A stretch of 64,000 nt of DNA from Pseudofabraea citricarpa (lineage: Eukaryota > Ascomycota > Leotiomycetes > Helotiales > Dermateaceae): assembly GCA_029641185.1 (NCBI GenBank), contig JAPWGK010000003.1, forward strand, positions 558,001 to 622,000. The letters are read 5' to 3'. The position numbers and the translations under genes are program-made. Below the pieces are notes generated by a model. That model had not been told where the DNA came from, did no database searches, and saw only the letters and a list, made by a program, of their open reading frames with translations. Below, in pieces: positions 1 through 64,000 of this stretch (position 1 is the stretch's first letter; each line of letters opens with the position of its first letter).

Positions 1-378
1 AGTATCGAGCCCGTAAACATCAAAGTTAAATTCGGTGAAACTTTGCGACTTGATGCTTCACAATCGTGGGATCCCGACAGTAGCGATGAACTTGAATTTC
101 GATGGATATATTATCGCGATGTAACGGGAACAAATTGGAGTATCCATTTCGAGGCCCCGGAATTAGAAGCTGTCGATGCGTCGGGCCCAGGGAGACGGAA
201 GATGGAGGTTGTCGACGTGAAATTACCAGGTGCTGAAGAAGGTGCTCCATGGCCCTTCGACGAGACCAAGATCTTCAAGTATGGTCCGAAGACATATCAT
301 TTTGTGCTGGAAGTAAGAGATAATGCAAACAAGAGCATGAGGAGTTATCGCCGAATTTTAATCCATGTTGGCGAGTAA
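1..378 (+). CDS. DUF1593 protein, C-terminal fragment (cut by window edge)
   Basis: The reading frame is open from the first base and ends at TAA 376-378, so only the last 125 residues are in the window. The fragment looks like the Ig-like C-terminal part of DUF1593 (Sde182-type) proteins, whose N-terminal part has a nucleoside-hydrolase-like fold. The clues are an early LDASQSWDPD motif, the stretch FRWIYYRDV, and the final strand pattern FVLEVRDN...YRRILIHV. Members are secreted and often described as cellulose-binding or as acting on plant material, but their substrate is not settled. The start, signal peptide and catalytic part lie to the left of the window. The family call is good; the function is open. 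Confidence 0.72.
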   Translation, partial: SIEPVNIKVKFGETLRLDASQSWDPDSSDELEFRWIYYRDVTGTNWSIHFEAPELEAVDASGPGRRKMEVVDVKLPGAEEGAPWPFDETKIFKYGPKTYHFVLEVRDNANKSMRSYRRILIHVGE

Positions 379-949
379 GTTAGATAAAAATATCAGCGGA
401 TACTGAGTTTGCATGCAGGAACATAAAGATTGTTTAAGAGGCTGTCCTCGTGAAAGTATCTGGGTGCTGACATAATTTCACACATGCCAGTGAAAAGCCA
501 AGGTCGGGCGATATCGCGTTTCCTCAGCACCAACACAATTGCCATGACAGCAGCCGCTTCCTAAATTTCTTCGCATCAGTGGCGCCACATCTCGTGTCGA
601 AAATCGCGTGAGGCCCCGCTAAGCGAGCACCGTGAGGCGGTTTGTCCCCGCGTCTCATCGGGTCGCCCCGTTCAGAAGTCAAAATCATGAAATCAACGGC
701 AAAGTCTCCTGAGGGTGACATAGTGCTCTTGTGTAGCCATTCGCATATAAGCCATGTTGTGTACCTCACACAAAAACCATATCCAGAACCAGCAAATCAA
801 CATCAAAGAGCTTGCACAGCACACTGAACTCTATACCACCCATACACACCTTATACCACAACCTCAACTACAACTTCAACCAAGGGAGAAAAACATCCTC
901 ATCACAAACACGCACCGAAGAACCAAATACACAAGCACAAACCACAGCA
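379..949. other. Intergenic, 3' flank of DUF1593 gene and 5' region of next gene
   Basis: No gene is supported here. The last 180 bases are C/A-rich with almost no G (about 770-945), a composition common in 5' untranslated regions of highly transcribed fungal genes, and they lead directly to the next ATG. Confidence 0.5.
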
Positions 950-1330
950 ATGTCGGAAATATACTTCACTCTCACACCCCCAACCCCATCCTCCCCCTCT
1001 GCAGGAAAGTCCACCGCACTGCACCACGAGACACCACTGCACCACAAATCCTCCATCGCCACACTGCAAGACACGGAGATCTCGCCATCGCTGACGCTCG
1101 AGCGCTCGCGGACACTAGCGCAGGAGAAAGAGCTCTCGCAGCGCAAGCCCCTCCAGCAGAAACACCACCACTACGTCAGGGATCTGTGGATCGTCTGCCA
1201 GCGCATGGACTGCTTCGGCCTGCTGGAGAAGAGGCGGAGGGAGTTCCTGCAGCGCGATCGCGAGACGGGCTTCGTTGCTGGCGAGAAGACGCTGCGGCTG
1301 CAGATGGCTTCTTGTCCTGGTAGCTTCTGA
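950..1330 (+). CDS. Small hypothetical protein, 126 aa
   Basis: I chose the ATG at 950 because it has a good fungal start context (CACAGCAATGTC) and follows a C/A-rich leader. The frame is also open upstream (back to 812), so a longer protein is formally possible. The protein has no signal peptide and no membrane segment. Its first half is Ser/Thr/Pro/His-rich and probably disordered. The second half is charged and helical: YVRDLWIVCQRMDCFGLL is followed by EKRRREFLQRDRETGF and a short basic tail. I do not recognise the family. It has no introns. Codon use and the leader make it a likely real gene, but I cannot offer a function. Confidence 0.5.
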   Translation: MSEIYFTLTPPTPSSPSAGKSTALHHETPLHHKSSIATLQDTEISPSLTLERSRTLAQEKELSQRKPLQQKHHHYVRDLWIVCQRMDCFGLLEKRRREFLQRDRETGFVAGEKTLRLQMASCPGSF

Positions 1331-4300
1331 GGGATATGAATTTTTATGGCATACGCATTATGAGTGCATGTCTACATGCATGATAGGAATATTCATTTTG
1401 GAGGAGTTTGGGAATTGAGGAGTTTGGGATCGGAATTAGGAAACGGCATGGGACATAAGATGGAAAAGTCTTGGTCGGCCGCGCAATGGCCCTCCCCCCG
1501 CCTTGTTTGGTCGGTGATATGATACCAGGGAGCAGATAGCAGATGCCGGGTTAGGGTGTGAGGAATTCCACCGCACCGTGTCTAGGGTACAAAACGAAAT
1601 AAAAGAACATTACTTCACGTTGTTGTTGATCTCTTCACTGATTCTGTGATTTGTGGCGACAGAAATTGTTTGGTCTTTTGCTGAGTATCTATGGCCTTGA
1701 GACTTGTTCGCCGTGAATCTGTACTTCCTGTTTGGATGTAATTGTGCATTTGTAACGCATGGCTGGTAGCAGTAACAAGAGCTCTAAGCGGTCCGAATAT
1801 GACCTATTTGACTTTTTTACCCTATCATGAAACAATGCACCTCTGCCAGCATAGACGATTAGCGCCTCATGTCCTAGTCCGGGGACTTCTTCCTGCCTGT
1901 CACTTTGAGGAAAGGAACCGAGTACAAAAAGTCTTTCTGGATGCCAAAGCCGGCCTATTATTCAAATGCAGGTTTCCGAGCTCGTTTGAAGGCTCAATCA
2001 ATTCCGAGGCAGAAACTCGTGCATCGTAATACCGATTGATGTACAGCCTACAAAATGTGTCGTTACCCGAGAGGTGTTCTAAAATTAAATCGTGTTAACA
2101 GAACTACAGGTTCAAAAAGATCACTATAATCCCTAACACCACACCTGATTTCCAAAAAAAAAAAAGAAGAAAAAAAAGAAAAAGAAAAAGAAAGAGAGAA
2201 AAGGTCAACAGTCCAACAAGACGATTATTGCAAAATCCGTGGGGTTAGCGAGATGTCTTTGTGAATGACATCAAGTCAAGGCCGCTTTGCGTGATGCGGC
2301 ACTGAAAACTACCTGTATAAAGAAGGAGCAAAGGGAACGTTCATTCGAGCATGCTCAAGAGAAACTCACGCTGAATCATATTTTATGATGTTTTCTATGA
2401 ACCTGAACAGCATATGAGGTTTTGCTACAGCCAGAGAAGATTTGTACATACGCTAGGAATTCTCAAGCCAGTGGAGCTCCTCCAGTATGGTCTGCTAAAT
2501 TTAACAGCAAGGGTGAAAAGAATCAGGGCGGCAGTGGAGGGGGAGAAAAGAGAAAGGAAGGAGGACGAGGGGAAAAGAGCAAGTACTGAAGCAAGAAGGG
2601 GGGGGGGCCACGGCAGAGAAGACCAGCACCGAGCAGCAACGAGCTGCTCAAGAGGAAAAGACCATAAATGATTCTACACATAGATTTGTGCAACAAAATT
2701 TCAGAACAGTCGAGGACGAGGATTGAGGGCAAAGAATTCCTCGAGATCTTCTTCTACCATCTTCTTATCGCAAGGGAAGCACTCATATTAGAACATCAGT
2801 TGCCATCTGAATCCCTTCAAACACCTATCGTCTACGCAATATGGGCCGAGGAAACGATTTCTGTGTTAGACAGACTGGAAGAGCGGGTCCATGCGCACTG
2901 CGGTGTATAAGTCAAGCGAGCAGGTTCACATACCAAATGAAGCTAAATCTAATTACCAAATGGGAACGGTGGTATCAGGACAAGTTTCTGTTAAGAGGGC
3001 TATCATCTAACACCTCCCTCATAACGAGAAAATAAATAATCAGCTTGCAAAAAAGAACGAATATAAAATTGCTCGCTACTCTCAGGAGAAGAAACCCACC
3101 TACTTGACAAATCAACCATCTAAAGTGGCCTAAATGTTCAAAGCAAAAAATATAGCTCTCGCCGCTTCAAAAACCTCTTTCATGGTATAAATTATCTGCT
3201 CGGAGGTATCTCGGAGTTTGAACTTTCTTCCCTTTCCCCATTTTTTCTTCTCTTCTTCTCTTAACGCCCTATTATTAGCTGTTTTACTTTGGGAGTTATC
3301 ATATTGACTTAACCACCTTAAGTATCTTATTTTATCTTTTCATGGGCTATGATAGTGTCTCGTAAGATGTTAAATACTAGGAGGTAATGCGGTAATTACT
3401 TATGTATCATAAGCCCTAAATTGGTTAGGAAGTAGGGGTTATAGATATGTTGATTTCGGACACAATCAGAATGCTTTACGTGTGAATGAATAAGCACTTC
3501 TGAGATAAATATCCAAGGCTCGGAATTTTACATGAACAATCTAGGAAGAGCTTTTTGAAGATTACGATTTTGCAAACTAGATTCTGGAGAGGAAACCCTC
3601 CGGGCAGTGTTGCATTTCTAACCATTGAAAGTCCTGGAAGCAACCCAATTGCCAACTTATCGTCATTTGGCTCAGCCAGTCGGCATTGCTCCCTGCTCCG
3701 CTCGCTCACTAGTCTGTTTTTAACCGTGCCTCGGACATTTGCGCGAAGCGAAGACATCAAAATGTCCGCTCATCTTTGCAATGACCAGAAAGCATACCAT
3801 AATACTTATGAGTAGGCCTCTGAGACATTTGGCAGGTAATAGCATGTAAGCCGGAATAGTTTCATGCTCTCTTCGTATTCGAATTATACAAAGGAAAAGT
3901 GAGAGATAAAGAAGACTGTTCGGTACTCGGGCTCAACAAATGTCCATTTTGGTCGGTGTCTCGCTTATAGTCGAATGCCGAGTGCGCTTCAGTACATCCT
4001 GCAGTAGGCCCTTGGTGGGCCATGTGACGTTTTCATGAATGGAAGTGGTCTCTTTTCAAATCAATGCTTTGTTGTGGATATCCAACTTGCAGACTTTGGT
4101 GGGGGCGGGTGGCTTAAACTCTGGCGTCATGAAAACTAGGCTAAGATCTGCCGGAAAGCATATCGTCTACCCGACCCCTCTAGAACGGAAGTGTTTATCG
4201 GGAAGTGGTCCATATTGGGATTCCTTTAAAAGATGGTAACTTTTCTTCTTTCATTTGAAAAGTTACTTCTGAAGTGTATCTGACTGCACTGTCCAATCAA

Positions 4301-4341
4301 AGCTTCTGATAGCAAATAACCTTCTTGGGATAGATTGCAGC
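1331..4341. other. 3 kb intergenic region, no gene recognised
   Basis: Open frames here are short and have no recognisable protein character. The region contains an A-rich purine tract (about 2153-2202), a second purine-rich stretch with a run of nine to ten G (about 2505-2620), and AT-rich DNA from 3050 to 3450. The last few hundred bases are the probable promoter of the P450 gene at 4342. Confidence 0.5.
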
Positions 4342-6137
4342 ATGAGTTTCTTACAGTCATTCCTAGAACGAGTTGGAGTGAAGGAGATTGTGTTCTTCAT
4401 ATTGGCATCTTTCCTCTTCAAATGGGTCTTTTCTTTGGTGACCGATCCCCTAAGAGATATTCCTGGCCCCTTCGCGGCAAGATACACAAAGCTATGGCTC
4501 ATGAACCAATACTGGAAAGGTGATTTTCAGAACACTAATATAGACCTGCACGAGAAGTATGGTAAGTGGAACAAACTCAAATTGAAAGTCAAAGTCAAGG
4601 ATGAAGCTTATAATATTAGGTCCGATTGTTCGCATTGCTCCAAACCAGTACAGCATCGATGACCCGAATGCTGCGAAGATTATTTATGGCCATGGAACAC
4701 ATTTTGTAAAGGTTAGACAGAAGTCCTTGAAAAAAGGGCATCAATACTTATATTTTCACTACTGCAGAATTCTTGGTACCTGCCTTGGGGAAATGCAGAC
4801 CCAGCCTCCAAAAACCTTTTCAATGATCTAGATCCGAAGAGCCACAGCGAGCTTCGTCGTAAAACAGCTTCTCCCTACTCAATGTCTAGCTTGATCTCAT
4901 ATGAGCCATATGTCGACGAATGCACATCGACTCTGCTTCAACGGCTGTGGGAGCTATCTGATTCGGGTGCAACTTTCGACATGGGTCACTGGTTTCAATG
5001 TTATGCATTTGAAATGATCGGGAAAATAACCGTACGTTTGAGCTCGCTCTGTCGCTCCGAAGCATATTAATTCTCGAAAATAGTTTTCTAAATCCCTTGG
5101 GTTCTTGAACTCCGGCGAAGACATGCATGGAATCATGGAACAACTAGAACAGGGATCATTATATGCAAGCATTGTTGGGCTCTATCCATCGCTCCATCAG
5201 CCCCTTCTAACACTTATGCAAAAACTGAGTCGTGGGGTTCCAAAAGGACCTGCGTTTATCGATGCATATTCCAATGAGTTGATCGAGGCTCGCAAGCACG
5301 AAAAGGTAAATGATGAGGGGCCGTCCGACTTCATCGCAAAGTTCTTGGCTGTCCAGAAAGAAAATCCGGCCAAGATGACGGACAGAGATATTCGAGTATC
5401 GGCAGGATCCAATGTTGGTGCTGGATCGGATACAACATCCATTACATTGAGCGCAATCCTTTACTACCTGTGCAAGAATCCGTCGACCATGACCAAGCTT
5501 CGACAAGAATTAGATGATGCCACCAATTCTGGTTTGATTTCTGACCCCATCACTTTTCAACAGGCTCAGACCTTACCATATTTGCAAGCCGTTGTCAAGG
5601 AAGGTCTTCGCATGCACCCAGCAACTGGATTCATAATGCCGAGAATTGTCCCGAAAGGCGGCAAGGAGATCACTGGTCGTTACTTTCCCGAAGGGGTATG
5701 TTTTCAGCTATTATAACAATCTATACTGTCCGACAACTGACTGATCCTTGCAGACAACGGTGGGCATCAATTCATGGGTAGCACATCGCAACAAACAGGT
5801 ATTCGGTAGCGATGCATACCTTTTCAAGCCGGAAAGATGGCTGGAGAAAGAAAGTTCCAGTCAACTTGATGCTTATTTCTTTGCCGTAAGCACTCTCATT
5901 CTTGAAGCTGATTTCCCACAGTGTGCTAATCATAAGTGATGGATTTAGTTTGGTCAAGGTTCTCGCACATGCATTGGAAAGAATATTAGCTTGCTTGAAA
6001 TCTCCAAGGCAATCCCACAAGTCGTGCGTCACATCGATTTTCAACTCGAAAATGAAGAGGAATGGACTTGTTCGAATCGTTGGTTTGTCAAGCCTAAAAA
6101 CTTCACTTGCCGAGCTACAAAGAGATCATTGCATTGA
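4342..6137 (+). CDS. Cytochrome P450, pisatin demethylase-like, 502 aa
   Basis: Exons: 4342-4561, 4620-4711, 4768-5031, 5084-5695, 5754-5885 and 5949-6137; all phases agree and the frame is open throughout. The product is a microsomal haem monooxygenase. An N-terminal membrane anchor (about residues 10-28) is followed by a proline hinge (DIPGPFAARY). The I-helix motif GAGSDTTS lies near residue 305, KEGLRMHP (the ExxR motif) near 365, the PERW motif near 425, and the haem loop FGQGSRTCIG at 441-450 with Cys448 as haem ligand. Sequence flavour is that of the fungal pisatin-demethylase group. Those enzymes demethylate plant phenolics or tailor secondary metabolites, but the substrate cannot be read from sequence. 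One donor (GTTAGA, 4712) is weak; the other sites are standard. No pseudogene signs. Confidence 0.92.
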
Positions 6138-7348
6138 GGGGAATTGATTAACTTGTGATGTTATCCACCGGATTTAGCTAGTGAGCCAGAAATTATGTTG
6201 TGGGAAATTCAATGCAGAATCGTTGCGACATGATTGAACCAGTGAAGGACTTTGTTCTGGTACCTTTGATTTACCATCCAATCGAATGGTATGCATAACA
6301 GCACAAAGTGCCGAGTTTTGGAAGCTCGCATGATTTGCATACACAATGGCCGTCAACGGTTGCCAAGCTGTCAAGCACTAACTAAAAATATAAATTATGA
6401 AGTTCAAGCTATCACTTGCTGGCGGTTATGGTGTCGCCTACGGGACGAAACGACCAACCATGATTCGCTTGCCTGGTAACCTGCCCCAAAATGGTCTTTA
6501 ACGAGTATGATATTGATCCATCATCCCATGTTTTACAATTCAGCTGGACAAGAATTTTTGACAGCGGTCCTTCCTAAATCATACAAGTGTGGTGTGCGTC
6601 GCTAAACATAGTTTCATAGAAAACGCACGGCCCTGCGTTTTAGATCTTGCCAAGATTTATGCTTTCCTATGCTTCGCCATGCATTTGAGACGAACATTGT
6701 CATCCCAATTCTCCCGGCTTCTCTAGTTGCAGAATATTATCCTATATCTTCTAGAAATCTAAAAGCCTTGGGGTAGCAAGGGACTATTAAATCATACAAT
6801 TTACACCATGCGATCTCGCCAATAGCCGAGTGCTCAACTTAAAAACTTTGGTTGTGTTTAAGAGGGGGCATAGCATTCTGCCTTGTGGCTGAGTGGTTTC
6901 ATGAAAAAGACTAGTCTGGAATTATGACGATTTTCCCAAAGCCCCTATTCCTTTATGGAAGAAAAAACAAGTTCAGCGCTCCTTCCATCATTAAGCGGTT
7001 TCTGAAATCGTCGCTTGAATGAGGTCCTCTCCAATGAATGACCAGACGTGTGTGCTAAGCCACCTCCACGTGATTTTTCAAGTGCCGATGCTAGGCATTT
7101 AGGAGTTTTAACCCCGGATTTCCGCAGCATTAATTTCCTTTCATGATGCAAGCGTTGAGGCATAAACGTCCAGTCGGTTTTGTGAGGCTGAGATGTTATC
7201 AGATACTGTGGATAGGGGATGTGCAGAGCAAATATGCATATAAGGTACGGCAAGCCTTGCCAAATGAGTTTCTTTCACCACCCTTCTCTTCATTCTTTTT
7301 GAGATACCACATTCTTTTGTCCCTTTAACTTGCATATCGACTTTCAAG
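6138..7348. other. Intergenic, promoter region of the surface-protein gene
   Basis: No coding region is supported. The final part holds a TATA-like element about 105 bases before the next ATG. Confidence 0.45.
7236..7244 (+). promoter_or_regulatory. TATA-like element for the GPI surface-protein gene
   Basis: GCATATAAG lies about 105 bases before the ATG at 7349, a plausible distance for a fungal core promoter. Position and sequence are the only support. Confidence 0.35.
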
Positions 7349-8134
7349 ATGCGTTCTTCTCTATTAATTTCTATTGCTATGGTCATGACTACCTTTCCGT
7401 CAGCCGTCTTCGCTACATGGTGGTGGGACAACAACTCTGACGAGTGCAAAGACTCCAATGGCAAATACAAACGAACTTGGGACAAGGATGGGTCAGACAA
7501 ATGCCCCTCTGTGTGCGAAGATTCCAAGCATGGCAATTACAAGCGGACGTGGGACAAGGACGGATCAGAGAAATGCACCACAATCACAACTACCACTTCT
7601 TGTGAGGAGACCGCTACACAAAAGACAAAGACCAAGACCTCCAAGTACGAAGAGCCAACAACGACATGCACAACTGATGTCCCTGCCAAGCAAACCACCA
7701 CATCCATTCCCGAGACCATCATAGTTCCTACGACCCCAGTCACACCACCTTCGTGTGATAAATGCTCAGCCACCGAGACTGTTGTCGTTCCTACAACCAC
7801 GGCCGCTTGCAAGAAGTGCTCTGCCACTGAGAGCGTAACATACTCTGCACCTCCGATAGAAACTTCAGTTGAGACCACGCCTCCTGTGGCTACCTCAGTG
7901 GAAACTACCCCAGTGGAAACTACGCCAGTAGCAACCCCAACCATCACATCTGTTGCTACCACTCCAATCCCAGCGACATCTACGCTTTCAACAACAAGAA
8001 GAACCTCCGTGGGAACTGCATCCACAACAGCCACGGCTCCAGTCGCAACTTTCACTGGTGCCGCTGGTGCTCTTAACCCCAATCTTGTTGGAGCTGGAGT
8101 GGGAGTCATTGGTATCGCTGTTGCAATGTTTTAG
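7349..8134 (+). CDS. Secreted Ser/Thr-rich GPI-type surface protein, 261 aa
   Basis: Single exon. Residues 1-22 form a signal peptide (MRSSLLISIAMVMTTFPSAVFA). The mature N-terminus carries two tandem copies of a short cysteine module (C-x-D-S-x(n)-YKRTWDKDGS-x-KC), at about residues 31-48 and 53-72. A long Thr/Ser/Pro region with three further Cys motifs (CDKCSATE, CKKCSATE) follows, likely heavily O-glycosylated. The tail TGAAGALNPNLVGAGVGVIGIAVAMF-like segment is small-residue then hydrophobic, as expected for GPI attachment. It is therefore probably a cell-wall or plasma-membrane anchored mannoprotein. I do not recognise the repeated KRTWDKDGS module. The two copies are nearly identical, which suggests recent duplication. 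Confidence 0.8.
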   Translation: MRSSLLISIAMVMTTFPSAVFATWWWDNNSDECKDSNGKYKRTWDKDGSDKCPSVCEDSKHGNYKRTWDKDGSEKCTTITTTTSCEETATQKTKTKTSKYEEPTTTCTTDVPAKQTTTSIPETIIVPTTPVTPPSCDKCSATETVVVPTTTAACKKCSATESVTYSAPPIETSVETTPPVATSVETTPVETTPVATPTITSVATTPIPATSTLSTTRRTSVGTASTTATAPVATFTGAAGALNPNLVGAGVGVIGIAVAMF

Positions 8135-10047
8135 AGGGAATAGAATTGTTTGGGAGTTTGGAACTTGTCACAGGCGTACTTTGGATGAACGGTGGATTAA
8201 TGAGATACCTTGGGATGCAATTGAGATGAATTAGACGATTAGTGTATTTTGAAAGTCATCAAATGAGTGCAATTAATACTACACCTTCATAAAACTTATG
8301 GCGAGGTGATTTATCGAGGTGAATTCCCAAATCAGCCAGATGAATGTCAGATAAGGAACATTAGTAGCCATTTCGTAAACACTTCTTTAAAGGTAATGTT
8401 TCTCCCCGAACTATAATTCTCTATTTTGTCGACTTGAAATTAATAACCAAGGGGCAAATACAGAATAAGAGCTAGAACCCCTATCAAATCAATGCCAAAC
8501 ATCTGAAATGAAATCAAATACGCCCATATTTCTACCACATCACATATTATCCTGACCCTTAAACGGTTGTATATAAAAGACGTAAGACTGAAAAGGAAAA
8601 AGAAGGAATGAAATACCACCAGAACAATGAACAAAACAAATGATGGTCTAGATATAGTGATCTAAAGGCAAAGCGAAGTGGTATGTAAGTAAAAGTAATT
8701 AGTCGTTGCATTTAATAGTGCGGAAGTGCTGCGACGATACGGTATGTCCCATATATTAATTCCTCAAGTTCTTAATTGCTAGTATTGAGATTGGCAACAG
8801 TAAGGCTACTGACAGCAAGATTTTTAGAGTCTAGTTTGTTAGTGGGTAGTGCCAATATAGAGGGAGGTGGGAAGTTGAATTCTCTAGAGAGGTTTCGGCC
8901 GCGTGTGTGGTGATGCGATGCGTAGAAGGTTGGTCTATTAGTCTACCGCTACTGGGAGACTATATGGCCGAGGCTCTAGTCTAGCGTCGTCTGTCCCGTG
9001 ACAGTTACCGTGACAGAAGGGGAAAGATATTCGTTGTCTTGTGCAAGTGAGATTCAGCTCTCTTCGTTGTTTTGTTGATGCTTTGTGATCGAGGTTGAAG
9101 TAAATTTCAAATCGAGTAGTGTTCCTGAATCCCTTAGGCAGATGCCTAAAACTACTAGCTACTTATGAGCAGGCCTTAGAGTAGTAAGCAGGTTGTCATG
9201 GGCCATAAACCATTCCAAGTATGGTTAATTGGCTTATTTTTATGGCTCTATCACTCTTCTATGCCATTCTCTGGTCTTCGATTCCATTGTGCCATTCAGA
9301 TACAACATAAAGGTGGTAGAAGACAAATATTTGCAGCTTGTAATAGGGGGTGATATAGTCACCGTCGCAAGAAGAATAAAGCCATCTCCCAAAATAGAGA
9401 AGTTATGGTTTATTTTTCAAGAAAGTTATCCTAGCTTTTCCAGACAGGTGGGAACGTAAGAGGCTGCTGATACCCCGCAACCATCTCAATACCACATGAA
9501 ATCACGCGGCCAAAGAATTTTGAGGCTAGGTTTGGACCAGAGTGTAAATAGCCTGTTTACTAAAGCCCAGATATGGAAGATTACATTGTGGGGAAAGAGA
9601 TTAAGCATATCGGCATGTACCGGCATTCGTTCCACAGCCGGCCGGATCTGTTGCTTGTCGGCTATTCTCAATTTACCCAGTGCGGGAAGTCTGGGGTAAA
9701 CAATACATTAAAATTACTTAATCAAGGGACCTATCAGATCTATCCTTTCATATACCACCTGTACTTACCCTCCATCTGAGTTATCTAGTTCTCCATAATA
9801 GATTGTTATCTGCCCCTGAAACTTGGCAGGAGTTACCGCTTTTGTAACCATGCGATCAAAGGTAGTAATCATGATAGATTAGGCACGGCTGAATTGGAAG
9901 CCACAACTCTCTGGATCCGGTACGCCGAGGGACTAGAATTGAAAAGGTATATTTGAAGGCTGAGATTTCACTCAAGCTGAGATTTTTGACAGGATACCTA
10001 AAAACGAATCTGCATATTGGTTCTTCTAACTCAACAATCTCTTCATC
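8135..10047. other. 1.9 kb intergenic region, no gene recognised
   Basis: Only short frames without protein character are seen. The last 100 bases (TATATTTG near 9943, followed by a pyrimidine-rich leader) are the likely core promoter of the esterase gene. Confidence 0.45.
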
Positions 10048-11074
10048 ATGTTGTTACCAGCCGCGGCTCTACTTCTTGCAAGCCAAGCATTCGCCTCTAA
10101 ACTTGAAGTTGAAGAGCGCCAAACTAGTTGCCCTAATATCCATATCTTCGGCGCAAGAGAAACCACTGCACCAGCAGGATATGGCACGGCCGGCGTTGTC
10201 GTCAACCTGGTCTTGAACGCCAATCCTGGCTCTACAGCCGAAGCAATCAATTATCCGGCATGTGGTGGTCAATCTAGCTGCGGTGGTGTCAGTTATGCCA
10301 ATTCAGCTCTGCAAGGCACCGCAGCTGCTGCTTCAGCTGTGAATGCATTCAACACCAGATGCCCAAACAGTTTACTGGTCTTGGTCGGATACTCACAGGT
10401 AAAATTATTCTGCTATTCATTTCACTAGAGATAAATACTGATTGTGTTCAGGGTGGTCAAATTTTTGACAATGCCTTCTGTGGAGGTGGTGACACAAATA
10501 TTGGCCTTGGGAATACTGCTGTCCCCATCCAAGCTTCTGCCATCAACCAGATTAAGGCAGTCATCTTGATGGGAGACCCAAGACATATCCCTGGTCTACC
10601 ATATAACGTTGGCACCTGCCAAGCATCAGGAGTAAGTCATGAATCAACATTCTTTTCAGCTCGCTTATTTTTTCACTCACACTTCCATCTGAACTCAATC
10701 TAACGAACCCCTTACAGTTTGCACCCCGACCAGCGGGCTTTGTCTGCCCTTCTGCAAGTAAGGTCCAATCATATTGCGATGCCCCCGATCCATACTGCTG
10801 TAATGGAAACAACCAGGCTGTTCATCAAGGCTACGGAAGTACATATGGCCAAGCAGCTTTGACTTTCGTCCAGAAACAGTTGAGCGCCTCACCTGGTTCC
10901 GGAACTACTGCCGTCCCAGGAACAACCACTGCAGGAGGAACCACACCGACTCCGGGTGCGGGAACGGTAGCTCGTTACGGACAATGTGGTGGCCAAGGTT
11001 ACACAGGCCCCACTGTTTGTGTCAGCCCGTACACATGCACTGCTGCGAATGCTTATTACTCGCAATGCTTGTAA
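10048..11074 (+). CDS. Acetylxylan esterase (CE5) with C-terminal CBM1, 295 aa
   Basis: Exons 10048-10398, 10452-10631 and 10718-11074 join in phase 0. A signal peptide (about residues 1-16) is followed by a CE5 alpha/beta-hydrolase domain closely resembling Penicillium AXE II. The nucleophile is in GYSQGG (Ser116, split by intron 1), the acid in [10 protein letters not shown] and the histidine in AVHQGYG. The conserved cysteines [13 protein letters not shown] are present. A Thr/Gly/Pro linker (about 225-258) leads to a fungal cellulose-binding domain ([11 protein letters not shown]...[12 protein letters not shown]). The enzyme is secreted, removes acetyl groups from xylan and is targeted to plant cell wall by the CBM1. 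It fits a plant-associated or litter-degrading lifestyle. Confidence 0.94.
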
Positions 11075-11664
11075 GAGATCGGTCGAGTTTTGGGTGGTTA
11101 TTGGTGAGCGATGGAAATTATGGTGACACGAGTTTATAGTTTGTGGCCTGGAAAAAATGTACATATGTGTTGAAGCCATCTTTGAAACAAGTGATTTTCT
11201 TTGAAAGTTCCATGATACTACTACATGTTGACAAGACACATAATAATTTGCTCTGAAGTTAAGATGAATTAATTATTCCAATATATGCTGATATATAGAT
11301 TCAATTAACAACAGGACGATGGCCGATAACAGAAGCACAAAAGATTCCCTTTCTTATACAAGAACAAAGCGCATCAAAAATTCCGCGTTCCGTATACATA
11401 GCGATGTGCTGAAACTTCTCCGTCTTGTCCTTCATCTTCGTCTTGCCATCTTGCCTTAGAGCCTTCTTGCACTTTGGCTTCGTAGTAGGAGGAGTGCTGG
11501 TGCTGCCCATCTCCATCTTTTCTCCGCTTTGCAAGCGATCAATTTTCACAACTCTTTTATCATCACTTCGTAAATTCGTGGTTTCAAGCGAGCTTCTAAC
11601 ATGTAAAAAACCCATTTGAAATCTTTCAACCAAACGCCAACCACAACAATTAAAGAATTTGAAA
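11075..11664. other. Intergenic, shared 3' flanks of convergent genes
   Basis: The esterase and the UstYa-type gene converge here. No coding region is supported. Confidence 0.45.
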
Positions 11665-12638
11665 TCAAGGGATAGCTTCATAAATTGTATCACCTCTCTT
11701 CGGTGGTTGTAAGAAATCTTTCGGCACAGCAGCAGGGATTTGTCTCTCCTCGGCCCAACTTCTGATAGCATCGAAATTTTTGCATTTGTGGTCGGTGTTG
11801 AAATCGACAAATGCTTTCGGGGCATGAGGGTCCCACCACACTTGTCCAAGAAGTCCAGTATCGGGTTGGCACATGAGTTGTTGTCGGATGATATCGAGAC
11901 AGTGAGACACGTGGTAGCGTACGATATTATCGTCATTTGTAAATGCACCTTCCCCTTTCGCCTTGTAGTAGTCGTGGTTATAATACAGTGATTGTCGAAG
12001 GAGATTTAGACAATGCAAGTGATGCAAGCCCTCGACATTCGCTGGGTAGCCGCCTCCGTATTTTTGATTGATCTTGACCTGGTCGGGCTGTAAACCGGTC
12101 GCAGCGGCTTCGCTTTCTGGGACGGCCAAACTTCTATCTGTGAAGGTTTCACAATTAGATACGCTTCTGAAATATTTGGTATTTGAGCTTACAGTTTACG
12201 CCCAGGGAGCTCCATGCCGCATCCACTTCAGGACCCGCATCTTGCCGGAAGATATTTTCCTTCAGCAGTGACCCGTTGAATCTGACAATATGGACCGAGT
12301 TGTCGACTTCTTTGAGAATTGGAGCTGCTGGACTCAGTATTACTCCGTTTTACTTAAGACAGCAACTTACAGTATTCTTGGCTGTGGGCAGCACATAGCG
12401 AATTTTCATTTACCACCCATCGAGTACCAATCCACGCCCCAAGACCAACGAGACAAGTTGATATAATTGGGATCAACGCTATATACAACCAGCGTAGATT
12501 TCTTTTTCGGGGGCTGGGCTTGTATGACGGCTCTGAACCATCTGAAAGAAGAGTCTCGTAGTCTTCTGAACGAGAATCATGATCACTGATCTCGCTCTTG
12601 TCTGTCAAAGGATTATACATTTTGTTTGAGGGATTCAT
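11665..12638 (-). CDS. UstYa family (DUF3328) oxidase, 290 aa
   Basis: Exons in transcript order: 12638-12371, 12324-12193 and 12137-11665; phases match. A cytoplasmic N-terminus (about 45 residues) is followed by one membrane helix (LYIALIPIISTCLVGLGAWI, near residues 50-69), then the lumenal DUF3328 domain. That domain has both diagnostic HxxHC motifs, HHLHC and HVSHC. Proteins of this family act in ustiloxin, phomopsin, asperipin and cyclochlorotine biosynthesis, where they oxidatively cyclise peptides at Tyr side chains or oxygenate intermediates. The start at 12638 gives the usual family length; a second Met lies six codons later. The gene is divergent from the Tyr-rich repeat precursor at 14150, which suggests they work together, but that is inference. 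Confidence 0.9.
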
Positions 12639-14149
12639 TAAGACGAGAGGACTCAACACAGAGAAATGGAAGAGGGACTACTGAACCCGTGGTTTAGAAG
12701 AAACCAGAGACTGTAAATCAGCCGACTAGCCGGAGCAGAGTTTCTAGCTTTCAACGTCACACAGCTGTGCAAGTGCTATATAAAGCCACTTCTCGCATGT
12801 TCAAATGATACGATCACGTCAAGGCCTGTAACACGAAGTGCGATGACGCACAAAGCTGTTTGCGTTCCACAATTCGTGCTAACTCGGCGTGTTTGCGAAG
12901 ATGTAATACGAAGGAAATATTGGAAGCCTTGTGGAATATAGCGGGGGTGGCTTCTGGCAATAAGCTTACAGAGAGCTACCGCAGTAAAGTACGTGCTGTA
13001 GCGCCTTGGCTCAGTGGTGTCGGCACAGGCGGGGTGGCGTCTTATGTGCTGGCCTACAGTGGAGACGACCGCTATCGATAACGATTCAGTGATTGGAGTG
13101 CCTGAAGCTCTAGGGAAAGATCTTCACGTACTGAATGCTTTTTCTGATTCTGTTGACTTTCCGCTATGCAGAATCACACCAGAACATATTCAACAGAACA
13201 ACATCATTGCCACGGTATTTGGAATTCAGTCTCAAACAAACAACAAATCCTGCTCCAACTGCCGATACAGTCTCATGCCAAGCTAGAATTGATTACTGCA
13301 GAAGTCACGATGCACAATGATCTACACGATACGAGACCGAACTTACGAGGATGTTGGATTTTGGGCCTGGCAAACATCATCGCTAACCAAGACCCCGCAC
13401 TCGTATGATCCATGTCTAGCAGTCCCCCCACCATAAGATGGATAAGCTTATGCAAAAATAGCATCACACTACATGCGGACCATTAATATAAGCTTTTTGA
13501 TACGAGAGGCTCTTAAGAAGGTACTTTAGTAGGTAGGCATAAGGTCAGCTACTATTGGCGGTGTGGTAGTATGTGAAGCCCATGTCCATGTTCGGACGAG
13601 GTTTGGGGATAGCAGATTGGCTTAGGGCTATTAGTTCGGATCTGTCAGCCAGGTTTACTTTAGTTGCTGAGGCATTACTTCATGTCTCTCTCCTTGCCGA
13701 CAGTAGCCAAGTGTTTGCAGTGCAGAATGCAGATACGACATGCTCAGCTGAGCTTCCAAAGGTCGGCTTCTGCAATGGTGTTTGCTCCATACGTACAATT
13801 TAGGCGATCATACACTGTCCTAGAATATTCTGCATCGAAAAGCACGAAATCGAGCTGCTGACTGATTGGTCACTTTGGCCATCATCCCCATGTTCCATTC
13901 AAGCTGACTGGGCTCATCGGAGGACGCAAGGCATAGTACCAGCATGCTATGGCGATGTTGTCAAGCTTGTCCGTATATCGTCATATTCAGCCTTTCCGAT
14001 GCAAGTGCAGAAGAATGGCGTCTCAGTGAGCTGTTTTCTATATAACCCCTCATAAGCACCTGCATAATAAGCATCTCATCCATTCTCTCCATCCTCTCCA
14101 TCCCCTCCTCACTTCACACTACTTTTCTACTCTTCTACAATCCTCAATC
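12639..14149. other. 1.5 kb bidirectional promoter region between UstYa-type gene and peptide precursor
   Basis: The two flanking genes are transcribed away from each other. A TATATAAA motif at about 12777-12784 lies 140 bases upstream of the minus-strand start, and another core promoter precedes the precursor gene. The short frames inside show no recognisable domain. A shared upstream region of this length could carry common regulator sites, which I cannot identify. Confidence 0.5.
14039..14149 (+). promoter_or_regulatory. Core promoter and leader of the repeat peptide precursor
   Basis: TATATAA at 14039-14045 lies about 105 bases before the ATG. It is followed by a strongly pyrimidine-rich stretch (about 14080-14140), a typical layout of strongly expressed ascomycete genes. 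No binding sites were identified. Confidence 0.5.
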
Positions 14150-15357
14150 ATGCTCTTCGACACTCGCCTCATCACACTTCTGGCTCTTGCCTCAGTTGGT
14201 TTTGTTGCAGCTGCACCTGTTGCTCAGGATGCTGCCACTCCAGTAAAGCGAGAGGCTCAGCCAAATGAGGCTGCAAAAAGACAAGATTATGGGGATTATG
14301 GGGATTATGGTGACTATGGTGCATACGGAAGCTATGAAAATTATCCTTCGTCTTCATCGTCGTCAACTGCTACCCCAACTCCTACGGGATATGGTTCATA
14401 TGGTTCGTATGGAACATATAAGCGGGCCCCAAAAGCAGTAGCCGAGCCTGAAAAGCGTGCTGATTACGGAGATTATGGTGATTGTAAGTTGCTCCGAGAT
14501 ATCCCGAAGAACACATACTGAGACTCAATAGACGGGGACTACGGCTCGTACACTGACTACCCGGCTCCACCTCCCCCGAGCCCAACTCCAACCAATTATG
14601 GTTCATACGGTTCATACGGTACTTACAAGCGAGCACCAGAACCCATTCCTGCTCCCGTAGCCGAGCCGGAAAAGCGTGCTGATTATGGAGATTATGGCGA
14701 CTGTAAGTAGTTTCCACATGTTTTCAAAGCCAAAAACTAAAATTCGTTAGATGGGGCTTATGGCTCGTACACTGATTATCCCCCACCACCTCCTCCAAGT
14801 CCCACCCCAACCAACTATGGTTCGTATGGGTCTTATGGCCAATACAAGCGAGAACCCGAGGCCAATCCAGCTCCAGTTGCTGAACCGGAGGCCAAGGCTG
14901 CTCCAGTGGCGGAGCCAGAGAAGCGTGCCGATTACGGTGATTACGGCGATTGTACGTTTTTGAGTAATAAACTTCCAGATGACTTGATACTAACTCCGAT
15001 TACTAGACGGGGCTTATGGATCTTACACCAACTACCCTCCACCACCTCCTCCAAGTCCCACTCCAACCAACTATGGCTCTTACGGATCATACGGAACCTA
15101 TAAGCGCAACCCAGAAGCTAAGGCTGCTCCTGTAGCTGAGCCAGAGAAGCGTGCCGACTATGGAGACTATGGAGATTGTATGTTCTAAGTGACCGCCCCA
15201 GCGAGCAATTTTGACTAATCTTCCGCCGCTAGATGGTGCATATGGATCGTATACCAACTACCCTCCACCACCTCCACCATCCCCAACCCCAACAAACTAT
15301 GGATCTTACGGTTCATATGGCAGCTACAAGCGAGCCGCAGCAGAGGCTGCTGCATAA
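14150..15357 (+). CDS. Secreted Kex2-processed repeat precursor with five Tyr-rich cores, 333 aa (RiPP/KEP candidate)
   Basis: Exons: 14150-14483, 14532-14702, 14751-14951, 15007-15177 and 15233-15357. All four introns are phase 1 and fall in the same Tyr codon of each repeat. A signal peptide (about residues 1-21) precedes a short KR-bounded leader. The rest alternates five cores and acidic Ala/Pro/Glu spacers, every unit flanked by Lys-Arg (Kex2 sites). A typical core has 40 residues: ADYGDYGDYGAYGSY..., a PPPPPPSPTPT hinge, then NYGSYGSYGTY. Tyrosines fall at core positions 3, 6, 9, 12, 15, 18 and 31, 34, 37, 40. Core 1 has a Ser hinge and one extra YGD. Spacers (for example APEPIPAPVAEPE) are free of Tyr. 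This matches fungal Kex2-processed repeated proteins, the class that includes dikaritin precursors. With a UstYa-type gene next door, Tyr cross-linking is plausible. A secreted structural protein is the main alternative. Confidence 0.9.
14284..15336 (+). repeat. Five-unit coding repeat array, one repeat per exon
   Basis: Internal exons are 171, 201 and 171 bases; the longer one equals the unit plus a 30-base duplication in the spacer (an extra PVAEPEAKAA-type step). Introns are 48, 48, 55 and 55 bases. Units therefore seem to have spread by duplication of an exon-plus-intron block. The block is about 219-256 bases. Confidence 0.85.
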
Positions 15358-16967
15358 ACTGATTCAACAAGAATCAGAGTTTGCAAAATAACGACGTGAG
15401 TACCATTGCTGTTTTGTCCTGAATATTTGCTGACGTAGAGGACTAGACTCCTTTAATGAACTTCATGATATAGACTTTTACAGCGGCATGCTTTTGGGAC
15501 TTGGGAGCTGTGGCTTTTGAGAACCGGATTGGGGAAAATCCATGCTTGATGATGACCGTAACGATGATGACCCTACATACAAGAAACTGGGATTAAACAC
15601 TCCTTGAACTAATTGATAATTTAAATCGAAATTTCTATAACCTTTTAGTTCCCTTTTCTCGCAGAATGTGACAAGTGCATGACAAATAGAAGTGTATGCT
15701 CGCTTAGATAAGCCTGGGTCAAGAATAAGCAGGGAATTGATACTTTCAGCTAGTTAGATACTATTGAATATAAACAGTAGAAAGACTGACGACTTCTAAT
15801 GACTCACTACTGCTTGAGGTCAAGGTTTGACATTTTTGAGATATTGCAAACTGGAATTTGCGAAATCAAAATAAGGGGCTGTAAACTTATTTAACCTCTT
15901 AAAGAAGATTTTGCGTATGCAGATATGTGGACGCGAGATATTTACAAGTTCGGAGGTTTAATATTCAGCAAGGAAGACCGGAATGAATATGGTGCCTCAA
16001 ATAATATCGAGTCTCATTCAAGTCTTCAAGACAGTTTGCAAAACATTTGATTTTTGGAAGGCAGCCTGCATTAAATGAAAAAGGCCCAAAGAGTCTCACA
16101 ACAAGAGCGCCTCAAAATTTGAGAATTCCTCAATCTCGATGTAGACGCAACGGGAGATTTTTGTCGTTTGAAGATACAAGTCACATGCCGACAAGCTCAG
16201 TGATTACAAGTTGGTTTGTACAATCACTCTCCGTGGCCACTTAATTTGCATCAATCTCCATAAATTACGTGATTTGCTTATCCTGCGGATATAATACTCC
16301 CAAGTGGTATATTAATCCACAAGCTACGTTGGCGGATAAGCGACAGCCAATACCAACCGTGTGAAAATGCTCAAGAGTGGGTTTTGCAACTAACACCATT
16401 GACCAGGATTATGACATTATTTCAAGTACCCAGCACACTTGTAACTGTTCTCTGGCATGGTCCTAGAGCGTTTATGCAAGGCTCAATGCCCAGACAGCCA
16501 AAAGCTTAAGATGATCAAGCATTTTTCTAGTCTGCCACACGCGGTGGATTGGGAGCGAAAATCATTTAACGAGTAGCATCAACTATCCTTATAGCTAGAA
16601 GTACTAGTATGTCTGGTAATCTTGTTGTTTGAGATAATTTACTGGTTTCTGTGTTCACTGGGAAGTGCGTGATTTGTACTATTATGATGCCACCCGTTCC
16701 ATATCCTTGAGCGCCGAAGAGAGGGAAAGATTTAAAGATGGGATGGTCCATTGAAACCACCTTATCTGGTATTTCTAATATTAAAATGGAGGAAAAACGC
16801 GATGGCTTGTGCCCTAAAGTAGAACAGACTTATGTGGATCTCGCGAGACATTGAGTGGACTCAAAGCTTGCCGTTAACTCCGTCGAATATAAATGGCCAA
16901 ACGTCCCTCCTCGCTTCTGTTTTTATAAAAGTTCAATCACTTCGAAGAAAGATTTCTGGTAACAGCC
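15358..16967. other. 1.6 kb intergenic region, no gene recognised
   Basis: No coding region is supported. The end carries two TATA-like elements belonging to the downstream permease gene. Confidence 0.45.
16886..16930 (+). promoter_or_regulatory. TATA-like elements of the permease gene
   Basis: AATATAAAT (16886-16894) and TATAAAA (16924-16930) lie about 80 and 40 bases before the ATG at 16968. Either could set the transcription start. Confidence 0.4.
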
Positions 16968-18815
16968 ATGGCCGCTAGAATTTTCTCCCGCTTAGCGGAT
17001 GTTATACGATGGTATCCAAAAGAGATGCCATCTGCCGAGAGACGTCTGGTTCACAAGATTGACGTCTTGGTGTTATCCTACGCTTGTCTTTCGTTTTTCA
17101 CCAAGTATCTTGATGTATCTGCTCTAAGTACGGACTGCGAAAAGTCAAATGCTTGAATTCTACTGACCTTTCCTAAGCCAACGCGTACGTGTCTGGAATG
17201 CAGGAAGATCTCAACCTCTATGGCAATAGACTTAATTACATCAATGCTGCCTGTAAGTATCGACATGGAAAGACTTTCTACCTTCTACTGAATATGTAAT
17301 AGACGAGGTTGGATACATCATATTTCAGATTCCAAGTAACCTAATGCTATCAAAAATCCCGTGAGTAACTTCACCTTCTACCATAGTTCAAATCCTCAAT
17401 TTAACCTTCTTCCAGTGCACAGTATTGGTTACCAGCAGCAGAGGTATTCTGGGGTCTTTTCACTCTAGGCACAGCTTTTGTAACTTCCTACAACCAGCTA
17501 GTTGTAATGCGCTTTTTTGTAGGGTTGAGTGCTACATCTTGTTATGTAGGCTTAGTGCACATCGTGAACTCGTAAGCAACAGCCGATGTCGTTTTACCTT
17601 ACCTAACTAACAGACTGCAGTTGGTATAAAAAAGAAGAGCTTGGCCGTCGAAATGCTCTTTTTTGGATCTCGAATCCTCTAGGACAGATGTTTGCGGGGT
17701 ATCTACAAGCTGCTGCTTACAGAAACCTCAATGGACATCATGGGCTCCAAGGCTGGAGGTACTTACTAATTAAAATTCCCTATGGATTTTTTCAAGGGCT
17801 AATCTCCCTCGCAGGTGGCTTTTCATCATATGTACCATTATAACCATACCAGTAGCAATCTTGTAAGTTTCCCGACCAGTTTAATTTATATCTGCTAACT
17901 TGTTGCAAGGGGATTCTTCTTTTTTCCAGACCTCCCAGGTCGCACGAAATCCCGATGGCTTACCCCAGCAGAAAAAGAGCTCGCAGTATCTCGGCTCGAG
18001 AAGGATGGTTTCAAAGCACCCACGGGACTCAGCCGGAACCTGTGGAAGCGCATCTTTGGAACATGGCAGTTTTACGCATTTGTCTCTGTGCTTGTACTCT
18101 TTTGCAACTGCATATATGCCGTCGGCACGCCTTTTGTATTGTGGTTAAAAGACCAACCCGACAAATACTCGATCCCGACGGTCAATAATCTTGGGACCGT
18201 AGCCAACGCGGTGGCTGTTGTTTCAGCACTGACAACTTGCTACTACACCGATTTACGCGGAAAGAGATGGGAGCCTATCCTTTTTGCGGGAGTTCTGAGT
18301 ATTTTCTCTAATGTGGTCCTGGCTGTCTGGACTATTCCCGATGGGTTGAAGTTCTTTGCTTATATCGCGATTGGCTGGGTCGATGGAACTATCCCCGTTC
18401 TCGTGGCTTGGACGGCTGAAGGACTTGCGGGCGACCTCGAGGCTAGGGCTGTTACGCTTGCAGCATACAACTGTCTTGGTGAGGTTACGTCGCTGGTGGT
18501 GCCGCTTGTTGCATGGCCTGTATCGAAAGGCCCAAGATTCCACGGAGGCTTCATCTGGGTAAGTCGTTAATCCAACACGTCTGATCTACCTCATTCAACA
18601 TGCTAAATCTTGATCTTCTGATTTAGGCTACTGTAATCAGCGTTCTCTTTCTCATCAATGCACTTATCATCATGTTCGTGCAGCGAAATTCAAGTCTAAA
18701 ACAGACATTGTCGGTAATAAACCATGATGACCCCATCGAAAATAGCACACAGTTAAATTCTGAACCTATGGTCGAGAGAAAAAACAGTTATCCTGAAAAG
18801 ATAGTTTCTGTTTAG
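16968..18815 (+). CDS. MFS permease, anion:cation symporter family (pantothenate/allantoate type), 490 aa
   Basis: Exons: 16968-17127, 17178-17252, 17303-17360, 17416-17571, 17621-17758, 17815-17862, 17910-18558 and 18627-18815; all phases agree. About twelve membrane helices are split by a central cytoplasmic loop containing [18 protein letters not shown], a signature of the ACS (Dal5/Liz1/Seo1) family. The N-terminal half carries [20 protein letters not shown] and [11 protein letters not shown], as in fungal pantothenate and allantoate permeases. Known substrates of the family are carboxylate-bearing vitamins, allantoate, biotin precursors and small peptides. Location should be plasma membrane. 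No frameshift is present. The substrate cannot be assigned; Liz1/Fen2-like is the nearest by eye. Confidence 0.88.
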
Positions 18816-19083
18816 TAGAAATTAAAACAACTGGTCGGGTCGAAATCTCCTTGCATACGAAAATGGTATATGGGAGGTGGACAGGTAGAATTAGTCGGAG
18901 TAAAATCTGAAAAAAGCATACCTCCCTAATGCAAGGCAGCAACGCATTCACTGATACCTTCACACTCAAGCTTTATACACCCTTAATGGTAAATATATCA
19001 GTGTGAAGATAATTTGAATCGCATTATTTTTATGTCTCGCATCTACGGCACACTTTGACGAAGAAGATTCCCAGAGTTCCATC

Positions 19084-19494
19084 TCAATTCTGGTACGGCG
19101 TACCGGTGAACCAGAATTTCTGGCCATTCAAGCTCCACTCGCCCGTCTGCCAATGCTGCTGCATGCACTGATTGATGATATTCTCAAACGCATCCTACAT
19201 GCCGCGCACCACATAAGTAAAAGTCGCTTGCCACAAAAAGAAAATAAAAGATATCAAAGAACGTACCCAGCAATAATCCCAAGGGTTGTTTCCGTTGTGC
19301 CCGATATCAATATGGCCCCACTGCTGCTGAATTCTGATAAACGAGTTCACCACAGGGTTGCTGCAGAATGTCTCTCGTGCCGCCCATACATCGGATATCT
19401 TCGCGTTCTGGTTCAGCTGGTATGAGGTGTAGCACTCGGCAGCTGATACGCTGGCGGCTAGAAAGGGTATTGGGAGGAGGTTTGCGAGTTTCAT
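19084..19494 (-). CDS. Small secreted four-cysteine protein, 112 aa
   Basis: Exons 19494-19267 and 19194-19084 join in phase 0. Residues 1-18 (MKLANLLPIPFLAASVSA) form a signal peptide. The mature part of about 94 residues has four cysteines (ECYTSY, FCSNP, YCW, QCMQ), enough for two disulfides, and is rich in Trp, Gln and Asn. It ends in NGQKFWFTGTPYQN. I chose the start because it begins directly with the signal peptide; the frame is open upstream but lacks protein character. The family is unknown to me. Size, secretion and cysteines fit an apoplastic effector or antimicrobial-type protein, which is inference only. Confidence 0.75.
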
Positions 19495-20242
19495 TTTAGG
19501 AGAGAAGAGAAGATGATGAGAATGGAAATGTGCTGCAGGATTCAACGTCGAGTATAGGAAGTACTTATACATTTCAAAGAGAGCGCCTTATTGGAAATGT
19601 CCAAGATCTTCATAGCACAATACATCACACGATACTAAGCGGTGAGAGGAGTGGGGATTATTGAAGTAAGATTTTGTGTAGAATCAAATGAGAAAGAGTA
19701 AAAATAGTGAGCTTCGGCGAGTAAATGATCAAGATTACCGAATAATTGCAGGCAGTGAGAGACAGCATCGCTTACTAAAGCACCATCGTGCATGTCATCC
19801 TGGCTACAACTGGTTGTTTTTCTAGGTAACCTCTTAATTAATCGCGGCTGAAGATGAATAAATTCCGGATGTACCTGAATAAGCATCACAGGAGGCTCGT
19901 GTATGTATGTCAGCACCGGCTACTGCTTAAGCGAGCGGATACTTCACACTTGGCTGAGACTTAGTCATTACAGTACAGTATGCTAGTTGCGGGTCGCCTC
20001 GATGCTACGGGATGAAGAAGCTGGTTTGTTGAAAAGAATTCCGTTTGTTCTCAGCCTTCCACGCTAGGAAATAATGGTACTATCTATATCTGTGGCTTCC
20101 AAGTGGAGACAAAGGTCTTCCAGATTGAGCATCGTTCATTATTTACACTGGCATTTGAAAAGATGCAAAATTATATACCTAGCTATCAACTACACAGTAC
20201 GAGATTATAAACAGTATTCCAATCTACCTCCACATACTATAC
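19495..20242. other. Intergenic, no gene recognised
   Basis: This holds the promoter of the small secreted protein (TATA-like TATAAGTA on the minus strand near 19565) and the 3' flank of the MFS gene. Nothing else is seen. Confidence 0.4.
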
Positions 20243-22346
20243 TCAATGCACCTCAGCCTTCCCCGCAACATTGTGGCGATAAGCCCAGCTCCTTGCTCTC
20301 TTGCCATAGATATACATAGGGATAGTCAAAAGACTTAACGCCCGCAGTGATACCGCCGATAGTGAAGAAGACGTTGCGCACCCCCTGGGTGGCGATCCAG
20401 TTATTCAGATACTGCGTCAAGCCAAACGCGAACAGGTTCTTGACGAAATTGATGGTTGCGAATGCCTCTCCGGCCTTGTCGCGATGGCAATCGATCACGT
20501 ACGTCACGATGCCCGTAGTGCCGAGCTGGATGCCAAAATTGATGAATCCCAGCCCGATGACGACGGCTACGGGCCATGGATCTTGAGCCTCTGCTGCTTG
20601 GCCCCACGCGAAGAAGCCTGTTACTGTGAACAGCAGATAGCTGACCATAATCGGGAGGCGGAATTCAGGCTCTGGACGTTATTTTAGTCACGGTTTAAGA
20701 ATAGCCCGTAGTATAGAATTGTGACTCACCGAAAGTTCCTCCGTTCTTCTTGGACATCTTTCGCACGAGGCCATCAATCAACGGTCCGGCGATTGCGGTG
20801 CCCAGCAACGAAGCAACAAAGGAAGAAAGATTCGTCAGGCCCACAGACGTTATCGAGAAGTTGTACGGTGGTGCCGAGAAGATCTGGGATAGCGTTACGG
20901 AGATCCCCACGAGCCATGAGATACATGTTGTGAAGAGCAAGGTTCCCCACAGAACGGCCGGTGAACCCAGAAGCCAGAATGGACGGAACAGTGTATCCCA
21001 AAATGAAACTTTGTTGACGAAACCACTGTAGAACTTCAGATCGGTTATCCATGTGTGTGGCGTTTCGGCTGGGGGACTTTGTCCCGGTGATGGTGCGTTG
21101 CTGTCGGTTGTTGTTTTCTCTTCAATATGTTCCGAGTCCATTTTGTGTGTCTGCACAACATATAAGGTTAGCTGGCTACCTGTGTATCAACTGTATCAAC
21201 GAAAGGATGTTTTTGTCTACGAATTCATGTCTTGGATTATCGAATCAATTGACAAAAGGCAATTGTTGCTCAAGACATGCCCAAGGCAGAAATCCGCATG
21301 TAAATATATCACTTACTAAAGCAATTTCCGTCGCAACCTAAAGAACGTTAGTCAAGCTGGATTAATGTTGAACTTAGTTGCTTGCACTATTCCCACCCAG
21401 ATCTAAATTCACAGCATTCTTTCTGTGATAAGCAGTCTCGGGCATCCAGAAGAAAGTGAGGAGCGTTTGAATGGCAAACGCCCCTCCCATCGCATGAAAG
21501 CAGATTTTATAACTGCCATACTCGATAATGAATCCCGCTATACAGAATCAGTTTTTGGTTTGGGGGGTGTCACCTCAAAGAGTACCCAACACTCACCAAT
21601 TGGCTGTGCTAAATTGATACCACCAAGGACGCCTAGATTAAAAATAGCATTGCGAAAACCACGTTCGTGCACAAACCTAAATGGGTATCAGCATAAAGCG
21701 AGGAGTTTTGACAAAATAACAATACAACTCACCAGATATCACCGATAGAAGACGGTATCAAAGCTTCCATGGGCGCCATACAAAGTCCTTGAATAACTCT
21801 GGCAGCCACGAGTGAAGTAAAGCTCTTAGCCTCAGCACACCAGAAACAAGTAGCCATCAAGCCGACCGAAGTGACGAGATAAACAGGGCGCTTTCCATAT
21901 TTGACAGCGAGAGAATTGCCAAGTATACTTCCAACGGCAATAGCGACGATGACACCACCTTGGACTCCCTGGACGAAAGTCGAGAGACTGACATCGAAGT
22001 CTTGCGCTATCTGGACGAAGGCTGCGCCGACCAATGGCCCAACGGCTATCGTTTACGATATCAGTATTTGAGCATCGAGGGAGGATGGGAGGGAATTACC
22101 GCCGACTGCTCCACAGCCCCATGCAAATGCGATGGTAAATTTCTCCTTCTTCGCTCGAGACCAGTTCAATGGATCGTTGGGCGAATCTGACGGTTGCGGG
22201 ACAAGCACCACGGTCCCCGTTGGGTCATGTTTCAACAGACTCGAGTCGACTCCGCTGACGTTGTAGACTTCGCGACCGAGTTCGTTCAGCGGAGCTGTAC
22301 CAGGTACATGCTCGAGCTTGTGGTCTTCGAGAACTCCAAGACCCAT
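20243..22346 (-). CDS. DHA1-type MFS transporter with a C-terminal frameshift
   Basis: Exons as read: 22346-22100, 22045-21733, 21676-21597, 21537-21397, 21179-20730 and 20671-20253, giving 549 residues in one frame. The protein has a hydrophilic N-terminus with PNDPLNWSRAKK, about twelve helices, GKRPVYLVTS (the loop 2-3 motif) and MPETAY before the central loop, as in fungal drug:proton antiporters. The long intron in the loop (21396-21180) is uncertain; a 21-base microexon near 21330 would also keep phase. After TIGGITAG the expected ending (TIPMYIYGKRARSW...) is in the next frame, ending at 20243. One extra base in the A4/T4 run at 20328-20331 would explain it. As given, the last 28 residues are aberrant and the final cytoplasmic tail is lost. 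This is either a natural frameshift or a homopolymer base-call error. Confidence 0.8.
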
Positions 22347-23132
22347 CTTCGAGTGCTAGAAATGCTGCTTTATTTTTGTGGTTAAATTGTGATTGGTACT
22401 GCAGTGAAGCCTGCAGAAATTATAACTGCGAAATATCTTAGGTTGAGGTAGTAGCACTTGTACTTGTAGCTACGAGTATGTATATGTTTAAGCGGCCGGG
22501 GGACATTGAGACAGCAGAAAAAAACTCCGGGGAGGACTAAACAAACAATGGAGAATCCGTCAAAGTGGGACGAAAATCAAGCCTCAAACAAGCAGGCAGC
22601 TGATGTCCGAAAGAGAAAACTGGAGAACACGAAAGGTAAGGACCGTTAGGAGTATTGAATGGGTTTTTTTTTCTGGAGCATGGGGAGGACACAGACAAGA
22701 TTGCATTTTAAAGGAGGATTCCCGAGCCCTCCAAGATATGGGGTTGCGGGGTCGCTTAGCACTGGCTAATTGGCGACAGGGACAACCATTGCGTTGCTCT
22801 CTGTTGTTCAGCTTGCTCTCCCGCCGGGAATCCTCCATGGCCCCACATCCTGAGACCTTCAACCCCTCAGTGATTTGAACTCTAAGTTCTTTTCGATGAA
22901 GATATGGCCGATTTCATAGTAAGAAATGCCCGATAAAAGTAGTTGAGCATTCTCAAGAAAAAACAACATACTTTTAGCAAGGAAACGGCACTGACACTTC
23001 CTACAGTCATCAAATCGCATCGCATCAGTTCAGTTTTGTCCAATGAATGTAAGTAATTATATTAAATCTGACTTTGTTGAAAAGATATATTAGGGGGGCC
23101 CTATCCAGCGCGAACCATTCTGTACAAAACCT
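22347..23132. other. Intergenic, no gene recognised
   Basis: Promoter region of the MFS gene and 3' flank of the flavin monooxygenase gene. Short frames on both strands have no protein character. Confidence 0.4.
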
Positions 23133-24614
23133 CTATTCTTCTTTCTTCGAGTTGCGAACAAATTCTAAACCGGTAGTCAAGTTTCCGTACTTGGCGTTCC
23201 ACATATCTTGGAAATAATTGCTTCTGGGTTTCCACGGTCCAGAATCACCACCTTTAGGTAGCAACCCCTTCGCTTCAACGATATATGTAGAGCTCAGATT
23301 TAAGATACTCTGCGATGTGAGCTTACTCTCATCTGCTACCCTCGGTGTTGCACTGCTCAAGCCTTGTGATTCCATGTACTTGAGAAGCCTGCAGACAAGC
23401 TGTGCGGCTGCTTCGGCTCCCAGCGTCCATGATGCGTTGGTGTAGCCGATCACAATGATAGCGTTGGGTACATCCTGTAACATTGCGCTTTTCCACAAAT
23501 ATTTATCGGCGAAATCTAAGGTTTTGCCATCGACAGTCACATGAGCTCCACCTGCAAGTTTCATCTTCAGCCCTGTGGCGGTGATGATGATGTCGGCGTC
23601 TAGCGTCTTTCCTTTAGAGGTAAGTATACCTGTCTTGGTCACAGTCTTGATTGTGTCTGTCACTACATCCCCTTTCCCTTCTCGTAAAGCCTGATAGAAA
23701 TCACCATCCGGACATAGACAGAGCCTCTGCTCCCACGGGTTGTAGGATGGTTTGAAATTAGGATCTCGTGGAATAGATTCTGGCAGCTGCTTCTCGGTAG
23801 CTCCGTTTATTAAACGAATAGCCACGGCTGGGTAGAAGCGACAGAATTGTAAAAATAGCCACGGGAGAACAAGATACTTCATCCGAACCAGACCGAAAGA
23901 AAGCCAGTTTGGAAGTCGTTTCTTCATCCATTCCCCAGATGCGTCGACAGACTTTTGCGACAGGACGTAGCTAGGACTTCGTTGTAGCATGGTGACCTTC
24001 GCGGCCTTTTCTGCCAGACTCGGAAGTAAGGTTACGGCCGTGGCGCCGCTTCCAATGATGACAATCTTCTTGTCACTGTAATCGAGATCCTCTGGCCAAA
24101 ACTGAGGGTGGATTATCGTGCCTTCAAAATTCTTGATTCCTGGAATAATGGCTTTGAGTGGCTCATCGTAATCGTAATATCCCGTTGCAAAGATGACAAA
24201 CTTGGACCGGAGGTTCTCCTTTCTCCCAGCGGCATCGACCGAGAATGACCATGATTGGTCCTCCGATGTCCAATTGGCAGAAATGACCTTGTGGTGAAAT
24301 CGAATGTGCTTGTCAATGCCATTCTGGGCTGCCGCATCTTCAATGTAGTTCTTGATCAGTTCGCCTTTCGCAATTGTCTTCGAGTAGGGCCAAGGTTGCC
24401 AAGGAAAACCAAAAGTGTGAAGATCTGAATCCGAGCGAATTCCTGGGTAGCGAAAGAGATCCCAAGTACCGCCCATCGACCCTCGTGCTTCCAGAATCGT
24501 GTAGGTGTGTCCAGGAAGCTCTGTCTGAAGCCGGTGTGCTGCATTCACGCCTGAAATGCCAGCTCCGACTATCACGACATCAAAGTCGGTGGTTTGTGTT
24601 CTGCCCTCCGCCAT
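23133..24614 (-). CDS. Flavin-containing monooxygenase, Baeyer-Villiger type, 493 aa
   Basis: Single exon with a clean start and stop. An N-terminal FAD Rossmann motif (VVIVGAGISGVNAAHRL, near residue 13) is followed by GGTWDLFRYPGIRSDSD. The Baeyer-Villiger fingerprint FxGxxxHxxxWP is met exactly by FEGTIIHPQFWP (near 165-176). A second NADPH-binding Rossmann motif (VIIGSGATAVTLLP) follows, then ITATGLK. The family inserts oxygen next to a ketone or oxidises N or S atoms using NADPH and FAD. It lies tandem with the MFS gene on the same strand, 790 bases downstream in the direction of that gene's transcription, so the two may serve one pathway. In ustiloxin-type clusters flavin monooxygenases oxidise the side chain, but nothing here fixes the substrate. 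Confidence 0.93.
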   Translation of the reverse strand: MAEGRTQTTDFDVVIVGAGISGVNAAHRLQTELPGHTYTILEARGSMGGTWDLFRYPGIRSDSDLHTFGFPWQPWPYSKTIAKGELIKNYIEDAAAQNGIDKHIRFHHKVISANWTSEDQSWSFSVDAAGRKENLRSKFVIFATGYYDYDEPLKAIIPGIKNFEGTIIHPQFWPEDLDYSDKKIVIIGSGATAVTLLPSLAEKAAKVTMLQRSPSYVLSQKSVDASGEWMKKRLPNWLSFGLVRMKYLVLPWLFLQFCRFYPAVAIRLINGATEKQLPESIPRDPNFKPSYNPWEQRLCLCPDGDFYQALREGKGDVVTDTIKTVTKTGILTSKGKTLDADIIITATGLKMKLAGGAHVTVDGKTLDFADKYLWKSAMLQDVPNAIIVIGYTNASWTLGAEAAAQLVCRLLKYMESQGLSSATPRVADESKLTSQSILNLSSTYIVEAKGLLPKGGDSGPWKPRSNYFQDMWNAKYGNLTTGLEFVRNSKKEE

Positions 24615-25478
24615 AATGGTCAGATGGGAAGATGCCCTGGTCCGATGAGATAATTTCCTTATCGAGCAGTTCGCTACGCTTCATGCGCCGCAATGGTCAG
24701 CAGAAGGGAATAATGAGGTTGAAGACGAATTTGTTTACCCCGCGAAGAATGTTGTATAGTGTTCGAGAAAGAAGAATGTGTATAGACTGGGTGAAGTGTC
24801 TTCATAAATATTGAAACGAATGTGAACAATATCAGGTCAGCTCAGAAACCGAGGCAAATGCCTTAGCGGCGAGGGAGAAGAAGCTAACCAAGAGGAGAAA
24901 GCATTGCGACGACGCCCCTGGAAATCAAAAATCCGACCAGCATCCGCGCGGGACGATCATCCAACAAGGGTTTGGACTCTTTCATGATCATGCTCCAGTG
25001 TCGAGTGTCGCCTTCGTCTGCAGCAGCAGTTGAGCATCGAGATGCGTAGATGCCTCACCCCACGCAACCTTTCTTTTCAAAAGCTTGGAAATAGATCATC
25101 TGTCCATACTTGTCGAGGATTCACCCTGGCCAAAAATGAGCCTCGGTATGCGTTGAACTGAGGAAGTAAAATCAACTGATCGGATTCCGAAGAGCCGGTC
25201 AGCTATTCATTATATACCTGGTGAGCTGAAGCGCATACAAGTTGCCTCCATTGGCCTGCTCGTATAAAATTATGGGTTCTAGTAAGATAAAAGATAGCGA
25301 CTGGCGTTGTGGCACATCAATAACATTACAGCAGTCAACTCCACATTTTATTGGGTAAGACGGATTGATAGAAGTCATGTTCTCCGACTCCGTTCATCAG
25401 CAAAAATAACTGAAATTTCCAGTATTGTGAATTGGATAAAAAGCAGGCATACCAGTTCCCACATACAGGCCAAAGAGC
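24615..25478. other. Intergenic, no gene recognised
   Basis: Promoter of the flavin monooxygenase and 3' flank of the DUF3431 gene. No coding region is supported. Confidence 0.4.
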
Positions 25479-26624
25479 TTAGTCCAAATACAGATCTCCA
25501 ACAGCATCTCTCCAGCTTTGGTGTTTTCCTTTCTCCAGCGCCATGCTTAATTCTCTGCCCATATTCTCATTGATGTCGAGGACTCTCTGCCTCCCCCTCG
25601 CTGCGCTGTCCGGGTCCCATAGTTCTTTCCAAAAACTCCGGCCAAAAATCAACCACTCCTTCTCATATTCCAACTGCATGAACGCTTCAAGATCCTGAGC
25701 ACCGTCAAAGCAGACATGGTACATACGGCAAAGCGCCTTCCATGCCACCGGGCAATCGATTGCTTTCCGCGTAAATAGATAGTGCCAGAAATGTTCCCAC
25801 ACCCTCCCTGAAAGATTGTCTGAGAGATCTGTCGCTGATAGCCACTCGATGTAGCGAGCATAATCATTTTTGCTGACGGATTGTATTGCTGCTCTGGTGA
25901 CTGCGAACTGAGAACAACAAGGTTGTGCCAGGATCTCCGGAACATCAGGAGTCTTCGAGTTTGGAGCGAATATATCTATGAAGGCCTGACGCATATGAAC
26001 CTGTTCTGGCTTTTGAGGGTCTCGTTCTTGCGATGGCTTGGTCTTGATCCAAGCTGGACATGCATTTTGCCATCCAACCCTCAAATTGACGTATTGCCGC
26101 TTCAGGACCTGGTCTAGATCGAGGTGAGCGATGGCGTATTGAAGAGACGAGAAGAGGTATGGTTCTGCATGCCATGACATGTCATGGGCATGAACAAAGA
26201 TAGAAATATCCGGAAGCTTGTCGTAAAAGTCGTGCAGATAGGTGTGGTACATCATCGCTTCGTGTCCTCTCTTCTTCGCCGGGTGGTATGGAGCACTCGG
26301 GTCATCCCACACATAGCGGACCACACGCAAGTTTGGTATGTTGTTGATATGAGACGTCCATGATGTATCGTCTGCTCGTACACTAGCGACCACAAGATTG
26401 ACGGTTATATTTTTGGTTGGTCTTGCAAGCTCCTGGTTGTTCTGCAGTCGGAAGTATGGGGTTGTTTTCAATGCCAAAACTCGCTGGTTGTCGTACTCTC
26501 TTGAATTGGTTCTAATTGCCCATAACAAAACGGAAGCCAAAAAAACCAAGGATAGGAAGACTTGACGAATGAGTCTCCGAATAGATCGAGAAGACCTGTA
26601 TCTTACTTCAAAAGGGTTTGCCAT
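25479..26624 (-). CDS. DUF3431 type II membrane protein, 381 aa
   Basis: Single exon. A short basic cytoplasmic N-terminus is followed by one hydrophobic helix (LIRQVFLSLVFLASVLLWAI, about residues 18-37). The lumenal part contains the DUF3431 region: NLVVASVRADDTSWTSHI, then AMMYHTYLHDFYDKLPD and IFVHAHDMSWHAE. A late CPVAWKALCRMYHVCF stretch has three cysteines. Proteins with this domain are found across ascomycetes near cell-wall or surface glycan genes and look like Golgi-resident enzymes. No reaction has been established to my knowledge. It is divergent from the glycosyltransferase-like gene at 27328, with about 700 bases between the starts, consistent with a role in the same compartment. 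Confidence 0.88.
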   Translation of the reverse strand: MANPFEVRYRSSRSIRRLIRQVFLSLVFLASVLLWAIRTNSREYDNQRVLALKTTPYFRLQNNQELARPTKNITVNLVVASVRADDTSWTSHINNIPNLRVVRYVWDDPSAPYHPAKKRGHEAMMYHTYLHDFYDKLPDISIFVHAHDMSWHAEPYLFSSLQYAIAHLDLDQVLKRQYVNLRVGWQNACPAWIKTKPSQERDPQKPEQVHMRQAFIDIFAPNSKTPDVPEILAQPCCSQFAVTRAAIQSVSKNDYARYIEWLSATDLSDNLSGRVWEHFWHYLFTRKAIDCPVAWKALCRMYHVCFDGAQDLEAFMQLEYEKEWLIFGRSFWKELWDPDSAARGRQRVLDINENMGRELSMALEKGKHQSWRDAVGDLYLD

Positions 26625-27327
26625 TTTTAGTTTTGCATGCTTTACAGATTAATGTTGGAGCTCGGTCATATATAGAAATGGTGGAGGGAATGCTGACAGC
26701 AAGGGATAATGAGACATCATGGCCATCAACAATTCCAATGCTGTATCAGACGATTGGTATGCTGTTTGGAGATAAGGGATTTGAGACTTCCCTTTCCCTT
26801 ACATATATATGCAACTGAGGACTTTGGTGCAACCAAAAAAGGAGGTAACTGGTCAGTGGTCGCCACATCTTGTCGTGCTCGATTCCAGCCCTCTTGGACG
26901 AAACCATCCAGCCTGGTAACCGTGAGAAGCAGAGAAGCAGAGAAGCACGACGGTGATGAAGGCTCTAAGAAGTTCAGGTTTGATGGCCCAGTAAGAGCAC
27001 GAATTTCTTGGTAGCACTACTACATAATAGAACTCGTCCGCTCCGGATGGAATAGTCCCTACCTTGTTCTTGAATTCTTGCCGACTTGCCACGCTGAAAA
27101 GGAAAAAGTTAGAAGTATGAATTCTGTCAACGCGTCACGTGGTATGGTGGGGCTAGACGACACGAGTTGGGAATTCAGACGCGACTTGTTAACAACAATA
27201 CGAGCTCAAAGACGGCACAGCAAGCAAAAAAGGCAGGTGGCTATGGATTCTTTCGGTGGTTCCAGTATCCCTTGGGGAGCTGGTCAAGTGAGGCTTCATC
27301 GCCAGCTGCGAAAAACAACTCGCAACG
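26625..27327. other. Bidirectional promoter region between DUF3431 and glycosyltransferase-like genes
   Basis: TATATATAG-like sequence at about 26667-26676 lies 45 bases before the minus-strand start. There is also a short TATATATA tract near 26803. Other elements are not recognisable. Short plus-strand frames near 27078-27300 precede the glycosyltransferase start and are probably leader sequence. Confidence 0.4.
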
Positions 27328-28935
27328 ATGGCCATGCTGTCGATTCGGTCGCGGGGTTTCCAGCTCACCATCTTCGCCGGGCTTTCTTTGCTCTTGGTTG
27401 TCTATGCACTGCAGAGTAGCTCTCTGCCCGAGCAAGTGCTGCACACTACATTGTCTGATCCAGCTATACCAGCTTCGCATTCACCAGTCGCATCAGTCAC
27501 ATCCTCCAGCGCGGTAGCTTCTCAAGCCTCTCCCCAAGCCAAAGCCACGGCCACGGCTACCGAGCCGCCACCACTCGAATACTCCCCTCCACGCCCTGTC
27601 TACAAGCCTAGACCTTCTACCAAACAGTTGCCTCCGATAGTCGACAATTTTCCTCTGGCAGCTGCGGCGCACTCAGCAACTGATCTGCCACCAGTTTCGC
27701 CATGGAATCAACCACCAACACCGCACATTCCCGAGACCACGCCCCTCTTCATTGGCTTCACTCGGAATTGGCGGGTGCTCCAACAGGCAGTGGTTAGCTA
27801 CATCGCTGCAGGATGGCCGCCGGGAGATATTTTTGTCGTGGAGAATACTGGAGTCATGGACAGCAACAAGCACGGCCGCCTATCCATACAGAACCCGTTC
27901 TTCTTGAACCACACTCGGCTGGAATTGCTCGGGGTTAATGTCCTTGTCACACCTACGCTGTTTAGCTTTGCTCAATTGCAGAACTTCTATCTGTGGACTG
28001 CCATACAGAATGGGTGGGAGAGCTACTTCTGGGGACATATGGATATAATCGTCCTAAGCTATGAGGGTGGACATAAGGCAGCTGATATTGCAGTCGACAA
28101 GCCTTCGGAAATGGATGATTTCAAGTCCTTATATATGCTGGCTGTCGAAACGATGCGTGATACCAATGCCACAGACTGGACTCCCGGGCCAGGACGAGAA
28201 TGGGACAACTCTCATGGCCCACCGGAACACTGGGCAGCCGATTTTCACCAGCCCCCCGTTTCCGAGCAGTTGACGACGAAGAGGTGGGCAGCGAGGTTCT
28301 TTCACTATGACCATCTTGCTCTCGTTCAGACAAAGGCATATGAAGAAGTCGGTGGCTGGGATACCAGCATTCCTTTTTACATGACTGATTGTGACATGCA
28401 CGAGCGGTTACTCATGCGAGGCTTCAAGATTACTGATGCTACAGCTGGCCATATTTTCGACGTGGGAACTAGTCTTGACGATCTGGAGGTTTTGTTCCGG
28501 AAAAAGTCAGCCGACGGAAGTGTGAGGAATGCCACGTTCATCGACCTCAACAAACTATTGGAGAGTGAAGATGGCGATGAAGCAACAGAGCTACATTATT
28601 ACAACTCGACCGAACTGCCTGCGCTCAAGGATCGGGTTTGGGAAGATGATCACAGGAATAGCTCTGCATTTGAGAATCTCTTAGCAGTTTGTGGACAAAT
28701 GCAGACCGCCAAGGCTTCTGGGAAGAAGGGCAGAAACACGTGGCAAGCACGGCAACGAGGTGGGGAAGGTGAACCCTATTATCGTGACCCGCAGGGCTTT
28801 GAGGATAGCATCAACATGGCAATTGATCATGGCCGCAAAGTGTACAACGAGAAATGGGGTCACCGTGACTGTGATCTCATGAACGCAGGCCTTGCTGCAA
28901 ACGATGCATGGAAGGTCAAGCATGACTGGGACTGA
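27328..28935 (+). CDS. Glycosyltransferase-like type II membrane protein, 535 aa
   Basis: Single exon; the ATG at 27328 gives the membrane anchor intact, and a second Met two codons later is possible. A signal-anchor (FQLTIFAGLSLLLVVYAL, about residues 11-28) is followed by a Ser/Ala/Pro stem (about 30-130). The catalytic-looking domain starts with PLFIGFTRNWRVLQQAV. Further on it has GDIFVVENTGV, then GWESYFWGHMDIIVLS with an HMD triplet in the position of a GT-A DxD metal site. Later come AARFFHYDHLALVQ and FYMTDCDMHERL. This order resembles GT-A (GT2-like) enzymes of the Golgi, which transfer sugars from nucleotide donors. The family is one I recognise only in outline; donor and acceptor are unknown. 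Confidence 0.8.
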   Translation: MAMLSIRSRGFQLTIFAGLSLLLVVYALQSSSLPEQVLHTTLSDPAIPASHSPVASVTSSSAVASQASPQAKATATATEPPPLEYSPPRPVYKPRPSTKQLPPIVDNFPLAAAAHSATDLPPVSPWNQPPTPHIPETTPLFIGFTRNWRVLQQAVVSYIAAGWPPGDIFVVENTGVMDSNKHGRLSIQNPFFLNHTRLELLGVNVLVTPTLFSFAQLQNFYLWTAIQNGWESYFWGHMDIIVLSYEGGHKAADIAVDKPSEMDDFKSLYMLAVETMRDTNATDWTPGPGREWDNSHGPPEHWAADFHQPPVSEQLTTKRWAARFFHYDHLALVQTKAYEEVGGWDTSIPFYMTDCDMHERLLMRGFKITDATAGHIFDVGTSLDDLEVLFRKKSADGSVRNATFIDLNKLLESEDGDEATELHYYNSTELPALKDRVWEDDHRNSSAFENLLAVCGQMQTAKASGKKGRNTWQARQRGGEGEPYYRDPQGFEDSINMAIDHGRKVYNEKWGHRDCDLMNAGLAANDAWKVKHDWD

Positions 28936-30159
28936 CAGGATAGATACGCAGCTAATGATTTGAACTTAGATTTGATGTATTATAATAGCATACTTGGTAA
29001 TTTATAGAATTGAACATGCAGTAATGAGGCAATGGGTGTGTTAGCTAGCCGATGCGGGATCCGAGGCAAAAAAAAAAGTGATCGATATCTGACCCCCACC
29101 TTCTCTTCATACTTCTCAAGAGAAATTGATACTTTTCTGGTGCTAGATAGAGTTCGTGAACAGATAACGAGTACCGTACTCGGGAGAGAAAACACTCTGT
29201 CCCAGATGTGAGAGGGCAACTCGCTTCACGTTTTGAAATCAGAACTCAAATAGGATTCATCACAACCTAATCGACCCGGTGAGCAGAAAGAGCTTGACCT
29301 CACCAAACATCTTAGCCTACAGCAGCAGAGAACCACTTGAGCGGTTTAGTAGCTATCATAAGAGCACCGGGGCACTAAGACGTTCCTCGTCACGGATAAC
29401 GCGCGGACTTCCCGCACGGGCATGTTTGCGAAGCTCGAGTGTATTCTATTCTACTATCAGACGATCACCTCATACATACATACATGCACGCACCTAACAA
29501 TCCAATACAATAAAGCCCATGATGAAAACCCTGCCTCCCTTCTTCTCCATGCAGCTAGCTAGCTAGATGGCTAGATGGCACCATGCATACAAACAAACAA
29601 AACAGATGGAATAAATACCGAGGCTGATTACTCAACGCGGCTAGGACGGCAGGTGCAGGTGCAGGTGCAGGTGGAGGGCAGGTCAGCACGACGACGAGCG
29701 GGAGAAAAGAAAGCCCGAGATTCCAGGCCCAGGCCAGGGAGGGCTCGCAAGGCTCAAGCTCCCGACGACGATGCTGAAACGGCTCCTTCCTGCTCGCTCG
29801 TAGATTTCGCAGCTTTCTTTCTCACACATATAAGGCGGCGGCATCGCTCTTGGACTGCTGCTCGCTAAACTTTGGGAAAACTACCTACCTACCTCTAAGC
29901 ATCTCGGCTGGCATTTATTTACGGACGTCCTTTTGTCCTGTCTTCGCTAAGCTCGTTATTCGAGAGGCACGGCATAGCTTACTGGCTTACCAGCGCAGTA
30001 TCGTTGGTTGCTCGAATCAAAAATCCTTAATCCTTGTGCCTTTTTTGCTCTCGCCCTTCTCGCCTTCTTTCTTGGCTTGTTTACGAATGCTACCGTCGTC
30101 TATCCATCCAACCAACCAGCCAGCATCGCTCATCTAATAGAGAGACAGAGGAACGAAAG
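28936..30159. other. 1.2 kb intergenic region with simple repeats
   Basis: No gene is supported. It contains a (GGTGCA)n-type microsatellite at 29649-29678, a short TAGC/TAGATGG repeat near 29555-29578 and a pyrimidine-rich stretch before the next ATG. The last part is the promoter of the reductase gene. Confidence 0.45.
29649..29678. repeat. Hexanucleotide-type microsatellite
   Basis: About four to five consecutive copies of AGGTGC, ending in AGGTGGAGGGCAGG. Non-coding. Confidence 0.7.
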
Positions 30160-31925
30160 ATGGCGTCGCTAAAGGACGAGGTTGTTTTGCCGTGTGGGCT
30201 TGTCTTGCCTAATCGATTCGTCAAGGTATGTTTTCCTATGCAAAATAGAAGGAAAAAGAGAAGAAGAAAAAACAAGGAGAAGAAGAGATCCAGAGTTTCA
30301 TGCTTTTACAATTCATTTGCCCATGGTCAAATACCGTAGCTGACATGGGATTTCCTTCCGTGTTGCCCAGGCCGCCATGGCAGAGAACGTCACGGGCAAC
30401 GACCACCTCCCGGACAAGCAGTTCAAGAAGATCTACCAGGCGTGGGGGAGAGGAGGATGGGGTATGATCCTGACCGGTACGTTTTTCCTTCCCCTTGCGA
30501 TTTCTTCCCTTTGCAGTTTTGCCCCTTCTCTGCCAACTCACACGACAACCGCACAGGAAACGTCCAAGTCGATCCCAAGCATCTCGGCTCGGCAGCCGAT
30601 CTGTATATCGACGCAGCCCAAGTCAGCGACGGCGCCTACCAAAAAGCATGGAAGGAGTACGCGCAGGCGTGCCAGCCCACACCAATAATCATGCAGGTCA
30701 ACCATCCTGGAAGACAGTCGGCGCTCGGTGCTGGCGGTCGTGGGTTCTTCGAGAAGACCATCGCGCCGTCTGCCGTGCCGATGGATTTCGGATCGAGCTT
30801 CGTCGCGAGGTTCATGAGGGCGCTCCTCTTCGGTACGCCGAGAGCCATGACGAAGGACGAGGTCGAAGACGTGATTCGGCATTTCGTGACGGCGGCCAAG
30901 CTGGCGTATGATAGCGGGTTTCAAGGCGTTGAGTTACATGCCGCTCATGGTTTCCTTCTTGGTATGTCATCTTTCTTAACCCCTTTTCGCTCTTCCTCGT
31001 TTTCCTATTTCATTTTTGTTTTCCTGTTTTTCATTCTTTTCCCCGTCGAAGAAACACAAGAACCTCCTGTGCTTAGATAAAGACTACTAATCCACTCCGT
31101 AGCTCAATTCATGTCCTCCAAGACAAATCTCCGCACCGACGAATTCGGCGGCTCGCCTTCTAAACGCGCCGAAGTCGTCGTGCGCATCATCCGCGAAATC
31201 AGAGACGCCACATCCCCGTCCTTCGCCATCGGGATGAAGCTCAACTCGGTCGACGCCTCGCACGGCGGCGGGGACACGAACGCGGGTTTCGTAGAGCAGG
31301 TGAAGCGGTTCGCCGACGCGGGGATAGACTTCCTCGAAGTGAGCGGGGGCTCGTACGAGAAACCCGACGTACGTTGATCCATACCCCCCATCTAAGCATT
31401 TCGTTGGTGCGAAAAATCACCCTCGCTTGACTTTCTGCTGATTTCGTTTTCGTTTTCGCTGCATCTAGATGTCCGGACCGCCAGCGAGTGAGCGGACCGT
31501 TGAGAGAGAGGCCTTCTTCCTCACCTTCGCAGCCCTGATCCGCGAGAACTTCCCAAAGATCCCCCTTATGGTCACGGGCGGATTCCGCTCCGTGGCTTTC
31601 ATGAACGAAGCCGTGGCGAGCAAGCAGGTCGACCTCGTGGGCCTCGGCAGACCGGCCGCGTTGAACCCTAGCATCCCTCGTGAGGTGCTGGAGCAGAAGC
31701 CCGTCGGCGCGAGCGATACGAAACTCGAGGCGCCGAGGATCCCGCTCAAGTGGCCCCTGGCTTGGATTCCTGTCAAGGCCCTCGGTGCTGGTGTGGAAAC
31801 CGTACGTTTTGTTCTCACCCCCTTCCCCGTGCGGCGTTTTGTGCTCGAAGCTCCGTTGGTGTAACTGACTCTTTGGTCTTGTGTAGATGTGGTATGGGAA
31901 GAAGATTGCTGCTATGGGTATATGA
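30160..31925 (+). CDS. Old Yellow Enzyme family FMN reductase, 404 aa
   Basis: Exons: 30160-30225, 30371-30476, 30557-30961, 31103-31368, 31469-31801 and 31887-31925. The product is an NADH:flavin oxidoreductase / OYE TIM barrel. Visible are the FMN-site N-terminus (LPNRFVKAAMAEN), the motif QVNHPGRQS, and the conserved HAAHGFLLAQFMS with substrate-binding residues. This is followed by the TDEFGGS motif, FLEVSGGSYE, and MVTGGFRS and LVGLGRPAA of the phosphate-binding strands. Such enzymes reduce activated C=C bonds of enones with NAD(P)H. Short C-terminal exon 6 encodes MWYGKKIAAMGI. The gene converges with the methyltransferase gene. It could be a metabolic detoxification enzyme or a tailoring reductase of the neighbouring accessory block. 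Confidence 0.93.
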
Positions 31926-32350
31926 GGCGGGCGATGCGTGATGGTGTGTTAGTGGGATCTGAATACATAGCTGATAGACATAGAGGAGAGTCATGAGTTC
32001 TGCCGGTGCTGGGTATCTGTTGAATATTTTAGATAATCAGGAAGTAGATTTGAAGTAATATCTGTTAATTCTTTTTAGCTCAGGTCCTATAAGTAATTAT
32101 ACGAGTTTTTTGGGTCTCGGAATTTCTTTAATCTTGACTCTCAGTCTGTTCCGGCTAGAAGTAAGCAGATACAAATTACTCAGTAATATTTGCCGGGAAA
32201 CATGTTCTCACCCTAGGTATAATATCTTTCTTTCCAATCGACCGTAATGCCTGGCTTTTATGTCAAAGCGAAAGCTGCCTTAAATTCGCGACACGGGATT
32301 ACTCATAAACCCAAACCAATGAGTGCATATTGGTGTGGAATTTTCTATGC
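31926..32350. other. Intergenic between convergent genes
   Basis: 3' flanks of the reductase and methyltransferase genes; no gene seen. Confidence 0.4.
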
Positions 32351-34066
32351 CTAAAGAGGTTTCTGTCCAAAAACTACATGACTGCCTCGGAGTTAGTGAC
32401 ACGCAAGACGCGACGAGGAAGAGATCAACCATACAAGTTATGCAACGCGTGGATCCGTTTATTCTTCAAATCCCGCCTCACACCAGGCAGGAAAGCCAAC
32501 ACTTCTTCAGTGCTCCAACCCTTCGCCATAGTCAAGACGCGCAGCGAGATACCCTCCAGGCCTTCGAGGAACATGGAAAGGTCACAAGCTCCGATTTCTT
32601 TCTGGGGTTACAAATTAGCATGGTCTGCTCCTCGATAAGCGCAAGGTGTGTTCAATTTACGAGTCTGCGATCTTTTGGCCAGGGACCGACGGGAATCGGG
32701 AGGACTTGGTGGAAGATGTTTTCGAATCCTGCGTCGCGCACCCATCCTTCTAGCTTTGGACCTGGTTCCGGCTCTCGTCCGATCTTCTTGATCCCGTCGA
32801 CGATCTCTGCCGTCCATAAATCCGGTGCCGATCCGTCAACGAATGTACCGTCCGAAGAGTAGAACTTCATGTCGAAATCATGGAACTCTACCCAGCCCCC
32901 TGGCTTGGTGTATCTACCTTTCTTAGTCCTTGTACGGAATTGAGCAATTGGGGCAATAATTACTCGAATGCTTGTTCCATCAGTTTGGGCCAGTCCATGA
33001 GAGACCCTGCAAGATATCGACAGTGGATGTAGTCGAAAGGAGCCGAGAACAGCCACGTATTTTCGATATCGTCTACTTCAAACTTCACATTAGGTGGCAC
33101 TCTAACTCGCATTAGCCTGCCATGCTACTCATGTTTTCCTAAGGATTTGAAGCTGGCTTACAATGATGGTTGAATAGGCGAGAGGTCATTCCCGATAATC
33201 TAGATGACCCGAATCAGATTTGACAATTAGACGTCGTTTTGCTAGGACCTACCTCTGCCGATGGATAAGCATCACCTATAATTTCTTTAGTAAGTATGCT
33301 CCCCAAACCTTGCTTGGATGCACTCACCCATCTCGATCGCCCAAATGCCTGTTCCGGTGCCAAGATCTAGAATACGCTGGGGGTTTGGCCCAATGGGTGC
33401 CCAGTGCAGCTTATCATCACATCTCAAGGTCAAGAGGTGATGAAACAAGTCCAGCCGGTCATTTTCTTGCTGCAAAGCATTTAGCGACTCGGGGTTGTGC
33501 AGCCAGGGCACGAATACCGACCTCGTCATTGGGCAGGAAATATTCTTTGCAGAATCATCAGTTCCAGCATTACAGGGAAAGTCGGGTGGGGACATAGGAC
33601 ATACTGCCATCCTCATAAGCATGATATCGTCGGCCGTTCTCGTATTTGTATTTCATTACGCTTGACGTCAGTGACTGAGTGAAAGATCTAGCAAGAAGAA
33701 GAAAGAAAAAAGCGTTTAGCGGTATATTCAAAAAGCTAGATCTTGGTATGCTCACAGGGCCTCATCGCCATAGGATGAATCAGCATCGTTCGAAGACGTC
33801 TGTAGAAGCTGTCAGTGTTTTCCCGTAGGCATACTGAAGTTCCTCACGTCTTCCGGAATGATCTCTGCGTTGTTAGACGCATCTTCGCCCGGGTTGTTCA
33901 ATGGAGTTGAAGTTTCCTCTGTTGATTCTGCCATTCTTGCCGGAGATGCTGGGGAAGAGCGTGTGATAGGTCCTCCGGTGGGCGAAGCTTTTCTCTCCGA
34001 GCTGGATGCTTCTTGTGACTTCCCCGTCTGCGACCGCTCTGATTGTGTAGCCTTGTCGTCGGCCAT
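32351..34066 (-). CDS. LaeA/UMTA-like SAM-dependent methyltransferase, 386 aa, 11 exons
   Basis: Exons in transcript order: 34066-33848, 33799-33756, 33687-33605, 33544-33522, 33469-33328, 33275-33253, 33199-33162, 33101-32964, 32913-32661, 32601-32435 and 32381-32351; all phases agree. A disordered, Ser/Glu-rich N-terminus (about 100 residues) leads to YENGRRYHAYEDGKYFLPND, typical of this family. SAM motif I is RILDLGTGTGIWAIEMG (near 155-171). Motif II is IIGNDLSPIQP, and then come FDYIHCRYLAGS and TKPGGWVEFHDFD. The end, HALHNFHVVFGQKPL, is the usual family ending. Close relatives include velvet-complex regulator LaeA and many cluster-encoded methyltransferases. This one lies head to head with a P450 (824 bases), so a tailoring role is the better guess. 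No catalytic motif is lost. Confidence 0.9.
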
Positions 34067-34890
34067 GCTGAGCTGGTGATGTTCGATGTTCGAGGTGATC
34101 TAGATCAGAGAAAATAGAGGTTGAGCTGTTTGTGGGGTGGCAGACGGATAGTTGTACTTGTGCCCGGATAGGCAGTTCACGCCAACCAGCAGCCATGGCG
34201 TAAGAGAAAAGCCTCAAAGGCTCGAAGCCTCCCGGGCCATCGCATGTCAGCTCTGCAATGCTGCCGCAAACGTAGTACCGTGAATCAATCAGCTTCCAGA
34301 TTTCTGTGTGGTGTGTGGTGTGTGGCATGGCACCGTCCAGTTCGGGCCTTCACAAAGTGCTTTTGGAGGAATAAATCGTGTCATATTTGTCCTGTCACAT
34401 TTGTCACATCAGTAGCCAGATGTAGGATCTCATGCTTTCGGGGGCAAGTCCGAGCTCCCGGGTGGGCTAAAGCTCTTAGCACACCCGGGCGGCCAGGGGG
34501 TTTCGGGGACACGGGGGGCCCTGTTTGGGGGATGTGAAGCCTAGAGAGTCCGGGAACAGGGGAAGACAACCCGCTGAAGGAGCCTGTTCGCAATGAGGTC
34601 AAGTGCCTCCGAAGTCCCGCAGAAAGGCGTACGCCCCACAATCCACTAATACACTGCTGGAGCAAGCCAGAAGCACAAAAGGGGCTGCTGCTCTGGTGCT
34701 GCGACTGCGATGGCCCATTACCGTATTCCCCAAGCTATACCATACCGTCTGTATATGAGAGCGATGGCTGCTTGTTCTGCTTTGTAGCGCTCGCTCGCTC
34801 GCTTGAAGCATCCTCCATCCTCTGAGAAGGAAGAAGATATCACACCGCAGCCAATCTATCAAGCGTGCCCACGCTGTCAGGCTTGCAGAA
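34067..34890. other. Bidirectional promoter region between methyltransferase and P450 genes
   Basis: No coding region is supported. The central part (34430-34560) is GC-rich with CCCGGG and GGGGG runs. A CTCGCTCGCTCGCT tract lies about 90 bases before the P450 ATG. Regulator sites were not identified. Confidence 0.4.
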
Positions 34891-36570
34891 ATGGTTGCAC
34901 AGAGTCTTACCGTGACGCTGGTCACCACCTTTGCGACATGGCTGATTGGAAGGATCGTATGGCGACTGTTCTTCCACCCGCTGGCACGTTTTCCAGGGCC
35001 GAAGCTGGCGGCGGCTACGCACTGGTATGAGGGCTATTTTGATATTGTAAAGAAGGGCCAGTACACCTTCGAGATTGGGAAGATGCACAAAAGATATGGT
35101 ATGCGGAAGATCATGTGATTTCTGGCCGCCAGCGCTGATGTATCACGAAGGACCTATTGTCAGGATCGGCCCAGACGAGCTGCACATTCTCGATGCCGAG
35201 TACTACGAGAAGCTGTATGACAAGAGCAACCTGAAGGTCAACAAGTTTGCCTGGTTCTACTCCATGCTGGGCAACCCTCTGGCCACATTCCCGACCGTTA
35301 ATGCCGAAGTGCATCGCAAACGGAGAGCAGCCTTGAATCCCTTCTTCTCAATCAATGCCGTTGCAAAGTTACACCCGACAATCCAGGCGGCCGTCGACAA
35401 ATTATCCTCTCGCATGGATAAATGCGCTGCAGATAACCAACCGATTCCTCTTTTTTACGCCTATCGTTGCTTAACGGTTGACATAATCTCCGACTATGCA
35501 TTCGCCGGTCAGCTGGGAATGTTGGATCGAGATGATTGGGGAGAGTCCTTCTACTTTGCATGGCGTGCACTGTGGGAGATGTCGGGCTTGATTCGTCAAT
35601 TGCCATGGATGATGGATCTCATGATGGCCTTGCCTCGATGGGTGACAGCGGCGACCAACCCTCCAGCATTGGAGGTCATTGACATGATCTCCGCAACGGA
35701 CGAGCAAACACGCTTAGTCCTCGAGACATCACCGGAAGTTTACAATGCCAAACCTTACCCAACAATCATGTGGGGTATTGCCAACAATCCTGACTTGCCC
35801 CCAGAGGAAAAGACTTTCAAGAGATTAGCTGTCGAAGCCAACAGCATTCTTGCCGCTGGCTTTGAGACCACTGCTGGTATTTTAACTCTCATGACATTCT
35901 TAGTTCTTGATTCGCCAGAGGTTCATTCGAGACTGAAGAAGGAGCTTGAAGTTGCCATTCCGGATCCTGCGGTTGTCCCTAACTGGCAGGTTTTGGAGAA
36001 ACTCCCATTATTGTCAGCAGTTGTGAAGGAAAGTTTAAGGTTAGTCTTCCTCTTAAATATGGGTTGCAGTTAAAGTGCTGACAGCTTGCTAGACTTGCCG
36101 TGGGAGCATTCTCTCGCTTGCCGAGGGTGTATCCGGAGCCGATGCAATATAAAGATTGGACAATTCCAGCAAATGTAATTTTAGATAGTTATTCCGTCCG
36201 ACGAAACTCTGACTGACTTTCTACGTAGACTGCTGTGGGGATGTCGAATCTCTTCATCTCCATGTCGCCTGAGATATTCCCAGAGCCAGAAGTGTTCAAC
36301 CCCGATCGTTGGGATCTGCCCGGCAGCCCGACTCGCAGGCGTCTAGAAAAGCACCTTCACCCATTTGGAGGTGGTTCTAGGCAATGTGTTGCTATAAATA
36401 TGGCATATGCCGAGTTGTACAGCGTCATCGCGACCACCATTCGTCGCTTTCCGAACATGGTTCTATTCGAGACCGATAAGAGGGATATGGAGTTTGTACA
36501 TGATTATTTTGCGGGTGCAGCGAGGCATGAGCGGGGCGGTTTGAAGGTTAAATTAGCAAAGGAAGTGTAG
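34891..36570 (+). CDS. Cytochrome P450, trichodiene oxygenase-like, 506 aa
   Basis: Exons: 34891-35098, 35151-36039, 36093-36174 and 36229-36570. An N-terminal membrane anchor is followed by [21 protein letters not shown], typical of the CYP58-like (trichodiene oxygenase, pyripyropene P450) group. The haem-domain motifs are all present: I-helix [19 protein letters not shown] (ExxR), NPDRW, and the haem loop [10 protein letters not shown] with Cys446. Two residues after that cysteine there is Ala448 where most P450s have Gly; the rest of the loop, INMAYAELY, is normal. The enzyme should sit in the ER membrane and hydroxylate or epoxidise a small hydrophobic molecule. Direct neighbours (methyltransferase, Zn2Cys6 regulator, ABCC transporter) suggest secondary metabolism. 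Confidence 0.92.
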
Positions 36571-37167
36571 GGACGATAATGAGTTTATAGGGTTTGTACA
36601 ATCTTATGTATGTTGGATAATACTTTGGCGTGTATATAGGTACATATAGGTACATTTTTGCAAAGTGGTGGACGATTAATTTCTGGAGAATATGCTAAGT
36701 ATCCTCAAACTTGATTCATACAGTCTTGGGGGTTCGAAACATAATAGCAATCATTCTGGAGACCTGGCACTTATTGTGATTGTCTGGGCCCTGTTTACCT
36801 CGTGACCTTTGTTTTCCCCAGTTTTGACACGTGATAAACCGTCGCAAGACTAGCGTAATTTACGGATAGCGGTGGCCGCACCGAACCTCGCAATCTCTTC
36901 CTCTGCAAAATTCTCCAATCACCTACCGGTCATCGGTCACACTTGCATCATCACCAACGCTGTACGGCTGAAACTCTGTCGCTTCAATTGGCTAACCGGC
37001 TGCCACTACAATGATAGGGTTCGCTTGATCTATTGATTGTTCTCTGATCTGCTAGTAAAGGAGAGACCATTCTTTGGAGAGCTGCGGCGAAGGATTGGCT
37101 TGGCAGTCAAATTTGACAGTTCCAAAGAGCCGATGTGGCAGTTCTTGTGTTTCCGGAGTGCTGAATA
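36571..37167. other. Intergenic, promoter of the Zn2Cys6 gene
   Basis: No gene is seen. A short (ATAGGTACAT) duplication lies near 36637-36655. Confidence 0.4.
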
Positions 37168-39525
37168 ATGGATAGAATGGATCATGGTCCTCGGGTTGAC
37201 CACAAGCGGAAAAGAAGTGCCTTTACCAACTCGAGTGAAAATGAAAATGGAAGTCCTGAAGTTGAGAGTAGGCATGGCGACAATGATGGAAAGCCTGTCA
37301 AAAGAAGAGCCTGCAATGAGTGTAGACAGCAAAAGGTTGGTTTGTTTTTCGGCTTTTCTTTGATTCTTTAGGTCAATCACACCTAGCTAGAAACCAAGTT
37401 GTAGCGCTTCTCATGTGTACTGACAATGGTTTAGTTACGCTGCGATGTCATTCAACAACCTTTTGCGGCTTGTGCTCGTTGTCGGAGGCTCAACTTAGAG
37501 TGCCGAATAGAACCGAACTTTAGGAGGGTTGCAAAACGAACGTGAGTTAGTCGTTCTTGCCAAGGACGACATAGCTAACTAGTAATGACAGTGAGAATGC
37601 TGAAATGCAAAGAGAGATTGTTGAGTTGCGACGGTTGCATGCAAGTAGTCTCAGACAAGATACACCTCAAGGAAGTTTCAGTCCTATTCCAAAGCAGGCT
37701 GAACACTATTCCCCTCCTTTGCAAATGAGCGGCATTGAGCAATACAGGCCACCGCCGGAAGCTGTCATGCAACAAATTACCCCTGCACCACAAGATATTG
37801 AGCCTTCCAATTCTCTTGCACCGAGCACAACTGATGAGATGTTTGGCTCTCAATTTATTGGCAATGTGACATTATCAGGCGACCGGATTGCACATCTTTT
37901 CCATCTGTATGTGACCGAGGATTACCTTGACCAATACCAGCTAATACTTTGATCAGTTTTTTCATCCATTACCATCCTTTTCTACCTCTCTTGAGACCAA
38001 ATCACACCCCAGCTCAATATTTTGCACTGTCGCCGCTCTTAGCATGGACAGTGATTCTTATCGCCTCGAGAAGATTCCCCCCAGATCCTCTTCTTTTCGA
38101 AGCCTTGTCTGGTCCTTTCATGAGTTTGCTTTGGTCTACTCTAGCTGAAGTGCCGCAGAGTTACCATGTTGTGCAAGCGCTATGTCTATTTTGTACATGG
38201 CCTATCCCAACAAGCAACAGTCTTAATGATCCTGTTTTTATGCTTACGGGACTCATGATGCAAACAGCTATGCAGCAAGGATTGCACCAGCCTCGCAATG
38301 CTCAAGACTTTATGAGACAAAAGGTTGAATTGGGAGAAGATGTTATCGAGGATCGGGTCACGACCTGGGCTACTTGTAATATTGTTGCTCAAAGGTTCGT
38401 TCATTATTTAACGTATGATTACAAGCACAGCCTTGCTCACAATTCTTAGTGTATCCACTGGGAACGGGCAACCTCCAATAGTCCGCTACAACCGAATGTT
38501 GCAAGCCCTATCTTCCAAGGAGTCGGAATATAAATTGCCAGACGAACTTCGAGTTCGTCTTCAAATTGAAAACTTTTGTAACAATGTCACCAAAGGACTT
38601 TATATCAATGCACCTAATAAGTACAAAGCCGGCGATGCTGCCGAGAAGGCTACCATGGTCAGCGTATTGGCTCGGGAATTTCAATCAATGGAAATGGAAT
38701 TTGGAGCCAGGTTATCACGTATGTATCGCCCTGAATATCGACCTGAACCACTCTAATTGAGGGACAGCTATCAACCATCTTCATCTACGAGCAGCAGAAA
38801 TACATCTCAGATACTCCGCCTTCTTTGATGCTGAAACAGCCAGCACATATCAAAAAGGCTTAATTAGCGGATACTACGCGACGACGAGTTTCCTCGCTTG
38901 TGCACTTTCTTTGAAGTCTGCACCAAATCTAATTTATAGCGGTGGATACATCCTTCAAATGGTTGTCTCAGCTGCGTTTGCTCTTTTAAAGCTACTCAAC
39001 TCGTCTTTCTCGGCTCATGTTGATCTTGAAAGTGGGAAGAGACTTTTTAATGAAACATTGGATGCTATCAAAGGAGTGAGTGTCAAAAGCAATGACCGTG
39101 CAATGCGATTGGCCGAAGTCTTGACGAGACTGTGGACAGCGGCTGGAAAGGGAGAAGCCATTAGTCCAGGGAGAGAAACAGACAGCAGCTTGCAAATGAA
39201 AGTTAGATGCCGGATGAGCATGAGTCACGTCTACGATTCTGTGTGGCGATGGCGAGAGTTTAGTGACCGGGGTCGAAAACGTAAGCTTTTCTCCATTTCT
39301 CTTGCGACATGTACTGACAGTACGAAAGCGCCATCTAAGAGACAGGAGGCGACTGACGCACCTACCAATAATGATATCGTCGGTCCGGCAATCTTACCAA
39401 ACCCACAGGAAATCCCAATAGGTGACTTTGGCCCATTGGACAACGTCGGCGAGAACGGCATGATGGATATCGATTGGATGCTAGAAGGGCTAGCAGATTT
39501 CCCTTATGAATGGGATGCTCAGTAG
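37168..39525 (+). CDS. Zn2Cys6 transcription factor, Leu3-type, 668 aa
   Basis: Exons: 37168-37335, 37435-37541, 37592-37906, 37957-38394, 38450-38718, 38768-39280 and 39329-39525. The binuclear zinc cluster lies at about residues 49-80, RRACNECRQQKLRCD then CARCRRLNLEC, followed by FRRVAKR as in Leu3-like factors. A short coiled coil (ENAEMQREIVELRRLHA) follows. The middle is a fungal-specific regulatory domain starting HLFFIHYHPFLPLL. The C-terminus has an acidic tail (MMDIDWMLEGLADFPYEWDAQ) that looks like an activation domain. It is a nuclear DNA-binding regulator. The last intron (48 bases, no stop, divisible by three) could also be retained. It lies between the P450 and the ABCC gene on the same strand and may control them, though Leu3-like factors often act on general metabolism. 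Confidence 0.9.
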
Positions 39526-40010
39526 CCAACAACAGAAATTTAATTCTTCGTCTTCCTTCTAATATTGTGCAGCTAAATGGTTGTCTTGGTCATGTGCTCG
39601 GAAATTAGCTTACAACGATCTTCGGAACAACTTCTGCCCACCTCAACCCAAAGCTGACCATGTCGCTAAACCTATTGTAGTAGCGACCTCCATTAGCAAC
39701 GCAACCCCGCTGGAAAATATCGCGTTTGATGGGGAAGTGATGGATGCAAGGGTACAATTCTACGTCTAGACACCACCTGAGTGGTGGTGCCAAGAGCTTG
39801 AAATACAGGCTGACGAGCACCGATACGACGGGCACCCAAAGGCTGACCGCCCACAACACGCAATCAACCATCAAGTATTTTCTCAACAGATAAGCACACG
39901 AATTTGGCGACGTATACGTCACATTTTATCAAAATACTCCAGAGTCAAAAGTCCCTTGTCCGCCCCGTGAGAAGTTGAGAGGCTGCTAGAATGAGACGAT
40001 AATTTCAAAG
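39526..40010. other. Intergenic, promoter of the ABCC gene
   Basis: No gene is supported between the regulator and the transporter. Confidence 0.4.
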
Positions 40011-43000
40011 ATGAACAACTCTAGAATTTGCGCGGTCAATAGCGATGGGTCTTTTGGCCCTCAGGTGGACGAATGCGTTCGCTCTTTCGATTTTACACTC
40101 ACGTTTGAGGATTTGATCTTGTCGGTTGTACCGTCTGTAATATTTATACTCATTGCTCCAATCAGGATCCATACCTTATACAGACGACAGAGAAAGGTTG
40201 CTGGTCAGAGATTTCAAACATCGAAACTGGTTGGTGTCTACTTTCTTTTTTTTCCTTCCAAATCCTGGACTAGCTTCTAATGATATTATAGCTCACGATT
40301 GCGCTCTTCGCAGTTCTACAATCCAGTCTTTTGATAACACATGCAGCAAATTCCAAGCAAAGGTCACCGTCTGCAATCGCAGCGGCAGCCCTGAGTCTTC
40401 TCGATGCATTTTTCTTCTGCTTTCTGAGCTACGCAGAACACGGACGTAACCTGCGTCCATCCATGCTCATCGGGACTTTCCTCTTGCTCACGCTGGTGTT
40501 TGACATCGTCAGAGTCCGGACATTGTGGCTTATCGGCCAGGATACCTCCATTGCCCGTCTTTTCACCACCTCGGTTGTTCTGAAATTGGGAATTATGATC
40601 CTGGAAGCGAAAGAAAAGCGAAGTTATCTCAGTGGTGCTGATAAGCTCCGTGGGCCTGAAGAGCTCAGTGGTATTTTTAGCCAGGGGGTCTTCTACTGGC
40701 TCAACCAGCTCGTGCGAGCAGGATATCGAAAGGTTCTATCGCTGGAAGATCTTTACCCGCTGGATGACAAGCTAGTTGCAGTTCGTCTGAATGAGAAATT
40801 GACGAGATCATGGGGGAAATGTACGTTTACAATTTACTTGTCCCTCGCATTATCTCTTTCTATGCTGACCCGAAAAAAGCATCTGGAAATAATAAGTATA
40901 GATTGCTCTTTGATACCATGCGTGCTTTCAAGTGGGAGGTTCTTGCACCCGTTCTTCCGAGGATTCTTCTCATCGCATTCACCTTTTGTCAGCCGCTTCT
41001 CTTGAATCGATTTTTAGAGTACCTCCAAGAGCCAGAATCATCAGACGATATAGGTTATGGACTTGTCGGTGCCTATGGCTTGGTCTATCTAGGACTAGCA
41101 GTAAGTCATCCCCAAAAAAAATTCAATGTGCAGAGGCTCATTAAACGCTGCAGATCACAACTGGGTTCTACTATCATCGGGTATATAGATTCATCACAAT
41201 CCTTCGGGGTGCTCTTATCACGGCAGTATATAGGAAGACGACAGAGATCAGCATTACAGCCTTGGACAACTCTGCCGCTGTCACTTTGATGAGCGCTGAT
41301 GTTGAGCGGATTGTCGAAGGCTTCAGAAGCTTGCATGAGTTTTGGGCCAATTTCATTTCAGTTTGCATTGCCACATTTCTTCTGCAGCGGGAATTGGGTG
41401 TTGCATGTGTAGCGCCGATTCTTGTAGCGATAGGTAACTTACTTATCTCCAAATTGCTGCGGGTGAAATGCTAATGCCACATGTAGCTTGCGCTGCCCTC
41501 ACATTTGGGCTCTCCAGTACTGCCGGAAAGAGACAAGAGATATGGATGAAAGCCATCCAGGAAAGGATTGGTATGTCTCCAATAGGATCCAAAAATACTC
41601 ATGCTGAAGCTCTCTAGGTGTAACGTCTACCATGCTTTCGTCTATGAAAGGTGTGAAAATGGCCGGACTAACAAAGAAAATGACCGATCTCGTTCAACTA
41701 CTTCGTGTGAAAGAGGTCAAATCGGCCAAGAGATTCCGAAAGTTGATGGTGTACGCTGTCACCATTGGTAATTTGAAATCCTTCGAAGTCATTTATTTTC
41801 GCTCACTACTCTAGCTTTTGTGCCACAACATCTCAGCCCAGCGATCACATTCGCCGTCTTCACGATAAAATCCCAGGCGTCCGGAACGAGCTTGAACACC
41901 GCGAGGATTTTCACGTCCGTCACACTTATGACTTTGTTGTCGTGGCCACTGTCACAGGTTTTTCAGGCTGTGCCTACTTTCCTGGCAGCGCTGAACTGTT
42001 TCACCAGAATACAGACTTTTTTACTCTCAGACACGAAATCTGATCACCGCTTACTGATTAACGAATCTTCTACTTCGGTACCTGATAATGTCGGTGACGA
42101 TATTGAGTTGCGGCCGATTGGAATCAAAGCAGAGCCTTTTAACCAATACGCGTGCATGATTCGCAACGGCAGTTTCGGATGGATACCGACAGAAGCCCCA
42201 ATCCTACAGGATATTAACTTATCTATCCGGACGTCCAAACTAACGTTACTCATTGGCCCAGTAGCCTCAGGAAAATCCACCTTACTGAAGGCCCTTCTCG
42301 GAGAGACTCCAAGCTCGAAAGGGTTCGTCTATGTTACAACCAAAGAAGTCGCATTTTGTGACCAAACCGCCTGGCTCAAAAACGGCACTGTCCAGAAGAA
42401 TATTCTGGGCTTTTCCAATTTCGATGCGCCTTGGTATAGTGCTGTGGTTCATGCCTGTGGGTTGGAAGATGACCTCGCTACTTTCCCCCTTCGTGATCAA
42501 TCTTTGGTGGGAAGTAAGGGCATAACACTCTCTGGAGGGCAGAAACAACGACTGGTGAGACTAAGCATGAATCAAATATCATAAATCTAATATGGGTTTT
42601 AGGCTATCGCTCGTGCGGTGTACTCCAAGAAAAGCGTTCTATTTCTTGATGATGTTTTCTCCGGCATGGACGCTACAACCGAGCACTTGGTTTTCAGTCG
42701 GCTCTTCGGTCCTCGGGGATTATTGCGTCTTTCAAAATCTACAGTGGTGATTGCAACGCACGCAGGTGAGTCATAAAATTAGGCGTCGCTCAGTATGTCA
42801 TACTGAATGAAAGATAGTCAACCTTCTTCCATCGGCCGATTATATTGTAGCCCTCAATAGCGAAGGGCAGATTGTAGAAGAAGGCACCTTCGAAGAGCTC
42901 AGCAGGAGCGGCGGCTATGTGCAGAGCTTCAGAGTGAAGCAAGGCAAAACCGAAGCTCCTACAGTAGAAGCCAAAACAGCCTTGCCGGCTCTCGAATCAA

Positions 43001-45262
43001 ATTCCTCCACGTTAACCGATGCTATGGACGAGAAGACCAGACAACTTGGCGATTTTCGGGTTTACATGTATTACTTCAAAGCTGTGGGATGGTGGACAAC
43101 TTCTACATTCATGTTGTTACAAGCTATCAATGGCTTCACAAGTTCTTTTCAAAGTGAGTTCAAGTACATGGTCCCAATTGGAAGACCCTTGCTGACAAAC
43201 TCATCCCAGCTGTCTGGCTGAAATGGTGGGCTGATGCTAATAATAAGCAACCTAATAAGGATATTGGGATGTACCTGGGTGTTTATATTGCTCTTCGAGT
43301 CGGCGCAAATGTCTCTCTCTTTCTCGTCGCTTGGTGAGTGGCATGGAATCCTAGTTACTGTTTGACGATACTAACATATTCGTAGGCAAACATTCATCCC
43401 CGTTATTATCAAATCGGGTCTTAAACTTCATTGGAAAACCCTGAAAGCTGTCACAGCGTAAGCTAAAACATCACCCACTAGCAGGGCCGTTGCTAAATGT
43501 TCATCAGGGCGCCTATGGCACTATTTGCTACGGTAGATGCGGGAGTCCTTCTTAACAGGTATGCAGGCATCAGTAAAAAGCAAGTGATTAGTTTACTAAG
43601 TTGAGGTTTACAGATTCAGTCAAGACATTGAACTTATTGATGGCGAATTGCCATTGGCAGTTCTGAACTTTGTCGCGAGCATATTTGACTGTCTTGGTTC
43701 AGGCATATTAATCGCCACGGCAACTTTTTACGTCGCCCTCATGTACCCTTTTCTCATTGCCATCTTTTACTTCATCCAGAGGTTCTACCTCCGTACTTCT
43801 AGGCAGCTGCGATTCATGGACATCGAAGCGAAGAGTCCCTTGTAGTAAGTCATCCTGAGCTATTTCTCTGCCACACACTGCTAAGACATCTCAACAGTAC
43901 GCAGTTCATAGAGTCGTTATCGGGTCTCGCTACGATAAGAGCATACAATTGGCAGCAGGATGAACGAGATCTGAATCTCCAGTTACTCGACACGGCTCAA
44001 CGGCCATTCTATCTGCTGTACATGATCCAGCGATGGCTCACCCTTGTGCTCGATCTGATCACCATGGTGATTGCACTGGTTGTAACAGGGCTGTCAGTCA
44101 AGCTACGGCACAGTGTCAGTCCGGGATTCACAGGTGTCGCTCTGATAAACATTGTCGTCTTTGGTCAAAGCTTGCAAAGCTTAGTCCTCTACTGTAAGCT
44201 AAATACACGGCTGCTGGTCGATGGATCGTTTGACTGATCACACACCCAGGGACTATTCTGGAGACCAGTATTGGAGCGGTCTCTCGCGTCAAAACTTTTA
44301 GCGAGAAGGCAGATCGTGAAGCTCTTCCAAGTGAGATCGTATCACCCCCGGACCAGTGGCCGCAGCATGGTAGTATTGAGTTTATCAAAGTCTCTGCATC
44401 TTATAAGTATGTTCAATGCTCTTCTTCATGACTTCTACTGCTACTTAACACACGAGAACCGAATTACTAATCCGATATAATAATTCAGATCTACTGAGAA
44501 CAAAGCACTCGACGAGCTATCATTTTCGATCCGACCCGGAGAGAAACTGGGAATCTGTGGCCGAAGTGGAAGGTATGTAGATAATTCAAGGACTAAACCA
44601 GAACTGCAGCATCTGCTAACATCTCCACCAGCGGCAAGAGCACTTTCATCCTCGCCCTATTCCGCATGATCGAGCTCAGCTCAGGGACCATGTTAGTCGA
44701 CGGGCTAGACCTGTCAACGATGCCCCGCAACGAGATCCGAGTGCGTCTAAACGCCATCTCCCAAGAGCCGTACTTCATCGCGGGGACGACCCGGCTGAAC
44801 CTAGATCCATACGGGAAAGCAACCGACGAAGAGATGACAGGCGCGCTGCGCAAAGTCTCGCTGTGGGAAAGCGGCATTGCGGACCTCGACACCGAGATGG
44901 ATCCCGAGTCGCTCTCGCACGGCCAGAGGCAACTCTTCTGCCTCGCGCGTGCCATCCTGCGGAAGGGCAAAATCGTCGTCCTGGATGAGGCTACTAGCTC
45001 CGTCGACCGCAAGACGGACGCCCTCATGCAGGATATCATCCGTCACGAGTTTCGCAATCATACTATCATCGCGGTTGCTCATCGCTTGGATACTATTCTG
45101 GATTTTGATCGTGTGGCTGTCTTGGATCGTGGACGCCTGAGGGAATGTGATGCCCCTGGTGTCTTGTTGAGGACTGAGGGAAGCGCGTTTAAGGAGCTTT
45201 ATGAGACGTATGCGTCGAGTAAGGAGGATGACGATTCTGGTGCGGATGCTGGCAACACTTAG
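40011..45262 (+). CDS. ABCC-type multidrug transporter, 1455 aa, 17 exons
   Basis: Exons: 40011-40229, 40292-40820, 40880-41100, 41154-41433, 41487-41570, 41618-41767, 41815-42554, 42603-42765, 42818-43153, 43210-43333, 43386-43457, 43509-43559, 43614-43844, 43898-44193, 44250-44406, 44489-44572 and 44632-45262. All phases agree and no stop interrupts. Layout is TMD0, TMD1, NBD1, TMD2, NBD2, as in MRP/YCF1-type full transporters. NBD1 has Walker A GPVASGKST (near 642), signature LSGGQKQR (near 733) and Walker B VLFLDDVFSGMD. NBD2 has Walker A GRSGSGKST (near 1242), signature LSHGQRQ (near 1340) and Walker B IVVLDEATSSVD. As usual in the family, the residue after NBD1 Walker B is Asp, so ATP hydrolysis is likely asymmetric. 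It exports organic anions, conjugates or metabolites, at the plasma or vacuolar membrane. Confidence 0.95.
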
Positions 45263-46348
45263 AAATAAAAGTAGACTCGAAATTTGAGCCCATTCTAGAA
45301 AGAAAACCTTCAAACCCCAACCAACCAGAGCCAATATTCTCGTCTGGTGTTTATAACTAGTAGACCTAAAATCGGGATGCCAAGCAGCGGGGGAGGAAAA
45401 ACCCATGAAACAGCTATCTACCGGAGCTGTTCGCTGCCAGGGAACAGGAATGATGGGAAATAGCAACTATTTCAAACTATCTCTTCGTAATTATCCCGGC
45501 CATTGGTGCCTGCAGACGGCTCTGGAGTTAGGAAAGGGCCAAACAACGGTTTTGCCTCCATGCATCCAAACAAATGCCCGATCGTGGTTTTACATCGGCA
45601 CCTGTACCGTACCTTGACCGAGACCTCCACGATGCGATATCCGTAGCACATGCTCGTTTGGAATTCGTGCCGCGGGAACGTGGAGTAGCAAGTCGTGTCT
45701 GCGTGGTAGGGTACCAACTTCCTGACGAGGATAAATATCACGATAGCGAATGGCAGCAGGTTGGACCAGAGTGGTACACTCAGGTGCTCGAAGATCGTGT
45801 ATCTAAAAATATCGAGCACGTTGAACATTTTGGAGCTGTTGAGAATTGAGCCTGCAGTCTGCAAGGTGGTTGTGAGGCAGAGATTGTGGAATCCCGGGCT
45901 GGAGTTCGTGTCTAGATGTGGTCTCGGCGAGGAGGTAATTGTGAATACGTAGAAAATGCGTGTTTAGGAAATGTTGTGGAGCAGGAGCAGGAGCAGGATC
46001 ACAGAAGATTCAAATACAGCATGCCGCTAGTTTAGCAAGGCATTAAAACCTTCACTCGCTACCAGAGAAAGGTTTCTTCTAATTCCTTCATACTAAAATT
46101 TTAGCATAATATAAGGTATATAGCTTTATTCTTTTTTCATGATGTGTCTAGACGGAACTAGCTCGGTAGCTAAAGTATAGTTGCTTTGCGACGTGGGAAT
46201 TTGCAGTTAAGGTCCTAAGGAACTAATTATTATAGCCAAGCTACTCTCTAGGCTTTAACGGCAAAACGTAAAATCTTATCACCTTCCAGTTCTCTTAAAG
46301 GCAGATAAGTAACTCTGGAAATGAACCAGAGCTGGCTAGCAGAGTTAC
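45263..46348. other. Intergenic, no gene recognised
   Basis: A minus-strand frame at 45472-45864 encodes one hydrophobic segment resembling a P450 membrane anchor, but nothing P450-like follows. The DNA becomes AT-rich after 46040. No feature is certain. Confidence 0.4.
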
Positions 46349-46582
46349 GATTCAGGCCCGTAATATTAAAAGCATTTGGGAAAAGTATAAACTCTTCCTA
46401 GAGTATTTGTTCGGCGAGAAAGGTATTTCATTCAAGTCTGCGTTTAAGGTAGCTCGATGTACTTTATTTTTCTTCGTATTGACAAAGCTAGAGAGCTGAG
46501 AATAATTACTGCAGTTGAGATCGAGGAAGAGCTTATATTATGTATACGCCACGAAGAATAGTAGACCACAATCCTCGTCTTC
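46349..46582 (+). pseudogene. Decayed fragment of the downstream NO VEIN-type gene
   Basis: This stretch aligns by eye with 48340-48590 in exon 2 of the gene at 47958. Shared blocks include GATTCAG-CCC at the start, GGGAAAAGTA, TCGGCGAGAA, ATTCAAGTCTG, AAGGT-GCTCGA, AAGCTAGAGAGCT, ATTGAGGAAGAGC-like sequence and AGACCACAATCCTC at the end. Many differences are C to T or G to A (for example the region matching GAGCATGCACTGCCCACACG has become T/A-rich), and stops and small gaps destroy the frame. It covers the part encoding the ATPase GxxGxG region. A repeat-induced-point-mutation-like history is possible but not shown. Confidence 0.75.
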
Positions 46583-46604
46583 TCCTTTGCAGATTCTCTT
46601 CCGT

Positions 46605-46740
46605 TCTTCATGCCACACCAAGAATTCCCACAAACATCTACTACAATGACTTTCATCAACCTGATCATCATTAACTCAAGGTGGGCGACCTGCCACCCCC
46701 ATCAACACGCACATTGCTGACAGACGCGCAGCCGCCTCTG
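46605..46740 (+). repeat. Imperfect direct repeat, copy A
   Basis: Shares CATGCCAC-CCAA, CAAACATCTA, CAACTCAAGGT-like and ACATTGCTGACAGA blocks, in the same order, with copy B 580 bases downstream. Confidence 0.6.
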
Positions 46741-47188
46741 CGCCCAAATGACCAGCAATATCACCCGCGCAGGCTCTCTTCAATCCAACAACAAGAGAGC
46801 TGAGAGCTCGAGACCGGAACGGACTTCTTCATCACCCAAATGTTCTCACATCTTCCACCATAATTTCAATCAATATCTTTAGCAACAAATCAAAGTAAGT
46901 AACTTGTATTTACATTATAATAATATATATTACTGATATATAAGTAGCTACTGTATTTTACAAACGTTGATTAATACCTGTTGGAAAAATGGTCACGTGA
47001 GGCACGTGGTACGCTAGTGCCTATATGGCCTTCTCCTGTAGTTCCTCTTTCCTCTTTAGACAAATCAACAATCTTCGAAAAGAGCATCATATGACTAGAG
47101 TGAATATGTAGTACCTATCGACCTATTGATTACAGTCAACCGAGGATCTTTTCGCTCCAACCCCAAGAAAGCTCGAGGCCAGCCGAGC

Positions 47189-47310
47189 TTCTCATGCCAC
47201 GCCAAAAATCTTTGCAAACATCTATGAAAGCGACCAACTCAAGGTACGCAGCCTGCATTCCCTTTACAACAATGTACATTGCTGACAGATGAGTAGTAGC
47301 TTCTGTGGCG
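47189..47310 (+). repeat. Imperfect direct repeat, copy B
   Basis: Second copy of the unit at 46605, shorter by about 15 bases. It contains CATGCCACGCCAA, CAAACATCTA, CCAACTCAAGGT and ACATTGCTGACAGA. Origin unknown; possibly remains of a transposable element or of a duplicated gene flank. Confidence 0.6.
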
Positions 47311-47957
47311 CGCAAAAACCACTACCATCACCCCAAGGCCTCCGCTACAGGAAAACTAATTTCTTTTTAGAAGATAGCCATTAATAGCTCTATCTTATAT
47401 AGAGAGAGATCTTTTTCTTCTGGGAAAGATATAAGAGTGAATACAAGGCGAGTAAAAGCAGTTTAGAGTCACGACAGACCAGTCATTCTACTGTAGCCAA
47501 TGAATAAACTTCAAATAGGCCCTCGGACGTTTTTCCGAAACTCTAGATAAGAAGCGAGGTGAGAAGGTATATCAGGATAGGCAGACCTGTAAAACTTGAG
47601 ATTTTACTTTAAACCGGAAGTATGATCGAACAATCAAGTGTTTGAGGTTAAGTAAGGAAAGCGGGGTAAGGGGACCGTGTAGAGCGATCGCAAGAAGCCT
47701 GCATATATTCACAATGTGAATGGTTGATTGCCTGAGTTGTCGTGTTGGATCTTGCCGACAAGTGATCAGTCACTTTGAGCCCCTGGGTTATAAAATGACG
47801 CTTCCTCCTCCGCTAAAATCAACTCATCAAAATATGCCAAGTTTCACGCTCCGCACAAATTAAGACACAGAAATCCAATTCTTGTTTTCAATGCCTGGTT
47901 CTCGTTGCCTGTTTTGAAATTCGCTTGAAAGAGGTTTCCGTGGACATCTCTGCAAAG

Positions 47958-50900
47958 ATGAGCACGGAAGAGCGTCCACGGGATCTCATCGAGAGAATCG
48001 CTGCCAGAAATGGCGTGTTCTCCCAGGATATGATAGAGAGATCCCAGCATGATCCCATGATAAGAATTCTTCTCGATAGCAATCAAAACCTGAAAGAGAT
48101 TGCAAACAATTCGACGTTTAGGTAAGGATTGTTTCTCAGAACATTGCACCTCCTAAGGATATTGAATCATATTTAGATTGGCAGAAGACCTCAATTCTGT
48201 GCCAACTCACTTCGTATTGGAGTGCATCCAGAATGCAGATGACAACCGTTATCACGAAGGAATTGAGCCATTTCTTCGATTAGATATACAGCCGGACAGG
48301 ATTAAATTGGGTTGCAATGAGGTAGGATTCAGCCCACGCAATGTTGAAGCTATTTGTAGCGTCGGGAAAAGTACAAAGTCTTCCCAGAGTGGTTACATCG
48401 GCGAGAAGGGTATCGGATTCAAGTCTGTGTTCAAGGTGGCTCGACATGCTCACATCTACTCCCCTCCATTTTTCTTCAAATTCGACAAGGCTAGAGAGCT
48501 AGGAATGATTACTCCAGTTTGGATTGAGGAAGAGCATGCACTGCCCACACGCCGTGAAGAATGTCAGACCACAATCCTCCTCCTGCCGGCCACAGGACAT
48601 GATTTTTCGGGACTGTTCAAGGACTTCAATTCAATCGCACCCACTCTACTCCTATTTCTCCGCAAATTAAAGAGATTGGAGCTCAATCTAATGGATCCCC
48701 CAACAAAGAAAGTTTTGTCGTCCAGGTCCCAGCAGGATGGAAGGTTGAAAACCTTGATTGTAGAAGACGACAGAAGTAAGGCTGAACACTCGTACCGCAT
48801 TTCCACCATGAAGCGAAATATTTCAATCCAGGAGGAACGGCGGAAGGGGGTTATAAGCACAGAAATCGCCTTGGCATTTCCAGTCAACTCTGAAGGTGCA
48901 CCCAAAGAATGCACGCAAATGGTGCACGCCTTTCTGCCGATTCGCAACTCCGGGTTCAAGGTGAGCAGGAACAGCATTTTGTTAATGGGGAATGCTAATT
49001 GTGTCTTTGTAGTTCATCATCCAAGCCGACTTTCTAGTCACATCTAGCCGACAAGATATCGATGAATCAAAATCATGGAATCATCAATTGAAAGAATATG
49101 TTTCTCCTGCTTTCGAGCAAGCAGTTTTGAACTTCCTTTCCGCATCCAAAGATCCCCTTCGCTATACATGGATGCGATATCTACCACAAGGAATTGATCA
49201 TAAATTTTGGAGAACAACTGCTTCCTCCATTTGGTGCAACATAAAAGAGCTTCATGTTCTTGAATCGCGAGGAGTAGGTCTGCACATTCCAAAAAACTTG
49301 GAGCGCCTCAGCGACATTGCGCTGGATCGATTCGGATGGCCGCTTGTCGGGTCTCTGTCAGAGTATCTGTCTCCTCAATATGCTGACACCGACTGGGGCA
49401 TATTGAGTGAGCTGGGAGTGAAGCCCTATTCTCAGAGAGAGTTACTGATACGACTATATCGCATGGAAGACGATATGCTTGTAAATCAACTCCAACGTTG
49501 GCATGAAGATCTTGCGAAGTGTATGGAGTCATTTGCAAACACACAAGCATGGAATGATCTTGCGTGCCACATAAGGCACAAAAAGCTTATTCCACTTCAC
49601 GACGGTAGTTGGTCATCTGCGCACAATTTGGGCAGAAATCCTATCTATTTTCAGGACAGTAATAGCCTCATCAACATCCCATCAGATGTCAACCTGCGTC
49701 TTGTCAATACTGAAGCCTCGGCAGATGTTCACCGGAAGAACTTCTTCAGGCTTCTCGGTGTTAAGGATTGCAACGAGCGAGAGGTTGCAGAATTGATACT
49801 TCGAAAGCATCACGAGACTCATCCCCCTTCTCTTCAGGATTCTATTATACATTCTGATTATATATTCATGCTGCAAGCATCTATCAGAGACTCGCTGGAT
49901 GTCAGGCACTTGTGGCTGTATGATGAAAGTGGTCATCATGCTAAAGGCGACCAGTTGTACATTCCTGACGATGCTAGATACTCAGCATATGATCTTCTTC
50001 AAGGGAGTGATGCATCTATCAAATTTCTATCCCCGTCATATGGCGCATCGAATTCACTAAATGGAGCAAGACAAAAATTCATTGACTGGCTCCAGCGTAG
50101 CACTGCTTTGACTACTATACCTCGGATTAGGAGAGACGGAAAAATGTCTAACGAATTTTCCCACATCTTACAACACCACTCAAATGAGGTTATTCACATT
50201 CTAAGATTTCATTGGCATGTCTATCGAAATGAGGTCAACAATGCCATCAGAGTAAACCTGGAAAACCATCAAGTAAGTTGCTCAAATGGGGGAGATCCCG
50301 TTCTCCGGCCACTCAAGTACGCATACCTGCCAGATCCAAGCCTGAAGCGTGAAAGCTCTGAGCTGTGCTCTCTCAAGCCTGGAGTCGATTTCATTATGAT
50401 TGAACAATACAAGGCCGCTGATTGGGTTTTCCTTACTAAATTCTGTGCTGGAAATGCTCCTGACCTGAGGTTTTATCTTTGGTTAGGAAAACAACAGCAG
50501 TTCCGACAAGGTTGTGACATGGCACATGCAAAAAAACTTCTCCAGTCCATTTCAGAGGCGGGTGGAATCGATGAGCAAAATCAAGAATTGATTAGGTACG
50601 TTCTCTCATCGTATGTGCACTAGGTATTTACAGACGTATATATAGGCTCGAATTTTCTGCTAATAAACTCATTCGCGTCTTCAACCCAACTTCAAACAAA
50701 GCGCTTTGGGAATATCCATGTGACTGTGTTTGGAATGCCCCGGCTGGCTTTCGGGCCAAATATTCTTTGAAGCCTGTTTACGGAAATCACACTAGGACCA
50801 AGATTCTCATGAAAACAACACTCAGAATAAGCAATGCGACAGTGAGAGATATTGTCAATGACATGGCGTCTTCAAGACCATCTGACGAGTATCTAATCGC

Positions 50901-53900
50901 TGCATACGATTATCTTGCGAACGAAAAATCAAACAATGCCCGACTAACGGACTTACAATTTCTGCGGTTCGTGTTTTCTTTCGTTTTCCGTTGGTTTTTT
51001 ACTAATTGAAAGATACAGTCAGAGCTTTGAGCAAAATATGCTTATTCTCATCCCTGGAAAGAAAACACGACTTCTCTCAAGCCAATGTGTTTGGGGTGGT
51101 CCACCTGTATCGCACAAGGTTGATATCCAACCCTACTATGATGATTCTCCTGGACTTCGGGAATTCTTTACTTCGGTTTTGAAGATCGAAAAGCCAAGCT
51201 GTGATGATATATTTGAACAACTAGCAAAACTCAAGTCCCACTCACATACCACGGCTAGCCAAGTGGAGGCAATGTACGCATACCTTGTCAATTTCGATTT
51301 CTCTTATGAAAATGGGTATGTTACCTATCACTCTTCTTCAATATAACATCATATCTTACGTACGCAGAAATAAATTCGAAGACAATAGCCTTCTTTATAC
51401 GAAGGGGGCTGATGGTAGAAATTGCTGGAGAAAGCCATCTGAATGTGTCTGGGCTGCACCGAGTTTCCTTCGTTCTAAAATAGCCATCAGCAGGAGTCAT
51501 ATGATGACCGATCCTTTAGCAATCACCTTTCTGAGGACGAATCTTGGCATTAGGGATGCTAATCTTGACGACTTTGTTGAAGATGTGAGAATACTGAAAC
51601 GTATGGGAGCATGTGACAGAAATGAGATCGAGAACCTTTACAGGCATATTGAGTTCAATGTTGGCAGGCAGCAGCACAACATGAGGTGAGTTGTATGGCC
51701 CAAAACCCAATACATACTGATCTTCTATAGGACCATATTTACCTCAGAACCGCTTATCTATGACCATCTCCACGTCCCACCGCGCTGGGTGTTATTAGGC
51801 GAATGTGTATGGACTGGACCTATTTGCTTGCACACAACACCAAAGCTAGCCCGATGCTATCCAACTTTAAAAAATCTATTTTGCACAATTCTTGGTGCAA
51901 GTAACGCATCATCAGATACTATCGTTGAGGAGCTTCTCGCTGTAGTCGATACTGTCGGAAGAAGCCCAAATACTCCACAATTGGACGACCCTGAGCGTCG
52001 TAGAATCACAGAATTGCTACTTGGATTAAGTTCTTTGGAACTATCTTCGTATTCCCAGGGTGTTCTCGGATCTCAAAAAATATGGCCATTTCAACTTCAC
52101 CGGGATGCCATGGTGACATTGGTCTCCATAACGGATACATTCTTCATACCGGATCATCAGCATTTATTGGATGTCCTGAACCATAACATACCTGTTCTCC
52201 ATTTATCTAGCAGTGATTTGACCAGACTCAGACCCATATTCGCAAATTTGGGTGTAGAATCAAAACTCATCTCCAAATCCGTGAGGCAAACTAATAGTGC
52301 AGAAGATACGTCGATGCCAGACCACGAGTTGTCCACATACTTACAGTCTAGAGCAGATGCTGTATTTCAGTAGGTATAACCAAATTTTTTAACGCTTATC
52401 TAACTCGTTCCAGTTGCGGTGAGCATTTCCGAGTCAATCGATTGAGAGCCACGAGCCGAAATCATCGCGAGCTTCTCAGAGGCATCCGAGTTTATCGCGC
52501 CGCTGATATTTCTACTACATATGAACTCGCTTCGCAAAAAATCGATAGGATTGCCACGAGGTCAGGTCTGATGAGATTGAAAATCAACGAAGACCAGCTA
52601 CAGTTGTTTGTCCCACGCGACCAAGACTCCCAGAGGAAAGCCTTCGCTTATTGTCTAGCGAAAGAAATAATCCAATTTCTAGAAGTTCCCGAAGAGCAGT
52701 CTTGGCAAATCATCAGCGGCATCTTCACGACGCCTATTGACAGGTTGGAGATGTTACTATATAGTAATGGTGTTTTGTTATACGATGAAGATGAGAGCGC
52801 ACCCTCAAATTTTGACATAAATGCCCTGCAAGTCGAGGAACAGATTGAGGAACCGATAGAATGCAGTACAATCACGCCATTCAATCAATCATCGATAAAT
52901 ATTGCTGGTCCAAGTCCTCCGATAACTCCATCTACGCCTTCCAGGAACACCTTAGCAGATGCAAACCGCAGACGCACGTCAGCAGTCAGCCTATTCGGTA
53001 TACCACCAGATAGTGGACACAGACAAAGGATACTAGTCAGGGAGGTGAGAGCGAGCCGGGAAACAACGATAACTCTAACCAATGGAAGATCCTTCAAAGC
53101 TCCAACTTCCAATCAGATCCGTGAAGCATTGAACGACTTTCAAGCAAGAGCACACTATATGACCAGACAGGGAAGAGCAGCAGCCACGAGTGACTTTAGA
53201 CTCGTAGCCAATGGACCTCAGGAGGAAGAGTCCATCGTATCCGGAAGCTCTGAAAGTTCTCAAGGACCACAGACACCATCGGAAGATTCGAGTCCAACGC
53301 CACAATTGACCCCATCGAGCGATGCCTTTGACCCGGCGAATCTAGCATCAGCTGGGCTGGTGAATGAGAGGGGTTCCGCACCTAGAGATAACTCACAGCG
53401 TGCGCGTGATTTTGGTATCGGCTTTTTAGGTGAGCAATTTGTGGTAGAGATGCTGAAACAGCATCTACCCGACTTTGATGAACTTTTACATTGGACAAGC
53501 ACACTACGGGTCCATGCTGGCTTCCCAGAATATCCTCTCAGAGAAGATACAGACCTGAAATATTGTGACACGGATGGACACCTAAGAAGGCTGCTACGGA
53601 CGTGGACCGGTGAAGCCATCCCGGCCTGGCTCGCAGAAGATGCTGATGTCAATAACCCGATTACGTTCTGGTTGGAGGTCAAAACTACAACTGATGTGTG
53701 CGAAACTCCGTTTTATGTCAGTTCTGCTCAGTATCAATTGGTATGTTGCTTGCTTCCCGTTGCTGTGGCGGACTTGAGCTGATCTCTGATTAGATGAAAA
53801 GTATGGCTGTCTCGGAACTTCGTCCCCGTGATGTATATGTCCTCTTGAGAGTTTACAATATTGGGAATGTGCCTGGTTTGATAGCTTATATTGATCCTTG

Positions 53901-53973
53901 GACTAGATCTCAGGAGGGCCAGTTGGATTTTGTCCCGTCTGCGTGGGTTGTTACGCCGAGGAGATTGATCTAA
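47958..53973 (+). CDS. NO VEIN-type GHKL ATPase with C-terminal NOV (DUF3883) domain, 1870 aa
   Basis: Exons: 47958-48121, 48177-48960, 49013-50595, 50646-50966, 51019-51315, 51368-51685, 51731-52369, 52414-53740 and 53794-53973; all phases agree. The N-terminus has the sacsin/NOV-type HSP90-like ATPase fold: FVLECIQNADDN (near 66-77, the N-box), then SVGKSTKS and GYIGEKGIGFKSVF (near 127-140). The central 1400 residues are unassigned and contain repeated ECVW/DCVW-W-(A/G)-x-P segments (four copies at intervals of 100-130 residues). The C-terminus (about 1700-1850) has the NOV domain: GEQFVVEMLKQHLP, then TFWLEVKTT, an E-x-K signature of PD-(D/E)XK nuclease folds. Plant NO VEIN acts in development. 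Fungal members are uncharacterised. I infer an ATP-driven nucleic-acid or protein-quality role. Confidence 0.88.
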
Positions 53974-54467
53974 GATATTTGAATCATTTTATATGTGTAA
54001 GATTTCTCGGGATTGCAGCTTTGCGACTTTTGGGGTTTGCTATGTATGAAAAGTTCTATCTCCAAGAATATGCAGTACTATATGATTACAAAAATAATTT
54101 GTTTTGCAAGTTGGAAACTCGCTCTGCAAAATTGTGCATTTAGAGAACCAGAAATTTCAACACAAGGAGGAATTTCGAGCTAGCTCATATCCAAAGAGGA
54201 TTCTGAAAATGGTTACACCAAAGACTCCACCGTTAAAACCATGCGTAATCCCAACTACCGCAGACATTACAGAAAACCAATTCCTGCATTACCATAATCG
54301 TACAAGGGGTATAAGATAAGCCGAAGAAACGACACCCGTCATTTCAAACCAATTAAGTTCCATTTCCGTTGCCAACCCACAGAGAAGAGCCTCTCTGAAA
54401 AGAACGCCGACAGAGCACAAATCCAAATCCAAATCCACAGAGAACATCTAAGCTCATCTCTCTATCT
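53974..54467. other. Intergenic between convergent genes
   Basis: 3' flanks of the NO VEIN-type gene and the DUF6536 gene; no gene seen. Confidence 0.4.
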
Positions 54468-57203
54468 CTAAGAATACAATTCCCCAGGAATGATCTTCTC
54501 CGGGTCGTCTGTCGTAAAGCCAGCATGGCGAAACTTCTCACCCATGCCCACTGTCACATAAAATTTAGCAAGGGTTTCCTGAAGGTACGAGCAAGAAATG
54601 TAGAAATGTACTCACAGTCACCCCACACAATCCCCTCGGCGCTGAAGTCGGTGAGCTCTGTAGTCGAGGCACAGCACGCTCGGATAGAACCGTACATTTG
54701 CGGGATGAAACCCTCACGCGTAAAGGTAAATGCCCACCAGCAGACGCTCGTCATAGCTATCATCAATATGGTCGACATGAAAATCGGGTACGAAGCATAT
54801 GTTACCTGCGAAATGTCAGACTACTGAAAACTCGGGTATGGAAAGAAAATCACTTACAAAATATATGGACCGTTCTGTGTTGTTGATTGGGTCCGTGAAG
54901 ATGGATTCAGTCGTCGAGATGGCTGCGCCAAGCAGCCAGTGCATACTTGCTGAGAATGCCATCATGGGAAATAATATCCTGCTTGGGAGTTGTAGAAAAT
55001 AGGATTGTTCAAATGGGCGACCCGAAACAATCGTACAACGAGGTTTCCTCCTTTCCGTTTCCAGTTTGCCCCATTCGTGCTCCATGATGATGAGAGTAAT
55101 GTTATAGATGAGAAGGAGATACAGCAAGCTGTAGAGGAACTGTGCCCCGTTGGAAATGGCAAAGGCTGTAAATTCGCTGGAAATGCTGTCTGCTGGTAAA
55201 CCTCCAAGACTCGCACTTGAGCTGAAACCTCCCCAGGTCCCGAATTTGGCCTTAATCAGCTTGGAGATACCTTCTTCACACCCGATGTCATCAAACGTCC
55301 GGTAAGAGTTTTGTGGGTATTGCCGGCAGGCTTCTTTGAAGCTATTTGCGCTAGTGCCAATGCTGACGGCCAGTAACAGGGAGATGGCGAGCATTACCAA
55401 CGAACAAATCATAAGTATGATCATTTGTGATACAGCGGTAGAACCAAGATTAGATAGCAAGGACCGCTTATATTTGATGGCGACGGTGGGATGCGGCAGG
55501 TCCGCTGCCATGTTGACTTTGTTGAATTTCTTACACTTCTGACAGTGACCGATGTCATCACCAGTAGCAGATGGAGTTGGATCCTTGCAGTGTTTGTGAC
55601 AGGTATGTTGAACTGAGTGCCGATATCCGTCCCCAGCATTGAGCAAGCACTCGTTCTGAATCTTGAGCTCAGGATCGAGTACTGAGGCAATGATAACATC
55701 ACCATATGTCAGACAAACATCCTTCGTTCGAGAACGTGCTCGATAGTTGACAAGTAGCATGTATATCCCCTTGATCATAAGACATCCCATAAGCGTAAAT
55801 GCGGCTTGCATCCGTACATTCAGCCGACATTTCTTTTCTTGCTCGTCGCCGAGCACGCACCTAACGCTATTTCCAAGTACACAGTTGTCCTTGGCAAACA
55901 TTTTGCTGGTTTCGCTGTGGTAGTCACGGCTGTAGTATGTAAATTCCTGAAGTGCTTCTTCGACAGTTGAAGTATTCTGATACTGACTGCAATTTACGCC
56001 CACGGATTCCACGTCAACGCTCAAAAAGGTTGTGGAGTTACCCAACGTATCCGGGCGATATCCTCTCGCAAGTGTAGAAAGCTTTGTTGGCAAGACGTAT
56101 GATCCAGCTCGAAATGCTACCCAGCACGAGGAATCAAAGGCATTGGTCGTCTGATATGCATTTCTGTAATATGTGCCTTGACTATCTGTATAATTGGTTA
56201 TGCCGGATAAAGGACCTTCATTGTACGTGACAGTTGTAGGCATGCTTATGTAAAATGATGGCCCAACAAGTGAATTCGCAAGAAAATGAACTGGCTGAAT
56301 GAATCTGTCAGAAAGCGAGTATATGAGTATGGAAAGGGTACGTACCACAGATGTAGCAATCAGCAAAATCCAGGCGAGCCAAGCTTTTAACTTCCCTGAC
56401 TGTTTGTGATTGATTGCCCATGGGGAATTGGTACCGACTCTCGAGTCTCCTCTTTTTGACAACACCCAACGCATTTCTGTGACTTTCAAGGCTGTAACTA
56501 ATTGCTGATAAGTATTGGAGCACCCAAGAATGAATGTTGCCATGATATTTATGACAAAATGAACAAAGACGTTCCTCTTCTCCATTGATTCACAGCTCTC
56601 CCCCGACGAACCACCGACAGATGTCGAATTTTTATTCCGTCGCTTTGCAAAGTCTGGAAGATATGATAGCACGATGATTAGCATGACGAGTGCGCATGTC
56701 ATGGTGAAAGCTGCCATTGTTCGCAAACTCCGATCGACCAGCATTTGTTTCTTCCACCAACCCGGTTTTCCATGGGCGAATTGACCATCAAATGTTGAGG
56801 TCGTTCGTTGAGAAGTAAATGACTTTTTATGCCACAACTTTGGAAAATTGCTACTGATTCCGAGTCTCTGTCTAAGTCCTTCATTATCCACCTCTGGACT
56901 CCCCTCTTGAATCGATTTTCCGTCCTTTGGAGATGAGTTGGAATTGCTGGTTAACGTTGCAAAACTCTGCGGTCGGAGGAGAGATCGAGATGAGCGGTCA
57001 TCGTGATAGGAAGTGTTCCTTGTGTGACTTAATGGCTGGCGTTCAGAGAGATCACGCTCATAACCAGACTCCCTGTTCTGATCAGTACAATTTCTCCATC
57101 TCCGAATTCGTGTGCCTTCAAAAACATACCCAAGGTCCACCATAGAGATATCTGGCCCATCTCGATCCCAATCGTCAAATACCTGAGAATAGTGGGAGTC
57201 CAT
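54468..57203 (-). CDS. DUF6536 multi-pass membrane protein, 872 aa
   Basis: Exons in transcript order: 57203-54858, 54805-54616 and 54550-54468. A Ser/Arg-rich cytoplasmic N-terminus (about 130 residues) leads to a DUF6536 region: WWKKQMLVDRSLRTMAAFTM, then VNIMATFILGCSNTYQQLV and WAINHKQSGKLKAWLAWIL. About eight membrane helices follow in total, with a large N-glycosylated outer loop (many NxS/T) between residues 310 and 460. A Cys/His-rich inner segment lies near 530-575 (CHKHC, CQKCKKF), which could bind a metal. The C-terminus ends DDPEKIIPGELYS. The family is widespread in ascomycetes with no known function; I place it at the plasma membrane by topology only. The first donor after 54858 and the last acceptor were chosen because they keep the frame open. 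Confidence 0.87.
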
Positions 57204-58027
57204 TGCCCCAGACGCAATCTCAACGGTCCTCGAGAATTTGAAAGGAGGTCATCGTGACCAACTTCCTGAGATGGTGCGTCCCGCCATATGTATGCACACC
57301 TATTTTAGGAGGCTTGCTATCTCCCCTTGCCAGAGGCTGACAGCTGCAGATTTTGCGGCGAGGCACCCCACAGAAGAGGCAGAGATAACCCATCATAGCC
57401 CTGATCGCATCTTCAGCCTTGCGGCACAGCATGTCTGTGCCTGGTAATGATCACCCCGGCCCCCAACCTCGCTCTGTGCATCGACATTACAATTGGATGA
57501 GCCCTTGTATGGGGCGTAATCAGCAACAGCCCGAATTTATGGTCGAGGCATAAGCTAAGCCGGGCGGCAGTTAACGGATGTTAAAATCTCCACTGCACAA
57601 CTCATCGTTCTAGACCTAGTTCGAAATGATGAAAACTCCCCCCAATATTCATTTTCGCTTGTCGGGCAACACTGCAGTTTTGTCTAAGATTAAGGCATTC
57701 ATCCTCATATAAATGAAGATAGAAACAATCATCTTTTCTTAGTATCACCCGAGTTTCTCACACGGGACGACTTGCAGAACGCCAAGTCTGTGTGCTACTG
57801 CGGCCTTGCACATCAATGCCGTCATTTCGCCAATCGGGTGGCTAATCGATGTGACACTGATATTCCTGCAATTTACTGAACCTTCGTACGCCTCAAGACC
57901 ATGGAAAAGACACATGCTACAGCGCCATTTATCAAGCCCCTTCGGTTTTCATGAGTCTCTCTTTAGCTCTCAATTTGAATCATTCGAGAAAACTACCGAC
58001 TTCCCTGCCCCCACCCAGATAAACAAT
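57204..58027. other. Intergenic, no gene recognised
   Basis: Promoter of the DUF6536 gene and 3' flank of the Zn2Cys6 gene. Nothing else seen. Confidence 0.4.
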
Positions 58028-59610
58028 CTATGCATCTAATACCTCGATTGATCGAGTAAATGGTCTCCCAAATAAACCTGAATCGGGTATAGTTGGAATT
58101 TCGCAAAACGGCGTGGAGCTCTTGGCAGATGCTTCTCTCCAGATCTTGTCCTCGTCTCTATCATAGGCCGGAATGAGTATCTCGTTCTTCTCAGGCCTCT
58201 TTTCGACATGGAGCATGTTCTCGGCGACTTTGAGGGCTTCAACTGCATCCCACATGCCCTCCCTCCCAGACGCTCGAGATAATAGATCATAAGCCTGCCA
58301 TCGACGGGCTACATCTGGAGCCCGCAATGTGGTATACAACAGAGGTGCAATGATTCCTAGATTCGCCGAAAACGTGACATTATCCTGCAATGCAGCATTA
58401 TTATCATTGTTGAGAAATGCTTCGCTCAGAAATATCAACTCTGCAAATTTATCTGGTGCTGGATCCGGTGAACTAGCTGCAATGGACATCAGTAGCCAGT
58501 GGATCTTGAGTAAGGAAGCAGCGCGCTTTCTTTTGTTATCCATTTGTCCCATTTCAGTAGCATTGCCAAGATAAGCATCGAAGCTTTGTAGCCAAGTGCG
58601 CAAGAGATTGGCTGCTCGTCTTCCTTCTTGGCCATTTGGATTCGGCATACCGAGACCCGGGATTCGATCGACTGTGCCAACACGGCTGTGGAGTATCTCA
58701 GCCGATATCTTATTCAGTGCATGGTATGCATCATCCAACGATTGAAAATTCGAAATAATCAGAACTCCAGCTTTTCTCAGAGCATCCCACAACACAAGCC
58801 TTTCTTTTTTTCTTACAGGATTGACAAACATTGTTACCTGGACCCCGATCCCGAGAAGCAAGGCGCCAAAATCTTGCTCGTATGGGGACGCAATTGAATA
58901 GTCCTGCTTTCGAGCATCCTCGAGAATTTTCAAACCTGCTCGGAGATGTAGAAGAGACATTGCGCGGTCGCCGAGCAGCGAGTTATAGCAAATAAATAAA
59001 ATACAGGAAATCAACGCGATGGGTATTGGTTGCGTCTGTGAATTGATCGATCGATGCAAACGATTAATGGCGATAGCATGTTGGCGAAAAGCAAATGTTC
59101 GAAGCTCATCAATGCTCAAGTTGCTCAAATGCCGAAACCTGAATTCTTGATGAAGCGCACCGACGGCTATCATGGCGTGCCGCACCGAAGGCTCGTATTG
59201 GCCTGCTTGAAGGACATGACGAAGCCAGAATTCTGACAAGAAGTTCCCAGCTAGAGTTGGTGCAGTGACAGTCACGAAGTACTGGTATAGCATGCCCTCT
59301 TTGGGGTCTGCAACCGCGGTTGTTGAAGGTCTTCGAATCATTGAAGTTTCCTGCTCGGCTGGCTTTTGCACTGGTTCATAGCCATCACATTTGCGGCCTG
59401 TTGAGGTACATTTTTTGCAGGAAGGCTTCTCTTCATCGCATTTAATTCTTCGTATTCTATCACCAGTTTTTAGCCAGGCTCCTCAGAATAAGAAATCCAT
59501 ACAAAAATGAGCGTCTTGGGTTCCGGTTCTCAGACTTACTTGCAAGTTATGCATCCAGTCTTAACTGGCTTTACGCCCCTCCTTCTCCGTACTTGGTCTT
59601 TTGACTTCAT
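58028..59610 (-). CDS. Zn2Cys6 transcription factor, 499 aa
   Basis: Exons 59610-59540 and 59456-58028, with the intron inside the zinc cluster. The cluster reads GCITCKIRRIKCD then KPSCKKCTSTGRKCDGY (about residues 19-48), the standard six-cysteine pattern. The remainder is a fungal transcription-factor region with LLYQYFVTVTAPTLAGNF and FWLRHVLQAGQYEPSVRHAMIAVGALH, typical of the short, PRO1/UPC2-like C6 group that follows an alpha-helical fold without a long linker. I chose the Met at 59610 because it places the cluster at the usual distance from the N-terminus. It is probably nuclear; targets are unknown. It lies next to an NmrA-like gene on the same strand. Confidence 0.9.
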
Positions 59611-60765
59611 CGGAATACATGAAGTGCTGCCACGGGTTCGAACTGACCGATATTTGTGAGGGGTGGGGTGTAAGATGACACGAGGGAAATTGGTGTGGTG
59701 GACTTTAAGCTTCTTGTGGCTGTGCTAGAGAGATAGTCTACGCCGCAGACGTGCGTTCCAGATTTAGACTATTACAGTATTGAACAGGTGGTAAGCATGT
59801 TCAGAAACACAAGCTTTTCTATGTCGGTAGTTCAGATCAACAGGGTGAAATTGCCGGCATTTACTTTTGAAAGCATAGTAGGTGAATCAAATAAGAGTTG
59901 GTTGGGTCAGATCGCTTAACTTTGATGCGGGGGTTTTACTCTGTCGAGGGAGGCTACGACAGTAGGATCACTTAACCTTAAATTTGTGTTATCTTACTAG
60001 ACTTCCTTGTGGGAATGGTATCGCTTGGTTCTAATGTATCTTGAAAATCAATGTCTGTTCGGTGATACAGCCCTGGGGCCGATGACGAACGCCAAGACTT
60101 TCAGCCTCAAAGACGCGCATGGCATGTCAGCCGACTTGTCCGTGATATCATGACCAGAGATACCGACGATCAAAAGCAAAATCGGATCGGCTAACAGACA
60201 TAACGGAGCACTGGTTCAAACCTTGTGCTAAATGCCCAGTATAGAGTGCAGATTGTGATTCTACTTAGAATCTGGCGAAGAAATTCTAGAATACAGTTTA
60301 TCTGAACAGTATTACACGATAAACAAATTCCCAACGTGTCTTTACTACAAGCACTCTCTGAGCAATTTCAAACTGTCAACCCGATAGCAATTTGGGCAAT
60401 TTAGCCATGACAATGTAGCATTTTCCCGCAAGAACGCCTTCATTCAGCCCTGCTTCTAAAAACTTTAGTGGGTGCTCGGTATGTACACTAGTCACGTGTG
60501 GTAAGCAGTCAGCATCCACTTCTCGAACCTAGCTACTATGCTATCAACAATAATTAAATATTTGCTGAGATAAGAACTCATAGTATCAGACAAATATGAA
60601 CGCCAGAAATCAATGCTCGAACTCGGAAAGGACAATCCGGTTAGCGAATCTCGTCGCTTAAGGCATCACAATTTAGTGTAAAATATCCTTCTAGAAACCT
60701 CAACATCTGCTTTGGAAAGACCAGTCATCTGCTCTTGGTATCAACCCAGCTATTTTATGTCCCCA
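59611..60765. other. Intergenic, no gene recognised
   Basis: Promoter of the Zn2Cys6 gene and 3' flank of the NmrA-like gene. AT-rich and without coding character. Confidence 0.4.
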
Positions 60766-62036
60766 TCAGAACAACTTTGCAGTGTCAACGGCTTTAAAGA
60801 ACACATCCCAGTCCTCTTCTTGAACGTACTCATCCCATGTTTTCAAGTTCGGAACTAACTATACGTGCTGTTAGAAAAAGTGGACAAATCTCGGTACGAG
60901 AATTCTCGGCGAACCTCTTCAATTGTAAAGTCAGTCCCATCAACCCATGCACCAGGAGCATCCCGCACAACCGAGAGGTTTTCAGCGAGAGCCACGGCAA
61001 ACACACTTGGGAAGTGATGCACCGTCTCAAGCCGCTTGGTAAATTCCTCAGTGCTCAGAGATTTGAATGTCGCATCGAGTCCAACGGCTATTGAAGCAAA
61101 CCATTAGTATTATAGTTCAATCTGTCTGCGATTCTTCTTTCTGTCCAATCAAGAAGCTGCAAGTGCAGATATAGCGAACCTTCATTCCATGATTTGAGCA
61201 TTTCAATAGGCGTTACTTTCTGGCTCACGACAGAGATGGACTTCGTCCGAAATTTTTCTTTATCTCCGACGATGACGCCGACGAGTCGACCCAAGTCTCC
61301 TACATGCGTGAAGGGTATGGTTGTGTGGGCGTGGATCGGCAACATCAATTGCCACGAGCCGTCGGGAAGCTAGAGAGACGTGAACACTGAATCAGCCACG
61401 GCACAATACTAATATCACTTCTCGACATATATCGATGCATACCTTCTGGGGTCCATAAACCTGCGGCGCTTTGACGAGATTTTCATAGTATGCTCCAACA
61501 CGGACTTCAGTCAAGAGCTTTCCTAACGCCGATGCCCTCATCCGTTTGCTGATCTCGTCCTTGCTGTTGAAGTGAATCACATTCTGATATGCGATGTGCT
61601 GAGCTCGTGCATCGGGCAAGTTACTCCATATAAAGGTCTCGAGCGTGTCGAGAGTGGATAACGCCGCATCGAGGATGTTAATCCCGTGCTGTACTTCTGT
61701 CTCCAAGCTCCCGGCACTGATGAAGTCGGTTATCGCGAAGATTATATTCGCGCCCTTGACGGCAGTTTTTAAGGACTCCAGGTCGTTCATATCGGCTTGC
61801 ACGAGCTTCGCTCCATCGGCCTCCAGATTTTGAGCCTTCGAGCTCTTGGGATCTCGAGTTATGGCCCTTATGCTGTACTTGTTGTTGCTCCGTAGGAGTT
61901 CGGTGACAATGCTACCGCCCTGTTAAGCGAAAATGGGTTGATGATCAATATGATGGTGGTATTGAAATACTGGAGTTGAGATATGCTGACTTACTTGAGA
62001 CCCTGTTGCCCCGAAGATAGCAAAAGACTTTGTCAT
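60766..62036 (-). CDS. NmrA-like NAD(P)-binding protein, 324 aa
   Basis: Exons in transcript order: 62036-61995, 61919-61443, 61369-61180, 61087-60915 and 60858-60766. The N-terminal dinucleotide motif is FAIFGATGSQGGSIV (GxxGxxG, split by intron 1), followed by AITRDP and LVQADMNDLESL, as in NmrA/HSCARG proteins of the atypical short-chain dehydrogenase superfamily. The catalytic Tyr-Lys pair of true dehydrogenases is not obvious. FTHVGDLGRLVGVIV sits in the usual C-terminal half. NmrA binds NAD(P) as a redox sensor and represses the GATA factor AreA; many relatives are instead reductases in secondary metabolism. Either is possible here. Gene structure is intact. Confidence 0.9.
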
Positions 62037-64000
62037 GTTGACTTATAATATAAGTTATCGATTGAGGAGTCGGAATGTGTTTGGTGGCACAGAGAGCGAA
62101 GAGTAAGGGCAGCAGTGAAAAGTAGGCCGAGACGTTAAATATGTGATGCATCTTCGGCCGTGCATATTTCTAGCCAGCCGTGAATCACAGGCGATAGTAT
62201 TTTGCATTTCAGAAGGTGGGGAACATGCTGCTTATCCAGTTTTCGCAATGTTATCAGAGGAAGTGTTGATTGGCTTGGCAGCTGACATATCCACGTCCAG
62301 CTTACCAATTGCCAAAGATATTTTGAAAGATTGCCCACTTAAGATGACCACTTTTACCTTGGTGGGATTCTTCAGACATTGCTATGTCAGAACTCGAACG
62401 GCATACCGTGTGGGCATTTGAAAAGCCTTCTGGCAGTGTCTTTTGCTGCTAGTCATATGACTTCCGGGTTAATGTCGGGGATTGCTATAACGAAGAGTTC
62501 ATCTGGATTAACCATGGTGTTTGAGAACAGTAACTAACCTCACAATCTCAACAGAATATGAGTTTGATCGATTGTGGGTTTTGTAAATGAGGAAAATACT
62601 GTAAAACCCAAGCAGTCAATACTTGAGCGCGTTATGATGTGGGGATTCATATCATCTATGTTTATTTCTTTGTGCTCCCTTCGTGACTTATTTCATCAAG
62701 TCACTGTAAACTTGATATTATGGCATTAAGATCAAGGGCCAACCCCTTTCCGCGCACGTCAACAGAGACAACCTGTCGTTCTTCGCCTTTGATTTCATAC
62801 GCAACTTAATTGTAAAGTGTGATGAACTGCTTCCGAAGATATGCATGTTATGCGAGTTGAAATTTTCCTCCAACTAACGAGCAACGATCCTGTTCTATTT
62901 TTGGAATAGCAGCATATGCGTGAGCTCGTGTAAGATCAGCTTTACCCTGATCATTAAGCGACGCGCTCCGTGGTAGAGTAATACTCATTTAAGCGAGCAC
63001 GCATCATCCTCCGGCCCAAGTTTCTCGACACACTAGCGGTAACAAGTTTCCAAATTTTTTAAGAAGTATAACGAGAGCTGTCATAACTATACGGATTTGG
63101 AATCAAGGCAAATTTACTCCTAAGAACCATAACTGTTATTTCCCTCCAAACCAAAATTGGAAAATCACATGTGGTGTTACCCAGCGCTCTAATCTGCTGA
63201 TCTGATATGAATTATATCTCCTTCCTAAGAGAAAGATCTACTGAACAGTCAACTTCAACGTCAAATTCGCATTCTCTCGGCATTTTCCCTCGCCTAGAAA
63301 CATCCATGTTCGTCGTCGCTCGGGCTTCGATTCGCCTAAATGTTTAACCATATTTCTCCACGGCCACATTCTTCTCACGGCCAGGGCCACTTTTCATTCA
63401 TTCCACGACGAAAAGAAAGGGCTCTCTCATCCACTCTTCGCCCACTGCCAGCCAAGACAAGATTCCAAGCATACCAAAATGACAAATGCGATGTTTGCAA
63501 ACAGCAAAAAGTATTTGGCACCATAAGCTTTTTCATCGCTCCATTTTTGAAGGACGAAGAAGGAAACCCCGCAAAAGCGAGAAATGCGAAGATGCTCGCT
63601 TCATTTTATGGGCTTACGCGTATGCCATTAAACCCATGACAGCACATTCTATCCACAGCAAGCTGGGCAATATTTTCGCGAGTCCGCCAAGAGAGAGCGA
63701 GTCCAAAGACTCACCCCCCTAGAAGAACACAAAGCGACGAAAGCAAGGGAAAGGCAAAGATTGAGGTTCGACGCTTGCTGTACCAGGCGACGTCGAGATA
63801 TGGTAAAGTTTGCAATGTAGGCGAAACGTCGAGAGGGCAGCACGGGCTGATATCGGGCACGAGTGTTCTCAGGAACGAGCAAGGGCGAGGAGTCCGGATA
63901 CGGGTCGATCAGCAGGCGGCTTTGCTGCTTCGGGACGTTTGCGCCGTTGAAGCTCCCCGGCTGCCGTCTTCATTTCCCTTGAAACAACGTCAATCTGGTG
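62037..64000. other. Right-end region without a supported gene
   Basis: The first 100 bases are the NmrA-like gene promoter. Beyond that, AT-rich DNA extends to about 63240 and a more balanced stretch follows to the window end. A frame at 63340-63639 has a CDVCKQQK motif, but no other sign of a real protein. The start of a gene lying beyond the window cannot be excluded. Confidence 0.4.

Follow-up and report, generated by a model that had tools for sequence, protein, structure and literature searches.

A tyrosine-ladder precursor gene beside a UstYa oxidase gene in Pseudofabraea citricarpa: a probable dikaritin-type locus with unusually long cores

What does a fungus make from a gene that encodes five long repeats with a tyrosine at every third residue? 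Such a gene is found in the 64,000-nucleotide stretch of the P. citricarpa genome analysed here (the window). The initial annotation, made from the sequence alone, had proposed a secreted precursor from which Kex2 releases peptides that form an unusual tyrosine ladder, either cross-linked or binding to metals or surfaces.

By sequence criteria the gene is real. Its limits were given correctly, with the ATG at 14150 and the stop codon ending at 15357, but four introns, a UstYa gene next door and the dipeptide-built linkers between the cores had been overlooked. The genomic frame is broken by the introns, and splicing yields a protein of 333 amino acids (Table 1). The introns measure 48, 48, 55 and 55 nt and have canonical ends, with the donors GTAAGT, GTAAGT, GTACGT and GTATGT and TAG acceptors. 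In cores 2-5 they interrupt the repeat at the same place, within the third tyrosine codon (between T and AY, phase 1). All internal exons (171, 201 and 171 nt) are multiples of three with phase 1-1, so that cores could be gained or lost in frame. An unspliced read-through in the metagenome relative P0170 (YGNCKSI ... LDGDYGNYG) resembles, by eye and in protein letters, the window's YGDCKLL, which suggests that the intron place is conserved. The N-terminus is hydrophobic, with a best 12-residue Kyte-Doolittle mean of 2.4 (a hydropathy measure, not a signal-peptide prediction).

The spliced protein contains the five Lys-Arg-bounded cores as described, with 46, 40, 40, 40 and 40 residues. Repeats between Kex2 KR sites (here predicted ones) are the mark of Kex2-processed repeat proteins (KEPs), and tyrosine in the core, of which each has 10 or 11, is a feature of dikaritins. 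The tyrosine positions annotated for a typical core (3, 6, 9, 12, 15, 18, 31, 34, 37 and 40) are exact in cores 2-5; in core 1, tyrosines run from 3 to 21 and from 37 to 46 in steps of three. The hinge was described as PPPPPPSPTPT, which holds exactly for cores 3-5 but not for core 2 (APPPPSPTPT) or core 1 (SSSSSSTATPTPT). Taken together, the joined cores have 41 tyrosine pairs at spacing 3 (10,000 shuffles: mean 11.7, maximum 23), and one core alone has eight, a number reached in none of 100,000 shuffles.

A database match to a structural protein with this repeat had been named among the findings that would speak against a peptide precursor. The precursor matched no family in Pfam or in NCBIfam (a library for prokaryotes), and a two-core piece matched no PDB sequence at E <= 0.01; a known structural protein, with neither a family nor a solved-chain match, was thus rejected. 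No regular secondary structure is seen when a single-core relative is modelled by AlphaFold (mean pLDDT 64.5, pTM 0.17), a result that neither shows nor excludes a polyproline-II helix with the tyrosines on one face.

The linkers are built from X-Ala and X-Pro dipeptides, which make up 32 of the 34 dipeptides in all linkers and both end pieces (20,000 shuffles: mean 19.9, maximum 28). Ste13-like dipeptidyl aminopeptidases act on dipeptides of this type. A single P_proprotein (Kex2-like) gene, covered by two adjoining exon matches, is present in the genome, together with DPPIV-type matches at two places.

Table 1. Features of the precursor/UstYa locus, the second ladder locus of the genome, and ladder precursors with UstYa relatives in other fungi. 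Positions are those of the window unless a contig or locus is named.
Feature	Position	Strand	Remarks
Tyrosine-ladder precursor gene	14150..15357	+	333 aa; 5 exons, splice model from sequence
Precursor exons	14150-14483, 14532-14702, 14751-14951, 15007-15177, 15233-15357	+
Precursor introns	14484-14531, 14703-14750, 14952-15006, 15178-15232	+
Signal-like N-terminus MLFDTRLITLLALASVGFVAA	14150..14212	+	by hydropathy; cleavage place guessed by eye
Core 1	14282..14419	+	46 aa, 11 Tyr, Ser/Thr/Pro hinge, no intron
Core 2	14459..14627	+	40 aa, 10 Tyr; intron 14484-14531 inside
Core 3	14678..14845	+	40 aa, 10 Tyr; intron 14703-14750 inside
Core 4	14927..15101	+	40 aa, 10 Tyr; intron 14952-15006 inside
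Core 5	15153..15327	+	40 aa, 10 Tyr; intron 15178-15232 inside
Four inter-core linkers	14426..15152	+	X-Ala/X-Pro dipeptides in register, ending EKR; cores 2-4 also lie in this stretch
Intergenic region UstYa/precursor	12639..14149	.	1.5 kb, from gene positions
UstYa (DUF3328) oxidase gene	11665..12638	-	290 aa; PF11807, E 9.9e-63, 212.4 bits
UstYa exons	12638-12371, 12324-12193, 12137-11665	-	splice model
First HxxHC motif, H172-C176	12010..12024	-	invariant in 29/29 aligned relatives
Second HxxHC motif, H209-C213	11899..11913	-	invariant in 29/29 aligned relatives
Second ladder precursor	L041:1615-1905 = G000:C42:1032814-1033104	+	97 aa, one exon, single core
Amylocarpus encephaloides	contigs of 72,057		ladder and UstYa relative
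Acephala macrosclerotiorum	contigs of 848,192		ladder and UstYa relative
Hymenoscyphus albidus	contigs of 88,757		locus tags ending 09474 and 09473, consecutive
Endocarpon pusillum	contigs of 107,020		locus tags ending 000526 and 000525, consecutive

Dikaritin loci have a UstYa (DUF3328) gene near the multi-core precursor, and here one is found at 12638-11665. It is the direct neighbour of the precursor gene and is transcribed divergently from it; the intergenic region presumably holds both promoters. The genome has 46 UstYa matches at exon level, and no other of them lies inside the window. The protein is 90% identical to one of Phlyctema vagabunda (Dermateaceae, Helotiales). UstYs are described as using a dicopper site for Tyr-O-Cbeta ethers (PMC12186524). 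No PDB sequence match was obtained for UstYa, and a model of the Phlyctema protein (mean pLDDT 71.1, pTM 0.54) had no PDB match at E <= 0.001 (best E 1.6). In public records many UstYa relatives among the matches listed are called "Tat pathway signal sequence", apparently a misannotation that has spread between records.

A single-sequence search with the precursor retrieved seven proteins at E <= 0.001, P0007 among them. A profile search scored 7,997 candidates and yielded 55 ladder proteins at E <= 0.01. Those of them with a named host come from five classes: Leotiomycetes, Eurotiomycetes, Lecanoromycetes and Dothideomycetes, for each of which one host was checked, and Sordariomycetes, to which we assign Fusarium, Colletotrichum and Cryphonectria. 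At least three tyrosines are in step in all 55 and at least four in 52; 573 tyrosine pairs lie at distance 3 against 35 at distances 1, 2, 4 and 5 together, and 53 of the 55 exceed the maximum of 300 self-shuffles, figures that partly reflect ascertainment, the proteins having been found by a ladder profile. KR or RR soon follows the ladder in 46 of them, and in 45 there are two ladders with a hinge of 4-25 residues between (36% Pro overall). Two matches are unusual. In P0005 (Acephala macrosclerotiorum) the ladder precursor is broken by a multi-cysteine stretch (TGTVALGGQCSSSADCAGGANC...), and P0007, from a 2,434-base contig in ENA, has an acyltransferase domain (PF01757) and a C-terminal tyrosine ladder with KRALDWIKSKLE; the latter is probably a chimeric assembly.

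The pairing with UstYa recurs in other fungi. With the UstYa protein as query, 420 proteins scored E <= 1e-60. In all four species shared by the 120 of them that were listed and the ladder proteins, the precursor and the UstYa relative are on contigs of the same length (Table 1). These four come from 14 named, contig-bearing ladder matches and belong to the Leotiomycetes and Eurotiomycetes, two of the five ladder-bearing classes; as evidence of linkage, contigs of equal length are strong but indirect. Because the UstYa gene is the divergent neighbour of the precursor and because the pairing recurs, the case for cross-linking is stronger than the initial annotation could have known. Most species represented among the 120 listed UstYa relatives (of 420), including Phlyctema vagabunda with the closest of those listed, nearly all in fact, yielded no ladder match. 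Short multi-intron genes may have escaped annotation in such genomes, or the partners may lie outside the approximately 8,000 candidates scored. Aspergillus and Penicillium had no ladder match among the 7,997 scored candidates although UstYa relatives from these genera were listed.

A 59-row tree groups the window UstYa with 32 database relatives and with two paralogues from the same genome, L010 and L013, in a clade supported at 99/99. L019 also falls into it, but its row is poorly filled, its branch long and its placement unsure; the remaining rows from the genome lie outside. The orthologue set is not strictly one branch, with three label changes in the tree. UstYa proteins of powdery mildews (Blumeria, Podosphaera, Erysiphe and Golovinomyces) are placed inside the Helotiales part of the clade.

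The 5 kb beside L010, examined after the tree was made, contain a second ladder precursor gene, again divergent from its UstYa gene (Table 1). Its protein ends in RRALEYVKSLWS, and similar KR-...KR-[LI]W-S tails are found in five database relatives (P0129, P0134, P0140, P0141 and P0155), so that a short amphipathic tail peptide may come after the ladder in these proteins. A scan for four tyrosines in step over 209,555 bases (the loci, L031-L036 left out, and the window) found both ladder genes, one further match in L017 and one antisense in the ladder gene of the window. When the genome was searched at protein level with the window cores and with the second precursor, each query recovered just its own locus at the chosen cut-offs. 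The repeat adjoining the outer paralogue L013 is a non-ladder one of 34 residues (GIQGLHNYVTLKVKG...), and the other UstYa loci examined have repeats of about 13-20 residues (EDYVIPFD-type, EFPFPTYAGVEKR, DWIYPPPDRK and QAGYDQRALYVDDDEVLKKR). In this genome the ladder therefore goes with one UstYa branch and not with UstYa genes generally. One of these loci, L021 (G000:C42:1061629-1064871, minus strand), carries a UstYa-linked precursor with many EDYVIPFD/EDYVIPID repeats, which we take to be of the phomopsin core type; a tyrosinase match is on the same contig (C42:1074557-1075078).

A class of KEPs that have DUF3328 neighbours has been described: it comprises 1758 of 7878 KEPs, and the share of repeats that include a tyrosine is 65.6% in this class versus 38.2% in KEPs without such neighbours (PMC7329392). 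Precursor repeat units typically have 13 residues for ustiloxin, 14 for phomopsin and 8 for asperipin-2a (Umemura 2020, PMC7329392). The initial annotation had contrasted the window cores with dikaritin cores of 4-10 residues, which has to be qualified in that these precursor repeats are longer than the final products; likewise, a 40-mer could on its release still be an intermediate. As to the ladder itself, the initial annotation knew of no described RiPP with such a core, and a literature search likewise found no description in the texts within its reach (figures, supplements and most subscription articles lay beyond it).

In the case of asperipin-2a (AprA/AprY, Aspergillus flavus), the likeness to the window locus lies in a KR-type repeated precursor with one UstYa homologue. 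Its core FYYTGY carries ethers from tyrosine side chains to beta-carbons (PMC6514808), and the Y-T-G-Y step would equal the ladder spacing. On the other hand, this core has 6 residues in an 8-residue repeat, against 40-46 residues with 10-11 tyrosines in the window cores, and the asperipin-2a cluster has a transporter and a reductase (PMC6514808), neither of which was identified as a partner at the window. The FYYTGY core is absent from the window cores, and no asperipin-type reductase was recognised among the 20 window ORFs scanned. The ustiloxin and phomopsin pathways resemble the window locus in their Kex2-cut repeats (cleavage being predicted for the window precursor) and UstYa-type oxidases, and their signal peptide may have a counterpart in the signal-like N-terminus, but as described they have Y-x-I cores in repeats of 13 or 14 residues and need a tyrosinase. 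The window cores hold no Y-x-I core, and none of the 28 tyrosinase matches in the genome falls in the window.

Similar to the ladder are also the Y- and D-rich repeats of the KEP types G-5/P-1 and G-6 (PMC7329392), which we compare by description and not by sequence logos; these types could include the ladder core. A DUF3328 gene is nearby for 46 of 49 G-6 genes (PMC7329392, Table 2), and some of the genera are shared with our UstYa matches; however, G-6 lists Aspergillus and Penicillium, neither of which was matched in the ladder search. By description again, the peptides deduced for Rhizophagus irregularis KEPs are tyrosine-rich, with cyclisation raised as a question (PMC6339444), but this fungus belongs to a different phylum, for which Umemura 2020 detected no DUF3328 proteins (PMC7329392).

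We consider it likely that the window holds a minimal two-gene dikaritin-type RiPP locus, in which a Kex2-cut precursor with unusually long cores is oxidised by the adjoining UstYa. From the gene models derived from sequence, the pairing, the conservation of the ladder and the Kex2-like and DPP-like genes in the genome, we infer secretion, cleavage, the order of the steps, cross-linking with its chemistry, and the function of the ladder peptides as follows. The precursor would enter the secretory pathway, Kex2 would cut after the Lys-Arg pairs, and a Kex1-type carboxypeptidase would then remove Lys-Arg. A Ste13-type dipeptidyl aminopeptidase would digest the X-Ala/X-Pro linkers, after which five peptides with 40-46 residues would remain. 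Their ladder tyrosines would be oxidised by the membrane-anchored UstYa, most likely by joining the tyrosine phenol oxygen to a side-chain beta-carbon, to give cross-linked secreted peptides. This much of the initial RiPP reading, namely a Kex2-type precursor with an unusual tyrosine-ladder core that is a likely substrate for cross-linking, has support from the sequence.

How the tyrosines would be joined can be considered in the light of known UstYa products. Selanine A, from VLFYPSY, is a Leu-Tyr-Tyr di-ether, and the structure of the asperipin-2a macrocycle is called similar (PMC11253845); the second ring of asperipin-2a would span Tyr-x-x-Tyr and be 17-membered by our own atom count. At the window, UstYa could link ladder neighbours, pair the ladders across the hinge, or only desaturate or link a few residues. 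We put forward, as a tentative proposal that is possible rather than probable, that it forms successive ethers, each from a tyrosine phenol oxygen to the beta-carbon of the tyrosine three residues before, with many reactions per peptide, and that the product is an old, conserved RiPP for the fungus's own use and no toxin. Each 40-mer would then consist of two rods of linked 17-membered rings joined by the polyproline hinge, with 5 + 3 links, at most eight per 40-mer and at most nine in core 1. For core 4, the computed mass is 4291.776 Da unmodified and 4275.651 Da with all eight links. The other unmodified cores were computed at 4877.911 Da (core 1; 4860.885 Da as pyroglutamate), 4310.734 Da (core 2), 4319.771 Da (core 3) and 4277.760 Da (core 5), and every link would lower these values by 2.01565 Da; core 4 with eight links and core 5 with one would lie only about 0.09 Da apart. 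As to function, powdery mildews have lost most of their secondary metabolism, which makes a toxin role of the UstYa clade less likely; since this clade is broad and kept even in these fungi, a role at the fungus's own surface, in development or in signalling seems, judged from distribution, likelier than a host-specific toxin.

That the repeats arose by neutral tandem expansion inside an ordinary secreted protein, with no selected peptide product, is extremely unlikely. Tandem Repeats Finder does report a 9-nt array at 14285-14319 and a 219-nt repeat at 14436-14889. In the ungapped alignment of cores 2-5, however, 33 of 42 codon columns (KR included) vary only synonymously and 4 non-synonymously, TAT and TAC are mixed in 9 of the 10 tyrosine columns, and pairwise dN is 0.03-0.07 with dS at 2.3-3.4 in four of the six pairs and beyond estimation in the other two. 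This codon pattern led us to reject neutral expansion or slippage, and against it stand also the ladders in 55 database proteins and in the second, single-exon locus of the same genome. On codon evidence the ladder is kept by purifying selection, the repeats being old and the peptide sequence held.

A different fate of the selected peptides would be that the cores stay linear, or that extracellular peroxidases or laccases join them into a tyrosine-rich material of the wall or surface, UstYa making a small change, for instance a desaturation, or acting on another substrate. Tyr/Gly/Pro-rich low-complexity sequence does resemble structural proteins, and the AlphaFold model of the relative is without a fold. 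Furthermore, KEPs such as Rep1 of Ustilago are surface repellents (PMC7329392), and dehydroamino acids are also among the modifications that UstYa proteins can introduce (PMC10512285). Still, we regard this as unlikely, given that the UstYa pairing recurs in four of four checkable species and at the second locus of this genome and that the Tyr-x-x-Tyr step would match a ring of a known UstYa product. It is quite improbable that the locus makes an ordinary dikaritin, with a short piece of the 40-mer (e.g. one Tyr-x-x-Tyr unit) excised and cyclised and the rest serving as leader and follower. Although the Kex2-released 13-14-mers of ustiloxin are trimmed to a four-residue core (PMC6514808), the ladder here is conserved on both sides of the hinge, across relatives and between cores, and Pfam recognised no peptidase among the 20 window ORFs scanned. 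A dikaritin-type locus with long, UstYa-oxidised cores thus remains our preferred reading.

The window gave no RNA-family and no tRNA matches. Pfam, applied to 20 window ORFs, recognised cytochrome P450 pieces (5084-5716 and 35051-36073), a cutinase with CBM1, an MFS piece, an FMO-like protein, DUF3431, an OYE piece, a methyltransferase (below the cut-off), DUF6536 and a Zn-cluster regulator; 8 of the 20 had no family at E <= 0.001, and neither a tyrosinase nor a recognised peptidase was among them. The cutinase domain with its C-terminal CBM1 (10030-11074, plus strand) adjoins the UstYa gene. Between 30340 and 45262 there are OYE-type and methyltransferase-like (below the cut-off) ORFs, P450 pieces and, by eye, regulator-like and ABC-transporter-like ORFs, the two that were scanned having no Pfam match; this region is possibly another metabolic cluster. 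A larger biosynthetic cluster around the precursor was rejected, as nothing ties the other scanned ORFs to the precursor/UstYa pair.

Five dikaritins are reported in a 2022 review (PMC10512285), all from short cores, whereas the precursor/UstYa pair described here has 10-11 evenly spaced tyrosines per core. If every step of the ladder were linked, the product would represent a novel type of stapled peptide rod, and the ladder a good substrate for studying repeated action of the copper UstYa enzymes. The pair offers a sharp mass-spectrometric prediction. Together with its ladder relatives in five classes, in two of which the linkage to UstYa was checked, it points to a wide use of UstYa chemistry, of which we found no description, and similar gene pairs in other fungi mean that this kind of modified peptide may be widespread and so far undescribed. 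The wide distribution of the UstYa clade, which extends to powdery mildews, invites a search for a role in the fungus's own biology.
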